A stretch of DNA of 64,000 bases from Devosia neptuniae (GTDB lineage Bacteria; Pseudomonadota; Alphaproteobacteria; Rhizobiales; Devosiaceae), in NCBI RefSeq assembly GCF_025452235.1, contig NZ_CP104965.1, positions 992,001 through 1,056,000 on the forward strand, in the 5' to 3' direction. Made by a program: the position numbers and the translations under genes. The notes beneath the pieces are model-generated. The model ran no database searches and was not told the DNA's origin. It worked only from the letters and a program-made list of their open reading frames with translations. Of this stretch, positions 1-64,000 are shown piece after piece (positions within the stretch are counted from its first letter, which is position 1; each line of letters starts with the position of its first letter).

Positions 1-205
1 TGGCGTTCGTGGCAGGCGCAGCACCCTCATCCTGACCTCCCCGCCAGGGGAAGGAAATTGGATCGGGGCTCCCGCGACCCGTCGGAACAGGGCGCCCCCG
101 CTCACGCCCCTCCCCCGATTTCGCCATCAAGCCGCCCTGATTTGTCCTTATCGCGCTAGGGGCCTGGATGGCTGTGCGGGTGGTTTTGCCCGTGGCGCCG
201 GGTTT

Positions 206-230
206 ATGGTTAAAATCGTAACCATTTTTT
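206..230 (+). promoter_or_regulatory. 7-bp inverted repeat with T-run; also a CtrA-type half-site
   Basis: ATGGTTA and TAACCAT form a perfect 7-bp inverted repeat around a 6-base loop, followed by a run of T. It could be a weak intrinsic terminator for a gene left of the window. ATGGTTAA (206-213) is also the reverse complement of TTAACCAT, the CtrA half-site known in Caulobacterales and Hyphomicrobiales, and it sits about 70 bases before the lytic transglycosylase start. The remaining bases from 1 to 205 show no gene I can support. Confidence 0.4.
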
Positions 231-280
231 CAGGCCGGCACTCTATCGCGCCTCCTATGGAAACGGTCTAGGATGACCTT

Positions 281-838
281 ATGGCAGATGCACAGATGTT
301 TGGGATGAAGGCGATCGGCGCGGCGGCCATGCTGGCGCTTGTGGTTTCGGGCTGCTCGATGGGGTCGCTCAAGCCTGCGCCCGGCCCGGCGACGGCGGCC
401 ATTGCAGCGCTGGCGCCCACGCAGGCGGGCCATGTGCCCAAGGCCGATGCCGTGCCAATGGCGCCGCAGGCGCTGGGTTATGCGGCCAGTGGGAGCCTCG
501 ATGGGCTGATCGCGCATTATTCCCAGCAATACAGCGTGCCCGAGGCCCTGGTACGCCGCGTGATCGTGCGCGAAAGCAATTACAATCCGGCGGCGCGCAA
601 TGGACCCTATTACGGGCTGATGCAGATTTCCCACGCCACCGCCAGCGGCATGGGTTATCGCGGCTCGCCCGGCGGGCTGCTCGATGCCGAGACCAATCTG
701 CGCTATGCGGTGCGCTATCTGGCCGGTGCCTATGTCACGGCGCGCGGTAATCATGACCAGGCCGTGCGGTTCTATGCTGGCGGCTATTATTACGATGCCA
801 AGCGGGCGGGGCTGTTGGCGCAATCCGGGCTGCGCTGA
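281..838 (+). CDS. Lytic transglycosylase, SLT (goose-lysozyme-like) lipoprotein
   Basis: Cell-envelope enzyme of 185 residues predicted to cleave peptidoglycan between MurNAc and GlcNAc, giving 1,6-anhydro ends. A short N-terminal hydrophobic segment ends in a lipobox (LVVSGC, Cys25), so it is probably a periplasmic lipoprotein. The SLT domain covers about residues 75-185: VRESNYNP carries the catalytic Glu98, and YGLMQIS, NLRYAVRYL and a closing RFYAGGYYY segment follow the family pattern. The ATG at 281 has AGGATG about 9 bases upstream; ATG 305 is an alternative that would shorten the signal sequence. It stands alone, with a palindromic repeat right after it. Confidence 0.88.
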   Translation: MADAQMFGMKAIGAAAMLALVVSGCSMGSLKPAPGPATAAIAALAPTQAGHVPKADAVPMAPQALGYAASGSLDGLIAHYSQQYSVPEALVRRVIVRESNYNPAARNGPYYGLMQISHATASGMGYRGSPGGLLDAETNLRYAVRYLAGAYVTARGNHDQAVRFYAGGYYYDAKRAGLLAQSGLR

Positions 839-849
839 TCCGTCTCATA

Positions 850-961
850 CCCACCGGCCATTCCGGCGCAGGCCGGAATCCATTCTAACGAACGACAGAT
901 GCGGTGTGCCTCGCCTTCAGCATGGATTCCGGCCTGCGCCGGAATGACATTGTGGGTGGGG
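850..961. repeat. Long inverted repeat, diverged member of the palindromic family
   Basis: Perfect 25-bp inverted repeat: 859-883 pairs with 922-946, separated by 38 bases. The arms carry the CCGGCGCAGGCCGG core also found in the copies at 7654, 8221 and 35653. The internal loop differs from those copies, so this is a diverged relative. It fills the gap between the transglycosylase and the convergent hybrid kinase and may also act as a bidirectional terminator. Confidence 0.8.
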
Positions 962-994
962 TAGTTTCGAGCAGACACCGCATGCCGCCGTCCA

Positions 995-3334
995 TCACTC
1001 CCGTTGCGCCAGCAATCTTGCGATCTGCGTCGCCAGATCGGTCTGCTGATAGGGCTTGGCGAGCCGGGGCAGATCGGTGCTGGTGCCGCTGGGCAGGTCG
1101 GCATAGCCGGTGGCGAGCAGGATCGGCAGGTCGGGGCGCAATTCCCGCGCCTTGCCGGCCAGCTCCACCCCGGTCATGCCAGGCATGGCATAATCGGTGA
1201 TCAGCATATCCACCTGTTGGCCGCTGCCCAGGATTTCGAGCGCCTGCTTGCCCGAATAGGCTTCGAGCGCGGTGTGGCCGAGATCTTCCACCATATCGAC
1301 GGTGTTCATGTTGATCAGCGCATCGTCATCGACCACCAGAATGGTGGAGGCGGGGGCATCGGTGCGTTCAGGCGGCATTTCGCTGACCTCCGTGACGGGT
1401 GAGGTGGAAACCGGCAGCCAGAGTTCGGCAGTGGTGCCTTCGCCGGGTGCCGAGATCAATTTGAGGGCGCCATCCAGCTGCACGGCCAGGCCATGCACCA
1501 TGGAGAGGCCCAGCCCAGTCCCCTTACCCAATTCCTTGGTCGAGAAAAACGGCTCGATGGCGCTTTTGAGCGTTTCGGCATCCATGCCCGAACCGGTATC
1601 GGCCACGCCCAGGCGCAGGAAGGGGCCGCTCAGGCCCAGCCGGCTATCACTGCCATCCATCTGGTTGAGCGAAATGGTCAATTCGCCGCCCTCGGGCATG
1701 GCGTCGCGCGCATTGACCGCCAGGTTCAAGATCGCCAGTTCGAGCTGGTTGGGATCGACCCGGGCCGGCGGCAGGTCGGGCGCCAGGTCATAGCGGATGG
1801 TGACGATGGTACCCAGCGAGCGCTCCATCAGGCCGCGCATGCCCTCGAGCAATTGGGCCAGGTCCGTCGGCTCGGGCGTCAGTTCCTGCCGGCGGGCGAA
1901 AGCCAACAGCCGCGCCGTCAGCGAGGCGCCGCGCTGGGCGCCCTGGAGGGCGCCGTCGATGAAGCGGCGAATCTGCGGATCGTCGGGCAGCCGCTTGCGC
2001 AGCAATTCGAGATTGCCCTGCACGGCGGCCAACAGATTGTTGAAATCATGTGCCACCCCGCCGGTCAGCTGGCCGATGGTCTCCATCTTCTGGGCATGGC
2101 GCAATTGCTCCTCGGCGCGGTGGCGGTCGGTAATGTCGCGGAAAAACGCTGCCCCGCCCACGATCTGCCCGTCGCCGCCGCGCAGCGGGGCATGCTGGCT
2201 TTCCAGCATCACCTGCCCCGCGGCAAGGGTGGTCAATTCGATTTCCTCGATCGGGCCGGAGACGCCGGCAAGCGCGTCGCGCAGCCGCGGCTCGATAATG
2301 TCGCCCTGTTCGCGGCTGAACACATCGGTCAGCGGCCGGCCCAGCACGGCGGGCGAAGGGAGCCCGAAAATGCGTTCCATCACCGGGTTCCAGATGGTGA
2401 CGCGGAAATCGCTGTCATAGGCGACAATGCCGGCCGGCACGCTGGTGAGCAGCAGGCCCGACAGCGCCCGCTCGCCGCGCAGCGCCTGTTGCGTACGCTC
2501 GCGCTCGGTGGCCAGAGCCAGCATCAGCTTTTCGCGCTCCGCCTCGGCATTGCGGCGGGCGGTAATGTCGGAGACGACGCCCACCAGGGTCTCGGGCCGC
2601 CCATAACGGTCGGGCAGCACGCGGGCGCGGGAATCCAGCCAATGCTCTTGGCCATTGGGCCAGATCACGCGATATTCGATGACCAGATCGGCCCCGGTGC
2701 TGATCGAATCGTGCAGCGCCCGCTGCACCCGCTGGGCATCGGGCGGGGCAATGGCGGCAATCAGATCGGCATAGAGCAGCCTCTCATCGGCGGCCCTGCC
2801 ATAGCAGGCCTTGAACTGTTCGGAGCCGTGCAGCACCTGCTCGGTAATGTCGAGCTCCCACGAGCCCATGCGGCCGGCCAGCAGCGCCGTCTGCAGGCTC
2901 TGTTCGCCCTCGCGCAGGTCATCCAGATAACGGCGCGCTTCATATTGCCGGCGACGGCCGCGCAGCGCATTGCCCACCACATTGCTCAGCGCCTGGGGGT
3001 GGAAGGGCCGTTCGAGAAAAATCACATTGCCCAGCCGCGTCTCGAGCCCGTTGTCGAGGCCGGCAGGAATGCCCTCGTCGCGGCGGGTCAGCACGATAAA
3101 GGGAAAATCGGACCAGGAAGGTTGGTTGGCGACCCATTCGAACAGCGGCCGCAGATTGTCGCCATGCAGGGTTTCATCGGCCAGCAGGGCCACCCCGGCG
3201 CCCTTGTGCAATTGCTCCACCAGCGGGTCGACATGGGTGAAAGTTTCCGCCGTCCAGCCGGCATTTTCCAGCAATTGGCTGGTCTGGGCGCCGTCACCAT
3301 CCGTCAGGATCAATGCCCGTTCCGAACTGATCAC
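995..3334 (-). CDS. Hybrid sensor histidine kinase (receiver-like, PAS-PAS, HisKA, HATPase, REC)
   Basis: Cytoplasmic hybrid kinase of 779 residues; no membrane segment is visible in the chosen product. Order: a degenerate receiver-like N-terminal domain (about 1-130), two PAS domains (about 140-260 and 285-405), a HisKA box GGVAHDFNN with phospho-accepting His429, a HATPase domain, and a C-terminal receiver with VDMLITDYAMPG. Such proteins autophosphorylate and pass phosphate to their own receiver. The signal is unknown. I chose the GTG at 3334, preceded by GGAGGGCC; an in-frame extension to 3571 reads like low-complexity non-protein sequence and runs into the polA promoter region. No response regulator gene is adjacent. 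Confidence 0.85.
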   Translation of the reverse strand: MISSERALILTDGDGAQTSQLLENAGWTAETFTHVDPLVEQLHKGAGVALLADETLHGDNLRPLFEWVANQPSWSDFPFIVLTRRDEGIPAGLDNGLETRLGNVIFLERPFHPQALSNVVGNALRGRRRQYEARRYLDDLREGEQSLQTALLAGRMGSWELDITEQVLHGSEQFKACYGRAADERLLYADLIAAIAPPDAQRVQRALHDSISTGADLVIEYRVIWPNGQEHWLDSRARVLPDRYGRPETLVGVVSDITARRNAEAEREKLMLALATERERTQQALRGERALSGLLLTSVPAGIVAYDSDFRVTIWNPVMERIFGLPSPAVLGRPLTDVFSREQGDIIEPRLRDALAGVSGPIEEIELTTLAAGQVMLESQHAPLRGGDGQIVGGAAFFRDITDRHRAEEQLRHAQKMETIGQLTGGVAHDFNNLLAAVQGNLELLRKRLPDDPQIRRFIDGALQGAQRGASLTARLLAFARRQELTPEPTDLAQLLEGMRGLMERSLGTIVTIRYDLAPDLPPARVDPNQLELAILNLAVNARDAMPEGGELTISLNQMDGSDSRLGLSGPFLRLGVADTGSGMDAETLKSAIEPFFSTKELGKGTGLGLSMVHGLAVQLDGALKLISAPGEGTTAELWLPVSTSPVTEVSEMPPERTDAPASTILVVDDDALINMNTVDMVEDLGHTALEAYSGKQALEILGSGQQVDMLITDYAMPGMTGVELAGKARELRPDLPILLATGYADLPSGTSTDLPRLAKPYQQTDLATQIARLLAQRE

Positions 3335-3614
3335 GCCGACAGGCCCTCCGCGGCGCGGAGCATAGCCGTGGCGCAGCCGCCCCGGGCGGAGCGGCAAAGC
3401 CCGGCCGGGTTCTGCAGATGGCGCGGAATGCGTCGAACCATGTCGCCCAAAAGGCTTGCCCATACCAAAACAGCGGACCACCACAGCGATGATGGCGTAA
3501 AGCCAGCCAACGCCACAAGCCGGTTTTGGTTGCAGGGTTAAATGACCGGCAAGGCTTTTGGGCGGGAACAAACTCCCTTAAAGTCCGCTCGCTTTACGGA
3601 TCGGGAATCGCTTC

Positions 3615-6530
3615 ATGCATCTGCTGCTCGTCGACGGCTCGGGTTACATCTTCCGCGCCTTCCACGCCTTGCCCCAGCTCAACCGCAAGTCGGATGGGCT
3701 GCCGGTCGGCTGCGTCCAGGGCTTTTGCAATATGCTCTACAAGCTCACCGAGGATCTCAAGGGTGAGGACGAGCCCACCCACATGGCGGTGATCTTCGAT
3801 TATTCGAGCAAGACCTTCCGCGACGATATCTACCCCCAATACAAGGCGCAGCGCCCGCCCGCACCCGAAGAGCTGGTGCCGCAATTCCCCCTGACCCGCG
3901 CCGCCACCCGCGCCTTCGGCATTCCCTCCATCGAGATGGAAGGCTGGGAGGCCGATGACATCATTGCCACCTATGCCTGCAATGCGCGCAAGGCGGGCGG
4001 CAAGGTCACCATCGTGTCCTCGGACAAGGATCTGATGCAGCTGGTGGAGCCCGATGGCTCGATCCGCATGCTCGATACCATTCCCCGCCCTGGCCAGCCG
4101 CCACTACGCTGGATTGGCGTGGAGGAAGTGTTCAACAAGTTCGGCGTCGGCCCCGACAAGGTGATCGACGTGCAGGCGTTGTGCGGCGACAGCGTCGACA
4201 ACGTGCCAGGTGTGCCGGGCATTGGCGTCAAGACGGCGGCCGAGCTGATCAACCAATATGGGGACCTCGAAAACCTGCTCGCCCATGTCGACGAGATCAA
4301 GCAGAATGCCCGCCGCGAAAAGCTGCGCGAACATGCCGAGCTGGCCCGCATTTCCAAGCGCCTCGTGACCCTGGCGCAGGATGTGCCGGTGGCGCTGGAC
4401 CTGGGCGCCCTGGCGCGCCAGCCGATCGCTCCATCAGAGCTCTTTCCCTTCCTCAAGGCGATGGAATTTGCCACCATAACCAAGCGCCTGGCCGGCCTGC
4501 TCGACGCCAATCCCGACGACTTTGCTGCCGATCCGGACATCGCCGCCAAGCCGGTGGCCGCTGTCGGTTTCGACAATACCGCCCGCGCCGAGGCTCGCGC
4601 GGCCCGCCAGGAGGCCACCGGCCGGGCCGGCAATGCCACTGTGCTGCACGCCGCCGACATGCATGCCCGGGTCAAGGCCATTCCGTTCAATCCGGATGCC
4701 TATGAGATCATCCGCGATGCCAGCGCCCTGCAGCGTTGGCTCGACTTGATCGTGAGCAATGGCCATGTGGCCACCGACACCGAATCCACCGGGCTCGACA
4801 ACCAGACCGCGGACCTGGTCGGGATTTCGTTTTCCGTTGCCCCCGGCACCGGCGCCTATCTGCCGCTCGGCCATATCGAGGGCAATGACGACATGTTCGG
4901 CGGCGGGCGCGTCGAGGGGCAGATGGATATGCGCGAGGCGCTGGACATGGTGCGTCCCATGTTTGCCGACCGCTCGATCCTCAAGATTTTCCACAATGCC
5001 AAATACGATCTGGGCCTGCTCGCCCGCTATGACATTGCGGTCAATTCCATCGATGACACGCTGCTCTTGAGCTATTCGCTCGATGGCCCGCAATTCAACA
5101 CCATGGCCGAATTGTCCGACCACTGGCTGGGCTTTGCCGGTATTCCCATCAAGGACCTGTTGGGCAGCGGCAAGACGCAGAAGACCTTTGCCCAGGTGCC
5201 GCTGGCCGATGCCGCCCGCTATGCCGCCGAGGACAGTGACATCACCATCCGCCTGTGGCAGGTGCTCAAGCCCCGCCTGGCCGCCGAAAACATGACGGCG
5301 CTCTACGAAACCATCGAGCGCCCGTTGGCCCCGGTGCTGGCACGCATGGAGGGGCGCGGGGTTTCCATCGACCGCCAGATTCTCTCCCGCCTGTCCGGTG
5401 AATTCGCTCAGCGCGCCGCCGCCTTCGAGGCGGAAGCCTATGAGCTGGCGGGGCAGAGCTTTAATCTCGGCTCCCCCAAGCAATTGGGCGAAATCCTCTT
5501 CGACAAGATGGGGCTGGATGGCGGCACCAAGACCAAGACCGGCGCCTGGGCCACCGGCGCCGGCGTGCTTGAGGAACTGGCGCTCAAGGGCGTGCCGCTC
5601 GCCCGCACCATCGTCGATTGGCGCCAGCTCACCAAGCTGATGGGCACCTATACCGATGCCCTGCCCCACTATATCAACCAGCGCACCGGCCGGGTTCACA
5701 CCACCTATTCCCAGCACTCGGTGCTGACCGGGCGCCTCTCCTCCAACGATCCGAACCTGCAGAATATTCCGGTGCGCACCGAGGATGGCCGCAAGATCCG
5801 TAGCGCCTTTGTCGCCGCCCCCGGCAAAATCCTGGTCTCGGCCGATTATTCGCAGATCGAATTGCGGGTGCTGGCCCATATCGCCGACATCCAGGCCCTC
5901 AAGGACGCCTTCGAGGAAGGGCTGGACATTCACGCCATGACGGCGAGCGAAATGTTCGGCGTCCCCGTCCAGGGCATGCCGTCCGACGTGCGCCGCCGCG
6001 CCAAGGCGATCAATTTCGGCATTATCTACGGCATTTCTGCCTTCGGCCTCGCCAATCAGCTGAGCATTCCGCGCGGCGAGGCGGGTGATTACATCAAGAC
6101 CTATTTCGAGCGCTTCCCCGGCATTCGCGACTATATGGAAGAGCAGAAGCGGCGGGTAAAAGCCGACGGCCATGTCAGCACGATCTTCGGCCGCAAGATC
6201 AATTTCCCCAATGCCAATTCGCACAATCCGAGCGAACGCAGCTTCGTCGAACGCGCCTCGATCAACGCCCCTATCCAGGGCTCTGCCGCCGACATCATCC
6301 GCCGCGCCATGATCCGCATGGAACCGGCCTTGAAGAAAGCCGGCATCGAAGCCGACATGCTGCTGCAGGTCCATGACGAACTGATCTTCGAAGTCCCCCT
6401 GGGCACCGAGAACACCGCCATGCCGGTGATCAAGACGGTCATGGAAGGCGCAGCCGAACCCGCCGTTCGGCTAAACGTGCCGATCCAGGTGGACGCGCAT
6501 GCCGCGCATAATTGGGACGAGGCGCATTGA
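3615..6530 (+). CDS. polA: DNA polymerase I
   Basis: Full-length Pol I of 971 residues, used in Okazaki fragment processing and excision repair. The N-terminal 5' nuclease domain starts MHLLLVDGSGYIFRAFHALP and holds the VQALCGDSVDNVPGVPGIG helix-hairpin-helix region. The 3'-5' exonuclease domain (about 360-560) looks active: DTES (Exo I), HNAKYDLGLLARY (Exo II) and YAAEDSD (Exo III) keep the metal ligands. The polymerase domain has motif A DYSQIELRVLAHI, the O-helix RRRAKAINFGIIYG and motif C LLQVHDELIFE. It is transcribed divergently from the hybrid kinase and followed by an AT-richer accessory patch. Confidence 0.98.
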   Translation: MHLLLVDGSGYIFRAFHALPQLNRKSDGLPVGCVQGFCNMLYKLTEDLKGEDEPTHMAVIFDYSSKTFRDDIYPQYKAQRPPAPEELVPQFPLTRAATRAFGIPSIEMEGWEADDIIATYACNARKAGGKVTIVSSDKDLMQLVEPDGSIRMLDTIPRPGQPPLRWIGVEEVFNKFGVGPDKVIDVQALCGDSVDNVPGVPGIGVKTAAELINQYGDLENLLAHVDEIKQNARREKLREHAELARISKRLVTLAQDVPVALDLGALARQPIAPSELFPFLKAMEFATITKRLAGLLDANPDDFAADPDIAAKPVAAVGFDNTARAEARAARQEATGRAGNATVLHAADMHARVKAIPFNPDAYEIIRDASALQRWLDLIVSNGHVATDTESTGLDNQTADLVGISFSVAPGTGAYLPLGHIEGNDDMFGGGRVEGQMDMREALDMVRPMFADRSILKIFHNAKYDLGLLARYDIAVNSIDDTLLLSYSLDGPQFNTMAELSDHWLGFAGIPIKDLLGSGKTQKTFAQVPLADAARYAAEDSDITIRLWQVLKPRLAAENMTALYETIERPLAPVLARMEGRGVSIDRQILSRLSGEFAQRAAAFEAEAYELAGQSFNLGSPKQLGEILFDKMGLDGGTKTKTGAWATGAGVLEELALKGVPLARTIVDWRQLTKLMGTYTDALPHYINQRTGRVHTTYSQHSVLTGRLSSNDPNLQNIPVRTEDGRKIRSAFVAAPGKILVSADYSQIELRVLAHIADIQALKDAFEEGLDIHAMTASEMFGVPVQGMPSDVRRRAKAINFGIIYGISAFGLANQLSIPRGEAGDYIKTYFERFPGIRDYMEEQKRRVKADGHVSTIFGRKINFPNANSHNPSERSFVERASINAPIQGSAADIIRRAMIRMEPALKKAGIEADMLLQVHDELIFEVPLGTENTAMPVIKTVMEGAAEPAVRLNVPIQVDAHAAHNWDEAH

Positions 6531-6604
6531 GGGACGCCTCATGGTAAACACTTTACTAAGCAATAGACTCCATCATCTTTGATTAGCTGATTTGGAGCGC
6601 GATT

Positions 6605-7198
6605 ATGGACTCGACATATCACCTGACGGGCGCGCCCAAACCCACTCTCAAGCGCTTCGCTGACCTCGATGGCCCGGACTACTTTCCCACGCCAAGGTGG
6701 GCGACGCACGCCTTGGTTGCCAACGAGAAATTTGACGGTGATATCTGGGAATGCGCCTGCGGAGACGGCGCCATGTCTAAGGTACTGGAGGGCGCGGGGT
6801 ACGATGTATATAGCTCTGATCTATATGCCCGCCCTTACGGCGAGTCTGGGAAAGACTTCCTGACCACCCAACGAAACGCTTCAAATATCGTAACAAACCC
6901 GCCTTACAACAGTGCAGAGGGGTTTGTTAAAGCGGGGCTAGAAAAGGCCGAAAAAAAGGTGGCCCTTCTCCTAAGGCTTGCTTTTCTAGAGGGAAGTAAC
7001 CGCAATAGAACTATTTTTAACGTAGCGCCGCCGACGCGCGTTTGGGTCTTTAGCGAGAGAATTACGTTTTATCCCTCGGGCGCTACAATCGCGGGTTCCG
7101 GCACAACGGCATATGCTTGGTTTGTTTGGGACAAAGCCAACCTGGGCCAAACGGAGCTTCGTTGGTTCGACCCAGGTTTCAAAGCTCGCTACGCTTAG
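6605..7198 (+). CDS. Minimal phage-type SAM-dependent DNA methyltransferase
   Basis: A 197-residue class I methyltransferase. DYFPTPRWATHALV is the opening typical of phage-borne adenine-type methyltransferases, ECACGDGAM is the SAM-binding motif I, and NPPYN (about residue 100) is motif IV, the catalytic NPPY of N6-adenine and N4-cytosine enzymes. The protein has no obvious separate target-recognition domain, so its specificity is unclear. The start at 6605 follows TTGGAGCGCG. The gene is visibly poorer in GC than polA, which suggests acquisition. It converges on the winged-helix gene, sharing four bases (TTAG) at the two stops. No restriction endonuclease is adjacent, so it is an orphan modification enzyme or half of an unknown pair. 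Confidence 0.75.
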   Translation: MDSTYHLTGAPKPTLKRFADLDGPDYFPTPRWATHALVANEKFDGDIWECACGDGAMSKVLEGAGYDVYSSDLYARPYGESGKDFLTTQRNASNIVTNPPYNSAEGFVKAGLEKAEKKVALLLRLAFLEGSNRNRTIFNVAPPTRVWVFSERITFYPSGATIAGSGTTAYAWFVWDKANLGQTELRWFDPGFKARYA

Positions 7199-7497
7199 GG
7201 CTTAGCCTTTTTTCTTCCCTGCTCAGTAATTCGAAGTCTACCCTTACTTGGAGCGGTGAGGTACCCGTCGGCGATAAAGTTGCCCGGCGTTTTGTGATGG
7301 GACTTGATGTTTCTTAGGCGCTGCTCCCAAATTGCCTCGCCGGGCCGGGTTACAGAGGGCGTTAGATCATTGGTGGTTAAACTGACGTGATCAGGAACTC
7401 TCTTTCGAAGATGCGCTAACGTCGCGTCACCGCTCGGAATAGCAGACAGAACTTTTAGGACTGCTTCAGCAATCTCGTTCTCGGTTGTATCCGACAT
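7195..7497 (-). CDS. Small winged-helix-like protein of unknown function
   Basis: About 100 residues when read from the ATG at 7497, which has a strong GAGAGGGGG ribosome binding site; the frame continues upstream to 7551 without a good start. The C-terminal half (WEQRLRNIKSHH ... GYLTAPSKGRLRITEQGRKKA) resembles the winged-helix fold of Mrr N-terminal domains and similar small proteins near restriction genes. No catalytic residues are evident. It converges on the methyltransferase with a 4-base overlap and shares its lower GC. It could be a DNA-binding partner or regulator of that gene; this is inference. The bases from 7498 to 7653 are AT-rich and hold no other gene I can support. Confidence 0.6.
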   Translation of the reverse strand: MSDTTENEIAEAVLKVLSAIPSGDATLAHLRKRVPDHVSLTTNDLTPSVTRPGEAIWEQRLRNIKSHHKTPGNFIADGYLTAPSKGRLRITEQGRKKAKP

Positions 7498-7653
7498 TTT
7501 TCCCCCTCTCGACCAACACTCTATATTTGCTGTTGTTAGTACGATTATCAAACCAAAAGTGATTTCTTCAAAATCAAAGTAAACCTTCTGGGATCGGGCG
7601 GCACATCCTTGCTACTCATGGGTATAGCCGGTTCGGACTTTTCCTCAATCGCT

Positions 7654-7816
7654 CCCCACCTACGGTGTCACCCCGGCGCAGGCCGGGGCCCATCTCGAGA
7701 TATCACCACACGCCGCCAGATCGCCTGATGCGCCCCCTCGTCACCCACACACCTTGCGGTTGCAAGGCACCTCAGGATGGGCCCCGGCCTGCGCCGGGGT
7801 GACACCGTAGGTGGGG
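7654..7816. repeat. Palindromic repeat, 40-bp perfect arms (copy A)
   Basis: Bases 7654-7693 are the exact reverse complement of 7777-7816. The 83-base centre contains CGCCGCCAGATCGCCTGATG and ACACACCTTGCGG, both shared with the copies at 8221 and 35653. The element therefore has conserved arms and a conserved centre, which a simple terminator hairpin would not. It lies about 50 bases beyond the GIY-YIG gene's stop. Confidence 0.9.
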
Positions 7817-7864
7817 TGACGTTGGTGGTAGAAGAGTGGTGGGCAGGTTGGCGACCCCTCACCC

Positions 7865-8164
7865 TCAACCCTGCCCACTAATCTCCCACCACAGATCCGC
7901 CCAATCCGGATTGCGTTCCTCGATCAGCCGCTCCTTCCAGTCCCGTTTCCACTCCTTGATACGCTTTTCGCGGAGGATGGCCTGGTCGATATCCTCATGC
8001 GCCTCGAACCAGACCAGCCGCTTGCATCCGTGCTCCTGGGTAAAACCAGGTAACAGACCCTGGCGATGTTCATAAGCACGCCGGACGAGGTCATTGGTGA
8101 CGCCCGTATAGACCGTGCCATGCTTGCGGCTCGCCATGATGTAGACGAAGTAGGTTTTGCCCAT
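7865..8164 (-). CDS. GIY-YIG nuclease family protein
   Basis: A 99-residue single-domain GIY-YIG protein of the YhbQ/UPF0213-like group. The paired strands read YFVYIMASRKHGTVYTGVTN (GIY appears as VYI, YIG as VYTG), then DLVRRAYEHRQG with the conserved arginine, and REKRIKEWKRDWKERLIEE at the C-terminus. The biological role of these free-standing domains is poorly known; nicking of DNA is the expected activity. The gene is bracketed on both sides, within about 60 bases, by two copies of the same palindromic repeat, an arrangement resembling a mobile cassette. Confidence 0.85.
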   Translation of the reverse strand: MGKTYFVYIMASRKHGTVYTGVTNDLVRRAYEHRQGLLPGFTQEHGCKRLVWFEAHEDIDQAILREKRIKEWKRDWKERLIEERNPDWADLWWEISGQG

Positions 8165-8218
8165 GGGATGAGAACAACACGGGGCCTCAGTTTTGTCACC
8201 GCCCCAGCCCCAAACTCG

Positions 8219-8362
8219 ATGTCACCCCGGCGCAGGCCGGGGCCCATCTCGAGATCGTGCAACGCGCCGCCAGATCGCCTGGTGAGCACCTTCCGGTCAT
8301 CCACACACCTTGCGGCCAGGGTAGTATCTCAGATGGGCCCCGGCCTGCGCCGGGGTGACACC
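8219..8362. repeat. Palindromic repeat, 29-bp perfect arms (copy B)
   Basis: Bases 8221-8249 pair perfectly with 8331-8359. The centre shares CGCCGCCAGATCGCCTG and CACACACCTTGCGG with copy A, in the same orientation. Together with copy A it encloses the GIY-YIG gene. The rest of 8363-8470 is spacer before the kinase gene. Confidence 0.9.
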
Positions 8363-8470
8363 GTGGGTGGGCGGATATTTAAGCAAAGCGATCTCGCGTC
8401 TGGGGTGGCATAGTGAGCAAACGCCGCTAAACTTCGGGTCACGTCACAACCCTTCCCCTCACATCCCCCC

Positions 8471-8986
8471 ATGACCCCACCGCTCTTCATCATCACCGGC
8501 GCCATGGCGGCCGGGAAATCCACGATCGCCGAGGCGCTTGCAAAACGCCTGCCCAAATCCGTGCACCTGCGCGGCGACATCTTTCGCAAGATGATCGTCA
8601 ATGGCGCGGCCGAGATGGGGCCGGTGCTGGACGATGAGGCGCGGCAGCAGCTGGATTTGCGGCAGCTTCTCGCGACGGATGCGGCGCGCGCTTATCATGC
8701 GGCAGGGTTTGCTGTGGTCTATCAGGATATCCTGATCGGGCAGGATCTGGTGGCGGCGGCGGAGCGCCTGGCCGATCTCGCGCCGCAAGTCGTGGTGCTG
8801 GCGCCATCGGTGGCGACCTTGGCGCAGCGGGATCGGGCGCGGGCCAAGACCGGCTATGGCGAAAATTTTCCGCCCGATATTCTGGCCGAGGCGCTAACGC
8901 GCGAGACGCCGCGCCTCGGACTATGGATCGATAGTTCGGCTATGAGCGTCGAGGACGTGGTCGACGCCATTCTCGGCCACACTTAG
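8471..8986 (+). CDS. P-loop NTPase / small-molecule kinase-like protein
   Basis: A 171-residue protein with a Walker A loop near the N-terminus (GAMAAGKST), HLRGDIFRKM after strand 2, and YQDILIG in the middle. Length and motif spacing resemble the AAA_33 / chloramphenicol-phosphotransferase-like group of small kinases that phosphorylate hydroxyl groups of small molecules. The substrate cannot be told. The gene is monocistronic and directly follows repeat copy B; no clear ribosome binding site precedes the ATG. Confidence 0.7.
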   Translation: MTPPLFIITGAMAAGKSTIAEALAKRLPKSVHLRGDIFRKMIVNGAAEMGPVLDDEARQQLDLRQLLATDAARAYHAAGFAVVYQDILIGQDLVAAAERLADLAPQVVVLAPSVATLAQRDRARAKTGYGENFPPDILAEALTRETPRLGLWIDSSAMSVEDVVDAILGHT

Positions 8987-8989
8987 CCG

Positions 8990-9196
8990 CTATTTATTGG
9001 TGCGGCCGCGATGGCGCGGATTGATGCTACCATCGCTTTCGGTGCCGTTCATCACATCGCCCTCGACGGTGGAGCCGCCCTCCTCGTCCTCGAAAATCGT
9101 CTCCTCCTGGTCGATACCGGCCGTGGTCTGGCCGATGCCCGGATTGCGCTTGAGGTCGAGATCGTTGGGTTTTGAGGTCTTGGGATGATGGTTCAT
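8990..9196 (-). CDS. Small acidic protein of unknown function
   Basis: Predicted product of 68 residues starting MNHHPKTSKPNDLDLKRNPG, with an acidic middle (QEETIFEDEEGGSTVEGD) and a basic C-terminal end. No domain is recognised and it is probably disordered. The ATG at 9196 has GGAGCAAGAG upstream; a longer frame begins at 9223. It converges on the kinase gene, with the two stops 3 bases apart. Coding potential is supported by the ribosome binding site and the tight packing only. Confidence 0.5.
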   Translation of the reverse strand: MNHHPKTSKPNDLDLKRNPGIGQTTAGIDQEETIFEDEEGGSTVEGDVMNGTESDGSINPRHRGRTNK

Positions 9197-9326
9197 GGCT
9201 CTTGCTCCATGCTTGGCCCTCATTGGGCCAACCGGCGAGGGCGCGAGAAGTTCCCCAAAAGCCGATCACATCGGGAAACCCTTGGCGCCGCGCCCGCGTT
9301 GGTCCCGATAGCCAAGGAGGACCATC

Positions 9327-9584
9327 ATGGTTCAGCAAAGCACAACCCAGCCGCGCGGCACCGAGAAGACCACCGGCGCCACCCGCGAACAGCAGAAGGC
9401 CATTATCGAGGGCCGAGAAAAGACCAGGGGCGCCCCGGTCGATCCGCACGAGAAATCCATGGCCGAAGCGCGCAGCGAACAGGAACAGCCCGCCGGGGAA
9501 TACGAAATCTCCCACGGCGACCGCTCGATCCGCCGCGGCGCCAACCAGGAAAGCGAACATATGAAACGGCGCAGCGATAATTAG
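9327..9584 (+). CDS. Small hydrophilic protein of unknown function
   Basis: An 85-residue, charged protein (MVQQSTTQPRGTEKTTGATR ... HMKRRSDN), with no hydrophobic stretch and no known fold. The start is well supported by AAGGAGGACCATC just upstream. Its stop overlaps the tsaE stop by four bases in convergent orientation (TTAG). The composition suggests a disordered or stress-associated protein; function unknown. Confidence 0.6.
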   Translation: MVQQSTTQPRGTEKTTGATREQQKAIIEGREKTRGAPVDPHEKSMAEARSEQEQPAGEYEISHGDRSIRRGANQESEHMKRRSDN

Positions 9585-10000
9585 CGGCGCGTGACACTCA
9601 CCAGTCGCCCCATGCCGCCCGGCGGAATGGCTAGCGTGATCACCACGCTGGCTGCCGCGACGATTTCGGGCGAGCGCTCGGCCCATTCGACCAGCACGAT
9701 GGCATTGGGATTGTCGAGCAGACCCAGCTCGTCCACCTCGCGCGGATCGACCAGCCGGTAGAGATCGGCATGCAGCACGGGCCCCTTCGGCGTGTCATAG
9801 GGCTGCACCAGCGCAAAGGTGGGCGAGGGCACGTCAAGCGCCGGATCATTGGCGAGGGTGCGGATAATCGCGCGGGCCAGAGCGGTTTTCCCCGCCCCCA
9901 GATCGCCCTCAAGAATGACCAGATCGCCCGGTGCGAGCGTCGCGGCCAATTCGGCGCCAAGGGCTGAGGTCGCGTCGTCATCGGGGAGCAGCCGCTCCAT
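9581..10000 (-). CDS. tsaE: tRNA threonylcarbamoyladenosine synthesis ATPase TsaE
   Basis: A 139-residue ATPase that works with TsaB and TsaD to put the threonylcarbamoyl group on A37 of ANN-decoding tRNAs. EGDLGAGKTALARA is the P-loop, DVPSPTFALVQPY the switch region, and LHADLYRL and VLVEWAER are the usual family signatures. The ATG overlaps the stop of the upstream kinase gene (TAATG), so the two are translationally coupled. The ahcY - kinase - tsaE order is common in Hyphomicrobiales. Confidence 0.95.
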   Translation of the reverse strand: MERLLPDDDATSALGAELAATLAPGDLVILEGDLGAGKTALARAIIRTLANDPALDVPSPTFALVQPYDTPKGPVLHADLYRLVDPREVDELGLLDNPNAIVLVEWAERSPEIVAAASVVITLAIPPGGMGRLVSVTRR

Positions 10001-12459
10001 TATTCCGCCACGCCCGCCATGGCGCTGTCGCGGGGCAGGTTGACGATGATGCGGCTGCCGCGGGGTTCGCGGCGTTCGGCCGAGATCACCCCGCCATGCA
10101 GGTTGACGAAGGTCTTGACGATGGCCAGACCCAATCCCGCGCCGCGCTGGCGGCCGCCGGCGGGGGCGTCCAGCCGGGTGAGGATGGCCGATTTCATCTC
10201 ATCGGTGAGGCCCGGGCCTTCATCTTCGATGATGAACAGCATGCGCTCGGCGCGATGGCTGACGGTGAGCCGGATTTCCCCGCCCGGGGGGGAGAAGCGG
10301 GCGGCATTGGACAGCAGATTGTACAGCACCTGCACGATGCGCGTGCCATCGGCGATGAAGGGGGGCAGGCGATCCTCGATGTCGACCACCAGGTTAATCG
10401 GCTTTTCGCCCGAGACTTCCGGGAATGTCGCCGACAGCCCGGCCCGCGCCTTGTCGACCAGACCATGCACATCGAGCAGTTCGGGCCGCAATTCGGCAAT
10501 GCCGGCATCGACCGAAGCGAGGTCCAGGATATTGTCGATCAACACGCCCAGCGTGACGGAAGAGGCGCGGATATAATCGATATAGGAGCGCTGCCGCTCA
10601 TTGAGCGAGCCACCCTCGCTGCCCGCCAACAGGTCGGCAAAGCCGATGATGTTGGTCAGCGGACTGCGCAATTCATAGGAGACATTCTCAACGAACGCGT
10701 CCTTGAGCACGTCGGCAGCCACCAGCGCATCGTTGCGCTCCTTGAGCACCTTGGAATAGGAGGCGCTTTCGGTGACATCGAGGAAGGTCATCATGGTCTG
10801 CCCATCGGGCAGGCGGGTAATGGCATAATCGAGCAGCCGCCCATCGGAGCGGTTGAGCCGCCCGGTCTGGTCGGACCGGGTGGGATTGAGATCGATGATG
10901 CCGCGTTTGAGATCGCGCCAGATGCTGGCGCCATCCTCGGGAATGGCGCGGCCCGAGGCTTCGGCGATCTGGTCGATATGGGGGTTCTGCCCCAATTCGT
11001 TCATCGGCAGCTTCCACAGCGCCGATAGCCGCGGATTGGATAGCGTCAGCCGCCCATTGGTGCCGAACACAGCGACGGCTTCGCTCAACGCATTGATGGT
11101 TTCGCGCTGCACATTGGTGAAGGCCTTGTTGGTGCTTTCGAGCTTGAGCCGTTCGGTCAGGTCTTCAAACACATAGATCACCCCGCCATTGGCGCCGGCG
11201 GGTGCCGAAATCACCTTGATGGTCCGGCCATCGGGCAGGTGCCAGGGCTCGTTCTCATAGGCAATGGTGCGGCTATAGGATTGCAGATGCTTGGTCCGCC
11301 AGGTCTGGTAATCCACCTGGCTGGGCAGCATGCCCTCGGTGCGCAGTTTGTCGAGGATTGCCCGTTCATCGAGCCCCAGCACGAGGAAGCCGCCATTGAG
11401 GTGCCAGAGATCGGCATAGGCCTGATTGAACTGCACCAGTTCGCGCCGGCCATTGAAGATGGCAATGGGAGTAGCCAGCGCATTGATGATGCCCCCGATC
11501 TGGGCGACACCCGGATCGGCCGGCACGACAGCCGCCTCGAGCGGCCGCAAATAGCCGGCGCGGCCGCCATTGATGGCAAATTCGACCAGCTCGAACCGGC
11601 CCTGGCCGGGCCAATCCACGCTCACGCGGGCGGGCTTGTCGGCGCCGGCACAGGCGGCGAGGTGGGTTTTGAGCGCGCCGTTTTCGAGCAATTCGGCGGG
11701 GGCAGCTTCGCTGCCGGATTTGTTCAGCGCCTTGGCGAGGCTGTGATAGGCCGGATTGGCAAAGATCAGTCTGTCATTGGGCCCGCGCAGGAAAGCGGGC
11801 TGGCTCAACAGCGACAGGATGGCGCGCACGCTATCAGTATCGCTCATCATGGCATTGGCCGCCGCGGCCTGTTCGGCGCTGGGCTGCAGGAATGCGGGGC
11901 GCAGGCGCAGCGCAACGCCGCCGCCCAGCACCCAGCCATTGGCGCGGATCAGCCGGCCGTCAATGGCGGTGAGGCTGGCGGAAAACGCCTGGCCATGCAC
12001 ACGCAGCGCCTCGAGCGATTGGCCGAGCTGCTCGGCATCGTAATTGGCCAGCCAGGAGTGGAAATTGAGAATGCTTTCGGGCTGCCGCCCGGTGGGCACG
12101 ACGGCCGAGGTCTGCCCGAGGAATTTGGGCGTGCCGCTGGCATTGTCGGTCCACAATATGGTGACTTCGCGCGTGCCCGAGAGCAGGGCTTCATATTCGT
12201 CGACCAGCGCGCGCAGGCCCGCAATCTGTTCGGCGGCCTTGCGGCGGGCCTTTTTGCCATCGGCCTGCATGGTGCGCAGCACGGCCATGGCGAGCAGGGC
12301 AAAGGCGCCCGCGCCCACGGCGATGGCCAGCGGCGCCGCGCCGGCAAGAGTGGCCGTCGTCGGGCTCTGGGCCAAGGCGGGTACGGCTGTTGCCAGCGTC
12401 ATAGGGGCTGCGGCCAATCCGCGGAATCCCCAATGCTTCCGGAAACGATCCGGCGCCAT
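10000..12459 (-). CDS. PAS-domain histidine kinase family protein with Tyr in place of the H-box His
   Basis: An 819-residue membrane protein. N-terminus: signal-like segment ending in PALAQ and one membrane helix (about 40-62). Several PAS domains follow, including one with GVIYVFEDLTERLKLEST. The HisKA-like region reads ENVSYELRSPLTNIIGFADL: the usual SHELR histidine is Tyr595 (TAT, 10675-10677). The HATPase domain looks intact, with NLLSNAARFSPP, DEGPG and GAGLGLAIV. It cannot be an ordinary His kinase unless another residue accepts phosphate; it may bind ATP only or act as a pseudokinase or regulator. It lies between ahcY and tsaE on one strand and overlaps tsaE. Confidence 0.85.
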   Translation of the reverse strand: MAPDRFRKHWGFRGLAAAPMTLATAVPALAQSPTTATLAGAAPLAIAVGAGAFALLAMAVLRTMQADGKKARRKAAEQIAGLRALVDEYEALLSGTREVTILWTDNASGTPKFLGQTSAVVPTGRQPESILNFHSWLANYDAEQLGQSLEALRVHGQAFSASLTAIDGRLIRANGWVLGGGVALRLRPAFLQPSAEQAAAANAMMSDTDSVRAILSLLSQPAFLRGPNDRLIFANPAYHSLAKALNKSGSEAAPAELLENGALKTHLAACAGADKPARVSVDWPGQGRFELVEFAINGGRAGYLRPLEAAVVPADPGVAQIGGIINALATPIAIFNGRRELVQFNQAYADLWHLNGGFLVLGLDERAILDKLRTEGMLPSQVDYQTWRTKHLQSYSRTIAYENEPWHLPDGRTIKVISAPAGANGGVIYVFEDLTERLKLESTNKAFTNVQRETINALSEAVAVFGTNGRLTLSNPRLSALWKLPMNELGQNPHIDQIAEASGRAIPEDGASIWRDLKRGIIDLNPTRSDQTGRLNRSDGRLLDYAITRLPDGQTMMTFLDVTESASYSKVLKERNDALVAADVLKDAFVENVSYELRSPLTNIIGFADLLAGSEGGSLNERQRSYIDYIRASSVTLGVLIDNILDLASVDAGIAELRPELLDVHGLVDKARAGLSATFPEVSGEKPINLVVDIEDRLPPFIADGTRIVQVLYNLLSNAARFSPPGGEIRLTVSHRAERMLFIIEDEGPGLTDEMKSAILTRLDAPAGGRQRGAGLGLAIVKTFVNLHGGVISAERREPRGSRIIVNLPRDSAMAGVAE

Positions 12460-12702
12460 GCGCTACCCTCGTGTTTGTTGACGTTCTGCCAAGTCCGCCC
12501 AAAAGCGGTACGCTTGCACTAGAGGGGCGACGCAAGCGGAACCATCGGTTCCCGCCACCCCGAACCGGCGGCGTGTCCCCGCGCCCCCGAATCACCCTGA
12601 CCATACCGGCACGGTGAATCGGCTAAAAGAGTCTTAATGGACCTGCCCTGCCGACAAATGGCGGATATCGCCCCTTGACGGGGAACGAAGCAGAAACAAA
12701 AA

Positions 12703-12726
12703 CGCCCGCAGCCAAAGCCGCGGGCG
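12703..12726 (-). terminator. Intrinsic terminator after ahcY
   Basis: On the minus strand CGCCCGC (12726-12720) and GCGGGCG (12709-12703) form a 7-bp GC stem around a 10-base loop, followed by TTTTTG. It lies 22 bases after the ahcY stop and separates ahcY from the kinase-tsaE unit. The bases 12460-12702 hold no gene I can support. Confidence 0.8.
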
Positions 12727-12748
12727 AAATGCCGAAAGGGCAAAAAAC

Positions 12749-14152
12749 TCAGTAGCGGTATTCGCCGGACTTGAAGGGGCCGTTTTGCGGCACGCCGATA
12801 TAATCCGCCTGGGTCTTGCTCAGCTTGGTCAGCTTGGCGCCCAGCTTGGCCAGGTGCAGTTCGGCGACCTTTTCGTCGAGATGCTTAGGCAGCACATGCA
12901 CCTTCTTTTCCAGCTTTTCGCCATTGGTCCAGAGTTCGATCTGGGCCAGCGTCTGGTTGGCAAAGGAGGCCGACATGACAAAGCTGGGGTGACCGGTGGC
13001 ATTGCCCAGGTTGACAAGGCGCCCCTCGGACAGCAGGATCAGGCGCTTGCCATTGGGCTGCTCGATCAGGTCGACCTGCGGCTTCACATTGGTCCACTTG
13101 AAATTGCGCAGGCCGAGCACGTCGATCTCGTTATCGAAATGGCCGATATTGCAGACAATGGCCATGTCCTTGAGATTGCGCATGTCGTCGATCATCAGCA
13201 CGTCGCGATTGCCGGTGGCGGTGACCACGATATCGGCGCGATGAGCGGCGTCTTCGAGGGTTACGACCTCAAAGCCTTCCATGGCCGCCTGCAACGCGCA
13301 GATCGGGTCGACTTCGGTCACCAGCACGCGAGCGCCGGCGCCGCGCAGCGATTCAGCCGAACCCTTGCCCACATCGCCATAGCCGCAAACGATGGCGACC
13401 TTGCCGGCCAGCATCACATCGGTGCCGCGACGGATGGCGTCGACCAGCGATTCACGGGTGCCATACTTATTGTCAAACTTGGACTTGGTGACCGAGTCAT
13501 TGACGTTGATGGCCGGGAAGGGCAGCTCGCCCTTGGCATGCAGCTGATAGAGCCGCATCACGCCGGTCGTGGTTTCCTCCGACACGCCGCGGATATTGGC
13601 GCGGATGGTGGAGAAGAAATTCGGCGACGTCGCCAGGCGCTTTTTGATGGTCGCAAAGAAGATTTCCTCTTCCTCATTGCCCGGCTTGTCGAGGAAAGAG
13701 GCGTCCTTCTCGGCCTTGGCGCCATTGAGAATATACATGGTGGCATCGCCACCATCGTCGAGGATCATATTGGGGGTGAGCCCATTCCCCCAATCCATCA
13801 TGCGGTCAGTAAAGGCCCAATATTCTTCGAGACTCTCGCCCTTATGGGCGAACACCGGAATGCCGGCGGCGGCGATGGCGGCGGCGGCATGGTCCTGGGT
13901 CGAGAAAATATTGCAGCTGACCCAGCGCACCTGGGCGCCCAAAGCCACCAGCGTCTCGATCAACACCGCGGTCTGAATGGTCATGTGCAGCGAGCCGGCA
14001 ATGCGCGCACCCTTGAGCGGCTGGGCGGCGGCATATTCCTCGCGGATGGCCATCAGGCCGGGCATTTCGATTTCGGCGATCTGGATTTCCTTGCGGCCGA
14101 ATTCGGCGAGGGAAATGTCCTTGACCGCATAGTCGGTCGATTTGGTGGTCAT
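12749..14152 (-). CDS. ahcY: S-adenosylhomocysteine hydrolase (adenosylhomocysteinase)
   Basis: Converts S-adenosylhomocysteine to adenosine and homocysteine, relieving product inhibition of methyltransferases. The product is 467 residues from the ATG at 14152 ([20 protein letters not shown]), the usual bacterial length; the open frame extends to 14272 but that part looks non-coding. Signatures: [46 protein letters not shown], the NAD-binding [15 protein letters not shown], and the C-terminal [14 protein letters not shown] end ([18 protein letters not shown]). GCGGAGCCC serves as ribosome binding site. An operator-like palindrome lies about 70 bases upstream and a terminator follows. Confidence 0.97.
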
Positions 14153-14220
14153 GGCGGGCTCCGCTTGGGCACAGGAATTCTTGCCTTTGCTATAGCCAAG
14201 GCGGCGGCCGGGATCAACCG

Positions 14221-14242
14221 GATATAAAGATAAGTTTATATC
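14221..14242 (-). promoter_or_regulatory. Operator-like palindrome upstream of ahcY
   Basis: GATATAAA and TTTATATC form perfect 8-bp arms around GATAAG, about 70 bases before the ahcY start. The size and symmetry fit a dimeric repressor. ArsR-family SahR regulators of SAH recycling use AT-rich palindromes in proteobacteria, so a SahR-like site is my favoured reading, from memory of that family and not verified. Confidence 0.5.
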
Positions 14243-14260
14243 TCGTAGGTCTGGGGCTCC

Positions 14261-14398
14261 CAACACCCCCACCCTTGATCCCTCCCCACAAGGGGGAGGG
14301 AGACGCTAGACCCACGCTCACGGGCCATCTCCCAAATTTTGAGAGGCAGTGGCCGGACTTCCCTCCCCCTTGTGGGGAGGGATTGAGGGTGGGGGTTG
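14261..14398. repeat. Second palindromic repeat type (CCCTCCCC-ACAAGGGGG arms)
   Basis: Bases 14261-14301 and 14360-14398 are near-perfect reverse complements, including CCCTCCCCACAAGGGGGAGG in the left arm. The sequence is unrelated to the CCGGCGCAGGCCGG family. On the minus strand the right arm is read as the [12 protein letters not shown] tail of a broken nuclease gene. It occupies the gap upstream of ahcY. Confidence 0.8.
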
Positions 14399-14401
14399 CT
14401 G

Positions 14402-14503
14402 CAACGCATGCAGGATCAAGGTCATCACCCCATCGATATTGCGCATCACCTCAAAATTGCTGACGTGGAGAACCCGGTATCCCTCACTGCGCTGGCAAAA
14501 CCT
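14402..14503 (-). pseudogene. C-terminal remnant of a DUF559 (VSR-like) endonuclease gene
   Basis: The minus-strand frame reads RFCQRSEGYRVLHVSNFEVM followed by RNIDGVMTLILHAL, matching the C-terminal part of DUF559 endonuclease-domain proteins (pattern: GYRVLRFWNNDVL, then a short helix ending in I..AL). The N-terminal half with the catalytic residues is absent: upstream the frame becomes unrelated and enters the lipoprotein gene on the other strand. The remnant continues into the adjacent repeat, as such genes often do. Probably non-functional. Confidence 0.6.
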
Positions 14504-14537
14504 GCTAACAGCATTATTCGAACTGAGTAATCGAACA

Positions 14538-14984
14538 ATGGCTATGCCCAAATTGAGACAAGTCTCGAGTTTCTCGCGCGCCCTGGCACTTGCGGGCTTA
14601 TTGTTCCTTTCCGGCTGCTCTCAACCGCCTGATGAACCGCATAGTCTATATTTTGGGCGTTTGATCGCCCATGTTCAAACCGGCAAAATTAACCGCGCCG
14701 ATCTGTTAAGCCCGCGCCAGCCAGACAGCGAAGCCAATATAGTGCGGGATCTCATGGCTGATGGATTTGAAACTCGGGTGTTTCAGGATAGCCACCCTGA
14801 ACTTATGGAACACGTCACTTGCGACGGTGTTCAGTACAGGGCAGTGAGAGGCTTTGAGAACGAAGGCTACTCACAGCGCTTTTTCTGGGGAAACCCGCTA
14901 TCCACCAACTACGCCATAGATGTCACCGTGACCGGTAACTGCAACCTGATTGAGGTCTTCGGTGGCCGAATGGACCTTTGGTGA
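14538..14984 (+). CDS. Small lipoprotein of unknown function
   Basis: Product of 148 residues starting MAMPKLRQVSSFSRALALAG, with a hydrophobic stretch and a lipobox LFLSGC (Cys about 27), so probably exported and lipidated. The mature part (HSLYFGRLIAHVQTGKINRA ... NLIEVFGGRMDLW) matches no family I recognise; two cysteines (CDG, GNCNL) might pair. The open frame extends back to 14349 through the repeat and nuclease remnant, which is not credible as protein. GC looks lower than in the flanking genes. The ribosome binding site is weak. Confidence 0.55.
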   Translation: MAMPKLRQVSSFSRALALAGLLFLSGCSQPPDEPHSLYFGRLIAHVQTGKINRADLLSPRQPDSEANIVRDLMADGFETRVFQDSHPELMEHVTCDGVQYRAVRGFENEGYSQRFFWGNPLSTNYAIDVTVTGNCNLIEVFGGRMDLW

Positions 14985-15016
14985 CCGTTGCCCATGAAAA
15001 ACGGGCGGACAGTTGC

Positions 15017-15325
15017 TCACCCCGCAGCCCCATCGCTATCCTCGTCGAACCCATTATTCACCAGCTCGACAATCGCCTCCAGCGCCTCGCGCGCCTGCTT
15101 GCCGCTGGCTTGCACCAGGATCGTGCTCCCCGGCCCGGCGCCCAGCATCATCAGGCCCATGATGGAATTGCCGGCCACCGAAGTGCCGTCCTTGATGACG
15201 GCAATGGTGGCGTCAAAGCATTCGGCGGTGCGCACGAAGCGGGCCGAGGCGCGGGCGTGCAGGCCCTTGCGGTTGACGATGGTCAATTGCTGGGCGACGG
15301 CCCGGCCGGTGCTGGCAGCATCCAT
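15017..15325 (-). CDS. ptsH: HPr phosphocarrier of the regulatory PTS
   Basis: A 102-residue HPr. NRKGLHARASARFV contains the active-site histidine phosphorylated by EI, and GNSIMGLMML contains the serine that HprK phosphorylates. No sugar-specific EIIB/EIIC is nearby, matching the sugar-independent regulatory PTS of alphaproteobacteria. It follows the EIIA gene after 6 bases, in the order hprK - EIIA - ptsH. Confidence 0.95.
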   Translation of the reverse strand: MDAASTGRAVAQQLTIVNRKGLHARASARFVRTAECFDATIAVIKDGTSVAGNSIMGLMMLGAGPGSTILVQASGKQAREALEAIVELVNNGFDEDSDGAAG

Positions 15326-15331
15326 ATGGGT

Positions 15332-15733
15332 CTACCCCGCGCTCAGGATCGAATTGGCGACGGTGATATATTTGCGGCCCGCTTCCTGTGCCAGATTGAC
15401 CGCTTCCTTGATGCTCATGTCGCCACGGACGCGGCCCAGCTTCACCAGCATGGGCAGGTTGACCCCGGCGATCACTTCCACGTCGCGGTTCTGCATCACC
15501 GAGATGGCAAGATTAGACGGCGTGCCGCCGAACATGTCGGTCAGGATGATGACGCCCGAGCCATTATCGGCCTTGTCGACGGCGGCCAGAATGTCGTTGC
15601 GGCGGTTTTCCATATTGTCGTCGGGACCAATAGCGATGGTTTCGCAATAATCCTGCGGGCCGACGACGTGTTCCAGTGCCGACTTGAACTCATTGGCGAG
15701 CGCACCATGCGTCACCAGAACCAGACCGATCAT
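15332..15733 (-). CDS. PTS EIIA component, mannose family (ManX-like)
   Basis: A 133-residue EIIA-Man/Fru domain from the ATG at 15733 (MIGLVLVTHGALANEFKSAL); the frame extends upstream to 15814 without support. The phosphorylated His is in LVTHGALA, and ILTDMFGGTPSNLA and VNLPMLVKL are family signatures. With no cognate EIIB/EIIC present, it is presumably a regulatory phosphate acceptor from HPr. It lies between hprK and ptsH. Confidence 0.93.
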   Translation of the reverse strand: MIGLVLVTHGALANEFKSALEHVVGPQDYCETIAIGPDDNMENRRNDILAAVDKADNGSGVIILTDMFGGTPSNLAISVMQNRDVEVIAGVNLPMLVKLGRVRGDMSIKEAVNLAQEAGRKYITVANSILSAG

Positions 15734-15911
15734 GCAACGTCCCCAGCCTGCCGAGATGCGCCTGCGTCGTGGCGCCGACGGCATTCCAGTATTGTCTGCC
15801 CCCTGCCCGCGCAAGGCCTTGTTTGGATAGCGCGCGAAGCCGAACCCGGCCCGAAGGCGCGAGTGAGGGGCAGTCTTGCCCCGGAGCGACAGGGATTCAA
15901 GTGGTTTTTTG

Positions 15912-16382
15912 TCACGGCCGGCCCACTAGCGGGTCCAGCGCGGCCAGAGCCTCACTTACCAACAGCATTTGATGGTCAAGTCCGATCAAGCCGGCCTGCG
16001 GCACCGGCGCGCGGGGCACAGAGAGCCCCAAAAGTTCGGTCGTGAACGCATCGGATTCGGGCATGCGGAGCAGCTCGGGCACCAGATCGATCAGCAGGTG
16101 CAGCGGCACCGGACTGCGATGGGACCGGGTGAGAATGCCGCGCCCGCGCAGCTCGATCAGCCCGGCAATCGGGGCGGGAGCGGCCATTGTGAGCCCTTCT
16201 GGGCCGGCACTGAGATCGACCCGATCATCGGAGACCAGCGCCGCGTCCAGCCCCCGCGCCGCCCAGCGGTCGAGCAACGCCAGAGCCAGCAGCGATTTGC
16301 CGGAACCCGAGGGTCCGCGCAGCAGCAATCCCGCGCCGCCCAGCACGACCGCGGTGCCATGAATATTGAGGTTTTGGCGCAT
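15912..16382 (-). CDS. hprK: HPr kinase/phosphorylase, short alphaproteobacterial form
   Basis: A 156-residue protein covering only the kinase domain of HprK; Gram-positive versions are about twice as long with an extra N-terminal domain. The P-loop reads LRGPSGSGKSLLALAL, followed by LVSDDRVDL and a GLIELRGRGIL segment. It phosphorylates the HPr regulatory serine, and in Hyphomicrobiales it sits next to the ChvG/ChvI system as here. The ATG lies 10 bases after the chvG stop. Confidence 0.93.
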   Translation of the reverse strand: MRQNLNIHGTAVVLGGAGLLLRGPSGSGKSLLALALLDRWAARGLDAALVSDDRVDLSAGPEGLTMAAPAPIAGLIELRGRGILTRSHRSPVPLHLLIDLVPELLRMPESDAFTTELLGLSVPRAPVPQAGLIGLDHQMLLVSEALAALDPLVGRP

Positions 16383-16391
16383 GGCGGAGTC

Positions 16392-18209
16392 TCATTTGCG
16401 GGCTCGGGGCAACACAATCGTGAACACGGCGCCCGAGCGATCCTGCCGGTTGGCGGCTCGGATCGTGCCTTTATGGGCGTCCACGATCTGTTTGGAGATG
16501 GACAGACCCAGCCCCGAATGATCGCCAAAGCTCTCGGTATCGGGCCGGTCAGTATAGAAGCGCTGGAAGATTTTGCCGAAATCCCCGGTAATGCCGCGCC
16601 CCTCATCCATTACCGTTATGGTGACATCGTCGGCGTCGGTGGCCAGCGTCACGGTCACCACGCCCCCTTCTGGCGAGAAGGACACGGCATTGTCGATCAG
16701 ATTGGCAAAGACCTGGGCCAGCCGGCTTTCATGGCCATTGACGATGGCATTGCCCTTGCCGCTGCGCTTGCCCAAAACCACGGTGACATTGCGGCCCAGC
16801 GCCATGTCCTTCTGGATGCCGACCATGACTTCGGCCAGTTTTTCCACATCGATGCGGTCCGAGCTTTCGCGCGCCAGTTCGGCATCGAGCCGGCTGGCGC
16901 TGGAAATATCGGTGATCAACCGGTCGAGCCGCTTCACATCGTGCTGGATAATGGCGTTGAGCCGGTCGCGATCCTCGGCCCGCTTGGCCAGCGGCAGGGT
17001 TTCCACTGCCGACCGCAGCGAGGTCAGCGGGTTTTTCAGTTCATGCGCCACGTCGGCAGCAAAGCGCTCGATGGCCTCGATGCGGTTATAGAGCGCGTCG
17101 GTCATGCGCCGCAGCGCACCCGACAGATGCCCGATTTCGTCGGGACGATCGGAGAAATCGGGGATTTCGGCGCGGGCATTGCCGGCGGTCTGCACCCGCT
17201 CGGCGGCTTCGGACAGGCGCCGCATCGGCCCGGCAATGGTGCCGGCCAGCAGCAGCGACAGCGCGATCTGCACCGCCGCCGCGATCATGGCGATGCGCAG
17301 AATGCCCCAGCGTTCCTGCGACACGATGGAATCGATGTCGCCCGGCGCGGTCGAGAGCAGGATAGCGCCCACCACGGCGCGCACGCGCTGCACCGGTACG
17401 GCGACCGACACCACCAATTGGTTCTGCCCATCGACGCGTACGAAATCGGCCGGGGCACCCGCCAGCGCCGAGGCGACTTCGGGATAGCGCATGCCCTCGT
17501 CGACGCCATATTCCTGATATTTCGGGAAATTGTCGCCCGGCACCCAGGCCAGCACCGCATTCCACCAATGCCAGAGGAAGAAATCATCGTCCTTCTTGGT
17601 TTCGATGATCTGCCGCATCACCTCGCCGCGCGCATAGATATTGTCGCTATCGAGGATCATCAGCCCGCCCTGATCATAGATACGGGCGCGGGTGCGGGTT
17701 GGCGTGATTAGGTTACGCAGCAGCGGCGCGACCCGCTCGGGGCTGATCGGGAATTCCAGCGAAGGATCGAAATAGGACAGCGAGGACACTGTACCGTCGC
17801 CCTGCAATTCCAGCAACCGGTCCGGATTGACCGAAATGACGTCACTATCCACCGTCGCCGAGGCGGCGACGGCGGCGGCGATGATTTCGCCCTGCACGCG
17901 CAGCGATTGCACGCGAGCGTCGATCAGGCCGGCCCGCCATTGGTTGAGGTAGAGGATGCCCACCACCAGCACCAATAGGCCCGCCAGATTGAGCACGATG
18001 ATGCGGCGGGTGAGGCTGGAAAAAATCGTGAAATCGAGAAAGCGGCTGATGCCGCTGGCCAGCCGATAGAACGGGGCTAGCACCAGCCGCCAGCGATGGG
18101 TGCGGCGCGGCGCGGCCGGCTGGTCCTGCTCGGGCTCGGGCATGGGGGTGGCCTTGCCGGGCGCCTTGGCGTCCGGCTTCTCATCCATATCGGGGTCGAT
18201 GATGGCCAC
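16392..18209 (-). CDS. chvG: Sensor histidine kinase ChvG (ExoS)
   Basis: A 605-residue membrane kinase. An N-terminal cytoplasmic segment of about 65 residues precedes TM1 (IIVLNLAGLLVLVVGILYL), a periplasmic sensor domain of roughly 210 residues, TM2 (IAAAVQIALSLLLAGTIAG), a HAMP domain, the H-box AADVAHELKNPLTSL, and a HATPase with NLIDNAVSF and GLGLSISKQI. ChvG senses envelope or acid stress and phosphorylates ChvI; periplasmic ExoR inhibits it in rhizobia. The start is GTG 18209, nine bases after chvI; the ATG at 18188 is an alternative. Confidence 0.95.
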   Translation of the reverse strand: MAIIDPDMDEKPDAKAPGKATPMPEPEQDQPAAPRRTHRWRLVLAPFYRLASGISRFLDFTIFSSLTRRIIVLNLAGLLVLVVGILYLNQWRAGLIDARVQSLRVQGEIIAAAVAASATVDSDVISVNPDRLLELQGDGTVSSLSYFDPSLEFPISPERVAPLLRNLITPTRTRARIYDQGGLMILDSDNIYARGEVMRQIIETKKDDDFFLWHWWNAVLAWVPGDNFPKYQEYGVDEGMRYPEVASALAGAPADFVRVDGQNQLVVSVAVPVQRVRAVVGAILLSTAPGDIDSIVSQERWGILRIAMIAAAVQIALSLLLAGTIAGPMRRLSEAAERVQTAGNARAEIPDFSDRPDEIGHLSGALRRMTDALYNRIEAIERFAADVAHELKNPLTSLRSAVETLPLAKRAEDRDRLNAIIQHDVKRLDRLITDISSASRLDAELARESSDRIDVEKLAEVMVGIQKDMALGRNVTVVLGKRSGKGNAIVNGHESRLAQVFANLIDNAVSFSPEGGVVTVTLATDADDVTITVMDEGRGITGDFGKIFQRFYTDRPDTESFGDHSGLGLSISKQIVDAHKGTIRAANRQDRSGAVFTIVLPRARK

Positions 18210-18217
18210 TTGGGTGC

Positions 18218-18934
18218 TTATTGCTCCTTGAAGCGATAGCCGACGCCATAAAGCGTCTCGATCATTTCGAAGTCGTCGTCGGTCGCCTTGAACTTCTTGC
18301 GCAGCCGCTTGATGTGGCTGTCGATGGTGCGATCGTCGACATAGACTTGATCGTCATAGGCCGCATCCATCAGCGCGTTACGCGACTTGACGACGCCGGG
18401 GCGAAGCGCCAGCGCCTGCAGGATGAGGAATTCGGTGACAGTCAGGGTGACCCGCTGGCCCTTCCAGGTGCAGGTATGGCGTTCTTCATCCATCACCAGC
18501 GAGCCGCGCTCGATCAGCGCCTTGCCCGGCGAGGATTCGCCTGGTGCGCCGGCAGGGGCAGAGGGATCGCGCGGGGCCGAGCGGCGCAGGATGGCCTTGA
18601 CGCGCTCGACCAGCAGGCGCTGGCTGAACGGCTTGGTGATGAAATCGTCGGCGCCCATCTTGAGGCCGAACAGTTCGTCGATCTCTTCGTCCTTACTGGT
18701 AAGGAAGATCACCGGCACATCCGACTTCTGGCGCAGGCGGCGCAGCAATTCCATGCCATCCATGCGCGGCATCTTGATGTCGAGGATGGCAAGGTCCGGC
18801 TTGTCGGTGGTGAGACCTTCAAGACCCGATGCACCATCGGTATAGGTGGCGACCTGATACCCTTCGGCCTCCAGCGTCAGCGACACCGAGGTCAGAATAT
18901 TGCGGTCGTCATCTACCAGGGCAATCTTGGGCAT
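18218..18934 (-). CDS. chvI: Response regulator ChvI, OmpR family
   Basis: A 238-residue regulator from the ATG at 18934 ([20 protein letters not shown]). The receiver domain has the acidic pair DDD and the phospho-acceptor in [13 protein letters not shown]; the C-terminal winged helix includes [16 protein letters not shown] proline/alanine-rich linker ([17 protein letters not shown]) separates them. Partner of ChvG, first gene of the chvI-chvG-hprK-EIIA-ptsH strand, divergent from pckA, whose homologue is a known ChvI-linked neighbour in rhizobia. Confidence 0.96.
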
Positions 18935-19187
18935 GAGCTGCCTTTCTTGTTGTGACGCGTGTGGCCGGCCAGAACTATAGCCGGTTCGGCCTCGCGTTGC
19001 AGGCGACAATTACGCATTAAATAAGGCGCGGCCAAGTCTTGCGCAATGGAAGCTGCTTTCGCCATGCGGATGCAACTTCCGTCTTACGACCCATTTCGGG
19101 ATGGTTGCCCCGCTATGCTCCACCCTAATCTAGGCGCCATTGAGGGCCGCATCATGGTGTTGCGGCGACCCTTGGAGAGTAAGCCAG

Positions 19188-20780
19188 ATGAGTGTGTTCG
19201 ACCATAGCGCCCTGCGAGACCGGATTGGCGCGGCAGCCGCTTCGCTGTCCCTCAACGACATCGCCCCGGCCCTGGTCGCCCGCGCCGTTGCCGATGGCAG
19301 CGCCGTATTGACGGCCGATGGCGCCGTTTCGGTGCGCACCGGCGCCTTTACCGGCCGCTCGCCCAAGGACAAGTTCATCGTGCGCGATGGCCTGACCGAA
19401 AACAGCGTCTGGTGGGATAATTCGGGCGCCATGAGCCCGGCCCATTTCGATGTGCTGCTGGCCGATGCGCAGGCCCATCTTGCGGGTGGCCCGCTCTACC
19501 GGCAGGACCTCCTGGCCGGGGCCGATCCGCGCCATCAATATGGCGTGACAGTGCTGACCCCCAGCGCCTGGCATGCCCTGTTCATCCGCAATCTGCTGAT
19601 CCGCCCCGGCGAGATGGTGGAAGCAGCAGCCAATCCGGTGGCCGTCACCATTATGCATGCGCCCGAGTTCAAGGCCGACCCGGCCCGCCATGGCAGCCGC
19701 ACCGATACGGTGATCGCGCTCGACATGAGCCGCAATATCGTGGTGATCGCCGGCACGCTCTATGCCGGGGAAATCAAGAAGAGCGTGTTCAGCCTCTTCA
19801 ACTTCCACGCGCCGCGCCAGGGCGTGCTGCCGATGCATTGCTCGGCCAATCTCGGGGTCAATGGCGAAAGCGCATTGTTCTTCGGATTGTCGGGCACTGG
19901 TAAAACCACGCTCAGCAATGCCCCCGATCGGCCGCTGATCGGGGACGACGAACATGGCTGGAGCGAGGACGGCGTTTTCAACCTCGAAGGCGGTTGCTAC
20001 GCCAAGACCATCAAGCTCAGCCCCGCGGCAGAGCCGGAAATCCATGCCGCGACCAAGCGGTTTGGCACAGTGCTGGAAAATGTCATTCTCGATGCTAACA
20101 GTCTGCCAGCATTTGACGACATTAGCCTCACCGAAAACACCCGTGCGGCCTACCCAATTCACGTGCTGCCGGCCATCGCCAAGGGCAGCGTGGGCGGCAC
20201 GCCGCGCACCGTGGTCTTCCTCACCGCCGACGCTTTTGGCGTGCTGCCGCCCATCGCCCGGCTGACGCCGGAACAGGCGGTCTACCATTTCCTTTCGGGC
20301 TACACCGCCAAGGTTGCCGGCACCGAACGCGGCGTCACCGAGCCGCAGGCCACCTTCTCGGCCTGTTTCGGCGCCCCGTTCATGCCGCTGCATCCCACGG
20401 TTTACGGGGCCATGCTGGCCGAAAAACTCAAGGAAAGCGGGGCCTCCGCCTGGCTGATCAATACCGGCTGGACCGGCGGCGGCTATGGCCTGGGCAAGCG
20501 CATCGACATCGCCTCGACACGGCGCCTCTTGACCGCTGCACTTAATGGCGAGCTGGATAGCGCCGAGATGCGGACCGACGAGCTCTTCGGCTTCGCCGTG
20601 CCGGTTGCGGTCCCCGGCATCAACCCAACGCTGCTAACGCCCCGCGCCACCTGGGCCGACGCCGAAGCCTATGACCGCCAGGCCACCCACCTGGCCGGCC
20701 TGTTCCGCGCCAATTTCGAGAAGTTTGGCACCGGCGCCGATGCTGCGCCCGGACCAAGGATGGCGCAGGCGGCGGAGTAG
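19188..20780 (+). CDS. pckA: Phosphoenolpyruvate carboxykinase (ATP)
   Basis: Converts oxaloacetate to phosphoenolpyruvate at the start of gluconeogenesis. The product is 530 residues from the ATG at 19188 ([20 protein letters not shown]), preceded by GGAGAGTAAGCC. Signatures: [15 protein letters not shown]-like MHCSANLG, the kinase-1a loop [11 protein letters not shown], the metal site IGDDEHGW, and GLSGT-Y-region [13 protein letters not shown]. It is divergent from chvI and ends in a strong terminator. Confidence 0.98.
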
Positions 20781-20803
20781 GGTTTCGTTCAATCGATGTA
20801 AGA

Positions 20804-20828
20804 AAGGGCGCCTGCGGGCGCCCTTTTT
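20804..20828 (+). terminator. Intrinsic terminator after pckA
   Basis: AAGGGCGCC and GGCGCCCTT form a perfect 9-bp stem with a 4-base loop (TGCG), running into TTTTTG. It starts 24 bases after the pckA stop. Confidence 0.92.
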
Positions 20829-20982
20829 GTTTGTGTGGGCCACGGCAGGAGGCCCGGAAAGCCGCGATCTACGACACTTATCCCCGCACCTAAATCTTCA
20901 GGCACACTTCACGTTCGATCAACGGCGATATTGGGACGCATTCCGCAAAGCCCACAAGGCTCGAGCGGCGGACCTCAGCGCA

Positions 20983-21939
20983 TCAGTTGGGGGAATAAAA
21001 GATATGCGAGCCGATTTCGGCGACCGCATTATAGGTATTGGCCCAGGACGGGCGCACTGCGGTGGTGTGATAGTAGAGCGCGGAACCCGGCACGGCGCCG
21101 ACATTCTCGCCCAGGGCGAACTCGGCATAGACCTGCTGCGCCAGCTCCTTGGAGCGGCCCCAGGCGCGGCGTTCGGCCGGGGCGTCGTCGCGACCGTCGC
21201 AGGCAAAGGTGAACTGGCAGCGATAGCGGCCCTTATTGGCGTTTTGGTAGATGACGCCGCAGAGCGTGGACGGGAACTTGCCCGACCGCGCACGGTTGAC
21301 GATGACATTGGCGACGGCGAGCTGGCCGGCTTCGCTTTCGCCGCGAGCCTCGTGATAGATGGCCTGGGCCAGGCATCCGCGCTCGGTATTGGCATGGTCG
21401 AGCCGCTGGCCGGTGGTCTGGTAGCCGCTTTCAACATAGGCAGCGAGCACGGAGGGGCTGAGCGCCCGCTCGGTGGGAGCGCTGGAGGTCGCGAAGCTAT
21501 CAATGGCCGAAAGCGCACCATTGCCGCCAAACGAGCCGCGGGCGATGTAGCCCAGCAGCACTTCGGAATTGAGCTCAGGCTGCGGCAGGGCGGCGTTGAC
21601 GTCGAAATCGCGCAGCGCCTGCTGGCGGGCGACGTAATTGGACAGGAGCGCTGCGGTCAAAGGCTGCTGGCCGGGCTCAAGCGGCGCCATGGTGGCGCCG
21701 AGCGCCGGCTGGGCGCGCAGCGCTGCCAGATCGGCCGGCACATCGAGCGGGGTGACGTCGGCGACGAGCAGGTTTTCAGCGTGAGCGGGAACCAGGGTGA
21801 CGAACAGCACGAGCGCAACCGCGCACAGGACCAGTACATGCGAAACCGCACGCACAGCGATGACCTGCCAGGTTTGCGTCAATGCCCCGTCCTTGCCCCT
21901 GAGCCCGTCCGGCCGTTTCCGGCGGGCCTTCGCATTCAT
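20983..21939 (-). CDS. Cell wall hydrolase, SleB family
   Basis: Predicted peptidoglycan hydrolase of 318 residues with one N-terminal membrane helix (VSHVLVLCAVALVLFVTLVP) ending in an AHA signal-like site. The C-terminal Hydrolase_2 domain begins ERGCLAQAIYHEARGESEAG, with the catalytic-type Glu, and continues with QLAVANVIVNRARSG and CQFTFACDG. The central linker is variable and low in recognisable motifs. I chose ATG 21939 with GGAACGG just upstream; the frame opens to 21984. CtrA-type sites lie about 90-125 bases upstream, suggesting cell-cycle control. Confidence 0.85.
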   Translation of the reverse strand: MNAKARRKRPDGLRGKDGALTQTWQVIAVRAVSHVLVLCAVALVLFVTLVPAHAENLLVADVTPLDVPADLAALRAQPALGATMAPLEPGQQPLTAALLSNYVARQQALRDFDVNAALPQPELNSEVLLGYIARGSFGGNGALSAIDSFATSSAPTERALSPSVLAAYVESGYQTTGQRLDHANTERGCLAQAIYHEARGESEAGQLAVANVIVNRARSGKFPSTLCGVIYQNANKGRYRCQFTFACDGRDDAPAERRAWGRSKELAQQVYAEFALGENVGAVPGSALYYHTTAVRPSWANTYNAVAEIGSHIFYSPN

Positions 21940-22027
21940 CCGTTCCGTCGTTGCGGACCGGCTTCGTCTGATAACGAGCCGCACCCTAACCGGGCTTGGC
22001 TCGGCTGGGAAGCCAAAATTTACCGCT

Positions 22028-22065
22028 GGTTAACCATAGCCGTTAGCTTCTTAAAGTAGGGTTAA
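22028..22065 (-). promoter_or_regulatory. CtrA-type sites upstream of the SleB-like gene
   Basis: TTAACCAT (22030-22037, inside TGGTTAACCA) and TTAA-N7-TTAA (22051-22065) both match published forms of the CtrA recognition sequence. They lie about 90 to 125 bases before the hydrolase start. The bases 21940-22200 otherwise hold no gene I can support. Confidence 0.5.
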
Positions 22066-22210
22066 TCCAGCCGGCACGACTTGAAAACCCTTAGCGTACA
22101 AAGGCTTGGGACGTAACAAATGGGAGTTTAAGCAGATCGATAAAAGTTTACGGGCTTCGAGCACCCCAAAACTATTAACAACCGGTGGGCCCGGGCCGGC
22201 TCAAACAAAA

Positions 22211-22240
22211 GGGCCCCGAGCGAGACTCGGGACCCTTGGG
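22211..22240 (-). terminator. Intrinsic terminator after the HAD phosphatase gene
   Basis: CTCGGGACCC and GGGCCCCGAG pair with one mismatch around CGAGA; in minus-strand reading TTTTG follows. It lies about 20 bases after the gene's stop. Confidence 0.8.
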
Positions 22241-22261
22241 CGGGCTCAAAGGCAGATGCGA

Positions 22262-22945
22262 TCAGCGCGGCGCGAAGGCCGCCAGCCGGACCTGATCGAG
22301 GCTCTCCATCACGGCAATGCCGAGGGCACGCAATTCGTCATTGGGGTGGACCAGATCGGGCACCATGACGGTTTGCATGCCAGCGGCATGGGCCGCGCGG
22401 ACCCCGGCATGGCTGTCTTCGAGCGCCAGGCATTGCGCCGGATCGATACCCAACCGCCGCGCCGCCGTCAGGTAGGGCTCGGGATGGGGCTTGGGATTGA
22501 CCACATCGTCGCGAGTCACAACCGTCTGGAACAGATCGAGCAGGCCCGCCGCTCCCAGATGGGTATGGGCATGGGGCGTGCGCGAGGAGGTGGCGACGGC
22601 AATCGGGATTTTCCGCTCGACCAGTTCGGCCAGAAATTCGCGGGCGCCTTGCTTGACCGGCACGCCGGCATGGGTGCGCTCGCGCATGCTGACGCGGCAG
22701 CGTTCGTCGAACAGGCTGTAGGGAAAGGACACGCCATAGGCTTCCAGCAGCAGTTGATTGGTGCGCTCATGGCTGGAGCCGACCATGGAACTATGCACCA
22801 CATCGGTCATCTCGAAGCCCAGATCGGTGCAGACTTCAAAGACGATGGTCTTGAACACCGCTTCGGTATCAAGCAGCGTGCCGTCCATATCGAAGATGGC
22901 GGCCTGGAAGGGCGCGAGGCGCAGGATGTCGCTCTGGGATGTCAT
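22262..22945 (-). CDS. HAD-superfamily hydrolase, phosphoglycolate-phosphatase-like
   Basis: A 227-residue HAD subfamily IA enzyme. AAIFDMDGTLLDTEAVF is motif I with the nucleophilic and acid-base aspartates, AVATSSRT motif II, NPKPHPEPYL motif III lysine, and LALEDSHAGVRAAHAAGM motif IV. The alpha-helical cap between motifs I and II is of the beta-phosphoglucomutase/GPH type. The substrate cannot be told. It stands alone with its own terminator, divergent from the SelO gene. Confidence 0.88.
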   Translation of the reverse strand: MTSQSDILRLAPFQAAIFDMDGTLLDTEAVFKTIVFEVCTDLGFEMTDVVHSSMVGSSHERTNQLLLEAYGVSFPYSLFDERCRVSMRERTHAGVPVKQGAREFLAELVERKIPIAVATSSRTPHAHTHLGAAGLLDLFQTVVTRDDVVNPKPHPEPYLTAARRLGIDPAQCLALEDSHAGVRAAHAAGMQTVMVPDLVHPNDELRALGIAVMESLDQVRLAAFAPR

Positions 22946-23046
22946 TAGTGGGCATATAGGGCGATTTGCCGGCTTGCGCTAGGCGGGCAAACGAAAGGCT
23001 GGGTTGCGCACTGGCGCCGGGGCGGGCCAATTGCTAGCTTTGGCCC

Positions 23047-24456
23047 ATGCCCGCATTCAAACCAGCCACAGACCACGAAACGCTCGGCGACGCGTTCTTT
23101 GACCGCGTCACCCCCGCCGATTTTCCCCAGACCATATTGCGCCATCGCGACCAGCGCTGGGCCAAGCGCATGGGCCTGGACGGGCTCAGCGACGAGCAAT
23201 GGATCGCCCATTTCGGCCGCTTTGCGCCCCTGCCCGGCTCGCTCAACCAGCCACTGGCGCTGCGCTATCACGGCCATCAATTCCGCAGCTACAATGCCGA
23301 TCTGGGTGATGGGCGCGGCTTTCTGTTTGCCCAGGGCTATGACCATAGGGATGGGCGCCTGCTCGATTTCGGCACCAAGGGCAGCGGGCAAACGCCCTGG
23401 TCGCGCGGTGGCGATGGGCGGCTGACGCTGAAAGGCGGGGTGCGCGAAGTGCTGGCCACCGAAATGCTCGAAGCGCTGGGCGTCTATACGTCCAAGAGCT
23501 TTTCGTTGATCGAAACTGGGGAAGAGCTCTACCGGGGCGATGAGCCCTCGCCGACGCGGTCGTCAGTGCTGGTCCGGCTCAGCCACAGCCATATCCGCAT
23601 CGGCACCTTCCAGCGCCTAGCCTATCTCGAGGACTATGACGCCATCGGCCAATTGGTCGATTACACCATCGCCCATTATTATCCCCAATTGGCGGACGCC
23701 ACTGACAAGCCGGCAGCCCTGCTTGAGGCGGTGGTCGCGGCCGTGGCAAAACTGGGCGCGCAATGGATTGCCGCCGGGTTCGTGCATGGCGTGCTCAACA
23801 CCGACAATATCAATGTCACTGGCGAGAGTTTCGATTATGGGCCGTGGCGGTTCCTGCCGACCTACGATCCCGATTTCACCGCCGCTTATTTCGACGAGAG
23901 CGGGCTTTATAGCTTTGGCCGGCAACCCGACACCTTGGCCTGGAACCTGACCCGGTTGGCCGAGTGCCTCGTGCCGCTGTCCAGTATCGAGGCATTGGAG
24001 CCGGCGCTCAATACGATCTGGCCGCAATTCCGCGCCGCCCTGCCCGCCGCCATGCTGGGCCGCCTGGGACTGAACCCACGCGATGTAGAGAGCGACAGCG
24101 CGTTCATCACCGCGCTGTTCGGCTTCCTCAACCAGTCGCAGGCGCCCTATGAGCAATTCTTCTTTGATTGGCGCGGCGGGGCGCTGAGTGCCAAGCGAGC
24201 AGCTTCCAGTCCGTCAGCCGAGTTTTATGCAACAGACGCGTTCCGGCCGATTGCCGACGCGTTGGAAGGCTACACAGCCAGCGACAGGGTCAATCTCGAT
24301 CATCCCTATTTCGCCCGGACCAAGCCGCGCACCATGCTGGTGGAGGATGTCGAGGCGATCTGGGCGCCGATTGCAGAACGCGACGATTGGGGGATATTTG
24401 CCCAGGCACTGGCTGAAATCGCCGAGATGCGCGATGCCTATGGCGTGGCGAGCTGA
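23047..24456 (+). CDS. selO: Protein adenylyltransferase SelO (UPF0061/YdiU)
   Basis: A 469-residue pseudokinase-fold enzyme that transfers AMP from ATP to protein hydroxyls in characterised homologues, linked to redox homeostasis. Signatures: LALRYHGHQFRSYNADLGDG, LDFGTKGSGQTPWSRGGDGR, GGVREVLATEMLEALGV, RLSHSHIRIGTFQ and FVHGVLNTDNINVTG, followed by FDYGPWRFLPTYDP. These cover the P-loop-like region, the catalytic Asp and the metal-binding Asn. It is 12 bases before the gamma carbonic anhydrase gene, so the two are probably cotranscribed. Confidence 0.95.
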   Translation: MPAFKPATDHETLGDAFFDRVTPADFPQTILRHRDQRWAKRMGLDGLSDEQWIAHFGRFAPLPGSLNQPLALRYHGHQFRSYNADLGDGRGFLFAQGYDHRDGRLLDFGTKGSGQTPWSRGGDGRLTLKGGVREVLATEMLEALGVYTSKSFSLIETGEELYRGDEPSPTRSSVLVRLSHSHIRIGTFQRLAYLEDYDAIGQLVDYTIAHYYPQLADATDKPAALLEAVVAAVAKLGAQWIAAGFVHGVLNTDNINVTGESFDYGPWRFLPTYDPDFTAAYFDESGLYSFGRQPDTLAWNLTRLAECLVPLSSIEALEPALNTIWPQFRAALPAAMLGRLGLNPRDVESDSAFITALFGFLNQSQAPYEQFFFDWRGGALSAKRAASSPSAEFYATDAFRPIADALEGYTASDRVNLDHPYFARTKPRTMLVEDVEAIWAPIAERDDWGIFAQALAEIAEMRDAYGVAS

Positions 24457-24468
24457 GGAGGATTGTTG

Positions 24469-25023
24469 ATGAGCCTATATGAACTCGATGGCGTCGCGCC
24501 GCGGCTCGATCCCGATGTCGCCTGGATTGCACCGACCGCCGTGCTGGTGGGCGATATCGTAGTGGGCGTCGATGCGGGCATCTGGTTTGGCGCGGTGGCG
24601 CGCGGCGACAATGAAACCATCACCATCGGCGCGCGCAGCAATGTGCAGGACAATGCGGTGCTCCATACCGATATGGGCTTCCCGCTGACCATCGGGGAGG
24701 GCTGCACCATTGGCCACAAGGCCATGCTGCATGGCTGCACCATTGGCGACAATACGCTGATCGGCATGGGCGCTACCGTGCTCAATGGCGCCAGGATCGG
24801 CAGCAATTGCCTGATCGGAGCGGGCGCCCTGATCACCGAGGGCAAGGAAATTCCCGATGGTTCGCTCGTGGTCGGCGTGCCGGGCAAGGTGGTCCGGGCG
24901 TTGGACGCGGAAGCCATTGCCGGGCTGACCCGGTCGGCCGATGGCTATGTCAAGAATGCCCGCCGCTTTGCCACGGGGCTCGCCGACGTGACCGGCCGGC
25001 CATCCGACTTCGAGCCGGCATAG
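24469..25023 (+). CDS. Gamma carbonic anhydrase family protein
   Basis: A 184-residue left-handed beta-helix protein of hexapeptide repeats ([48 protein letters not shown]). The three zinc histidines are in VLHTD and IGHKAMLHG. Activity varies in this family, so CO2 hydration is likely but not certain. The ATG at 24469 follows GAGGAGGA by 6 bases; a TTG at 24463 is less likely. Follows selO closely. Confidence 0.9.
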
Positions 25024-25034
25024 GGGCGAAAAGC

Positions 25035-25799
25035 TTGAACGACACGCAGACACGCCAGCAGGCGATCCTGGAACTGGCCCGGCTCGAAGGGCGGGTGCTG
25101 GTCGATGCCCTGGCCGAGCGCTTTGCCGTGTCGGTGCAGACCATCCGCAAGGATCTCAACCAGCTCTGCGACCAGCGCCTGCTCAAGCGCATGCATGGCG
25201 GGGCTGTGCTGCCCTCGGGCATTGAAAACCTCGAATATGAGGCGCGGCGGAACATTGCGGCCGCGGAAAAGCAGGCCATAGGCAAGGCGGCCGCCGCGCT
25301 CATCCCCAATGACGCCTCGCTGTTCATCAATATCGGGACGACGACCGAGGCGGTGAGCCAGGCCCTGCTCGATCATTCGGGCCTGTTGGTCATCACCAAC
25401 AACATCAATGTCGCCAACCGCATGCGCATCTATCCCCAATTCGAGGTGGTGATTGCCGGCGGCGTGGTGCGCGGCAGCGATGGCGGCATTGTGGGCGAAG
25501 CGGCGGCCGGCTTTTTCTCCCAATTCAAGGTCGACTACGCTGTCATCGGCGCCTCGGCGCTGGACGAAGACGGCGCCCTGCTCGATTTCGACTATCGCGA
25601 GGTCAAGGTGGCGCAAGCCATCATTGCCAATGCGCGACACATAATCCTGGTCGCCGATGCCGGTAAATTCGCCCGCACCGCGCCGGTCAGGATCGCCCGG
25701 ATCGACCAGATCGACACGTTCGTGACCGACCGTAGCCCCTCCCCGGCCTTCACTGCGCTATGCGCGGCGGCGGGGACGATCCTCGTGGAAACCGGGTAA
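25035..25799 (+). CDS. DeoR/GlpR-family transcriptional regulator
   Basis: A 254-residue repressor-type protein read from TTG 25035 (NDTQTRQQAILELARLEGRV), with AGGGGCG six bases upstream; no in-frame ATG gives a full domain. The N-terminal helix-turn-helix is LVDALAERFAVSVQTIRKDL, and the C-terminal sugar-phosphate-sensing domain has INIGTTTEAVSQAL and VIGASALDEDGALLDFDYRE. Regulators with this layout usually respond to phosphorylated sugars or glycerol 3-phosphate. No transporter or kinase operon is adjacent, so the target is unknown. Confidence 0.88.
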   Translation: MNDTQTRQQAILELARLEGRVLVDALAERFAVSVQTIRKDLNQLCDQRLLKRMHGGAVLPSGIENLEYEARRNIAAAEKQAIGKAAAALIPNDASLFINIGTTTEAVSQALLDHSGLLVITNNINVANRMRIYPQFEVVIAGGVVRGSDGGIVGEAAAGFFSQFKVDYAVIGASALDEDGALLDFDYREVKVAQAIIANARHIILVADAGKFARTAPVRIARIDQIDTFVTDRSPSPAFTALCAAAGTILVETG

Positions 25800-25918
25800 A
25801 TACCGAAGCCGAGTTTAGCCCGCCGCTAACCACAAGACGATAGAGCTGGCGCGGGGTAGGCAAACATAAAGGTTGTGCCGCCAGGCTCATCCTGCCCGGA
25901 CAGAAGACCGGGAGGCGG

Positions 25919-28588
25919 GTGATATCGGTGGTGAATTCAACTGCATCGCAGGACAATAGGCTGAGCTGGCTGCGCCCCATTGCCATTCCGGCCGTGATTG
26001 CGCTGATCGTGCTGGTTACCGGCGGGCTGTTCCTCGACAAGCAGACCAGCATTCTCGCCCGCGAGAGACTGCGCGCGGATGTGCAGGCCGAGCTTTCCCT
26101 GGTCCGTGCCAAGCTCGAAGGCAATATCAACGGCAATATCCAATTGGTGCGTGGGCTGGTATCGACCCTCGCCACCGAACCGGGAATGGACCAGGCCCGC
26201 TTTGCGGCGCTGGCGTCGAGCATCCTGGCCGAGCGCAGCCAATTGCGGCTGGTGGCTGCGGCGCCGGGCCTGGTGGTCACCATGGCCTATCCCATGGCGG
26301 GCAATGAGGCGGTGATCGGGCTCGATTATGTGCTCGACATTGCCCAGCGCGATGCCGTGCTGCAGGCCCGCGACACCGGCCGGCCGGTCTTGGCGGGGCC
26401 GGTGGATCTGGTGCAGGGCGGGCAGGGTTTTGTCGGCCGGTTCCCCGTATTTACCGGCAATGGCACGGAGCGCCGCTTCTGGGGCGTGGTGTCGGCCGTG
26501 GTCGATATGGACCGGCTCTATGTCGAGAGCGGATTGCTTGCGCCCTCGTTGGGCAGCGATATTTCCATCACCCGCCGGGATGCGCGCGGCGTGAAAGGCC
26601 AGCGGTTTTTCGGACCGGACCTCGATGGCCAGGATCCCGTGCTGTCCACCGTCACCTTGCCGTCAGGTTTCTGGGAGGTCGCCGCCCGGCCAAAAGGCGG
26701 CTGGACCAGTGATTCCGGCATCTGGGTGCTGCGCGGCACATTGATCGTCGCGGGGGCGCTGATTCTGTTTCCCATTCTCATCACCGGACGGCTGATCGGC
26801 GAGCGGCAATTGCATATCCGCGTGCTCAAGCAGCGCGAAGCCGAACTCGAGCGGCTGTCCCACCGGCTCGCTCTGGCGCTGGACAGTTCGGAGGTCGGCG
26901 TCTGGGAAATGGATATGGCGACCAGGGACCTCGTCTGGGACGAACGGATGAACGAGCTTTACGGCCTGCCCAAGGACGGGGGGCCGCGCCATTTCAAGCA
27001 TTGGAATGCGGCGCTGCATCCGGCCGATTTCGCGGCGGCGCAGACCGATTTTTCCAAGGGCATGCGCACCGGGCAGTATAAATCGGTGTTCCGCGTCACC
27101 TGGCCGGACGGCACTGTGCGCACCATCAAGGCCATCGGCGCCGTCTATAGCGAGGCCGGCAGCAATCCGCGGCTGGTGGGGGTCAATTGGGACATTACCG
27201 AGGACGTGGCTCGCAGCGAGGATTTGCGGCGCACCAAGCTCCTGACCGAGGCGCGCAACCGGGAACTCGAGGCCGCCAAGAGCCGCATCGAGCACAATGC
27301 CTTGCATGACAGCCTGACCGGACTGCCCAATCGGCGCTATCTCGACGACATCCTCAAGGCCAATGCGGGGGATGGCTATGCCGGCAGCGGCAGCATTGCC
27401 CTGCTGCATCTGGATCTCGATCGCTTCAAGCAGATCAATGACACGCTGGGCCATGCGGCGGGCGACGCCATGCTGGTGCATGCCAGCGCCGTGCTGCGAG
27501 CCAATTGCCGCGCCAGCGATTTCGTGGCGCGGATCGGCGGCGACGAATTCGTGGTGGTCTGCCCGGCTGCCGATGGCGACCAGTATCTGGGCATGATGGC
27601 CGAGCGGATCGTGGCGCAGATGCGCAAGCCGGTGAGCTATCAGGGCCACCAATGCCGGTTCGGCGTCAGTATCGGCATTGCCGCCGAGCATGGGCCCGAC
27701 ATCGACGTGGGCCGCCTGCTGGTCAATGCCGATATCGCGCTCTATCGCGCCAAGGGGCGCGGCCGCAACCGCTTCGAATATTTCTCTGAAGCCCTGCAGG
27801 CCGAGGTGGTGCATACCAAACGGGTGGCCGACGAAATCCTGAGCGGGCTCGAGCGCGAGGAATTCATCGCCTTCTATCAGCCCCAGTTCGACGCGCGCAG
27901 CCACGACCTGGTGGGCGTGGAAGCCCTGGTGCGCTGGCGCCATCCGGTGCTGGGCCTGCGCGCGCCCGACGCGTTCCTCGCGACGGCGGAAGACCTCAAT
28001 GTCATGGCAACAATCGACCGCATCGTGCTTGAACACGCGCTGGCTGACCTCGACCGCTGGGAGAGCATGGGCCTCAAAGTGCCGCGCGCCTCGGTCAATG
28101 TGTCCCACCGCCGCCTGCATGATGACGCGCTGATCGAGAGCCTCGAAAAGCTGCATATTCCGCCGGGACGGATTGCGTTCGAACTGGTGGAATCGATCTA
28201 TCTCGACGAGGACGATGCGGTCATCGCGCACAATATCGACCAGCTCAAGGAATTGGGCATCGAGATCGAAATCGACGATTTCGGCACCGGCTATGCCTCC
28301 ATCGTGTCACTGCAAAAACTGCGCCCGGCCCGGCTCAAGATCGACCGGCAATTGGTCGATCCAATCCTGGACGATATCGGGCAGCGCCAATTGCTGGCCT
28401 CGATCGTCGATATCGGCAAATCCATGGGCATCGAAGTGATCGCCGAGGGCGTCGAGAGCATGGCGCATGCCGCGATCCTGACCGAACTCGGCTGCGATAT
28501 CCTGCAGGGCTATGCCTTTGCCCGCCCGATGAGCCGGGATGATCTCGAAGTGTTCCTGGGCGAGCAGCGCTGGCGCCGCGCCTCCTGA
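25919..28588 (+). CDS. Membrane GGDEF-EAL protein with CHASE-type and PAS sensors
   Basis: An 889-residue cyclic-di-GMP enzyme. TM1 (about 18-38), a periplasmic CHASE-like domain (QRDAVLQARDTGRPVLAGPV, GRFPVF), TM2 (about 270-290), a PAS domain (VWEMDMATRDLVWDERMNEL), then GGDEF and EAL. The diguanylate cyclase site IGGDEFVVV is intact. The phosphodiesterase keeps EALVRW, ELVES, IDDFGTGYAS and the EGVE loop, so both activities are possible and one may dominate. The start is uncertain: GTG 25919 has GGAGG very close, while GTG 25928 or 25931 gives better spacing. No c-di-GMP partner gene is adjacent. Confidence 0.9.
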   Translation: MISVVNSTASQDNRLSWLRPIAIPAVIALIVLVTGGLFLDKQTSILARERLRADVQAELSLVRAKLEGNINGNIQLVRGLVSTLATEPGMDQARFAALASSILAERSQLRLVAAAPGLVVTMAYPMAGNEAVIGLDYVLDIAQRDAVLQARDTGRPVLAGPVDLVQGGQGFVGRFPVFTGNGTERRFWGVVSAVVDMDRLYVESGLLAPSLGSDISITRRDARGVKGQRFFGPDLDGQDPVLSTVTLPSGFWEVAARPKGGWTSDSGIWVLRGTLIVAGALILFPILITGRLIGERQLHIRVLKQREAELERLSHRLALALDSSEVGVWEMDMATRDLVWDERMNELYGLPKDGGPRHFKHWNAALHPADFAAAQTDFSKGMRTGQYKSVFRVTWPDGTVRTIKAIGAVYSEAGSNPRLVGVNWDITEDVARSEDLRRTKLLTEARNRELEAAKSRIEHNALHDSLTGLPNRRYLDDILKANAGDGYAGSGSIALLHLDLDRFKQINDTLGHAAGDAMLVHASAVLRANCRASDFVARIGGDEFVVVCPAADGDQYLGMMAERIVAQMRKPVSYQGHQCRFGVSIGIAAEHGPDIDVGRLLVNADIALYRAKGRGRNRFEYFSEALQAEVVHTKRVADEILSGLEREEFIAFYQPQFDARSHDLVGVEALVRWRHPVLGLRAPDAFLATAEDLNVMATIDRIVLEHALADLDRWESMGLKVPRASVNVSHRRLHDDALIESLEKLHIPPGRIAFELVESIYLDEDDAVIAHNIDQLKELGIEIEIDDFGTGYASIVSLQKLRPARLKIDRQLVDPILDDIGQRQLLASIVDIGKSMGIEVIAEGVESMAHAAILTELGCDILQGYAFARPMSRDDLEVFLGEQRWRRAS

Positions 28589-28609
28589 GCGGAGGGGCGG
28601 CGCCGGGGA

Positions 28610-29443
28610 TCAGGAGGCCAAGGCGGCCTTTTTGGCGATGCGTGCGCGGATCGATTCGACGTCGGATTTGGGCGTCGCGGCGAACAGGGTCTTGGTATAG
28701 CTGTGCTGGGGATTGCCAAACACGTCCTCGCGGCTGCCATGTTCGACGACATCGCCGAAATACATCACCATGACCTCGTCGGCAATATAGCGCACGACGC
28801 TCAGATCGTGGCTGATGAACACATAGGTCAGCCCGAATTCGTCCTGCAGATCCTTGAGCAGGTTGAGAATCTGCGCCTGCACGGAGAGATCGAGCGCCGA
28901 TACCGGCTCGTCGAGCACCAGGAAACTGGGGTTGAGCATCAGCGCGCGGGCAATGGCGATGCGCTGGCGCTGGCCGCCCGAGAACATGTGCGGATAGCGA
29001 TTGAAATGCTCGGGTCCCAGCCCGACCTTGAGCAGCATGGCCATGGCGCGTTCGCGCCGCTCGGCAGCCGGCATCTTGGTATTGAGCAGCAGCGGCTCGG
29101 CCAGCACGTCGCCGATCTTCTGGCGCGGATTGAGCGAGCCATAGGGGTTCTGGAACACGATCTGCACCTTCTGGCGCATGTCGTGGGTGACGTGGCCGGC
29201 ATCGACCGGCTTGCCATCGATCAGGATTTCGCCCGCGGTCGGCGGATCGATCAGCGTGATCATGCGCGCCAGGGTGGACTTGCCGCAGCCGCTTTCACCG
29301 ACCACGGCCAGAGTGCGACCCTTGGCGAGCGAGAAATTGACGCCCTTGACGGCATGCACGACCTTGGCCGGCCGCAGGAAGCCGCCGGAGGAGGTGTAAT
29401 CACGGGTGAGATTGCGGACTTCGAGAACGGGTGCAGTCATCAT
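28610..29443 (-). CDS. dppF: Dipeptide ABC transporter ATP-binding protein DppF-like
   Basis: A 277-residue ABC ATPase: Walker A VGESGCGKSTLARM, Q-loop FQNPYGSLNPRQKI, signature FSGGQRQRIAIARAL, Walker B FLVLDEPVSALDLS. This is the second ATPase of the importer; its start overlaps the dppD stop by four bases (ATGA). Last gene of the operon dppA-B-C-D-F. Confidence 0.92.
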   Translation of the reverse strand: MMTAPVLEVRNLTRDYTSSGGFLRPAKVVHAVKGVNFSLAKGRTLAVVGESGCGKSTLARMITLIDPPTAGEILIDGKPVDAGHVTHDMRQKVQIVFQNPYGSLNPRQKIGDVLAEPLLLNTKMPAAERRERAMAMLLKVGLGPEHFNRYPHMFSGGQRQRIAIARALMLNPSFLVLDEPVSALDLSVQAQILNLLKDLQDEFGLTYVFISHDLSVVRYIADEVMVMYFGDVVEHGSREDVFGNPQHSYTKTLFAATPKSDVESIRARIAKKAALAS

Positions 29444-30285
29444 GCCACTCCCGGCGCCGGTTCGAAGACGAAGTCGGACACCGTGGGCAGGCGATCGCCC
29501 ACCGCGTTTTCCGGCAGCGCCGACAGAAGCGCCCGCGTGTAGTTGGATTTGGGGTTCTCGAACAGGGAGAGCACGTCGGCCTCCTCCATCTTGTGCCCCT
29601 TATATTGCACGATGACCCGGTCGGCCGTTTCGGCCACGACGCCCATATCATGGGTGATCATGATCAGGCCCATGCCGTGTTCGGCCTGCAGCCGAACCAG
29701 CAGATCGAGGATCTGCTTCTGGATGGTCACGTCGAGCGCGGTGGTCGGTTCGTCCGCGATCAGCAATTTGGGATTACAGGAAATAGCCATGGCGATCATG
29801 ACGCGCTGGCATTGCCCGCCGCTCATCTGGTGCGGGAAGGCATTGAGCCGGTCCGCACCGTCCTTGATGCCCACCAGATGCAGCAATTCGACGGCGCGCT
29901 GCCGCGCCGCACGGCCGCTGAGCCCCAGATGTTTGGACAGCACTTCCTCGATCTGGAAGCCCACGGTGAAGCAGGGATTGAGGCTGGCGATCGGCTCCTG
30001 GAAGATCATGGCAATGTCCTTGCCGATGATCTTGCGCTTGTCGGCCGGCGACATGGCGAGCAGGTCGAGGCCTTCGAACTCCATCTTGTCGGCGGTGACC
30101 GTGGCGGTGCTGGGCAATAGCCCCATAACCGCCAGCATGGCCACCGATTTGCCAGAGCCGGATTCCCCGACAATGGCGAGGACTTCGCGGGCGTCGACCG
30201 ACACATCGATCCCATCAACAGCCTTGAACAGGCCGACCGAGGTATCGAAGGAAACGCTCAGGTTCTTGATTTCGAGCAGGGGCAT
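29440..30285 (-). CDS. dppD: Dipeptide ABC transporter ATP-binding protein DppD-like
   Basis: A 281-residue ABC ATPase: Walker A VGESGSGKSVAMLAV, Q-loop FQEPIASLNPCFTVG, signature MSGGQCQRVMIAMAI (a Cys at the usual Arg position), Walker B LLIADEPTTALDVT. The long family-specific C-terminal extension (NYTRALLSALP) is present. Three bases separate it from dppC. Confidence 0.92.
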   Translation of the reverse strand: MPLLEIKNLSVSFDTSVGLFKAVDGIDVSVDAREVLAIVGESGSGKSVAMLAVMGLLPSTATVTADKMEFEGLDLLAMSPADKRKIIGKDIAMIFQEPIASLNPCFTVGFQIEEVLSKHLGLSGRAARQRAVELLHLVGIKDGADRLNAFPHQMSGGQCQRVMIAMAISCNPKLLIADEPTTALDVTIQKQILDLLVRLQAEHGMGLIMITHDMGVVAETADRVIVQYKGHKMEEADVLSLFENPKSNYTRALLSALPENAVGDRLPTVSDFVFEPAPGVA

Positions 30286-30288
30286 GTC

Positions 30289-31191
30289 TCAGCTCCGCTT
30301 GAGCTTGGGATCGAGCGCATCGCGCAATCCGTCGCCGATGAGGTTGATGGCGAGCACGGTGATCAGGATCGCCAGACCCGGGAAGGTCACGACCCAGGGT
30401 GCGCGCAGGATGAATTCGCGGGCCGAGGCCAGCATGGTGCCCCATTCGGGAGTCGGCGGCTGCGCACCCATGCCCAGGAAGCCCAGCGCGGCGGCTTCGA
30501 GAATCGCATTGGAAAAGCTCAGCGTCGCCTGAACGATCAGCGGCCCCAGGCAATTGGGCAGGATGGTCACCAGCATGAGGCGCAAGTGCCCGGCGCCCGA
30601 AAGGCGGGCGGCCGTGACATATTCGCGGTTTTTCTCCGCCATCACCGCGGCGCGGACCAGGCGGGCAAAGTGCGGTTGCAGCACCAGCGCAATGGCGACC
30701 ATGGCGTTGAACAGGCCCGGCCCCAGAATGGCCACCAGCACCAGCGCCAGCAGTAGAGACGGGAAGGCCAGGACGATGTCCATGACGCGCATGATCATGG
30801 CGTCGATCCAGCCACCGAAATAGCCGGCCAGCACGCCCAGGATCACGCCGACAAACAGCGCGCCGCTGACCACGAAAAAGCCGATGAACAGCGAATAGCG
30901 GGCGCCATGGATCAGCCGGGACAGCATATCGCGGCCCACCGGATCGGTGCCCAGCAGGAAGCGCGGGTCGCTACCGGCATCCCAGAACGGGGGCTTGAGG
31001 ATGGCGTCGCGATATTGCAGGTCGGGCGAATAGGGCGCCAGCAGCGGGGCAAAGATGGCGATCAGCACCAGGAGTGCAAACACCACCAGCCCGATGACGG
31101 CGCCGCGGTTGACGGAAAAATAGTGCCAGAATTCGCGCAGCGCGGCAGCACGGTCGGGCTTGGCGGGGACGATTTTTGGAGTCTGGGTCAT
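30289..31191 (-). CDS. dppC: Dipeptide ABC transporter permease DppC-like
   Basis: A 300-residue inner-membrane permease read from ATG 31191 (MTQTPKIVPAKPDRAAALRE), one base after the dppB stop. About six membrane helices, starting GAVIGLVVFALLVLIAIFAP, and the FLLGTDPVGRDMLSRLIHGAR signature typical of OppC/DppC. The EAA loop is AAALGFLGMGAQPPTPEWG. Confidence 0.92.
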   Translation of the reverse strand: MTQTPKIVPAKPDRAAALREFWHYFSVNRGAVIGLVVFALLVLIAIFAPLLAPYSPDLQYRDAILKPPFWDAGSDPRFLLGTDPVGRDMLSRLIHGARYSLFIGFFVVSGALFVGVILGVLAGYFGGWIDAMIMRVMDIVLAFPSLLLALVLVAILGPGLFNAMVAIALVLQPHFARLVRAAVMAEKNREYVTAARLSGAGHLRLMLVTILPNCLGPLIVQATLSFSNAILEAAALGFLGMGAQPPTPEWGTMLASAREFILRAPWVVTFPGLAILITVLAINLIGDGLRDALDPKLKRS

Positions 31192-31192
31192 C

Positions 31193-32200
31193 TTACTGCA
31201 CCCTGATGCGCGGGTTGATGACGGCATAGAGCAGATCGACCAGCAGGTTCACCGCCATGACGATGAGCGCGATCAGCAAGAGCCCCGATTGCACGACGAC
31301 ATAGTCGCGCTTGGAAATGGAATCGATCATCCATTTGCCAATCCCCGGCCAGGAAAAAATAGTTTCTGTGAGGATGGCGCCGCCCATGAGCAGCCCGACC
31401 TGCAGGCCAATCGTGGTGACCACCGGGATCAGCGCATTGCGCAGAGCATGCACATTGACCACGCGACGGGGCGACATGCCCTTGGCGCGAGCGGTACGCA
31501 CATAATCTTCGCCCAGGATTTCGAGCATGGCCGAACGGGTCTGCCGCGCGATGACCGCCAGGGGAATGGTGCCCAGCACCACTGCCGGCAGGATCAGATG
31601 GCGCAAAGCCGAAACGAAGGCCGGCCAATTGCCGTAGAGCAGGGTATCGACCAGCATGAAGCCGGTAATGGGGCGCAGGAAGAAGGAGAGCGCGATGCGT
31701 CCCGAAACCGGCGTCCAGCCCAGATAGCCGGAAAAGAAGATGATCAGCAGCAGGCCCCACCAGAAGATGGGCATGGAGTAACCGGTCAGCGCCACCCCCA
31801 TGGTCAATTGATCGAACCAGGAGCCGCGCTTGACAGCGGCAAAGATGCCGGCGGGTATGCCGATGATGACCGCCAGGAACATGGCGACCAGGGCCAATTC
31901 GATCGTGGCGGGGAACAGGGTCATGAATTCGGTGATGACGGGGCGCTTGGTGGCCAGCGAGACACCGAAATTGCCCTGCAGGACGCCGCCCAGATAATTG
32001 AAATATTGCTGCCAGATCGGCAGATTGTAGCCGAACTGTTCGCGCAGGATTTCGTAGCGCTCCGGCGTCACGCCATGCTGGCCAGCCATGGCCAGGATGG
32101 GGTCGCCCGGCAGCACCCGGACAAAAGCGAAAGCACAGATGGAAATGCCGATAATGGTCGGCACGATCAGCGCAAGCCTGCGCAGAATGTAATTGAGCAT
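31193..32200 (-). CDS. dppB: Dipeptide ABC transporter permease DppB-like
   Basis: A 335-residue permease from ATG 32200 (MLNYILRRLALIVPTIIGIS). It has the usual GDPI motif (VLPGDPILAMAG), an EAA-type loop (DYVRTARAKGMSPRRVVNVH) and about six membrane helices. The frame extends to 32233 but the ATG at 32200 gives the canonical N-terminus. Separated from dppA by an attenuator-like hairpin. Confidence 0.92.
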   Translation of the reverse strand: MLNYILRRLALIVPTIIGISICAFAFVRVLPGDPILAMAGQHGVTPERYEILREQFGYNLPIWQQYFNYLGGVLQGNFGVSLATKRPVITEFMTLFPATIELALVAMFLAVIIGIPAGIFAAVKRGSWFDQLTMGVALTGYSMPIFWWGLLLIIFFSGYLGWTPVSGRIALSFFLRPITGFMLVDTLLYGNWPAFVSALRHLILPAVVLGTIPLAVIARQTRSAMLEILGEDYVRTARAKGMSPRRVVNVHALRNALIPVVTTIGLQVGLLMGGAILTETIFSWPGIGKWMIDSISKRDYVVVQSGLLLIALIVMAVNLLVDLLYAVINPRIRVQ

Positions 32201-32317
32201 GCGGGTCTTTACCCTAATGCGCCGCGCCGGCAAACCGGCAGGGTGCGCGTTTCCTGTTGTGGCGGGGCAATTGTCGGGGTGCCGTTGGCCGGCGCCTCCT
32301 TACCCTGCTCTAAAATG

Positions 32318-32360
32318 AAAGGGGAGCCCCGCACCGGTAAAACCGGCGTGGGACTCCTTG
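32318..32360 (-). terminator. Intra-operon hairpin between dppA and dppB
   Basis: In minus-strand reading AAGGAGTCCCACGCCGGT pairs, with a few mismatches, with ACCGGTGCGGGGCTCCCCTT around a TTTT loop, and TTTCATTTTAG follows. This partial terminator or mRNA-stabilising structure after the binding-protein gene is common, letting dppA be expressed above the permeases. Confidence 0.65.
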
Positions 32361-32379
32361 GATTTACGTGGCCTCAGCC

Positions 32380-33975
32380 TTACTCGGCGACGTCGACGCC
32401 GTCAAAGCGGTGAATGCCAAGCGGGTCCATCTTGAAGCCGATGACGCGCTTGTTCATGGGCATGAACACTTTCGAGTGAGCCAGCGTCAGGGCGGGCTCT
32501 TCGGCCTTGAACACTTCCTGGGCCTTTTCATAGAGCGCGGTGCGCTCGGCCTGGTCGGGAGTGGTCTTGGCCTTCTGGATCAGGTCTTCGAATTCCTGGT
32601 TGCACCAGCTCGAATAGTTGGACACGCCAATGGCCGAGCAGGAGAACAGGGTGGCGAAGAAGTTATCCGGATCACCATTGTCGCCGGTCCAGCCGATCTG
32701 GAACGGACCCTTGCGGTCGGGCTGCTTGCCGCGCTCGCGATATTCGGTCCATTCGTAAGAGACGATATTGGCGGTAACGCCAATCGCCGCCCAGTCGGCC
32801 TGGATCAGTTCGGCAACGCGCTGGGCGTTGGGGTTATAAGGACGCGACACGGGCATGGCCCAGAGATCGGTGGTCAGGTTGGTCACGCCGGCTTCCTCGA
32901 GCAGCTTCTTGGCGGCTTCCGGATCATATTTGTCGGCGGGGATATTGTTGTTGTAGCTCCACATGGTGGGCGGGATCAGGTTCTTGGCGTCCTGGCCAGC
33001 ACCCTGGTACACCGCCTCGATGATGGCAGCCTTGTCGACGGCCATGGAGAGGGCCTTGCGCACGTTGACATTGTCGAACGGCGGCTCGGTGGTGTTGTAG
33101 GACATGTAGCCAATATTGAGGCCTTCCTGCTCCAGCACCGTCAGGTTCGGATCAGCCTGCAATTGAGCGATATCGGCAGGCGCCGGGTAGGGCATGATAT
33201 CGCATTCGCCGGCCAGCAGGCGCTGGGCACGCACCGACGGATCAGTGGTGATGGCGAAGATCAGATCGTCGATCGGCTGCTTGCCGGCCCAGTATTCGGG
33301 GAAGGCCTGGTAGCGGATGACGGTATCGAGCTGGTAGTCCGAGAAGACGAACGGGCCGGTGCCGATCGGCTGGGTCGAGAAGGCGGCCAGATCGCCGGAC
33401 GCTGCGAGCTGATCGGCATATTCCTTGGACACGATGGACGCGAAATCCATGGCCAGGTTGGCGATCATCGGGGCATTGGGCTCGTTGAGCACGAACTTGA
33501 CGGTCAGATCGTCAACCTTGACGATTTCCTTGATATATTTGGGCATGTCCATGCCCTGGAAATAGTCCCAGGTCATGCCTTCGAGATAGGCGAACCACGG
33601 ATTGTCTTCCTTCCACTGGCGCTCGAAGCTGAAGATCACGTCGTCAGCGTTGAGATCGCGGGTGGGGGTGAAATAGGACGTGGTGTGGAACTTGACGCCG
33701 GGGCGAAGCTTGAAGGTGATCTCCTTGCCATCCTCGGACGTGGTCCAGCTTTCGGCCAGCCCCGGCTCGATGGCGGTGCCGCCCTTTTCGAACTCGACCA
33801 GGCGATTGTAGATGGTGCGCGAGGAGGCGTCGAAATCATTGCCGCCGGTGGTCGGACCGGGATCGAAGTGAGCAGGCGAAGCTTCCGAACAGAATACCAA
33901 TTGCTTGGCCTGGGCAGCGCCCGCGGCCAGCGCCAGCATGGCCGAAGCCGCCAGCAGGGTGGTCATCAATTTCAT
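32380..33975 (-). CDS. dppA: Periplasmic dipeptide-binding protein DppA-like
   Basis: A 531-residue SBP_bac_5 protein from ATG 33975 with a clear signal peptide (MKLMTTLLAASAMLALAAGA, cleavage near AQA). The mature start KQLVFCSEASPAHFDPG closely follows the DppA pattern, with a Cys pair typical of dipeptide binders. TGGNDFDASSRTIYNRL, GTGPFVF and a long lobe-two region follow. GGGAGACAAC is the ribosome binding site. It feeds the dppBCDF permease for di- and tripeptides; haem precursors are known extra substrates in some species. Confidence 0.92.
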   Translation of the reverse strand: MKLMTTLLAASAMLALAAGAAQAKQLVFCSEASPAHFDPGPTTGGNDFDASSRTIYNRLVEFEKGGTAIEPGLAESWTTSEDGKEITFKLRPGVKFHTTSYFTPTRDLNADDVIFSFERQWKEDNPWFAYLEGMTWDYFQGMDMPKYIKEIVKVDDLTVKFVLNEPNAPMIANLAMDFASIVSKEYADQLAASGDLAAFSTQPIGTGPFVFSDYQLDTVIRYQAFPEYWAGKQPIDDLIFAITTDPSVRAQRLLAGECDIMPYPAPADIAQLQADPNLTVLEQEGLNIGYMSYNTTEPPFDNVNVRKALSMAVDKAAIIEAVYQGAGQDAKNLIPPTMWSYNNNIPADKYDPEAAKKLLEEAGVTNLTTDLWAMPVSRPYNPNAQRVAELIQADWAAIGVTANIVSYEWTEYRERGKQPDRKGPFQIGWTGDNGDPDNFFATLFSCSAIGVSNYSSWCNQEFEDLIQKAKTTPDQAERTALYEKAQEVFKAEEPALTLAHSKVFMPMNKRVIGFKMDPLGIHRFDGVDVAE

Positions 33976-34074
33976 GATTGTTGTCTCCCGAGAAAGTTTT
34001 TTGCGCGTTCGGTTTGCCGGCCGAAGCTTGGGCGCCAACAAAGCGTAGAATTTAGGGGAGCGCAATGGGTCAGT

Positions 34075-34090
34075 TTGACCATTTGGTCAA
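34075..34090. promoter_or_regulatory. Operator-like palindrome upstream of dppA
   Basis: TTGACC - ATTT - GGTCAA is a perfect 6-bp inverted repeat, 100 bases before the dppA start. The GACCA/TGGTC arms resemble operators of GntR/FadR-type regulators. No GntR gene is in the window. Confidence 0.45.
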
Positions 34091-34200
34091 TTCGATGACG
34101 GTCCGGACGCCATTCCACAGTATTGGACGGTTTTATTGCGATCCGTTCGGCTGGCCCGGCGCCGCTTGACGCCCCGCAGGAGGGAGTGATCCAACAGGAT

Positions 34201-34593
34201 ATGACCAGTTCAATCGCCACAATCGCCCTGCTCGTCGCAGAATATGATGAAGCCATAGTCTTTTACCGGGACCAGGCCGGTTTTGCCCTGCTTGCCGATA
34301 CCGATATGGGCGGGGGTAAACGCTGGGTCCTGGTGGCGCCGCCAGGTGGAAACGGCGCGCGGCTGCTGCTGGCCCGCGCCGATGGTCCCGAGCAGCGTAA
34401 AGCCATCGGTAACCAGACCGGCGGAAGGGTCATGCTGTTTCTCGAAACTGACGATTTTTCGGGCACCCATGCCGCCATGGTGGCGCGCGGCGTGCGCTTT
34501 CTCGAAGCGCCCCGGCATGAGCCTTATGGCAGTGTCGCCGTATTCGAAGACCTCTATGGCAATAAATGGGACCTTATCGAGCCCAGGTCCTAG
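34201..34593 (+). CDS. VOC-family (glyoxalase-like) protein
   Basis: A 130-residue single VOC domain: IATIALLVAEYDEAIVFYRD, VMLFLETDDFSGTHAAMVARG and VAVFEDLYGNKWDLIEP with the metal-type Glu near the end. Members include glyoxalases, dioxygenases and resistance proteins; the substrate is unknown. The ATG at 34201 lacks ideal spacing; GTG 34186, close behind CAGGAGG, is possible. Confidence 0.75.
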   Translation: MTSSIATIALLVAEYDEAIVFYRDQAGFALLADTDMGGGKRWVLVAPPGGNGARLLLARADGPEQRKAIGNQTGGRVMLFLETDDFSGTHAAMVARGVRFLEAPRHEPYGSVAVFEDLYGNKWDLIEPRS

Positions 34594-34681
34594 CCTCAGG
34601 CGTTTTGCGCACCACCTATACAAGGCGGCGAACGGAAAGCCGCCCAACGCGTTTAGTCAGCATCATAACAGGAGAAGACCT

Positions 34682-35623
34682 ATGGATCGCCGCCCGCTCG
34701 GACGCAGTGAACTTGTCATCGAACCGCTCGTGCTGGGCGGCAATGTGTTCGGCTGGACGGTCGACGAGAAACAGGGCTTCGACATTCTCGACGCCTATGT
34801 CGATGCCGGCTTTACCGCCATCGACACGGCCGAAGGCTATCCCAATTGGGTGCCGGGCAATCCCCCCGGCATGAGCGAGACCATTATCGGGAAATGGCTC
34901 AAGGCGCGCGGCAATCGCGACAATGTTCACATCATCACCAAGGTCAATTCCGGCAAGGTCAAGAACGGGCTGAGCGCAGACAATATCAAGACCTCCATCG
35001 AAGCCTCGCTCAAGCGCCTCCAGACCGATTATGTCGATCTCTATTTCAGCCACTGGCCCGATCCCGATGCCAGCCACGAGGAAACGCTGGGCGCCTATGA
35101 TATGCTGATCCGCGCCGGCAGGGTCCGGGTGGTGGGGGCGTCGAATTACACGCCGCAAATGATCCGGGATGCCGAGGAGATTTCGGTGATCAAATCGCTG
35201 CCGCGCTACGAAGTGCTGCAGCCCAAATACAATCTCTATGACCGCGCCGATTTCGAAGGCGAGTTGCAAAAGCTCGCCATCGAGCAGGAAATCGGCACCA
35301 TCGTTTATTATAGCCTGGCCGCAGGGTTCCTGACCGGCAAATACCGCTCCAAGGCGGATCTGGGCAAAAGCCAGCGCGGTGGCGGCATCGAAAAATATCT
35401 CGACAAGAAGGGCGAAGCGATCCTCTCCGCACTCGACAGCGTCGCCAAGGCCAATGACGCCACACCGGCCGAAGTCTCGCTGGCCTGGCTCGTCGCCCAA
35501 CCCGGCGTCAGTGCCCCCATCGCCTCGGCCACTTCGGTGGACCAGGTCAAAAGCCTCGCCAAGGGCGTGCGGCTGAAACTGAGTGATGCGGATTTGAAGA
35601 CGCTGACCGAAGCTGGGAAGTAG
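34682..35623 (+). CDS. Aldo/keto reductase
   Basis: A 313-residue TIM-barrel NADPH oxidoreductase from ATG 34682, preceded by AACAGGAGAAG. The catalytic tetrad is visible: Asp and Tyr in DTAEGYPN, Lys in ITKVNSG, His in FSHWPDP. GASNYTPQMI and the NADP-binding region near the C-terminus (APIASATSVDQV) are standard. Probably reduces sugar aldehydes or ketones; the substrate is unknown. A palindromic repeat follows. Confidence 0.88.
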   Translation: MDRRPLGRSELVIEPLVLGGNVFGWTVDEKQGFDILDAYVDAGFTAIDTAEGYPNWVPGNPPGMSETIIGKWLKARGNRDNVHIITKVNSGKVKNGLSADNIKTSIEASLKRLQTDYVDLYFSHWPDPDASHEETLGAYDMLIRAGRVRVVGASNYTPQMIRDAEEISVIKSLPRYEVLQPKYNLYDRADFEGELQKLAIEQEIGTIVYYSLAAGFLTGKYRSKADLGKSQRGGGIEKYLDKKGEAILSALDSVAKANDATPAEVSLAWLVAQPGVSAPIASATSVDQVKSLAKGVRLKLSDADLKTLTEAGK

Positions 35624-35652
35624 CAGGCTGCGGCTGGTCGTGCCAGGCACGC

Positions 35653-35794
35653 GGTGTCACCCCGGCGCAGGCCGGGGCCCATCCCGAGATGGCGCCCCAG
35701 CCGCAAGGTTTGTGAATGCCCCGTGATCATCAGGCGATCTGGCGGCGCGTTGTACTATCTCGAGCTGGGTCCCGGCCTGCGCCGGGATGACACC
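35653..35794. repeat. Palindromic repeat, inverted orientation (copy C)
   Basis: Arms 35653-35681 and 35766-35794 are reverse complements with a few mismatches. The centre carries CATCAGGCGATCTGGCGGCG and CCGCAAGGTT, which are the reverse complements of the core found in copies A and B, so this copy is inserted in the other orientation. It lies between two convergent genes. Confidence 0.85.
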
Positions 35795-35840
35795 GGGGTT
35801 GGGGCGGTCGCCTGCCCTAACCATCCCCCGATATCAGAGC

Positions 35841-36779
35841 CTACCACTCAAACGCCGGCCCACTCACCCGCGCCCCCAGCAAGAACACATCCGCCATCAG
35901 CCGCAGGGGCGCGGCATCGACGTCGGTTTCGTGCCGGTCCAGCAGCGTCGCGAAGCGCTCATACATCAGGCCATATTCGTCGTCGCCATGCTGGAGCACC
36001 AGCTCGTCATTGACGCGCAGGCTGCGGCCGCCATTTTCGAGCTTGAGCACGTCGCCGCCCATGGTTTCGAAGCGGATGGTCCAGATTTCTCCGCTCTCTT
36101 CGAGCCAGTTGAACCCGGCCGACAGGCTGGGCTTGTGCAATTGGCCCGACTTGAAGACGATCTCGACATCGACCGGGGTCTGCCGGTTGGCCGGGAAAGT
36201 CAGCTTGCTCGATTCCACAAAGACCGGGAAGGGCATGACCTTGGTGAAGATCGACATGGCATTGATGCCCGGATCGCAGACACCGAACCCGCCCGGCTCC
36301 CAGACCCAATCCTGCCCCGGATGCCATTTGCGCACACTTTCGCGCCAGTCGATGCGCACCGATTTAACGCCGCTTTCGGCCAGGATATCGCGGGTGCGAT
36401 CCACCGCCGCATTATATTGGGAATGCCAGGTCTGATAGAGTACGCGGCCCAGCCTTCCGGCATAGGCGACCAGATCGTCCAGTTCGGAAATCGTGGTGGT
36501 GGGCGGCTTTTCCATCATCACGTCCTTGCCGGCCTCGAGCGCCTCGCGGACATATTGATGGCGGATGCCGGGGGGTGTGCAGATCGAAACCAGCGACACC
36601 TCGGGCAGGGCTTCGTAAAGCTCGGCCGGGGTCTTGAACACGGGCAGGCCATTATGGCCCACGCCGCGTGTCGACACGGTCGCCGCCAATTCGAAATCCT
36701 CGGACCTGTCGATAACGGGCAGGTGCTGATCCTGGGCGATCTTGCCCACACCGATAACAGCGATTTTGCGTTTGGCCAT
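35841..36779 (-). CDS. Gfo/Idh/MocA oxidoreductase, D-galactose 1-dehydrogenase-like
   Basis: A 312-residue NAD(P)-dependent sugar dehydrogenase. The Rossmann motif is AVIGVGKIAQDQHLPVI, MEKPPTTTISEL holds the family EKP lysine, and WHPGQDWVWEPGGFGVCDPG with GINAMSIF matches bacterial galactose/arabinose dehydrogenases. It probably oxidises an aldose at C1, the first step of non-phosphorylative degradation. Transcribed after the glycerate kinase and VOC genes, with an 87-base gap. Confidence 0.75.
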   Translation of the reverse strand: MAKRKIAVIGVGKIAQDQHLPVIDRSEDFELAATVSTRGVGHNGLPVFKTPAELYEALPEVSLVSICTPPGIRHQYVREALEAGKDVMMEKPPTTTISELDDLVAYAGRLGRVLYQTWHSQYNAAVDRTRDILAESGVKSVRIDWRESVRKWHPGQDWVWEPGGFGVCDPGINAMSIFTKVMPFPVFVESSKLTFPANRQTPVDVEIVFKSGQLHKPSLSAGFNWLEESGEIWTIRFETMGGDVLKLENGGRSLRVNDELVLQHGDDEYGLMYERFATLLDRHETDVDAAPLRLMADVFLLGARVSGPAFEW

Positions 36780-36866
36780 GTCGATTTCCCCGAGCCGCTT
36801 TTTGCGGGGTGTTTAGAGCAGAGACCGGGCGGACCGCCAAGGTCTGTCGCCATAAAAGTATGATTT

Positions 36867-37226
36867 TTATTGCGGCTGTGGCTCCGAAGGCTCCCAGAGT
36901 TCGATCTGATTGCCCTCGGGGTCGTGAATGCGCGCAAAGCGTCCGGTCTCGGGCGTGTCCCATTCGTCCGGCCGCGTCTCGACGGCAATGCCTTCGGCCC
37001 GCAACTGCGCCATCATGCCATCCAGGTCATCGACGCGGAAATTGATCATCCATTGCTTGTCGGCCGGAAAATAGGTGCTCGCCTGCTTGAACGGCGCGAA
37101 GACGGTGAGCCCGGCATCCTGGTTCCAGAGTTCGGTCACGCCCAGATGTTTTTCATACCAGGCGGCAAGCGCCGGAGTATCATGAGACCGGAAGAAAATG
37201 CCGCCAATGCCAGTCGTTCTTGCCAT
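36867..37226 (-). CDS. VOC-family (glyoxalase-like) protein
   Basis: A 119-residue single VOC domain: GIGGIFFRSHDTPALAAWYE, MINFRVDDLDGMMAQLRAEG and FARIHDPEGNQIELWEP, with a His early in the fold and Glu near the end as likely metal ligands. It starts 9 bases after the glycerate kinase stop, so it is probably cotranscribed. Substrate unknown. Confidence 0.8.
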   Translation of the reverse strand: MARTTGIGGIFFRSHDTPALAAWYEKHLGVTELWNQDAGLTVFAPFKQASTYFPADKQWMINFRVDDLDGMMAQLRAEGIAVETRPDEWDTPETGRFARIHDPEGNQIELWEPSEPQPQ

Positions 37227-37235
37227 AACTCCCTC

Positions 37236-38489
37236 CTATCGGATCAGGATTGCGCGGAAGTCATTCACATTGGTGCCGGTCGGGCCGGTGACCAGCAGGT
37301 CGCCAATGGCGGCGAAAGCGGAATAAGCGTCGTTATTGGCCAGAGCCACCAGCGGGTCGATGCCGGCATGGCGCAGCCGCGTGGCGGTGCCGCCATCGGC
37401 AAAGGCGCCGGCATTGTCCTCGGAGCCGTCGATCCCGTCCGTGTCGGCGGCAACAGCCGAAATACCCTCGACCCCATCAATGGCGATGGCGAAGGCGAGC
37501 AGGAATTCGGCATTGCGCCCGCCCCGCCCCTTGCCGCGCAGCGTCACCGTGGTTTCCCCACCCGAAAGAAGCACGACGGGCTTGTTGAACGGACGATTAC
37601 GCACGGCGATTTCGCGGGCCATGGCGGCGTGAACCTGCGCCACGTCGCGCGATTCGCCCTCAATGGAATCGGACAGGATTGCCGCTTCGATGCCTTGGGA
37701 CCGCGCAATGTCGGCGGCTGATTCCAGTGACAGGGCCGCCGAGGCAATGGTGCGCACGGTATGTTGCGCGAATACCGGATCGCTGGGCAGGGGCGCAAGA
37801 TTGTCCTCACCGGCCAGCAGCGCCTGCGCCGCTGGCGGCAGCTGGAGCCGATAGAGATTGGCATATTTGCGCGCCAGTTCGCGCGTTCCGGGCAGGGCAA
37901 TGGTCGGGCCGGAGGCGACAATGGCCGGATCATCCCCCGGCACGTCGGACACGACCAGCGTTGCCACCCGGGCCGGCGCGCAATGCGCGGCCAGGCGCCC
38001 GCCCTTGATGGTCGAGAACTGATTGCGGATCAGGTTCATCACCCCGATCGGGGCACCCGAGGCCAGCAGCGTGCGGTTGATTTCCTGCTCGTCATCCAGC
38101 GTCAGGCCCAGCGCCGGCGCAGGCAGCAGCGAGGAGCCGCCGCCCGAAATCAGCGCCACGACCAGATCGTCGGCGGACAGGCCAGACACCGTCTCCATGA
38201 TCCGCCGCGCCGCGAGAAACCCTGCCTCATCGGGCACCGGATGGGCCGCTTCGACGATTTCGATGCGCTCGCAGGTCTCGCCATAGCCATAGCGCGTGAC
38301 CACCAGCCCGCTCAGCGGCCCGTCCCAGGCCGCTTCAAATGCCTTGGCCATTTGCGCGGAGGCTTTGCCCGCGCCGATGACCAGAGTGCGCCCGACCGGC
38401 TTGGGCGGCAGATTGAGCCGCACGGCCAAAGCGGGTTGCGCCTTGGCGACAGCGGCCTCAAACAACGATTGAAGTAGGATGCGATCCAT
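37236..38489 (-). CDS. Glycerate 2-kinase / hydroxypyruvate reductase-type (MOFRL family)
   Basis: A 417-residue protein of the GckA/TtuD family that phosphorylates D-glycerate to 2-phosphoglycerate. VIGAGKASAQMAKA, LVVALISGGGSSLLPAPA, NLIRNQFSTIKGGRLA and the C-terminal MOFRL-type GRGGRNAEFLLAFA are diagnostic. The ATG at 38489 gives the usual N-terminus but has a weak ribosome binding site; the frame opens at 38543. With the downstream sugar dehydrogenase it suggests sugar-acid or glycerate catabolism. Confidence 0.88.
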   Translation of the reverse strand: MDRILLQSLFEAAVAKAQPALAVRLNLPPKPVGRTLVIGAGKASAQMAKAFEAAWDGPLSGLVVTRYGYGETCERIEIVEAAHPVPDEAGFLAARRIMETVSGLSADDLVVALISGGGSSLLPAPALGLTLDDEQEINRTLLASGAPIGVMNLIRNQFSTIKGGRLAAHCAPARVATLVVSDVPGDDPAIVASGPTIALPGTRELARKYANLYRLQLPPAAQALLAGEDNLAPLPSDPVFAQHTVRTIASAALSLESAADIARSQGIEAAILSDSIEGESRDVAQVHAAMAREIAVRNRPFNKPVVLLSGGETTVTLRGKGRGGRNAEFLLAFAIAIDGVEGISAVAADTDGIDGSEDNAGAFADGGTATRLRHAGIDPLVALANNDAYSAFAAIGDLLVTGPTGTNVNDFRAILIR

Positions 38490-38628
38490 GGGCTGGGTTG
38501 CGACTCGATACGGCCAAGGGTAGCCAACTTGTGGCGCAGCCATTTGGAGCTGTCCAGTTATGCGCTGTCAAACGACGGACATAGAATGCCGATAGCGGCT
38601 GGCAGGCGCTGATTGCAAAGGGGCAAAA

Positions 38629-39324
38629 ATGACTGAACGATACGCGATTTATTTTGCCCCTCCGGCCACGGGGAGCCTGTGGGAACGCGCAGCAACCTGG
38701 CTGGGCCGTGACGCCGCCGATGGCGACCTGTTCGATGGACCGGTGGCCGGCATCGATCGGTCACGCCTGCTCAATCTCACCCAATCGGCCAATCGCTACG
38801 GCTTTCACGCCACGATCAAGGCGCCGATGGCGCTGGCCGATGGCGCCACCGAGGCCGATCTGCGCGCTGCCCTCACAAGCTTTACTGCCGAGCATGCCCC
38901 CTTCTCTATCGGCAAGCTCAAGCTGGCCTCGCTCGATGGTTTTCTGGCGCTGATTCCCGAAAACCCCAGTGAAAAATTGCAGGACTTCGCCGCCCATGTG
39001 GTGGAAAGTTTCGAAGTATTCCGCGCGCCGATGAGCGTGAAGGATCGCTCTGCCCGCCTCGGCAAGGGCCTGACCGAGCGGCAGGTGGAACTGCTCGATG
39101 GCTATGGCTACCCTTACGTGTTCGAGCAATTCCAGTTCCACATGACGCTGACCGACCGGCTCAGCGCGGAAGACGCCACCGATATCGCCAAGGCCGCCAC
39201 GACCTGGTTCTCGCCCATACTGGATGATGAAGTGGTGATCGATAGCCTCTCGCTGTTCGTCGAGCCCGAGAAAGGCCGGCCGTTCCGCCGCGTCGCCGAA
39301 TTTGCGCTGGGAGGCAAGGATTGA
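38629..39324 (+). CDS. DUF1045 protein, 2H-phosphoesterase-like (phosphonate-associated)
   Basis: A 231-residue protein with the two H-x-T boxes of 2H phosphoesterases: GFHATIKAPMAL (about 60) and FQFHMTLTDRL (about 165). DUF1045 genes typically accompany phnM/phnN in C-P lyase operons of alphaproteobacteria, with a probable role in processing cyclic ribose phosphate intermediates. Its stop overlaps the phnM start (TGATG). The rest of the C-P lyase operon is absent here. Confidence 0.85.
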   Translation: MTERYAIYFAPPATGSLWERAATWLGRDAADGDLFDGPVAGIDRSRLLNLTQSANRYGFHATIKAPMALADGATEADLRAALTSFTAEHAPFSIGKLKLASLDGFLALIPENPSEKLQDFAAHVVESFEVFRAPMSVKDRSARLGKGLTERQVELLDGYGYPYVFEQFQFHMTLTDRLSAEDATDIAKAATTWFSPILDDEVVIDSLSLFVEPEKGRPFRRVAEFALGGKD

Positions 39325-40460
39325 TGGAAGGGCAAGTCTTGCGCAATGCCAGGATCGTGCTGGCCGACGAGGTGATCGAGGGCAGTGTCGCCATCGCGGA
39401 TGGCGTGATCACCGCGATCGACAGCGGCCCCAGCCAGACCGGCGAGGATTTCGCGGGCGATTACCTGATCCCGGGCCTGGTCGAACTGCACACCGACCAA
39501 TTGGAAAGCTATTACCGTCCCCGCCCCGGCGTGTTCTGGGATCCTTTAGCCTCCTTGCATGCCCATGACGTGCAGATTGCCGGCTCGGGCATTACCACGG
39601 TGTTCGACGCGGTACGGATCGGCTCGGATTTCGATCTGCCGACCATGGGCGAGCATGTCGACAAGCTGGTCGGCGCCATTCACGCCGGCCGCGCCGGCGA
39701 TTGGTTGCGGGCCGAGCATTTCATCCACCTGCGTTGCGAATTGCCCAGCCACGACCTGCTCACCCAGTTCGAGACCTATGCGGCCGATCCGGCCACGCGG
39801 CTGGCCTCGGTGATGGATCACACGCCAGGCCAGCGCCAGTTCGGCTCGCTCGAAGATTACAAGCGCTTCTACAAGGACAAGATGGGCCGCACCCAGGCCG
39901 AGCTGGATAGCTATATCGCCGCGCGTCTCGGCGAGCAGGCGCAATATTCGGCGACCAATCGCCAGACTATTGTCAGGCGCGCCGCCGAATTGGGCCTGCC
40001 GCTGGCCAGCCATGATGATGCCACCCTAGCCCATGTCGAAGAGGCGCTGGCCGATGGCGTTGCCATTGCCGAATTTCCCACTACGCTCGCCGCAGCCGCT
40101 GCCGCCCATGATGCGGGCCTCGCCATCCTGATGGGCGCGCCCAATGTGGTGCGCGGCAAGTCCCATTCCGGCAATATCTCGGCGACCGATCTGGTGCGGG
40201 CCGGGCTCCTCGATATTCTGAGTTCGGATTATGTGCCGTTTGCCCTGTTGCAGGCGGTTTTCATCCTGCCCGAACGGGTTAAGGGGCTCAGCCTCTCCCA
40301 GGCATTGGCCATGGTCACCCTCAATCCTGCCAAAGCGGCGGGGCTTGAGGATCGCGGGCAGATCGCCATTGGCAAGCGGGCGGACCTGGTGCGGGTGCGC
40401 CGGGCCGGACCGCTGCCCGTCGTGCATGGCGTCTGGCGCGAGGGCCACAGGGTCAGCTAG
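39324..40460 (+). CDS. phnM: Alpha-D-ribose 1-methylphosphonate 5-triphosphate diphosphatase PhnM
   Basis: A 378-residue amidohydrolase-fold enzyme that removes diphosphate from the ribose triphosphonate intermediate of the C-P lyase pathway. LIPGLVELHTDQLESYYRPR is the metal site, DHTPGQRQF and SHDDATLAHVEEAL are typical of PhnM, and GAPNVVRGKSHSGNIS and ILSSDYVP complete the signature. ATG 39324 overlaps the previous stop; TTG 39321 is less likely. No phnGHIJKL, phnN or transporter genes are in the window. Confidence 0.92.
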   Translation: MEGQVLRNARIVLADEVIEGSVAIADGVITAIDSGPSQTGEDFAGDYLIPGLVELHTDQLESYYRPRPGVFWDPLASLHAHDVQIAGSGITTVFDAVRIGSDFDLPTMGEHVDKLVGAIHAGRAGDWLRAEHFIHLRCELPSHDLLTQFETYAADPATRLASVMDHTPGQRQFGSLEDYKRFYKDKMGRTQAELDSYIAARLGEQAQYSATNRQTIVRRAAELGLPLASHDDATLAHVEEALADGVAIAEFPTTLAAAAAAHDAGLAILMGAPNVVRGKSHSGNISATDLVRAGLLDILSSDYVPFALLQAVFILPERVKGLSLSQALAMVTLNPAKAAGLEDRGQIAIGKRADLVRVRRAGPLPVVHGVWREGHRVS

Positions 40461-40532
40461 GCCAAGGAAATGAACTACTTGGGCGCCAACGCGTTGTGTT
40501 TGAACAACAAGCGTCAAGCGTCCGGAGTTTTC

Positions 40533-40679
40533 ATGAATCGCAATGGTCTTTATGCCGTGATCGCCATCCTGCTGGTCGCGGTGGTAGCTTTTGCCATCTA
40601 TACCTATCAGCAGCAGAACCGCCCCGGCGTCGAGGTTCGGCTGGACGAACAGGGGATTTCCATCGATGGCAATGGCTAG
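40533..40679 (+). CDS. Small single-pass membrane protein
   Basis: 48 residues (MNRNGLYAVIAILLVAVVAF then AIYTYQQQNRPG ...) with one N-terminal membrane helix and a charged tail. GGAG lies 7 bases before the ATG at 40533. The stop overlaps the next small gene, indicating coupling. Function unknown. Confidence 0.65.
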   Translation: MNRNGLYAVIAILLVAVVAFAIYTYQQQNRPGVEVRLDEQGISIDGNG

Positions 40680-40872
40680 CGATTATGACCTCGCCCCGCT
40701 GCGCGACACGCTGATTGCGGCGATTGCGGGGGAACTGGCCCGGCAGGACGCGCGCAATGTCGATGTCGCGGCCCTGGCCGATGCGATCATGACAGCGATC
40801 AATGCGCCCCCGGCTCACGATGCCGAAGAGGGCAAGCGCCCCGAGGACCTCAACGCCACCAATGACGATTGA
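40666..40872 (+). CDS. Small soluble protein of unknown function
   Basis: A 68-residue protein (MAMASDYDLAPLRDTLIAAI ... EDLNATNDD) with an amphipathic helical middle and acidic tail. The start is ATG 40666 (AGGGGAT upstream) or ATG 40672. It overlaps the membrane-protein gene by 14 bases. No known domain. Confidence 0.55.
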   Translation: MAMASDYDLAPLRDTLIAAIAGELARQDARNVDVAALADAIMTAINAPPAHDAEEGKRPEDLNATNDD

Positions 40873-40880
40873 GGCAAACA

Positions 40881-40919
40881 AAAAGGCATTCCCATGAGCG
40901 GGAATGCCTTTTTTGTTTT
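40881..40919. terminator. Bidirectional intrinsic terminator
   Basis: AAAAGGCATTCCC and GGGAATGCCTTTT form a perfect stem around ATGAGC, with a T-run on the plus strand and an A-run (T on the minus strand) at the left. It ends both the small plus-strand pair and the convergent minus-strand gene. Confidence 0.92.
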
Positions 40920-40939
40920 TAGTTTTCGTGAAGCTGAAT

Positions 40940-41161
40940 TCAGGCCGCGTCGGCGCTGCCCTTGCGGACGGCCTGCGACACGGCAAAATGCGCCTTTTCG
41001 ACGGTTTCGAACTGCTGGCCATCGATAGCGAAAGCGGGCAGGCGAACGGCGAGGAAGCGATAACCCGCTTCATGCGGCACGACGACGCCCAAAGGCTCGC
41101 CGCCCACTTCAATGACGATAGGCTTGTGGGCCTTGGCCCGATCTAGACTGTTTTCCTGCAT
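40940..41161 (-). CDS. Small conserved-looking protein of unknown function
   Basis: 73 residues from ATG 41161 (MQENSLDRAKAHKPIVIEVG), with GTGGAG upstream; a GTG at 41176 lacks a ribosome binding site. The strand-rich N-terminal half (PIVIEVGGEPLGVVVPHEAG) and helical end suggest a small alpha/beta fold. Convergent terminator shared with the previous pair. I do not recognise the family. Confidence 0.55.
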   Translation of the reverse strand: MQENSLDRAKAHKPIVIEVGGEPLGVVVPHEAGYRFLAVRLPAFAIDGQQFETVEKAHFAVSQAVRKGSADAA

Positions 41162-41681
41162 CAGTGGATGCTCCACTTGGCGTCGACTCGTTCACCACCC
41201 TGGAGGTTGGTCCGTGTGGACCACCGGGGTGAATCAGCAACGCTGGGGTTCTATCGGTTATTTGAGACGAGGTTGTGACGAGGTCACATTCGTTTGGAGC
41301 GACAGATCCGTTGCCAGCGTTTTGAGGCTTGCATGGAAATACGTACATTCGCGCAGCCAGCATGGATGGTGAAGGTATTGAATGATGTCATCTTCAGTCC
41401 TCTCCTGCGGGTTGAACGATAAGGCCGCCGGGGCTCTGCCAGCGGTGAAGGCAAGATAGGAGCGTTCGAGGCAGATTTCCAGCCCGGGCAACGCCATAGA
41501 ATGACGATTTCTGAAAAAAGCCTACTCGACTTTGGGCGCAGAACGAAAACTGGTGTGGTTTTGTCATATTATGACAGAGCAATGACACCACCACCATGCT
41601 TGCAGTGGCCGTGACAATCTGGTGATGTCCGCCCCCGATAGATGATCGCTGCCCGCCAGGGGTGGCCAGAAGGGATGCCGC
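41162..41681. other. Intergenic region of about 520 bases, no confident gene
   Basis: AT-richer than its surroundings. A 79-residue minus-strand frame at 41258-41497 has no ribosome binding site and no recognisable motif, so I do not call it. A short hairpin TGGTCC-GTGT-GGACCA lies near 41208-41223. The palindrome at 41562-41576 is listed separately. It may hold a small RNA or long leader of the LacI gene; I see no direct evidence. Confidence 0.5.
41562..41576. promoter_or_regulatory. Operator-like palindrome upstream of the LacI-family gene
   Basis: TGTCATA - T - TATGACA is a perfect 7-bp inverted repeat with a single central base, 106 bases before the regulator start. It may be an autoregulatory site. 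LacI operators usually centre on CG, so another regulator is also possible. Confidence 0.4.
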
Positions 41682-42731
41682 GTGCCTGACGACGATATGC
41701 CGGCCGAACCGGCGGCCAAGCGGGGCGTCAAGCCATCCGGCAAGCCGACGCTCAAGACCATTGCCGAATTGACCGGCTTTGCCGTGACCACCGTGTCGCG
41801 CGCGCTCAACAATGCGCCCGAACTGGCGCAGGACACCCGCGACAAGGTGCAGAGGGTGGCCGCCGAAATCGGCTATCTCCCTGACCGCGCCGCTTTGCGG
41901 CTCAAGACCGGCCGCACCAATGTGCTCTCGCTGGTGCTGGAGCCGGACGAGCAGATTTACGGCTTTGGCACCTCCATCGTCAGCGGGTTGACCGAGGCGA
42001 TGCGCAACACGCCCTACCACCTGGTCATCACCCCGCTGTTCCGCAATGTGTCGCCGATGGAGCCGATCCGCCATATCGTGCGCAATCGCATGGCCGATGG
42101 GGTGATTTTCTCCAAGGCCGAAATCTATGACGAGCGCGCCCGCTTCCTGCTCGACAATGATTTCCCCTTTATCAGCCATGGCCGCAGCCGCTGGCCCGAT
42201 GCCCATCCCTGGGTGGATTTCGACAATGAGGCTTTTGCCTATGGCGCGGTCAAGCGCCTGGTGCAGAAGGGCTGCCGGCTGGTGTCCATCGTGCTGCCCG
42301 ACAGCGCCCTGACCTATACCGAACACCTCAAGGCCGGCATTGCTCGGGCGGCCGGGGAAGCCGGCATCGCCTACGAATTTGCCGCCGACATCAATCTGGG
42401 CAGCCCCACCGACGCCATCCGCACCCATGTCGCCAAACGCGCCCGCCGCCCCGACGGCGGCCCCGACGGCTATGTCTGCGCCTCCGAGATTTCAGCGCTG
42501 GCGGTGATCGGCGCGCTGAACGAAGCCGGCAAGACCGTCGGGCAATCCGCTCACGTGGTCACCAAACAGGCTTCCCAACTCTTTGCCCAGTTCCAACCGG
42601 GCGCAGAAACGGTCTTTGAGGATTTCACCAAGGCTGGCCACAGCCTGGGCACGCTATTGCTGCGCAGGATCGGCGGGGAGAGCGCGGACACTCTCACCGC
42701 GCTCGATTTGCCCCGGTTTGATTGGGACTAG
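41682..42731 (+). CDS. LacI-family transcriptional regulator
   Basis: A 349-residue regulator. The helix-turn-helix and hinge read TLKTIAELTGFAVTTVSRAL then NNAPELAQDTRDKVQRVA, and the periplasmic-binding-protein-like sensor domain has DGVIFSKAEIYDERARFLL and DGYVCASEISALAVIGAL. GTG 41682 is preceded by AAGGGA with good spacing; ATG 41697 is an alternative. No sugar transport operon adjoins it. The convergent neighbour is an aldo/keto reductase. Confidence 0.88.
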   Translation: MPDDDMPAEPAAKRGVKPSGKPTLKTIAELTGFAVTTVSRALNNAPELAQDTRDKVQRVAAEIGYLPDRAALRLKTGRTNVLSLVLEPDEQIYGFGTSIVSGLTEAMRNTPYHLVITPLFRNVSPMEPIRHIVRNRMADGVIFSKAEIYDERARFLLDNDFPFISHGRSRWPDAHPWVDFDNEAFAYGAVKRLVQKGCRLVSIVLPDSALTYTEHLKAGIARAAGEAGIAYEFAADINLGSPTDAIRTHVAKRARRPDGGPDGYVCASEISALAVIGALNEAGKTVGQSAHVVTKQASQLFAQFQPGAETVFEDFTKAGHSLGTLLLRRIGGESADTLTALDLPRFDWD

Positions 42732-42778
42732 CTAACTAACCACCGGCCCTCCCTCGCCCCTTGAGGGAGAGGGACAGG

Positions 42779-42801
42779 TTATTCTTCGTCCAGAAGAATA
42801 A
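42779..42801. terminator. Hairpin between convergent LacI and aldo/keto reductase genes
   Basis: TTATTCTTC and GAAGAATAA form a perfect 9-bp stem around GTCCA. It sits inside a C/G-rich inverted segment (CCTCCCTCGCCCCTTGAGGG). The lack of a clean T-run makes terminator function likely but not certain. Confidence 0.55.
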
Positions 42802-42850
42802 TCAGGGTGAGGGGTACTGCGCTCTCCCATGCCAGAAGTGCAGAAGGCCC

Positions 42851-43888
42851 CTACCGCAACCATCCCTTCGGACTGGGATGCAGTTCCATCTGCCCATCCT
42901 TGGTCGCCTCGTCGATCTGCGCGATCTCGTCCGCGCTCAGCTCCAGATTATTGAGCACGCCCAGATTGTCCTTGAGCTGATCGAGCGTGCGCACGCCCAC
43001 GAGCGCCGAGGTCATTTCCTTGCGTCGCAGCGCCCAGCTCAGCGCCAGTTGCACCATGGACTGTCCTCGCGCCCGGGCAATGGCGCCCAGCTTGTCCACC
43101 GCCTCCAGCACGCGCGGCTCGACATGGCTGGCGCGGAGCGTCGTATTGCTCGATGCCGCGCGAGTGCCTTCCTTGGCGCCACTGTTATACTTGCCGCTCA
43201 GCACGCCCTGCGCCAGCGGCGAAAAGGCGATGATGCCGATGCCCAATTCACCACAGGCGTCGATGGTGTGGTCATTCTCGATCCAGCGATTGAGCACAGA
43301 ATAGCTGGGCTGATGGATGGTGGTGGCCACGCCCATTTGCTTCAAAATCCGATGCGCCTCGCGCGTTTCGGCTTCGGGATAGCTCGAAATGCCGACATAG
43401 AGCGCCTTGCCTTGCCGCACCACCTGGGCCAGCGCGCCCACGGTTTCCTCGAGCGGGGTATTGGGATCGTAACGGTGGGAATAAAAGATATCGACATAGT
43501 CGAGCCCCATGCGCTTGAGGCTCTGGTCCAGGCTTGCGATCAGATATTTGCGGCTGCCGAATTCGCCATAGGGACCGGGCCACATATTGTAACCGGCTTT
43601 GGTCGAGATGATCAGCTCATCCCGATAGGGCCGGAAATCGCGCGCCATGACCTGGCCGAACAGTTCCTCGGACGAGCCGGCGGGCGGCCCGTAATTATTG
43701 GCCAGGTCGAAATGGGTAATACCCGCATCGAACGCATGGCCCAGGATTTCCATGGCGCCGGGATAGTCCCGCGTGCCGCCGAAATTCTGCCATAGGCCCA
43801 GGCTGATGACCGGCAGCTTGAGCCCCGAGCGGCCCGAATGGCGATATTGCATGCTGTCATAGCGTGCCGGATCGGCCCGATAGGTCAT
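42851..43888 (-). CDS. Aldo/keto reductase, YghZ/GpR-like (L-glyceraldehyde 3-phosphate reductase type)
   Basis: A 345-residue AKR14-like enzyme from ATG 43888 (MTYRADPARYDSMQYRHSGR), preceded by CAGGAGGACG. HFDLANNYGPPAGSSEELFG holds Asp and Tyr, ISTKAGYNMWPGPYGEFGSR the Lys region, and IFYSHRYDPNTPLEETV the His. This matches YghZ, which detoxifies L-glyceraldehyde 3-phosphate and methylglyoxal. The open frame continues to 44506 opposite trhO, but that part is shadow. Confidence 0.92.
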   Translation of the reverse strand: MTYRADPARYDSMQYRHSGRSGLKLPVISLGLWQNFGGTRDYPGAMEILGHAFDAGITHFDLANNYGPPAGSSEELFGQVMARDFRPYRDELIISTKAGYNMWPGPYGEFGSRKYLIASLDQSLKRMGLDYVDIFYSHRYDPNTPLEETVGALAQVVRQGKALYVGISSYPEAETREAHRILKQMGVATTIHQPSYSVLNRWIENDHTIDACGELGIGIIAFSPLAQGVLSGKYNSGAKEGTRAASSNTTLRASHVEPRVLEAVDKLGAIARARGQSMVQLALSWALRRKEMTSALVGVRTLDQLKDNLGVLNNLELSADEIAQIDEATKDGQMELHPSPKGWLR

Positions 43889-43981
43889 GACGTCCTCCTG
43901 AGAATTTGCGATTTGCCCATGCGTGACGGGCGGCGCGACGAGTGGTATGAGCGGGGCCATGTGCCCCCCGATAATACGCCT

Positions 43982-44998
43982 ATGTTCAGTCTGCCCCAAG
44001 CCAATCAGCCATACAAGGTGATGGCGATCTATAAATTTGCCGACCTGCCCGACTGCGCCGAATTGCAGCCCAGGCTCGCCAAATTCTGCTGCGGGCTCGG
44101 CATCAAGGGCACGCTGATCCTGGCGCCCGAGGGCATTAACGGCACCGTGGCGGGGACTGTGGACGCCATTGACGCGCTGGCCAGCTATCTCTCGGACGGC
44201 CCCGATTTTGGCACCCGCCTCATCGGCGCCGAGATCAAGTTCTCGACTGCCGCCACCATGCCCTTCCTGCGCATGAAAGTGCGCCTCAAGCCCGAAATCG
44301 TCACCCTGCGCGCGCCCGAGGCCAATCCGGCCAAGGCGGTGGGCACCTATGTCGAGCCGGAAGACTGGAATGGCCTGATCGAGCGCAATGACGTCGTGTT
44401 GGTGGATACCCGCAATGATTACGAAGTGGGCCTGGGCACGTTCCAGCGCGCGCTCGATCCCGCCACCAAGAGCTTTACCGAGTTCAAGGACTATGTCGAA
44501 ACCCATCTCGATCCGGCGCGCGACAAGAAGGTCGCCATGTTCTGCACCGGCGGCATTCGTTGCGAGAAGGCATCGTCGTACCTACTGAGCAAGGGCTTCG
44601 AGGAAGTGTTCCACCTCAAGGGCGGGATCCTGAAATATCTCGAAACCGTGCCCGAGGATCAAAGCCGCTTTGCCGGCGAATGCTTCGTCTTCGACGAGCG
44701 TGTCTCGGTCGGCCATGGCCTGGTCGAAGGCGACGCGACTTTGTGCCGGGCCTGCCGGCATCCGCTGACCGCAGCCGACCGCGCCGATCCAAAATACCGC
44801 GAAGGCATTGCCTGCCCCCATTGCAGCGATGACCTGGCAAAGCATGCCGCTGCGGCCGAACGGCAAAAACAGATGGACCTTGCCCGCCAGCGCGGCGGCG
44901 CCCATCTGGGCGACGATGCCGCCCAAGCCGCCACCCGCGCCCGGGCCCGCAAACGCGCAGAAGCGGAAGCCTCGCGCGAGCGTAACAAGGCGGGTTGA
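43982..44998 (+). CDS. trhO: tRNA uridine 34 hydroxylase TrhO (rhodanese-domain UPF0176)
   Basis: A 338-residue protein that makes 5-hydroxyuridine at position 34 of tRNAs with oxygen. The N-terminal domain has LAPEGINGTVAGT and PFLRMKVRLKPEIVTL; the rhodanese domain carries the catalytic Cys in MFCTGGIRCEKASSYLL. A C-terminal Cys cluster (CRACRHP, CPHCSDDL) looks like a zinc site, followed by a basic tail. Start uncertain: ATG 43982 has no clear ribosome binding site, while GTG 43961 follows GCGGGG. Confidence 0.93.
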   Translation: MFSLPQANQPYKVMAIYKFADLPDCAELQPRLAKFCCGLGIKGTLILAPEGINGTVAGTVDAIDALASYLSDGPDFGTRLIGAEIKFSTAATMPFLRMKVRLKPEIVTLRAPEANPAKAVGTYVEPEDWNGLIERNDVVLVDTRNDYEVGLGTFQRALDPATKSFTEFKDYVETHLDPARDKKVAMFCTGGIRCEKASSYLLSKGFEEVFHLKGGILKYLETVPEDQSRFAGECFVFDERVSVGHGLVEGDATLCRACRHPLTAADRADPKYREGIACPHCSDDLAKHAAAAERQKQMDLARQRGGAHLGDDAAQAATRARARKRAEAEASRERNKAG

Positions 44999-45074
44999 GC
45001 CCGCTTCCCCATCGCAAAATGCAATGCTAGGCTAAAAATTACTCGCAATAGCTCCAGCCGCATAAGCATTCCCG

Positions 45075-46007
45075 ATGGACCTCGACCAGCTTCGCACTTT
45101 TGATCGCATCGTTCGCGACCAGAGTTTCACCAAAGCCGCCGCGTATCTGCACATCACCCAGGCCACCGCTTCGATGCGCATCCGCGCCCTCGAGCAGCTA
45201 TTGGGCGTGACACTGTTCCAGCGCGGCCGCACCGTGACGCTGACCGATCAGGGCATGACCTTCCTGCCCTTTGCCCGCCGCATTATCGGCACCGCGCAGG
45301 AAGGCCGCGAGGCGCTGCGCCGGGTCGAGCGCGGCCGTATCGCCATTGCCTCGCTACGGAGTCTGGTTTCCCCGCTGATCACCGAGGCATTGCTGCGCTT
45401 TCAGCAGAAATATCCCAGCGTCGATGTGGTGGTGCATGAGGGCAGGCAGGCCCAGATCGCCGCCATGCTGCACGAGCGGGACGCTGAAATGGGCATATTG
45501 TGCTGGCCCAATATCGATCCGCTGATCGTGGATCTGGTGCCGCTGGTCATCATGCGCGAACGCGTGCCGCTGGTCGTGGCGCCCGAAATCGCCGCACGGC
45601 TGCCCGCTCAATTCAGCATCGAGGATGTACTGGCTTTGGTGCCCCGCGTGATCTCGCTGCGCTGGTGGCAGGCCGAGCCCGAAACCGCCGCCGCTCTGGT
45701 GCGCCTCGCCAAAACCAGTGTCGAACTCCCCACCGGGCCGGCCCGACGCCTCGCCATCAAGGGCGAGGGCCTGGGCTTTTTCGTCAGCTCGGCCGTGGCC
45801 GACGATATCGAGGCCGGGCGGCTGGTCGAAATCGCCCCGCCGGATTTTGAGCCGCTACACCGCGACACCGCCATGGTGGTCCGCTCGCTGGCGGCGCTCG
45901 ATCGCGACATGCTGGCCGATTTCATCGCCGAGATCGCGCTGGAATGCGCCAAAGTGGGCGTCATCCTCGACAACCGGCTGGCCACACTGAGCAACAAGGT
46001 CGCCTAG
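45075..46007 (+). CDS. LysR-family transcriptional regulator
   Basis: A 310-residue regulator: helix-turn-helix SFTKAAAYLHITQATASMRI and a two-lobed effector-binding domain (VDVVVHEGRQAQIAAMLHER, GILCWPNI). It shares the four-base palindrome CTAG with the convergent hydrolase stop. No divergent target gene is evident; the upstream neighbour trhO is on the same strand. Confidence 0.9.
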   Translation: MDLDQLRTFDRIVRDQSFTKAAAYLHITQATASMRIRALEQLLGVTLFQRGRTVTLTDQGMTFLPFARRIIGTAQEGREALRRVERGRIAIASLRSLVSPLITEALLRFQQKYPSVDVVVHEGRQAQIAAMLHERDAEMGILCWPNIDPLIVDLVPLVIMRERVPLVVAPEIAARLPAQFSIEDVLALVPRVISLRWWQAEPETAAALVRLAKTSVELPTGPARRLAIKGEGLGFFVSSAVADDIEAGRLVEIAPPDFEPLHRDTAMVVRSLAALDRDMLADFIAEIALECAKVGVILDNRLATLSNKVA

Positions 46008-46798
46008 GACCAGAACCGCAGCAACGCCGCACGCCAATCGGCGGTGGCGTCCAGATTGGCGCAATGCCCGCCATAGGGCAGGTCCACAATGGTGAGATTG
46101 TCCCGCGCGCCGATGCGCGCCAGGGCCGGCCTGAGCGCAAGATTGACTGCGCGGTCGCGCCCGCCGACCAGAACCAGCATTGGTCCGGTAAACCCCGTTA
46201 CGGCATGGGTCAGATCATAGCGGCTGATACTGGCGGCGATTGTCGCAATTGTCTGCGGGTCGATGGCTTCGGCCATAGCGGCAATGACCTTGCGCGCCGG
46301 CTGGTCGCTCGTCGTCGACCAGGCCGTCAGCGCTGCCAGACATCGCGGACCAAGCAGAAAGTGGATCGGCGGCAGGATCCGACCCAACGCCAGCGGCAGG
46401 TTCAGCGAAAAGGCCGTGCCGAACATGGCAAGCGTTTTAAACCGCTCCGGCGCCCGCGCTACCAGATCGAGTGCCACGATGCCGCCCAGCGAATTGCCCA
46501 CCCAATGGACCGGCCCGAGTTGGGCGTGATCCAGCATGGCGACCAGATCATCGGCCAGCGTCGGGATGGCAAAACTCCGGCTATTGCGCGTGGCCGGAAC
46601 GCCCGATTGCCCATGGCCGCGCAAATCGGGCACCAGCACGCGAAAGCCTTGCGCCGCAAAGAATTCGGCATCGGCAGCAAATTGCAGCCCGCTCGCCGCC
46701 AGCCCATGGCAGAGCACCAGGGGCTGGCCATGCGCTGGGCCATGCAGGCGATAGGCCAGCGGCGTGCCGTCCGCAGCGCTCAGAATTCGAACAGAGAT
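46004..46798 (-). CDS. Alpha/beta hydrolase, apparently starting at ATC
   Basis: About 265 residues. Homology-like sequence starts (I/M)SVRILSAADGTPLAYRLHG and runs on through LVLCHGLAASG, VPDLRGHGQSG, the nucleophile elbow WVGNSLGGIVAL, the acid GGRDRAV and the base YGGHCANLD. An in-frame stop lies just upstream, and between it and LVLCHG there is no ATG, GTG or TTG. AGGAG sits seven bases before the ATC at 46796-46798; CTG (46799-46801) is the only other candidate. Either a near-cognate start is used or a G-to-C change has damaged the start. GTG 46717 would remove two strands. Substrate unknown. Confidence 0.75.
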   Translation of the reverse strand: MSVRILSAADGTPLAYRLHGPAHGQPLVLCHGLAASGLQFAADAEFFAAQGFRVLVPDLRGHGQSGVPATRNSRSFAIPTLADDLVAMLDHAQLGPVHWVGNSLGGIVALDLVARAPERFKTLAMFGTAFSLNLPLALGRILPPIHFLLGPRCLAALTAWSTTSDQPARKVIAAMAEAIDPQTIATIAASISRYDLTHAVTGFTGPMLVLVGGRDRAVNLALRPALARIGARDNLTIVDLPYGGHCANLDATADWRAALLRFWS

Positions 46799-46862
46799 CA
46801 GCCTTCTCCTGCGCTGGGTTCAGCCCAGCCGGAATCTGTCACGCCCTAGCAGCACCGGCAAG

Positions 46863-47843
46863 TCAGGCATTGCCGATCAATATACCCGCCGCGAACACCA
46901 GCGAGCCGCCCAGCACGACCTGCATGACGGCGCGCCAGAACGGGGTCTGCATATAGCGGTTCTGGATGAAGGCGATGGCCCAGAGCTCGATCAGCACGAT
47001 GGCGATGGCCAGTGCGGTGGCGGTGAAGAAATCGTGGATCAGATACGGCAGAGCATGCCCCAGCCCGCCCACGGCGGTCATGATGCCGGCGGCCAGCCCG
47101 CGCTTAACCGGCGAACCGCGTCCGGTCAGCTTGCCATCGTCGGAGGCCGCTTCGGTAAAGCCCATGGAAATGCCGGCGCCGATGGCCGCGGCCAGACCCA
47201 CCAGAAAAGTCTGATGCGTATCGCCGGTGGCAAAGGCCGCGGCAAAGACCGGTGCCAGGGTCGAAACCGAGCCATCCATCAGCCCGGCCAGACCCGGCTG
47301 CACATAGGTCAGCACAAACTGGCGATGGTTTTCGCTTTTTTCGACATCGCGCCCCTCGGCGCCCAACACGGCTTCATCGATCCGGTCGGCGGCATCGGCA
47401 TGGCGGCGTTCCTGCGCGGCCAGATCACCGAGCAGCTTGCGTGTGCCAGCATCGCTGACCTGCTTGGCCGCTTCCATATAAAAGCGATAGGCGCCCTCCT
47501 CCATCTCCCAGACCTGCTGGCGCACGGCCTCGAGCGTGAGGTTTTTCAGCAGCCAGATCGGCTTGCGATTGATGAAGCCGCGCACATGCTCGCGCCGGAT
47601 CGGCACCAGCCTTTTGCCGAAACGTTCGACATAAAGATCGAGCAGGCGGCGGCGATGCTCGTCTTCCTCGGCCGCCATGCCCTCGAACAAAGCCGCCGAG
47701 CCGGGATAGGTCGGTGCCAGACGCGTGGCGAATTCGGAATAGATGCTGCCATCCTCTTCCTCTGCCGCAATTGCCAGAGCCAGGATTTCGCGTTCGGAAA
47801 GGCTGGAAAAAGAGCGGCGGGCATCGGGCAGCAGGGAAAACAT
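46863..47843 (-). CDS. mbfA: Membrane-bound ferritin / VIT-family iron exporter MbfA
   Basis: A 326-residue fusion: an N-terminal ferritin-like domain (1-165) with repeated Glu pairs (AEEEDGSIYSEFA, AEEDEHRRRLLDL, MEEGAYRFYMEA, QERRHADAADRI) and a C-terminal VIT1/CCC1-like transporter domain with about four helices (LAAAIGAGISMGFTEAASD, LGHALPYLI). MbfA exports iron and protects against peroxide in Agrobacterium and Bradyrhizobium, and is repressed by Irr when iron is low. Two Irr-type boxes lie directly upstream. The ribosome binding site is weak. Confidence 0.94.
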   Translation of the reverse strand: MFSLLPDARRSFSSLSEREILALAIAAEEEDGSIYSEFATRLAPTYPGSAALFEGMAAEEDEHRRRLLDLYVERFGKRLVPIRREHVRGFINRKPIWLLKNLTLEAVRQQVWEMEEGAYRFYMEAAKQVSDAGTRKLLGDLAAQERRHADAADRIDEAVLGAEGRDVEKSENHRQFVLTYVQPGLAGLMDGSVSTLAPVFAAAFATGDTHQTFLVGLAAAIGAGISMGFTEAASDDGKLTGRGSPVKRGLAAGIMTAVGGLGHALPYLIHDFFTATALAIAIVLIELWAIAFIQNRYMQTPFWRAVMQVVLGGSLVFAAGILIGNA

Positions 47844-47854
47844 GACGCGTCTCG

Positions 47855-47893
47855 TTTAGAATGGTTCTAAACATTGTCTAGAACCATTCTAAA
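47855..47893 (-). promoter_or_regulatory. Two tandem Irr (ICE) boxes upstream of mbfA
   Basis: TTTAGAATGGTTCTAAA (47855-47871) matches the ICE consensus TTTAGAA-N3-TTCTAAA, and TCTAGAACCATTCTAAA (47877-47893) is a second copy with one change. Centres are 22 bases apart, about two helical turns. The first ends 12 bases before the mbfA ATG, so Irr binding would cover the start region. Confidence 0.9.
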
Positions 47894-47915
47894 CTGATGG
47901 CAAGTCTCGCGACCG

Positions 47916-48806
47916 CTATTGCAGCATGGATTGCTGGGCGAAAATCGCCGCCATTGCCCCGCTGGAAGAGGCCAATGTCACGCTGGCCACAGGATTGGCG
48001 AGGTCGCCGGCAGCATAGATGCCTTCCATTGATGTCTGGCGGCGATCATCGACCTTGAGGAAGATCCCAAGCGGCGCATCGACCGTTTCCAGCCCCAGTG
48101 TTTCATGCAGACTAGCAGAGGGTTGATTGCGCGGATGCGCGAACAGCACATCGACCGACGCCGTGCGGCCGGTATCGAGATGGATCGCGCTCAAACGGCC
48201 ATTGTCATGCGCGATGCTTGCCACTCTGCCGTCGATCACCGGCACATTGCGCCGTGCCAGACCCGCCCGCGCCTCGGCATCCAGTTCATGCCCATTGGCG
48301 AAGAGGGTCAACTTGTCGGTCCAGTCGCCAAACAGCGAGATGGCATGCAAGCTATGCGGCCCGGAATAGACCAGGCCCCAATGCTGGCCCGCCACTTCGA
48401 ACCCATCGCAATAGGGGCATGGCACGATCGATTTACCCCAGCATTCGGCAAAGCCGGGAATGACTGGCATCTCGTCGGCCACGCCATAGGTCAGCAGCAG
48501 GCGCCTCGCCTTGAGCGTTTCGCCATCGTCGGTGCGGACGGCAAAATCATCCACCGCACCGCTGACACTATCAGCCCGGGCATTGACTAGCCGCACCGTT
48601 GGATAGCGCTCAAGCTGCTGACGGGCGGCCGCCAGGATATCGGCGGGCGGTTTGTGGTCGTGGCCGAGCAGGCCATGGGAATGGCTGGCAAAGCGATTGC
48701 GCGGCAGGCCGGTGTCAAGCACGGTGACCTTGCGCCGCGCCCGCCCGAGCTGGAGAGCCCCGGCCAGGCCGGCAAAGCTGCCGCCGATGATGATGACGTC
48801 ATCCAT
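47916..48806 (-). CDS. Thioredoxin-reductase-like FAD/NAD(P) oxidoreductase
   Basis: A 296-residue flavoprotein from ATG 48806 (MDDVIIIGGSFAGLAGALQL), with GGAG upstream. It has the FAD GxGxxG-like start, a CPYC redox motif (SIVPCPYCDGFEV), and the closing GIYAAGDLANPVASV. Size and motif match bacterial TrxB-like disulphide reductases acting on proteins or small molecules. The partner is unknown. An operator-like palindrome lies about 50 bases upstream. Confidence 0.88.
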   Translation of the reverse strand: MDDVIIIGGSFAGLAGALQLGRARRKVTVLDTGLPRNRFASHSHGLLGHDHKPPADILAAARQQLERYPTVRLVNARADSVSGAVDDFAVRTDDGETLKARRLLLTYGVADEMPVIPGFAECWGKSIVPCPYCDGFEVAGQHWGLVYSGPHSLHAISLFGDWTDKLTLFANGHELDAEARAGLARRNVPVIDGRVASIAHDNGRLSAIHLDTGRTASVDVLFAHPRNQPSASLHETLGLETVDAPLGIFLKVDDRRQTSMEGIYAAGDLANPVASVTLASSSGAMAAIFAQQSMLQ

Positions 48807-48856
48807 GATGATCTCCACAAGATAGGCAGGGGTGCGACGTCGGACGCGCACGTTTC

Positions 48857-48877
48857 ATGTAACTTTATTTGTTACAT
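48857..48877. promoter_or_regulatory. Operator-like palindrome upstream of the TrxB-like gene
   Basis: ATGTAAC - TTTATTT - GTTACAT has perfect 7-bp arms, located between the flavoprotein start and the divergent secreted-protein gene. Spacing fits a dimeric repressor of the TetR, MarR or HxlR type; no such gene adjoins it. Confidence 0.45.
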
Positions 48878-48955
48878 TAAGCCTGCGGAGTCAAGGTCGG
48901 TTCCGTCGCTGGCGATTTGCGGCTAGGATCGCGCTAGTTTCCGCTGGAGTAGTCC

Positions 48956-49558
48956 ATGAAGATCCCACTCGCCGCCGCATTGCTGCTGCTCGTCGCCGCA
49001 TCGGCAGCCTTCGGTTTCGACAGCAGGACGCAGGGGATCATCGACCAGTACAAGCCCGGCAAGCTGATCCGCCTTGCCGATGTGGCTCACCTGATGGCGG
49101 CCAGCGAGCGCTGGTGCTATCTCGAGCAGGACGGCACCTGCTCATGGTCCGATATCTATCTCGATGTGGGCAAGAGCGGCGCCGAGTTTGAAATCGGCAA
49201 TGCCTGGAACGAGGATGTCGACATCGCCTTTACCGATCGCGGCGAGTTTCGCGATGGCCGCTATATCTGCGAAACCGGCACCGACTGGGTGCCCAATATG
49301 CGCGCCACCAGACGTTCGGACGGCAACGTGATCGGCGGCCGTGAATTGGCCCAACTCAAGAGCGAAATAGCCGACCTGCGCTCAGAGGACAGCCAGGATT
49401 GCTTTGACTACGTCTACACTTCCGCCGATGCAGAAAACCAGACGATCACGCTGACCCAGCGTCAATACATCAACGACGTGCACGAAACCGGCAAGGACAC
49501 CGAGGTGACGGTCCATTTCGACGCAGTTGCAGCGCAAGCACTGACCTATCGCTGGTAA
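48956..49558 (+). CDS. Secreted protein of unknown function
   Basis: A 200-residue protein with a signal peptide (MKIPLAAALLLLVAASAAFG) and probable cleavage near residue 20. The mature part has cysteine pairs (ERWCYLEQDGTC, YICETG, DCFDY) that could form disulphides in the periplasm. No known domain. It opens the strand carrying the ligase-like and GT8 genes, 43 bases ahead, so it may belong to that unit. Confidence 0.65.
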   Translation: MKIPLAAALLLLVAASAAFGFDSRTQGIIDQYKPGKLIRLADVAHLMAASERWCYLEQDGTCSWSDIYLDVGKSGAEFEIGNAWNEDVDIAFTDRGEFRDGRYICETGTDWVPNMRATRRSDGNVIGGRELAQLKSEIADLRSEDSQDCFDYVYTSADAENQTITLTQRQYINDVHETGKDTEVTVHFDAVAAQALTYRW

Positions 49559-49601
49559 GGTCGAACGGTTAACTCTGCGCACCAAGAGCCGGACCGTTTC
49601 G

Positions 49602-50831
49602 TTGATCAAGCAGGACATGAATTTGCCAAGACTGACCGTCGCGTTTCTTGCCTGGGCCATGCTTTTGGCCGGCCTGACGCTGCCGACCTTCGCCCCTGAG
49701 ATTTCCAACACCGCAATCCTGGTGCTGATGTCCATTGCGCTGCTGCATCTGATCTGGGTGCCCGAGCGCAGGCAATTGCTGCGTCAGCCGGCGGGCTGGA
49801 TGCCGTTGCTGGCCGGCCTATTTTTGTTCATTGCCTTCAGCTTGACAGCTAAATCACCGCTGCACGTCGCTGCATTCCTGGCCCTGGTCCACCTTTACAT
49901 GGTCGTGCCAATGGCCGGCTTGCTGACCCGGCTGGGCGACGCATTGACCCTCGATCGCATCGGGTTATTTGCTCTCGCCGGAACGGCCGGGGGCGCTATC
50001 GCCGCGGCCATCGATGTTTTCGTGCTCGGATCGGCGCGCGCTGGCCTGGTCAACAATCCCATCCATCTGGCCGCCTTGGGGCTGGCGCTTGGCTTTGTGT
50101 CCTTGATCGGCATCTGGGGAACAGGCCGGCTGCGCACCATATTCCTGCTTGGCCCCGTGCTCGGCATCGTGACGGTCTATCTGACAGGGTCACGCGGGCC
50201 AACGGTGGCTGCTGCGCAGATGCTGCTGGTGGCGGCGGCCGCCATCTGCTTTTCCTGGTTGCCGGCCCGCACCGCCCGGCGGGTCGTCGGCTCCAGCATT
50301 GCAATCCTTGCATGCATTGTCATATTTTTCCTGGTCACGGGGGTGGCTGACGAGCTCACCCCAACCGGCCAGATTTTGTCCTTGCTGCGGACCGGGGTGA
50401 CCAGCGACACCTCGACCGCCGAGCGGCTGATAATGTACCAATCGGCCTTCGATGCGTTCCTTGCTTCCCCGCTCACGGGCTACGGCCTGCTCGACTATCC
50501 GGCAGCGGCCGCCGCACACGCCCCGCCAGGCGTAGCCTTCCCGGTCTATGCCCATCTCCACAATGACATCGCCGATTTCGCTGTGGCCGGCGGATTGTTT
50601 GGCCTGCTGGCCTATGGGCTATTCCTGTTCGCGCCGCTCATGGGCGCCTTGCGCGCACGCGGCCCATTGCGCATCCCGCTGCTCTATCTCGGCGGCGTTA
50701 CCACGATCGGCTATTTTTCCATGGGCATGACCAACGCGGTGATTGGCTTGCGCTGGCAAGATATCGTATTGGCGAGCGTGCTGGCGCTCATTGTGACGCT
50801 GTCCACCCGTTCGCAAGGACCTCAAGCATGA
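49602..50831 (+). CDS. O-antigen ligase / Wzy-like polytopic membrane protein
   Basis: A 409-residue protein with about ten to twelve membrane helices and the Wzy_C-type periplasmic loop: LTGSRGPTVAAAQML, then ERLIMYQSAFDAFLASPLTG and YAHLHNDIADFAVAGGLFGL with the catalytic-type His. Proteins of this group polymerise or transfer O-antigen or other surface glycans. Start uncertain: TTG 49602 or ATG 49617. Its stop overlaps the GT8 start by four bases. Confidence 0.82.
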   Translation: MIKQDMNLPRLTVAFLAWAMLLAGLTLPTFAPEISNTAILVLMSIALLHLIWVPERRQLLRQPAGWMPLLAGLFLFIAFSLTAKSPLHVAAFLALVHLYMVVPMAGLLTRLGDALTLDRIGLFALAGTAGGAIAAAIDVFVLGSARAGLVNNPIHLAALGLALGFVSLIGIWGTGRLRTIFLLGPVLGIVTVYLTGSRGPTVAAAQMLLVAAAAICFSWLPARTARRVVGSSIAILACIVIFFLVTGVADELTPTGQILSLLRTGVTSDTSTAERLIMYQSAFDAFLASPLTGYGLLDYPAAAAAHAPPGVAFPVYAHLHNDIADFAVAGGLFGLLAYGLFLFAPLMGALRARGPLRIPLLYLGGVTTIGYFSMGMTNAVIGLRWQDIVLASVLALIVTLSTRSQGPQA

Positions 50832-51709
50832 GCGCAAGCTCGATCCATATTGCCCTGACCTTCGATGACAATTTCTGGGCGCCGGCCTATGCCACGATGC
50901 GATCGGTATGCCTGTTCACCATGCGTCGTAGCGATTTGGTGTTTCATCTCTGCCATCGCACGCTGACGCCCGCGCATGTCGCAGACCTCAAGACCATTGA
51001 AGGCGAATTTGGTGTTACCCTGGTCTGGCATGATCTGGATGGCTCCGCGCTGTTTCGCGACGTGGCCGCCCGCATGCCAGTCAACAAGCGGCTGAGCAAT
51101 ATCGTCTATGCGCGGCTGATGATCGACAAATTGATCGGCCCCGATGTCGCACGCGTGCTCTATCTCGATTGCGACATGCTGGTGCGCGATAATATCGAAA
51201 AGCTCTATGACGTGGACATGGAAGGCCGCCCCGTCGCGGCGGTCCGCGACTCCATTGGCGCCTTCATCACCGGCGGGCGGGACCTCCGCAATAATCGCGA
51301 TATCTTTGATCCGGCTTATGCCTATTTCAATGCCGGCATGGTGCTGATCGACGTCGCCAAATGGCGCGAGGCCGATATAATCGGGCGGCTGGAACAGGCG
51401 CTCAAGGATGGCGTGATGGCCCGCATCTACTACGACCAGGATTTCCTCAATCTGGTGTTTCAGCGCAATTGGCTGCAATTGCCCTGGCGCTGGAACACGA
51501 TCGACGCTCGCCATGCCCATGAGGGGCTCGACCCGGCCATCCTGCACTATACGGGCGAAGCCAAGCCCTGGGGCATTTTCTCGGGCATGCTGCAAAGCGT
51601 GGCCTTTGCCCGGCTCTATCGGCATGTGATGACCAATGAACTGTTCTATCGCTTTGCCCGCCATCGCTGGAAGCGCTGGTGGAAGAAGCGACTGGGCCTG
51701 GGCAAATAG
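50828..51709 (+). CDS. Glycosyltransferase family 8 protein
   Basis: A 293-residue GT-A enzyme of the LPS glucosyl/galactosyltransferase type: IALTFDDNFWAPAYATMRSV, RLSNIVYARLMIDKLI, the metal-binding DxD in VLYLDCDMLVRDNI, FNAGMVLIDVAKW, DQDFLNLVF and LHYTGEAKPW. A basic tail (RWKRWWKKRLGLGK) suggests membrane association. Translationally coupled to the ligase-like gene (ATGA). Confidence 0.92.
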   Translation: MSASSIHIALTFDDNFWAPAYATMRSVCLFTMRRSDLVFHLCHRTLTPAHVADLKTIEGEFGVTLVWHDLDGSALFRDVAARMPVNKRLSNIVYARLMIDKLIGPDVARVLYLDCDMLVRDNIEKLYDVDMEGRPVAAVRDSIGAFITGGRDLRNNRDIFDPAYAYFNAGMVLIDVAKWREADIIGRLEQALKDGVMARIYYDQDFLNLVFQRNWLQLPWRWNTIDARHAHEGLDPAILHYTGEAKPWGIFSGMLQSVAFARLYRHVMTNELFYRFARHRWKRWWKKRLGLGK

Positions 51710-51710
51710 G

Positions 51711-52511
51711 CTAGCCGTGCACGATCCCTTCACGGGTGCAGAGTTCGGCCAGCGCGCTGCCAGGCCCGGGCGGTGGCATATCGGCCCGACCGCGACGGGT
51801 CAGCTGGCTGCGCCAAATGTGGACCGCCAGTGTATCGGGCTCAATGGCCGCATCAATGCTGGACCCGGGCTGCATCAGGGCGGGGATGCCCTCATAGGGG
51901 ATTGGGTAGAATACACTGCTGGGCCGCACCAAATGCTGCAGTCCGCGCTGGCGCACATAGTGGGTCAGTGCAAAAGGCCCCGTCGCGCCATATTGCATAT
52001 CTTCGGGCGCGATTTTTTCGCCCATGAGGCGCCTTGCGGCGACTTCCAGCCGCCGGAACGGGGGTAGATGTGGCTCGAACAGCGGACGCTTGGTATCGGT
52101 AAAAATGGCGAGCAGATCATCAAGCAGCGGTGCATCCGCCGGAATATGCAGCACCGCGCCATTGACCGAGCCGGGGCGCTCATAGGCCATAAGATAATCA
52201 GGCGGCCCCTCGATAGGGCGTACGCAATAGACGTCGAGATCCGCATAGACCCCGCGCCCCTGCCGCAGCAGGCTCATGCGGAAATAGTCCGAGAACACGC
52301 CAGGCGTGCCCTTCCCCTTGTAGAAAACCAGCTTATCGCGCGGCAGCACTTCGGCAGCGTCCATCGCCACCGCGCCCTTGGGCAGGCCGGGCACGGGGTC
52401 GAAGGAATAGACCTCGACGCGATGACCGTGGCGGCGGAACGAGGCGATGGACAGCGCTTCGAGCCAACTCATCGGGCCGTGCCAGAAGCTGACAATGGTG
52501 GGCAGGCTCAT
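51711..52511 (-). CDS. Glycosyltransferase with DxD sugar-binding motif (GT32-like)
   Basis: A 266-residue protein from ATG 52511 (MSLPTIVSFWHGPMSWLEAL). SDYFRMSLLRQGRGVYADLD holds the DxD motif of the Gly_transf_sug (PF04488) group, and HIWRSQ closes the domain. It convergently abuts the GT8 gene (stops 1 base apart) and overlaps the upstream gene by four bases (ATGA). Substrate unknown. Confidence 0.8.
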   Translation of the reverse strand: MSLPTIVSFWHGPMSWLEALSIASFRRHGHRVEVYSFDPVPGLPKGAVAMDAAEVLPRDKLVFYKGKGTPGVFSDYFRMSLLRQGRGVYADLDVYCVRPIEGPPDYLMAYERPGSVNGAVLHIPADAPLLDDLLAIFTDTKRPLFEPHLPPFRRLEVAARRLMGEKIAPEDMQYGATGPFALTHYVRQRGLQHLVRPSSVFYPIPYEGIPALMQPGSSIDAAIEPDTLAVHIWRSQLTRRGRADMPPPGPGSALAELCTREGIVHG

Positions 52512-53692
52512 TGCTTGGGCTCCGGGCCGAACACATCGGCGAAGGTCTTGATCATCAAGGGGTCCCGCACATGCAGCTTGGGGTCGAACACGATCTTTTC
52601 GGTGCGATCCCAATACCAGGAATGCGATATGCCGATGAAGTGGTAGCCGTAAAAGCGGTCGGAGGAACCTGATAGATTAAGCCAGCCCTTGACCTGATGG
52701 GTCCAGGGCTGGGCGCGCCAGCTGGCAAAGAATGCCCTGCCCGGCGTCAGCGCCCATTTCTTGCCGCGGTCGCGGGCGGCGACACCCTTCTTGCGGATGA
52801 CGAAGTGGCGATGGCGCGGCGGCCCGTCCTCCTCCCGCGCATTGAGCACCCAGACCCGGTTGAAGCGCAGCAGCCCGAAGGGAGAGCGCTCGACCGCCTT
52901 GAACACCGATTTGCGGAAGGGCGACATCACCAGCTCGTCCACATCGACATTGAGGATGGACCGCGCCTGCATGGCATATTTGCGGAAGAACTGAACGAAC
53001 AGGGTCGGCTGCGCAAACTGTGGCCAATGCCCGCCGAACTTGTGCTTGGTATAGACATCGCCCATCGAGCCGTATCGATAGGGCCAGGGAATGACCAAGA
53101 ATTTCTTGAGCCCTTCGACGGCAGAGAGAGTTCTGCGAATGTCGTCAAGGCCGTATTCCGTCGAGCCGTTGTCGTAGACGACTACAGCGGTGGCGCCATG
53201 TTCCCTAACGTAAAAGCGCGCCCAATCGGCAATCCATTGGAGATCGTTGTCTTTGTTGATGGTGAAAATGGCTCGATCGCCGGCAAGCGCCTGGCTCTGG
53301 TTCGGCTGAATGGCCAGTTCGAACTGCTGATCGCCAATGCTGAGCCGCAGATGGGTGTCTGCTTCAGGCAATTTTGCGCGCAAAATAATGGCTTGCACGC
53401 CATGATATACCTTGGGCCGAACCTGTATGCCACTTTGCACGCCTTCGACCACCAGCTCATCAATGTACGGTTTTAGGTTGAGCGCCATGGGCCCCAACAG
53501 ATAGACGTGCTTGCCACGATGATCGCGGAACACGTCATAAAACACCGCCCAGTCATCGAACCGGTCATAAAAGCTTTGGGGCCGCTCCAGCTCGGGCCCC
53601 AGCGGCAGGCGCCGGAGCGATCCTGCTTCGGACAGCAGGACTGGGGAGGACGCGGCAATGGTCGCGTCGGATTGCGCAATGTCGATAGCCAT
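52508..53692 (-). CDS. Glycosyltransferase family 92-like protein
   Basis: A 394-residue protein read from ATG 53692 (MAIDIAQSDATIAASSPVLL). The catalytic part (about 190-370) shows IADWARFYVREHGATAVVVY and DNGSTEYGLDDI, typical of GT92/DUF23, and NVDVDELV as metal site, then HRHFVIRKKG and a HFIGISHSWYWDR end. The frame extends to 53926 but overlaps the VOC gene and looks non-coding. It is coupled to the GT32-like gene; the pair may decorate the same glycan as the opposite-strand genes. Confidence 0.8.
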   Translation of the reverse strand: MAIDIAQSDATIAASSPVLLSEAGSLRRLPLGPELERPQSFYDRFDDWAVFYDVFRDHRGKHVYLLGPMALNLKPYIDELVVEGVQSGIQVRPKVYHGVQAIILRAKLPEADTHLRLSIGDQQFELAIQPNQSQALAGDRAIFTINKDNDLQWIADWARFYVREHGATAVVVYDNGSTEYGLDDIRRTLSAVEGLKKFLVIPWPYRYGSMGDVYTKHKFGGHWPQFAQPTLFVQFFRKYAMQARSILNVDVDELVMSPFRKSVFKAVERSPFGLLRFNRVWVLNAREEDGPPRHRHFVIRKKGVAARDRGKKWALTPGRAFFASWRAQPWTHQVKGWLNLSGSSDRFYGYHFIGISHSWYWDRTEKIVFDPKLHVRDPLMIKTFADVFGPEPKQ

Positions 53693-53738
53693 GCCGTGCC
53701 ATAACCCACCACAAGCGGCTAGGCTAGCGGGAACCCGT

Positions 53739-54149
53739 CTAGTGCTGCTGGCTGGCCAGCCAGTCGGCGTCGGGTTCGATGGGGGTGATGATGTCGAGCA
53801 AGACGCCATTGGGGTCAGCAGCGATGAAATGGCGCTGGCCGAAAACTTCGTCGCGCAGCGGCTGCGCGATGACCACGCCGGCACCGTGTAGGCGCTCATA
53901 TTCTGCCCCCGCGTCTTCGACTTCAAAGCTCAGGATCAAGCCCGTTGTCGGCATGCGGCCAATTTCGGGGATGGTTTGGTGATCATAGGCGATGACGGCA
54001 AGCTCGATATGCTCCTTGGCAGTGGAGCGCATATGCACATACCAGTCGCTGTCGAAGACGGGGGCGAAGCCGAGATGGGTCTGGTAGAAAGCCGCAGTCG
54101 CCGCAACGTCTTCGACCTGGAGAAGCGGATAGGCATTGAGCATTTTCAT
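53739..54149 (-). CDS. VOC-family protein, glyoxalase/bleomycin-resistance type
   Basis: A 136-residue VOC domain from ATG 54149 ([20 protein letters not shown]), with AAGGA eight bases upstream; ATG 54158 is the alternative. [32 protein letters not shown] and [15 protein letters not shown] are family features. Divergent from a TetR gene 74 bases away, with an operator-like palindrome between, so it is the likely target of that repressor. Substrate unknown. Confidence 0.82.
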
Positions 54150-54206
54150 GATGAACATCCTTGCATGGGACGAAGTTTACGTGCAATCTGTCTGTAATAT
54201 CACCTA

Positions 54207-54223
54207 ACATACAGGCTGTACGT
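54207..54223. promoter_or_regulatory. TetR-type operator between the VOC and TetR genes
   Basis: ACATACAG - G - CTGTACGT is a near-perfect 17-base palindrome directly before the TetR start. Size and position fit autoregulation and control of the divergent VOC gene. Confidence 0.6.
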
Positions 54224-54805
54224 ATGCAAGAGCGCCGAAGCCAGGCCGAGCGACGCAGCGGCACCCGGGCCGCCCTGGTCAGCGCGGCCCGCGCCCTCTT
54301 TGCCCAAAACGGCTATGCCGGGACGGGTACGCCGGAAATTGTGCAGGCGGCCGGGGTGACGCGCGGCGCGCTCTATCACCACTTTGCCGACAAGGCGGCT
54401 TTGTTTGCCACCGTGGTCGAGGAAGAGCATATGCTGCTGGCCATGGCGATCAATGCCGCCACCGAGGGCGAGGACGAGCCGGGGCCGGTCAAGGCGCTGA
54501 TCGCGGGCGGGGATGCGTTTCTCGATGCCATGCAGGACCAGGGAAGGCGGCGCATCCTGCTGGTGGATGCGCCGGCCGTGCTCGGCCGGGCAATGGTGGA
54601 CGAGATCGATGGCCGCCACGGCCTGCGCACCCTGGTCGATGGCGTGACGGCGGCGATGGAGGCCAAGGCGATCCGCGAATTGCCCGCACTGCCGCTGGCA
54701 CATCTGCTCAATGCCCTGTTCGATCGGGCGGCGCTGGCTCCGCCCGAAGAGGTCAGCGATTATCGCAAGGCCATCAAGGCCATGATCCGCGGGCTCAAGA
54801 TTTAG
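54224..54805 (+). CDS. TetR-family transcriptional regulator
   Basis: A 193-residue regulator from ATG 54224 (MQERRSQAERRSGTRAALVS). The DNA-binding domain contains GYAGTGTPEIVQAAGVTRGA then LYHHFADKAALFATVVEEE. The ligand-binding half is all helical. Divergent from the VOC gene; its 3' end overlaps the tail-like gene by 11 bases in convergent orientation. Confidence 0.92.
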   Translation: MQERRSQAERRSGTRAALVSAARALFAQNGYAGTGTPEIVQAAGVTRGALYHHFADKAALFATVVEEEHMLLAMAINAATEGEDEPGPVKALIAGGDAFLDAMQDQGRRRILLVDAPAVLGRAMVDEIDGRHGLRTLVDGVTAAMEAKAIRELPALPLAHLLNALFDRAALAPPEEVSDYRKAIKAMIRGLKI

Positions 54806-55859
54806 GGCGTTCCAGGCGCTCAACGCGGCCTGCCAATTGCTGCACCGCTGCGATCAGCGGTGCGATAAAGGCGTCATAGCGCAGGCCCTCCTCGCTTTCG
54901 GCATCAGCAGGATCAGCCTTCACATGGCCGGCAAAATCCGCGCAGCCCGCCGCCTCGAGCGCCGATTGCACCTGCTGCGCCAAGAGCCCATAATGGGTTC
55001 GGCGGCCGGGCCGCACGGCGCCCTCTTCCACCCCGCCGGCAATCCAGCGATATTTCACCGGCTGCAGTGACAGGATGAAATCGAGGCCGAGGTCGCTGGG
55101 CGCAATATCGGTTTTCTGCCGCGCGTCCGAAGTCTGGATGGCGCCCGTTGCCGACCAGACCGAAGCCCAGCGCGCACCGCTGGCGCCCAGCGTCACCGCA
55201 TTGTCGGCGGCAGGCCGCACGGACGCGGCAAAGCTGGCGACGCCGTTCGCTGCGTCAATGGTCACAGCATTGATCCAGCTCGAGCCATCGGCGCTGACCT
55301 TGAGCCGCCAGTGATCGTCCCCGGCCAACCCCATTTCGGCGCGACCCGACCAATTGCTCTGGAACAACAGGCTTGCCGTATCGCCGGCAGAAGCTTTGTT
55401 GAGCTTGAGCTGATGGCCATTGCCGGCATGGTTGAGCAAGGTCGCCGGGCTGGAAACCGCCAGCCGGTTGGTCGCATCGGCGGAGGCATTGATGCCCAAT
55501 TGCGGCAGGCCCGAGCCGAGCGAGGCCAGCGGCACCCAGTCCCCCGCGTCGAACACATAGAATGTGCGCTCGGCTTTGACATAGACCTGCCAGCCGGCGG
55601 CCGGATCGTAGAACATCCAGGCGCCGGACTGGAATGCGGCGATTTCATTGGCATGGCCCGCCCAGACCCCCGTCGCAGAAACTGGCACGATATAAGCCTC
55701 TCCCGCGAGTGGGCTCACGGGCGGCGTCGCCACTGCCCCGCTTTCGACAATGGGCTGGACCAGCGCATCGAGCGCCTGGATCGCCTCGTTATGTGTGACG
55801 TGTTTCTGGGCCTGCTGCGGCATGATGAGCGGCAATGACAGGCGCGGGCTTTGATCCAT
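54795..55859 (-). CDS. Orphan phage-tail-like protein: DUF2793 plus C-terminal S74 chaperone domain
   Basis: A 354-residue protein. The N-terminal DUF2793 domain (about 1-115) has PQQAQKHVTHNEAIQALDAL and YVFDAGDWVPLASLG. A beta-rich middle follows, then a Peptidase_S74 intramolecular chaperone (about 240-345): QTSDARQKTDIAPSDLGLDF with the catalytic Ser-Asp, and VKYRWI ... HYGLLAQQV. S74 domains trim themselves off after helping tail spikes trimerise. DUF2793 occurs in alphaproteobacterial phage and, from memory, gene transfer agent loci. No other phage genes surround it. The AAAGGAG ribosome site lies within a hairpin. Confidence 0.82.
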   Translation of the reverse strand: MDQSPRLSLPLIMPQQAQKHVTHNEAIQALDALVQPIVESGAVATPPVSPLAGEAYIVPVSATGVWAGHANEIAAFQSGAWMFYDPAAGWQVYVKAERTFYVFDAGDWVPLASLGSGLPQLGINASADATNRLAVSSPATLLNHAGNGHQLKLNKASAGDTASLLFQSNWSGRAEMGLAGDDHWRLKVSADGSSWINAVTIDAANGVASFAASVRPAADNAVTLGASGARWASVWSATGAIQTSDARQKTDIAPSDLGLDFILSLQPVKYRWIAGGVEEGAVRPGRRTHYGLLAQQVQSALEAAGCADFAGHVKADPADAESEEGLRYDAFIAPLIAAVQQLAGRVERLERPKS

Positions 55860-55865
55860 GGGAAA

Positions 55866-55902
55866 ACTCCTTTGCCGGCCAGTCTAGGCCGGTCGGCAAA
55901 GG
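55866..55902 (-). promoter_or_regulatory. Hairpin containing the ribosome binding site of the tail-like gene
   Basis: In minus-strand reading CCTTTGCCG (55902-55894) pairs perfectly with CGGCAAAGG (55877-55869), with an inner GGCC/GGCC pairing possible. The ribosome binding site AAAGGAG (55872-55866) is partly inside the second arm and 7 bases from the ATG. It may terminate the metal-transporter operon, hide the ribosome site, or both. Confidence 0.6.
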
Positions 55903-55928
55903 CGGGGATAAGGGGGAGAGATCCCGTC

Positions 55929-56771
55929 CTACGCTGCAGCCAGCGGCGCCGGCCGTCGCATTGTCGTCACCACGAAGGTCACGATAAACGTCGCTGACAT
56001 CAGCAGTACGATGGTCGGCGCGGGCGCCGAGTCGATGAAGAAGCTGGCATAGATGCCGACCAGCGAGGACACCACCGACACCGTCACCGCGATCAGCATC
56101 ATCGGCGCGAAGCGCTTGCTGATGAGATAGGCTATGGCCCCGGGCGCCACTAGCAGCGCGATCACCAGCACGATGCCGACCGCGGTCAGCGCCGCGACGA
56201 TGGTCAGCGAGAGTAGCGCCAGCAGCCCATAATGCAGCACGCGCACCGGCAGGCCGATGGCCCCAGCCTGCTGCGGATCAAAGGTGAAGAGCAGCAGGTC
56301 ACGCCATTTGGCGAGCACGATCGCCGTCACCACCAGCGCAATGACACCGGTCTGGATCAGGTCCCCAGTGCTGACGCCCAAAATGTCGCCGAACAGGATA
56401 TGGTCGAGATGCACATCGGTCTGAATCGAGGTGTAAAGCACGATGCCCAGGCCAAACAGGCCCGAAAACACCACGCCCATCACGGTGTCTTCCTTGATGC
56501 GGCTGTTTTCCTTGAGATACCCCACCGATAGGGCGCAGCCCATGCCGGCGGCAAAGGCGCCGATGCCCAATGGCAGACCAACGATATAGGCCAGCACCAC
56601 GCCGGGCAGCACGGCATGGGAGATGGCGTCGCCCATCAGCGACCAGCCCTTGAGCACTAAAAAGCAGGAGAGCAAGGCTGTAGGGATGGCGACCATGACG
56701 GCAATCGCCATGGCCGAAGTCATGAAGGGAAAGTGGAACGGCCAGAGCGCGTAGACGAGGAACTCGTTCAT
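55929..56771 (-). CDS. sitD: Mn/Fe ABC transporter permease (SitD-like)
   Basis: A 280-residue ABC-3 family permease with about eight membrane helices (SAMAIAVMVAIPTALLSCFL, ALTAVGIVLVIALLVAPGAI). The family signature WSLMGDAISHAVLPGVVLAY is present. It overlaps the preceding permease by four bases (ATGA). Last gene of the operon. Confidence 0.9.
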   Translation of the reverse strand: MNEFLVYALWPFHFPFMTSAMAIAVMVAIPTALLSCFLVLKGWSLMGDAISHAVLPGVVLAYIVGLPLGIGAFAAGMGCALSVGYLKENSRIKEDTVMGVVFSGLFGLGIVLYTSIQTDVHLDHILFGDILGVSTGDLIQTGVIALVVTAIVLAKWRDLLLFTFDPQQAGAIGLPVRVLHYGLLALLSLTIVAALTAVGIVLVIALLVAPGAIAYLISKRFAPMMLIAVTVSVVSSLVGIYASFFIDSAPAPTIVLLMSATFIVTFVVTTMRRPAPLAAA

Positions 56772-57622
56772 TTGGCGATTTCCTCGGCGGTGCGGCGCTT
56801 GGCAGCCAGCAGGCCATGCTTGGGCGCAAAGAAGAAGGCGAGCAGGAACACCCCGGTCTGCAGCACAACGATGACGCCGCCCGTCGCCCCATCAAGGAAG
56901 AAGGAGATATAAGCGCCGAAGAGGCTCGACAAAGTGCCCACCGCCACCGCAATCAGGATCAGCCGCGGAAAGCGGTCGGTGAGGAGGTACGCAGTGGCCC
57001 CCGGCGTTACCACCATGGCGATGACCAGGAATGCCCCCACCGTCTGCATGGCCGCGACGGTACAAGCTGCCAAAAGGGTGAAAAAGATCACCCGCAGCAC
57101 CGGCGGATTGAGCCCGATGGTGCGGGCGTGGCTTTCATCGAAAAAGGTGACCATCAGATCCTTCCAGATCACCAGCATGATGGCCAGCGTCACCACGGAA
57201 ATGATCACCAGCTGCAGCGTATCCTCGGGCGTCACCGCCAGGATATTGCCCATGACAATGGTCTGGATATTCACTGCCGTCGGCGACAGCGAAATCATGA
57301 ACAGGCCCAGGCCAAAAAACGCGGTGAAGATCAGCCCGATCACCGCATCTTCCTTGAGCTTGGTGCGCTGGGTCAAAAACAGCATGGCCCCGGCCGCCAG
57401 CCCGCCGGAAAAGAAGGCGCCCAGCGAAAAGGGCAGGCCCAGCATATAGGCCCCGGCCACGCCGGGGACGATGGAATGGCTCAGCGCATCGCCAATCAGC
57501 GACCAGCCCTTGAGCATGAGATAGGCCGAGAGGAACGCGCAGACGCCGCCGACCAGGGCCGAAACCCAGATGGCGTTGATCATGTAATGGTAGTTGAAGG
57601 GCAGCAGCAGGGTTTCGATCAT
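56768..57622 (-). CDS. sitC: Mn/Fe ABC transporter permease (SitC-like)
   Basis: A 284-residue ABC-3 permease, paralogous to the next gene: [41 protein letters not shown] cytoplasmic tail ([20 protein letters not shown]) follows. Overlaps both the ATPase gene and the next permease by four bases. Confidence 0.9.
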
Positions 57623-58497
57623 TTTTCGACCGGGTCCGACTGCCGCGTTTTCATCTTGCCCTCTTCGCCATACATGACCAGCGGGCGTTCATCATCGGTC
57701 AGCACCGAGATATGGCGCGGATCGTCGTCATCATGCAGGTCCGAGCCGGCCAGCACGAAATGGCGCAAGGCGCCGCCAAAGGTGATTTCGAGCCATTCGC
57801 GGGTAAACACTTCCGCGGTCGGGCCGGAGGCCAAAACCGTGCCCTTGACCAGCACCGTGCGGTCGCAGAATTCGGGAACCGAGCCTAGATTATGGGTCGA
57901 GACCAGCATGACCTTGCCCTCATCGCGGAGCGCGCGCAGCAGGGCGACGATAGAATCCTCGGTCTTGACGTCAACGCCGGTAAACGGCTCGTCGAGCAGG
58001 ATGACCTCGCTTTGCTGGGCCAGAGCCCGGGCAAGGAAAACACGCTTTTTCTGCCCGCCGGAGAGTTCGCCAATCTGGCGGTGGCGGAATTCGAGCAGGT
58101 TCACCCGCTCCAAGGCCTCGGTCACCATCTGGTGGTCGATGGCGCGCGGACGGCGCAGGATGTTCATGTGGCCATAGCGGCCCATCATCACCACGTCTTC
58201 CACCAGCACCGGAAAATTCCAGTCGACATCTTCGGATTGGGGCACATAGGCGACGAGATTGCGCTTGAGCGCCTGCCCGCCGGGCACGCCCAGAATTTCC
58301 ACCGATCCGGCGGCCAGCGGCACAAAGCCCATAATGGCCTTGAACAGGGTGGATTTGCCCGAACCATTGACCCCAACCAGCGCGGTGATCGAGCCGCGCG
58401 GGATGGAGAAGCTGGCATGCTTTATCGCGGTCGTCCCGTTACGGTAAGCGACGGTGATGTCGCTGACCGCCAGGCCCGGTTGCTGGGCGGCATTCAT
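57619..58497 (-). CDS. sitB: Mn/Fe ABC transporter ATP-binding protein (SitB-like)
   Basis: A 292-residue ATPase: Walker [17 protein letters not shown]-loop [20 protein letters not shown] typical of the metal-chelate group, signature [15 protein letters not shown], Walker [14 protein letters not shown] His/Asp-rich stretch ([18 protein letters not shown]) near the C-terminus may bind metal. Overlaps the binding-protein gene and sitC by four bases each. Confidence 0.92.
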
Positions 58498-59384
58498 GGC
58501 TCGAGGCCCTTTACGATGGTGGAGGTGGTGACTTTGAGTAGATCGATATAGGTCGGCACCGGGCCATCGGCTTCGCTGAGCGAATCCACGTAGAGCACGC
58601 CGCCATATTTGATGCCGGTTTCGCGCGCCACCTGTTCGGCGGGCTTGGAGGAGATGGTGGATTCCGAAAAGATCGCCGGCACGTCATTGGAGCGCACTTC
58701 ATCGATCACATGGCGCACCTGTTGCGGGGTGCCCTGCTGGTCGGCATTGATCGGCCAGAGGTAGAGTTCCTTGAGCCCAAAATCGCGCGCCAGATAGCTG
58801 AAGGCGCCTTCCGAAGTCGCCAGCCACCGCCGCTCCTCGGGGATCGCGGCAAGAGCCACGCGGATCGGCTCGACCGTCGCGGTAATCTCCGCCGAATAAG
58901 CGGCGGCATTGGCATTATAGGTCGCTTCATTAGCCGGATCGGCCGCGACGAACGCCTTGCGGATGTTCTCGACATAGATCAGCCCATTGGTGGGCGACAT
59001 CCAGGCATGGGGGTTTGGCTTGCCCGCATAGGGTCCCTCGCCAATGCCCATCGGGTCGACGCCCTCGGTGACCACCACATTGGGCACATCGCCCAGATTG
59101 GCGAGGAATTGGGCGAACCATTGTTCCAGGTTCAGCCCGTTCCACAGGATCAGATCGGCATCCTGCGCCGCAATCAGATCGCCGGGGGTCGGCTGGTAAT
59201 TATGAATCTCGGCGCCGGGCTTGGTGATCGACACCACATCGGCCGCGTCGCCGGCAACGTTGCGCGCCATATCGGCGATGATGGTGAACGTAGTGACGGC
59301 TTTCAGACGATCCTGAGCGGAAGCCGGCAGCGAGGCGAGGACAAAAGCGGACACAGCAAGCACACAAAACAAGCGACGACGCAT
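58494..59384 (-). CDS. sitA: Periplasmic Mn/Fe-binding protein (SitA-like)
   Basis: A 296-residue cluster A-I solute-binding protein from ATG 59384, with signal peptide [20 protein letters not shown] (cleavage near ASA). Metal ligands are expected at His in [14 protein letters not shown], His in [10 protein letters not shown], Glu in [15 protein letters not shown] and Asp in [15 protein letters not shown]. The absence of a His-rich loop favours Mn/Fe over Zn. TGGAG precedes the start. First gene of a four-gene operon behind a Fur/Mur-like box. Confidence 0.9.
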
Positions 59385-59422
59385 CGGGCACTCCAGAACG
59401 GGACCCCCGATCAATAGTGCAA

Positions 59423-59439
59423 TTGCAAATCATTCGCAA
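59423..59439 (-). promoter_or_regulatory. Fur/Mur-type box upstream of the Sit operon
   Basis: TTGCAAATCATTCGCAA is a 17-base palindrome with one mismatch, 39 bases before sitA. GCAAAT-N-ATTTGC-like sites are bound by Mur, the manganese-responsive Fur homologue of rhizobia, upstream of sitABCD. The match is by eye. Confidence 0.7.
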
Positions 59440-59503
59440 CAAAGAAATGCGACCGGCCCACGCCATTCAAAGACGAACGGCTTAACCTGAGAACTGTCAG
59501 ACA

Positions 59504-59935
59504 CTACGATACCGGCGCTGCTCCGATCTGTTGCATAAGACCCAAAAGGTCCGGCTGCCCGCGCTCCTCGACGATCTTGCCATTGGAAACGCGGTAAAAA
59601 TTCACCGCCTGGACGGCGATCGATCGCCCGGTGGCGGGAATCCCAAAAAAATCGCCCTGGTGCGTTCCCCGCATGGTGAAGCGCGCTGCAATCCGCATAT
59701 CGCCGGCTCCCAGCTCTTCGGCAATTATCTCTTCCAGCGCCCATTGGATGTCGGGGAAACCGCTGCGCATCATCCCGATGATGGCAAGATAGCCGCCAAG
59801 GCCGTGCATGGGCTCGCGCTGGTTCGGGACGTGGAAGATTGCCTCACTGGCGATCAGCGCATTGCCGAGCGTCTCGTCGGCCGTGTTGATGAACTCGACG
59901 AAGCGCCGCATGAATGCGTCGGCAATGGCAGACAT
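59504..59935 (-). CDS. NTF2-fold ester-cyclase/SnoaL-like protein
   Basis: A 143-residue protein (MSAIADAFMRRFVEFINTAD). GTHQGDFFGIPATGRSIAVQ and NFYRVSNGKIVEERGQPD are the SnoaL/ester-cyclase signature, with the likely catalytic Asp near the end. Substrate unknown. It follows the dehydrogenase gene on the same strand after 85 bases and may share its regulation. Confidence 0.82.
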   Translation of the reverse strand: MSAIADAFMRRFVEFINTADETLGNALIASEAIFHVPNQREPMHGLGGYLAIIGMMRSGFPDIQWALEEIIAEELGAGDMRIAARFTMRGTHQGDFFGIPATGRSIAVQAVNFYRVSNGKIVEERGQPDLLGLMQQIGAAPVS

Positions 59936-60020
59936 GATATCTCCGTTAAAAATCGTTGGCGCGGTCGGCCGCCCGCACGCCAGGCGTTTCGTCCCAAGCT
60001 CGGGTCACCGCGAACGCGTG

Positions 60021-60986
60021 CTAGGTGGTCAGGACAACGATCTTTCCGGCCGCCTGGTTTTGCTCCATCCAGCGATGGGCCACGACGACGTCGCCGAGCC
60101 GGGCGCTGGGGCCAAGCGGCACTTTCAGCTTGCCGGCCGCAATGTCTGCCAGAATGCTGTCGAGCGGCATTGCCATGAACTCGGGCACGCCGCCCGAATA
60201 GGTGGTCAGCCGCACATAATTGGGAATGACATCCATGGGCGCAAAATTGTCGAAGGCCCAGCGGTCGCCGACCATGCCGGCCATGCAGACGGCGCCGCCC
60301 GGACGGGCGCAGAGGAGGGAATCGGCCAGGGTGCCTGTGCCCACCAATTCGAGGACCTTATCGACTTTTTCGGTGCTGGCGCCCAGATGCCCATCATCCA
60401 CGACAGCCTCGTTGGCGCCGTGCTCAAGCAGAAGAGCCGTACGCGTTGCCTGGCGCGTCGTGCTCAGCACATAGGCGCCGTGGTTGCGAGCAAGGCCCGC
60501 CGCGGCAAGGCCGACCGAAGTCGAGCCGCCTCGAATGAGCAAGCGTTCACCGGGCTGCAGGTCGAGTGCCTTGAACACCGAACCCCAGGCGGTCTGGAAC
60601 ATTTCGGGGACGGCTCCGATAATTTCCCAGGGCAGCTCGGATGAGAATTTTCGAATCTGGTTGGCCGGCACGCAGGTGAATTCGGCATAGCCGCCATCGA
60701 ACTGCCGGCCCATGCCGCCCATCACGGTGGCAATCGTATCGCCGACCGCAAATTCGCCACCAGGGGCGTGCTCGACGACCCCCACGGCCTCGATGCCCAG
60801 AACACGTGGGAACTGAACGTCCGGGGAATGTCCCTGGCGAGTGAACAGCTCGGATCGGTTGAGCCCGAAGGCCTTTACCTTGATCAGAACCTGGCCGGGC
60901 TTGGGCACCGGGACCGGGATGGTCTCAATGTGGAGGACTTCTGGGCCGCCGGGGCCCCGCATCACGGCTGCTTGCATCATCGACAT
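60021..60986 (-). CDS. Zinc-independent quinone-oxidoreductase-like MDR dehydrogenase
   Basis: A 321-residue medium-chain dehydrogenase. QAAVMRGPGGPEVLHIETIP, KAFGLNRSELFTRQG and the NADPH motif GSTSVGLAAAGLARNHGAYV are typical of quinone oxidoreductases; the zinc-binding cysteines of alcohol dehydrogenases are absent. Expected to reduce quinones or enones with NADPH. AGGTAG precedes the start. A small frame lies 4 bases upstream and a LysR gene is divergent. Confidence 0.88.
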   Translation of the reverse strand: MSMMQAAVMRGPGGPEVLHIETIPVPVPKPGQVLIKVKAFGLNRSELFTRQGHSPDVQFPRVLGIEAVGVVEHAPGGEFAVGDTIATVMGGMGRQFDGGYAEFTCVPANQIRKFSSELPWEIIGAVPEMFQTAWGSVFKALDLQPGERLLIRGGSTSVGLAAAGLARNHGAYVLSTTRQATRTALLLEHGANEAVVDDGHLGASTEKVDKVLELVGTGTLADSLLCARPGGAVCMAGMVGDRWAFDNFAPMDVIPNYVRLTTYSGGVPEFMAMPLDSILADIAAGKLKVPLGPSARLGDVVVAHRWMEQNQAAGKIVVLTT

Positions 60987-60990
60987 TGGG

Positions 60991-61131
60991 CTACCTGCCT
61001 GCGTTCAGGCACGCCAGGACCAGCGCGGGTGCCATTTGCGTTGAAAGAGCGCCGAGCAGCCCCCGCATGACAGCTTTGGAGTTCAGCGCGGCGAACACCG
61101 CAGCTGCGGGCATCAATCTCTTGTACATCAT
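60991..61131 (-). CDS. Possible 46-residue protein coupled to the MDR dehydrogenase
   Basis: MMYKRLMPAAAVFAALNSKA followed by a hydrophobic, alanine/leucine-rich stretch. AAGAGGTGCC provides a ribosome binding site and the stop lies 4 bases before the dehydrogenase ATG. It could be a real small protein or a leader peptide. No homologue is recognised. Confidence 0.35.
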   Translation of the reverse strand: MMYKRLMPAAAVFAALNSKAVMRGLLGALSTQMAPALVLACLNAGR

Positions 61132-61221
61132 CGGCACCTCTTGCGAGGCCCAGACATAGCGCGCTGCCTTTTGGTTCGGTATTGGGCTATAAGTTGGTTC
61201 AATCGTGCGTGGGAGTTGGGA

Positions 61222-62130
61222 ATGCAGGAGCTGACCGAACTGGAGACCTTTGTTGCGACGGCGCGGCTTGGCAGTTTCGCTGCGGCCGCACAGCAACTCG
61301 GCATCTCTGCCACCATGGTCGGCCGCCGTATCCAGAACCTTGAAGACCGCTACGGCGCTCGCTTGCTCGAGCGGACGACGCGGGTTCATAAGCTGACAAT
61401 GTTCGGCACGCAGTTTCTGGAGCAATCGATCCGCATTCTCGATGAGCTTGCGGTCCTTGATGAATTGTCCAGTCCGGCTGCCGCGCTCAAGGGGAGCCTG
61501 CGCATCTCGGCCCCAACCACGCTGGGCGTTACGACACTGGGACCGGCAATCGCCGAATTTGCCAGGGCCCATCCGGCACTGTCGGTGGAATTGTCGCTGT
61601 CGAACCGGCGGGTAGATCTTGTCGCCGAGGGCTATGATCTGGCGATCCGTGTCGGCGATCTTCCCTCGTCCACGCTGGTGAGCCGGCGCATCGGCACCTA
61701 TCGCCTCATCTGCTGCGCCGCACCATCGTGGCTGGCCCTGCATGGGCGACCGGCTGCGCCCATGGATCTGGCCACGGGCGGCTGCATCGTGAACAGCAAT
61801 TTCAACCCGCCCGATGTCTGGCACTTCACCGGTGCCAAGGGCGAGGCGATTGCCGCCAGGATTTCGGGCGCCTTGCAGCTGGATAGCGACGAAGCACAGC
61901 GGATCATTGCACGGCAGGGCGGCGGCATCGCCTACCTGCCGGCCGATCTGGTGCGGCCAGACCTGCAGGATGGCAGCCTGGTCCAGTTGCTAGAGGACTT
62001 CGGCACGGATTCCATGTCCATCCATGCGATCTACCCGTCGCGCCGGCTGCTGCCCAAGCGCGTTGTCGCGGCGATCGATGCACTTGCCGCAGCGCTCAGC
62101 CGCAGCGACTTTGCGATCTCCCGGCGATGA
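61222..62130 (+). CDS. LysR-family transcriptional regulator
   Basis: A 302-residue regulator from ATG 61222 (MQELTELETFVATARLGSFA), with GGGAG upstream. The helix-turn-helix is AAAAQQLGISATMVGRRIQN; the effector domain has SLRISAPTTLGVTTLGPAIA and CRP-like GYDLAIRVGDLPSSTLVSRR. Of the CrgA/AaeR-like subgroup that commonly controls a divergent oxidoreductase, here the MDR dehydrogenase and probably the ester-cyclase gene. Confidence 0.92.
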   Translation: MQELTELETFVATARLGSFAAAAQQLGISATMVGRRIQNLEDRYGARLLERTTRVHKLTMFGTQFLEQSIRILDELAVLDELSSPAAALKGSLRISAPTTLGVTTLGPAIAEFARAHPALSVELSLSNRRVDLVAEGYDLAIRVGDLPSSTLVSRRIGTYRLICCAAPSWLALHGRPAAPMDLATGGCIVNSNFNPPDVWHFTGAKGEAIAARISGALQLDSDEAQRIIARQGGGIAYLPADLVRPDLQDGSLVQLLEDFGTDSMSIHAIYPSRRLLPKRVVAAIDALAAALSRSDFAISRR

Positions 62131-62327
62131 CTCAGGAGCGCGCCTCGAAGTCCGATTAGGGCCTGGTGTGAGGACTGGACCCACTTCAGGTACGTGCCGC
62201 CGCATTGGCCGCGAGGCTTGCCGGCATCGCCCCAGTGCCGCGGGAACACCGACATAGCCTTGAGCGCGCGAACGCATTAATGAAGGCGCGCGGGGGCACG
62301 CGGTCTTCGCCAAATGCAGGGAATGCC

Positions 62328-63134
62328 ATGTCCGTCCAGAGCCAGGCCAAGCGCCTTACCACGCGCGATATACGGGCCAAGAAGCGCAGCGGCGAGAATC
62401 TCGCCATGCTCACCGCCTATGATTATGTGACCGCGGCCCTGCTCGATCAGGCAGGAATCGATATCCTGCTGGTCGGCGACAGCCTGGGCAATGTGGTGCT
62501 GGGACATGAAACCACCCTGCCCGTCACGCTGGACGACATGATCCGCCATGCGGCCGCCGTGCAGCGCGGCACCAATCACGCGCTGGTGGTGTGCGACCTG
62601 CCCTTCGGCACCGCGACCGACCCCGACACAGCCTTGCGCAATGCGGTCACCCTGTTGCAGCAGACCGGGGTCCAGGCCGTCAAGATCGAGGGCGGGGCAG
62701 CAGCCGCACCGACCGTTTCCCGGCTGGTCGGGCAGGGCATTGCCGTCATGGCCCATATCGGGCTGACGCCGCAATCGGTGCATCAATTGGGTGGCTATTA
62801 CCGCCATGGCAAGCAGGAGAAAGAGGCGCGCGAGCTAATCGCATCGGCCAAGGCGCTGCAGGCGGCGGGCGCCTTTGCCATCGTGCTGGAATTCCTTGTG
62901 CCGGAACTCGCCGCCGAGATTACCCAGCTGCTGGACATACCCACCATCGGCATCGGCTCGGGTGCCGATTGCGCCGGGCAGGTGCTGGTGATCAACGACC
63001 TGATCGGGCTGAGCGTCACCCCGCCGCCCGGCTTTGCCAAGCCGAAAGCCGATGTCGCTGCGATTGTCCGCGCCGCCGCCACTGCCTATATCGCAGAGGT
63101 CAAAACTCCAAAGGACCCCTCCCTTGGCCAGTAA
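62328..63134 (+). CDS. panB: 3-methyl-2-oxobutanoate hydroxymethyltransferase
   Basis: Makes ketopantoate from ketoisovalerate and methylene-tetrahydrofolate, the first committed step to pantothenate. The product is 268 residues from ATG 62328 (MSVQSQAKRLTTRDIRAKKR), with AGGGAA upstream; the frame opens at 62205. LTAYDYVTAALLDQAGIDIL, VGDSLGNVVLGHETTLPVTL, VKIEGG, AHIGLTPQSVHQLGGY and IGIGSGADCAGQVLV are family signatures. Overlaps coaBC by 11 bases. Confidence 0.97.
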   Translation: MSVQSQAKRLTTRDIRAKKRSGENLAMLTAYDYVTAALLDQAGIDILLVGDSLGNVVLGHETTLPVTLDDMIRHAAAVQRGTNHALVVCDLPFGTATDPDTALRNAVTLLQQTGVQAVKIEGGAAAAPTVSRLVGQGIAVMAHIGLTPQSVHQLGGYYRHGKQEKEARELIASAKALQAAGAFAIVLEFLVPELAAEITQLLDIPTIGIGSGADCAGQVLVINDLIGLSVTPPPGFAKPKADVAAIVRAAATAYIAEVKTPKDPSLGQ

Positions 63135-64000
63135 CATCCTCATCGCCGTCACCGGCAGCATCTCAGCCTACAAGATTGCCGATGTCGTCTCCGCCCTCAC
63201 CAAGCAGGGCCATCAGGTGCAATGCATCCTGAGCGCCAGCGCGCAGCAGTTCATCACCCCCTTGGTGCTCGAAACGCTGAGCGGGCGGCCGGTCAAATCG
63301 GACCTGTTCGGCGCCGATATTTCGGGCACCGAGCATATCGATCTGGCGCGCTGGGCCGATGTCTTTGTCGTGGCCCCGGCCACGGCCAATGTGCTGGCCA
63401 AGCTGGCGCTGGGCCTGGCCGATGACCTGCTGACCACGGTGGCTCTGGCTACCAGGGCACCCATGCTGATCGCGCCGGCCATGAACACGGTGATGTGGGA
63501 GCATCCCGCCACCCAGGGCCATCTGCAAACGCTGCAGCAACGCGGCGTCGGCGTGATCGATCCGGCTGCCGGAACGCTGGCCTGCGGCGAAGTGGGGATC
63601 GGCAAATTGGCCCCCATCCCCGCCATTGTCGCGGCCATCGAAGCGGCCCTGGTTCAGCCTGCCACCGATCTTGCCGGCACAACGGTGCTGATCACCGCCG
63701 GTCCCACCACCAGCCCGATCGACGCGGTGCGCTATATTACCAATCACTCGACCGGCCGCATGGGCGCGGCCATGGCCGAGGAAGCGCTGCGGCGCGGCGC
63801 TTCGGTGCGCTATGTGCTGGGCATGGACAAGGGCGTGGTGCGCCCGGTTCCGCCCAGGGACAGTGCCAGCCGCTTCACGCTGGTCGAGGTGCAAACCGCC
63901 GAGGAGATGGCCCAGGCCGCGCTGGGTTTCCTGCCGCAGGTCAATGGCGTGATCGCCACCGCCGCCGTGCTGGATTATCGCGTGGCCACCCCGTCGACCA
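63124..64000 (+). CDS. coaBC: Bifunctional phosphopantothenoylcysteine decarboxylase/ligase CoaBC (partial)
   Basis: Runs past the window end; 292 residues are visible. The start is TTG 63124 (AAGGA eight bases upstream), inside panB. CoaC flavoprotein part: AVTGSISAYKIADV, the His in SGTEHIDLARW, PATANVLAKLALGLADDLLT, APAMNTVMWEHPATQ and the clamp Cys in LACGEVGIGKLA. CoaB ligase part begins VLITAGPTTSPIDAVRYITN then HSTGRMGAAMAEEA. The enzyme joins cysteine to phosphopantothenate and decarboxylates it, so panB-coaBC is a coenzyme A unit. Confidence 0.95.
   Translation, partial: MASNILIAVTGSISAYKIADVVSALTKQGHQVQCILSASAQQFITPLVLETLSGRPVKSDLFGADISGTEHIDLARWADVFVVAPATANVLAKLALGLADDLLTTVALATRAPMLIAPAMNTVMWEHPATQGHLQTLQQRGVGVIDPAAGTLACGEVGIGKLAPIPAIVAAIEAALVQPATDLAGTTVLITAGPTTSPIDAVRYITNHSTGRMGAAMAEEALRRGASVRYVLGMDKGVVRPVPPRDSASRFTLVEVQTAEEMAQAALGFLPQVNGVIATAAVLDYRVATPST

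Follow-up and report, generated by a model that had tools for sequence, protein, structure and literature searches.

A stretch of 64,000 nucleotides (the window; C2:992001-1056000 of a 4.72-Mb genome) contains a short gene for a GIY-YIG nuclease between two long palindromic repeats. The locus raises the question whether such a gene and its palindromes form a mobile element, and whether the nuclease is the enzyme that spreads the palindromes. CGTC-tagged REPs are characterized by an unpaired CGTC, TGTC or CCTC tag, an 8-9-bp stem, a 4-5-nt loop and a CCA tail; the paper describing them records them in five phyla and in every order of Alphaproteobacteria, counts dRS3 (Neisseria) and RPE-6/RPE-4 (Rickettsia) among them, and states that transposase genes do not accompany these repeats (Di Nocera et al. 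2013; PMC3733652). A superfamily study of 2006 asks whether there are more molecular parasites among the GIY-YIG members (PMC1564403). The present analysis makes the GIY-YIG family a good candidate for the long-missing enzyme spreading CGTC REPs.

Structure of the locus

The following features were located in the window:
926..949, minus strand: solo CGTC REP, ATTCCGGC variant, of the CGTC superfamily
7195-7551, minus strand: short Mrr_N-domain ORF, left neighbour of repeat A
7654..7816, no strand: repeat A, a head-to-head CGTC-type REP dimer with a ~70-bp spacer between long arms, belonging to a genome-wide dimer family
7666..7689, plus strand: REP hairpin A1, with TGTC tag, 8-bp stem and 4-nt loop
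7781..7804, minus strand: REP hairpin A2, in the orientation opposite to A1
7865..8164, minus strand: GIY-YIG nuclease gene, 99 aa
8208..8371, no strand: repeat B, the second head-to-head REP dimer
8220..8243, plus strand: REP hairpin B1, from the hairpin detector
8337..8360, minus strand: REP hairpin B2, from the hairpin detector
8471-8986, plus strand: AAA_33 kinase-like gene, right neighbour of repeat B
35655..35792, no strand: gene-less REP dimer of the A/B family elsewhere in the window, read as a non-autonomous copy

The order is thus Mrr_N-domain ORF, repeat A, GIY-YIG gene, repeat B and kinase-like gene, with 48 bp between the stop codon and A and 43 bp between the start codon and B. 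The bracketing of the gene by two long palindromic repeats, noticed in the first-pass annotation, was confirmed by the arms, by folding and by the PF01541 match. The arms of repeat A (7654-7699 and 7771-7816) measure 46 nt and are 96% complementary; the 40-bp perfect arms originally assigned to it are their outer part. Repeat B had been delimited as 8219-8362 with 29-bp arms. The palindrome exists, but these limits were too narrow, as B extends over 8208-8371 with arms of 41 nt (8209-8249 and 8331-8371) that are 90% complementary. The internal sequence described as common to A and B in the same orientation was found again as 83% identity across the first 86 nt. Single-strand folding yielded z -11.6 for A and z -9.2 for B, and none of 200 shuffles was as good in either case.

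Both repeats consist of two tagged 24-nt hairpins pointing opposite ways, TGTC-ACCCCGGC-GCAG-GCCGGGGC-CCA (tag, stem, loop, stem, tail), with A.C rather than A.T as first stem pair. In tag, stem, loop and CCA tail, in their dispersed multi-copy occurrence, mostly as head-to-head dimers, and in their abundance in Alphaproteobacteria, they correspond to the CGTC-tagged REPs as defined by Di Nocera et al. The 18-bp core, with up to two mismatches, occurs at 74 sites of the genome compared to 2 for the pattern read backwards; the sites are mostly paired, with cores ~100-135 bp apart. Among the dimers compared, the best partner of A was the dimer in L379 (85%), slightly above B (84%). A and B are not mutual closest relatives, and the moving unit at this locus therefore need not be exactly A-gene-B.

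Several REP dimers (L007, L015, L025) lie inside another repeat (..TTTACTCGGGACTCGCC.. / ..GCGTTCTTGAAGGCGTCC..), so that repeats are nested. Between polA and repeat A (window 6605-7551) a 197-aa ORF without Pfam match accompanies the Mrr_N-domain ORF, and the same pair is located downstream of polA in genome G087, where the GIY-YIG gene is absent. A role as defence gene was rejected, as PADLOC returned no match for the GIY-YIG gene or its two left neighbours. An RNA family was rejected as well: the seven Rfam matches were all to MIR models, presumably plant microRNAs, stayed under the gathering scores and were read as a response to the long hairpin.

The GIY-YIG protein and its copies in the genome

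PF01541 (E 8.5e-14) was the sole Pfam domain of the gene product, and no second domain was found within the 99 aa. The GIY and YIG motifs are present as VYI and Y.G, and the catalytic Arg and Glu are kept. Residues Y8, Y19, G21, R29, H33, E66 and N85 are invariant in 14 diverse family members; Y8, Y19, R29, E66 and N85 are, we assume, those usually named catalytic. An NCBIfam search with the window gene returned no family. The only solved relatives found by sequence were two UPF0213 proteins of the same single-domain architecture (PDB 1zg2 and 1ywl, carrying the PDB name 'hypothetical'), a group which we take to be YhbQ / COG2827. The dN/dS ratio was below 1 in all 20 pairs, chosen from the more similar ones (median 0.11), and 0.07 between two copies in one genome; judged by these ratios, the protein is under purifying selection.

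The genome contains three PF01541 genes, one of them uvrC. The second non-uvrC gene (C2:1434108) lies inside a head-to-head CGTC REP pair of another type, CGTCATCCTCGGGCTTGACCCGAGGA upstream and its mirror image downstream. Both non-uvrC GIY-YIG genes (2/2) are thus located between CGTC REPs, each with its own REP type; the two types are CCCCGGC, that of the window gene, and CTCGGG. The profile match to the uvrC of this genome (C2:2482681-2484434) is divided between two open frames (5-412 and 407-572), and the gene is therefore broken or mis-assembled.

Association with REPs in the host's family

A profile search with PF01541 in 121 genomes of the host's family gave matches in 117, with 0-6 per genome among the matches listed, uvrC included. 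The best 82 by E-value among the matches listed, minus the own hit and one tandem duplicate (G004:C6:81844), provided 80 regions of up to 18 kb each, in which REPs were detected strictly as a [CT]GTCA tag followed by an 8-9-bp hairpin. Upstream of the genes, their density reached 4.5/kb within 100 bp compared to 0.03-0.08/kb past 500 bp, and downstream 2.3-3.5/kb within 200 bp compared to 0.04-0.13/kb past 1 kb. On reversed sequence no hairpin was detected within 2 kb and 3 beyond that distance; unrelated tags stayed near zero, and the near variant [AG]GTCA gave a weak echo of 0.1-0.4 per kb. A GTAG hairpin control, restricted to GTAG followed by A, detected none within 4 kb of the genes.

Strict REPs were present within 400 bp at 52 of the 80 loci, on both sides at 35, and absent at 28. 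With ORF ends as reference and the two genes of the own genome added, the count was 53/82 compared to 13/300 control positions (within 400 bp, Fisher p 2e-31). A looser hairpin detector found 57/82 loci against a high background of 62/300. In a motif-free test, an exact word of at least 16 bp was common to both gene flanks at 50/74 family loci and at 4/2359 controls; loci at contig ends (6/80 in the family set and 5/80 in the cross-phyla set described below) were left out of the shared-word tests. The uvrC genes of the family had 3 hairpins in 36 kb, flank-shared words of at least 14 bp at 0/30 and strict REPs at 2/30. Strict REPs were found at 0/30 PF02604 antitoxin genes and at none of three usable Y1-transposase loci (2/5 loci were too short). 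The check proposed with the first-pass annotation, whether such repeats cluster at GIY-YIG genes more than expected, thus turned out clearly in favour of clustering, in the family and across phyla, and the uvrC and antitoxin genes do not share it. Genome core counts, density, shared words and control positions together ruled out chance as the cause of the association. Unlike the CGTC REPs as described in 2013, with no transposase gene, the repeats examined here are consistently associated with a GIY-YIG gene.

Inspection of the 28 loci without strict REPs covered 27 of them, with L079 left out. Of the 28, fourteen belong to a clade of their own whose palindromes are of another type, variant hairpins are present at several of the rest, and at L064, L066 and L071 no sequence was common to both flanks. 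In the G055:C1:3046057 region (L286:1399-2906) one full and two partial GIY-YIG matches alternate in tandem with CGTC REPs of the same orientation.

Distribution across phyla and layout of the units

A scan of GTDB genomes with the 14-member alignment gave at least 585 relatives, 80 of which were kept. They include Alpha-, Beta- and Gammaproteobacteria, Desulfobacteraceae, Nitrospirae, Omnitrophota, Parcubacteria and Bacteroidetes, together with other candidate phyla and further groups. A CGTC REP was present within 400 bp of the match at 63/80 of these loci, on both sides at 44. Counted from ORF ends, the figure was 60/80 compared to 14/272 control positions (p 2e-36), with the looser detector 64/80 against a background of 51/272, and flank-shared words of at least 16 bp were found at 48/75 loci and 6/722 controls. 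Members of the gene family have cognate REPs on their flanks across bacteria.

In compact loci a REP(+) precedes the match by 9-30 bp and a REP(-) follows within ~30 bp. At L183 and L253 the end of the ORF runs into the downstream REP, whose ATGAC supplies the TGA stop codon. When both sets were pooled, REPs lay within 300 bp on both sides at 81/162 loci; the sets overlap by one, as L195 and L077 are one locus, and L069 and L070 are identical. The layouts of the 81 double-flanked loci were (+,-) in 37, (-,+) as in the window in 22, (+,+) in 13 and (-,-) in 9. The two flank stems of one gene differed on average by 1.06 of 9 nt compared to 2.87 after shuffling (lowest of 2000 shuffles 2.41), and the stem pairs were identical at 43/81 loci.

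REP type, protein clade and copy number

On a tree of 81 proteins REP type required 14 changes, compared to a shuffled mean of 47.5, and none of 200 shuffles was as low. This tree was built from few columns and has long branches, 31 of its 77 inner branches are open, and L002 (the window duplicate) and L140 (a broken gene) were left out of it. The pairing of REP type and clade could also come from gene and REPs travelling together and is by itself no proof of recognition.

Fourteen proteins with the ending ..LPxLASR.. or a similar one are set apart by a branch with a support of only 28 and have no CGTC REPs. The palindrome TCATGGTGAG / GTGGTTCGA and its relatives flank 14/14 of their loci, a count that is descriptive since the motif set was picked after seeing those flanks and the group label was given by it; elsewhere these palindromes were found at 0/66 other family loci and 8/300 control positions. 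The group and its palindrome form a possible second REP-enzyme system. The two loci L064 and L066, of a distant GIY-YIG clade, have neither CGTC REPs nor the second palindrome. The form CCTCATGGTGAGG.. / ..GTGGTTCGAGG of the second palindrome type was seen at L067, L078, L075, L091, L104, L129 and others. On balance we lean towards the view that the CGTC-REP superfamily has its dedicated enzymes in the single-domain GIY-YIG proteins, with a sister clade serving the CCTCATGGTGAGG / GTGGTTCGAGG palindrome.

Among 60 genomes of the genus, the copy number of CTCGGG REPs had a median of 79 where a cognate-clade gene is present (17 genomes) and of 8 where it is absent (43 genomes); the one-sided Mann-Whitney test, which ignores kinship, gave p 1.8e-6. 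The cut-off for a cognate gene, 133 bits, was chosen once the hits were known, where their bit scores left a gap. Seven of the 43 genomes without cognate gene still hold 42-96 CTCGGG REPs, and in the 13 genomes with no match at all to the cognate gene the median was 1 (range 0-15). RAYT was rejected as the driver, as the Y1 transposase domain (PF01797, Y1_Tnp) was present in only 4/121 family genomes and absent from the own genome.

Mobility of the REP-gene-REP units

Gene and REPs were encountered together at different places, with sequence similarity ending about at the REPs. In loci from five genomes (L001, L100, L123, L125, L131) the alignment holding the gene ended 42-71 bp upstream and 29-41 bp downstream of it, except for one of nine pairs with an upstream end only 6-9 bp from the gene. 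These ends fall at the REPs or up to ~15 bp outside, delimiting a unit of ~390 bp, and beyond it no further DNA match was found in these pairs apart from repeats. Translated comparison of the flanks gave 0 matches in one pair and 3-20 in the others, so that neighbouring protein families may be shared between the pairs. Similarly, the units L067 and L078, at two places in one genome, are 88% alike; the similarity ends 73 bp upstream and 58-65 bp downstream at second-type palindromes, and apart from such palindromes no other DNA match was found. As the compared units are 75-88% alike, the unit ends could be blurred by divergence. The surroundings of L080 and L081 match, and this pair was not used as mobility evidence.

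Plasmids provided alleles with and without the gene. In Sphingobium the gene is located between fnrL and a response regulator in seven records and is absent in four relatives and S. herbicidovorans; the alignment comprised four alleles with and five without it. The gene-less site of TomTYG64 has one REP whose left half equals that of the left REP and whose right half equals that of the right REP, TomTYG74 has the same outer-half REP in degenerate form, and three of the five aligned gene-less alleles have no REP at the site. One of the four aligned gene copies, in TomTYG73, reads as broken. Two Shinella plasmids with REP-gene-REP were aligned with three relatives without it, with edges that are not base-exact. 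In a Rhizobium empty-site search, all eight records covered at 80% or more keep the gene, and only one flank was matched in the other 59 records listed of 73. Outer-half solo REPs, here and in the chromosomal comparison below, are those at L300, L302, L396 and L397 (degenerate at L300 and L396), where relatives carry the gene or a dimer. Slippage between short direct repeats within the hairpins is another possible origin of a solo REP.

Mobility of the REP-gene-REP unit is well supported by these alignments, and the reading of the nuclease gene between its repeats as a mobile unit gains from clustering, unit edges and plasmid presence/absence alike. Comparison of strains, also proposed at the outset, gave the REP-only empty allele on plasmids and copies that lose similarity near the REPs, but no clean empty site for A-gene-B, because the whole 2-kb interval is replaced in the same-species genome G097. 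The present alleles do not establish A-gene-B as one precise moving block at the window locus.

The polA site and the same-species genome

Twenty stretches surrounding polA, from genomes of the same genus, were picked for the matches seen there. A GIY-YIG gene with CGTC REPs lies within ~3 kb downstream of polA in 13/20, with differing clades, REP types and distances, and no GIY-YIG gene was found near polA in the other 7/20 (G097, G082, G127, G087, G061, G034, G072). The site was read as a favoured place that is repeatedly occupied; an old occupant with turnover is the alternative. There was no sign of the gene as an ancestral resident without repeats, all 13 polA-site genes being close to CGTC REPs.

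G097 is the only other genome of the species. In its interval from polA to the kinase gene, the sequence of window 6531-8465 is replaced by other DNA. The two genomes of the species thus differ over the whole interval (G097:C62:45810-48143), which marks it as highly variable. No copy of either gene of the own genome (G000) was found in G097, where one GIY-YIG gene is enclosed by a pair of a third REP type (L376) and a further match has no strict REPs nearby (L377). The core is present at 34 sites in G097 compared to 74 in G000; G097 is a draft of 110 contigs, so that some core sites may be missing. The 50 core places of G000 were compared with G097 in 41 cases (nine places of G000 and four of the 34 sites of G097 were left out): 12 shared the REP with both flanks matching, 7 were partial or weak, and 22 had none. 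The genome is populated by gene-less REP dimers of the type that flanks the gene, and close relatives differ in them.

G097, G082 and G127 lack the L026 dimer of G000, their aligned flanks being 1-2 bp apart at this place. The inserted stretch of ~196 bp exceeds the dimer by ~40 and ~30 bp; the insertion extends past the hairpins, and its ends are therefore not at the tags. At L004, a dimer in G000 corresponds to an outer-half solo REP in G082, a degenerate one in G127 and none in G097. From these junctions the REPs themselves appear to move. No target-site duplication was recognised in the Sphingobium and Shinella, L026 and L004 junctions inspected.

Proposed mechanism and alternative explanations

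The gene and its flanking CGTC REPs probably constitute a minimal mobile element, REPtron-like, in which a GIY-YIG nuclease takes the place of the HUH (RAYT) transposase. The proposed mechanism is modelled on TnpA_REP, which cleaves single-stranded REP beside the hairpin (PMC8266576); branch-specific cutting is known from GIY-YIG enzymes of the Slx1 type. The enzyme would recognise REPs of its own type by their tagged hairpin, either extruded as a cruciform or formed on the lagging-strand template, and would nick them there. With another REP copy as source, repair or strand exchange would then insert, copy or remove the stretch between two REPs, which would be the gene in the autonomous unit or a short spacer in the dimers. 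An outer-half solo REP at sites without gene or dimer would be a trace of this process. We infer that the enzyme cleaves its own REPs, and the initial comparison with REP/RAYT systems is carried to that extent: the organisation is the same and the nuclease fold different.

The main rival is a gene homing into REPs without making them, a homing-like parasite that would cut solo REPs and be copied in, and would neither create nor spread REPs. Such a gene, being copied into cut solo REPs, would always end between REP halves. GIY-YIG is indeed described as a homing fold (PMC1564403), and the single symmetric outer-half REP at the gene-less site of TomTYG64, degenerately of TomTYG74, would fit as a target, as would the similar relation between the dimer in G000 and the solo REPs in G082 and, degenerate, G127. 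Yet three of the five gene-less Sphingobium alleles are without a REP at the site, and the solo REPs may have arisen by deletion instead of serving as targets. The most frequent arrangement, with the gene enclosed by a head-to-head pair (+,-; 37/81), speaks for homing; the layout of the window, with a complete dimer on each side (-,+; 22/81), is not one interrupted REP. REP copy number is moreover greater with the cognate gene, and overall we consider homing an unlikely, if serious, explanation.

Less probable still is a host-tamed REP nuclease that removes REP cruciforms and protects replication, the adjoining REPs being regulatory or co-inherited and neither partner moving. Strong purifying selection would agree with it, TnpA_REP is called a domesticated transposase in part of the literature (PMC8266576), and GIY-YIG members include branch- and structure-specific nucleases such as Slx1. 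A tamed function would, however, hardly account for the patchy presence (0-6 PF01541 matches per genome among the matches listed, uvrC included), for a same-species genome in which neither G000 gene was found and which has one of another type, for units at differing places with presence/absence on plasmids, or for only 12/41 G000 REP places held in common with G097 on both flanks. An ordinary short gene in REP-rich intergenic space, or one using REPs as terminators or insulators with no functional link, is highly improbable: REPs do lie outside genes, often downstream (PMC3733652), and small orphan genes do occur in long intergenic stretches, but small accessory PF02604 antitoxin genes (0/30), uvrC (2/30) and same-region control positions (13/300) rarely have them, and flank-matched REP types that track the clade are left unexplained.

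Relation to known systems

No published link between a GIY-YIG gene and REPs was found in the part of the literature searched, which was without preprints and most subscription journals, and the main text of RepRanger has no word beginning with nuclease or transposase (PMC12306157). If the link is causal, a protein of ~95 residues and a 24-nt hairpin would allow a direct test of both questions, that of the missing CGTC transposase and that of GIY-YIG parasites, and the many genes annotated as 'GIY-YIG nuclease family protein' would gain a function.

The units resemble the REPtron (RAYT/TnpA_REP with GTAG REPs; PMC8266576, PMC3733652) in that a single small enzyme gene is flanked by short tagged palindromes dispersed in the genome, present as monomers or dimers, in several types per genome, each with its own enzyme, and with non-autonomous dimers. 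They differ in the enzyme, which is GIY-YIG and not HUH/Y1, and in the tag, CGTC/TGTC and not GTAG; a REPtron defined by an HUH/Y1 gene and GTAG REPs was not found, as the window gene matched PF01541 only and Y1_Tnp was absent. The layout of a REPIN, two inverted REPs with a short spacer in dispersed copies, was found, including an L026 dimer insertion that three relatives lack, whereas mobilisation by RAYT in trans finds no counterpart in the own genome, which has no Y1_Tnp match. If the reading as a mobile element is true, REP-plus-enzyme systems would have arisen with at least two unrelated nuclease folds.

I-TevI and the free-standing Seg enzymes of T4 are GIY-YIG homing endonucleases, and the units share with them the selfish use of the nuclease domain. 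Unlike these enzymes, they have no intron and no second Pfam domain, but palindromes at both ends and a multi-locus spread. A homing gene cuts the uninterrupted allele and is copied into that site, and the REP-only empty alleles, 2/5 of the gene-less Sphingobium alleles, would be compatible with this. IS and MITE elements are defined by terminal inverted repeats and a target-site duplication; here copies at differing places have palindromic ends in common, and no target duplication was recognised in the junctions inspected singly. The REP-gene-REP units of ~370-400 bp would, if the reading is true, rank among the smallest autonomous mobile elements known and represent a bacterial transposon class with a GIY-YIG nuclease as only enzyme and gene-less REP dimers as passengers. 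A GIY-YIG nuclease is also used for transposition by Penelope-like retroelements, which are eukaryotic and carry a reverse transcriptase, whereas the unit of the window holds one short ORF.
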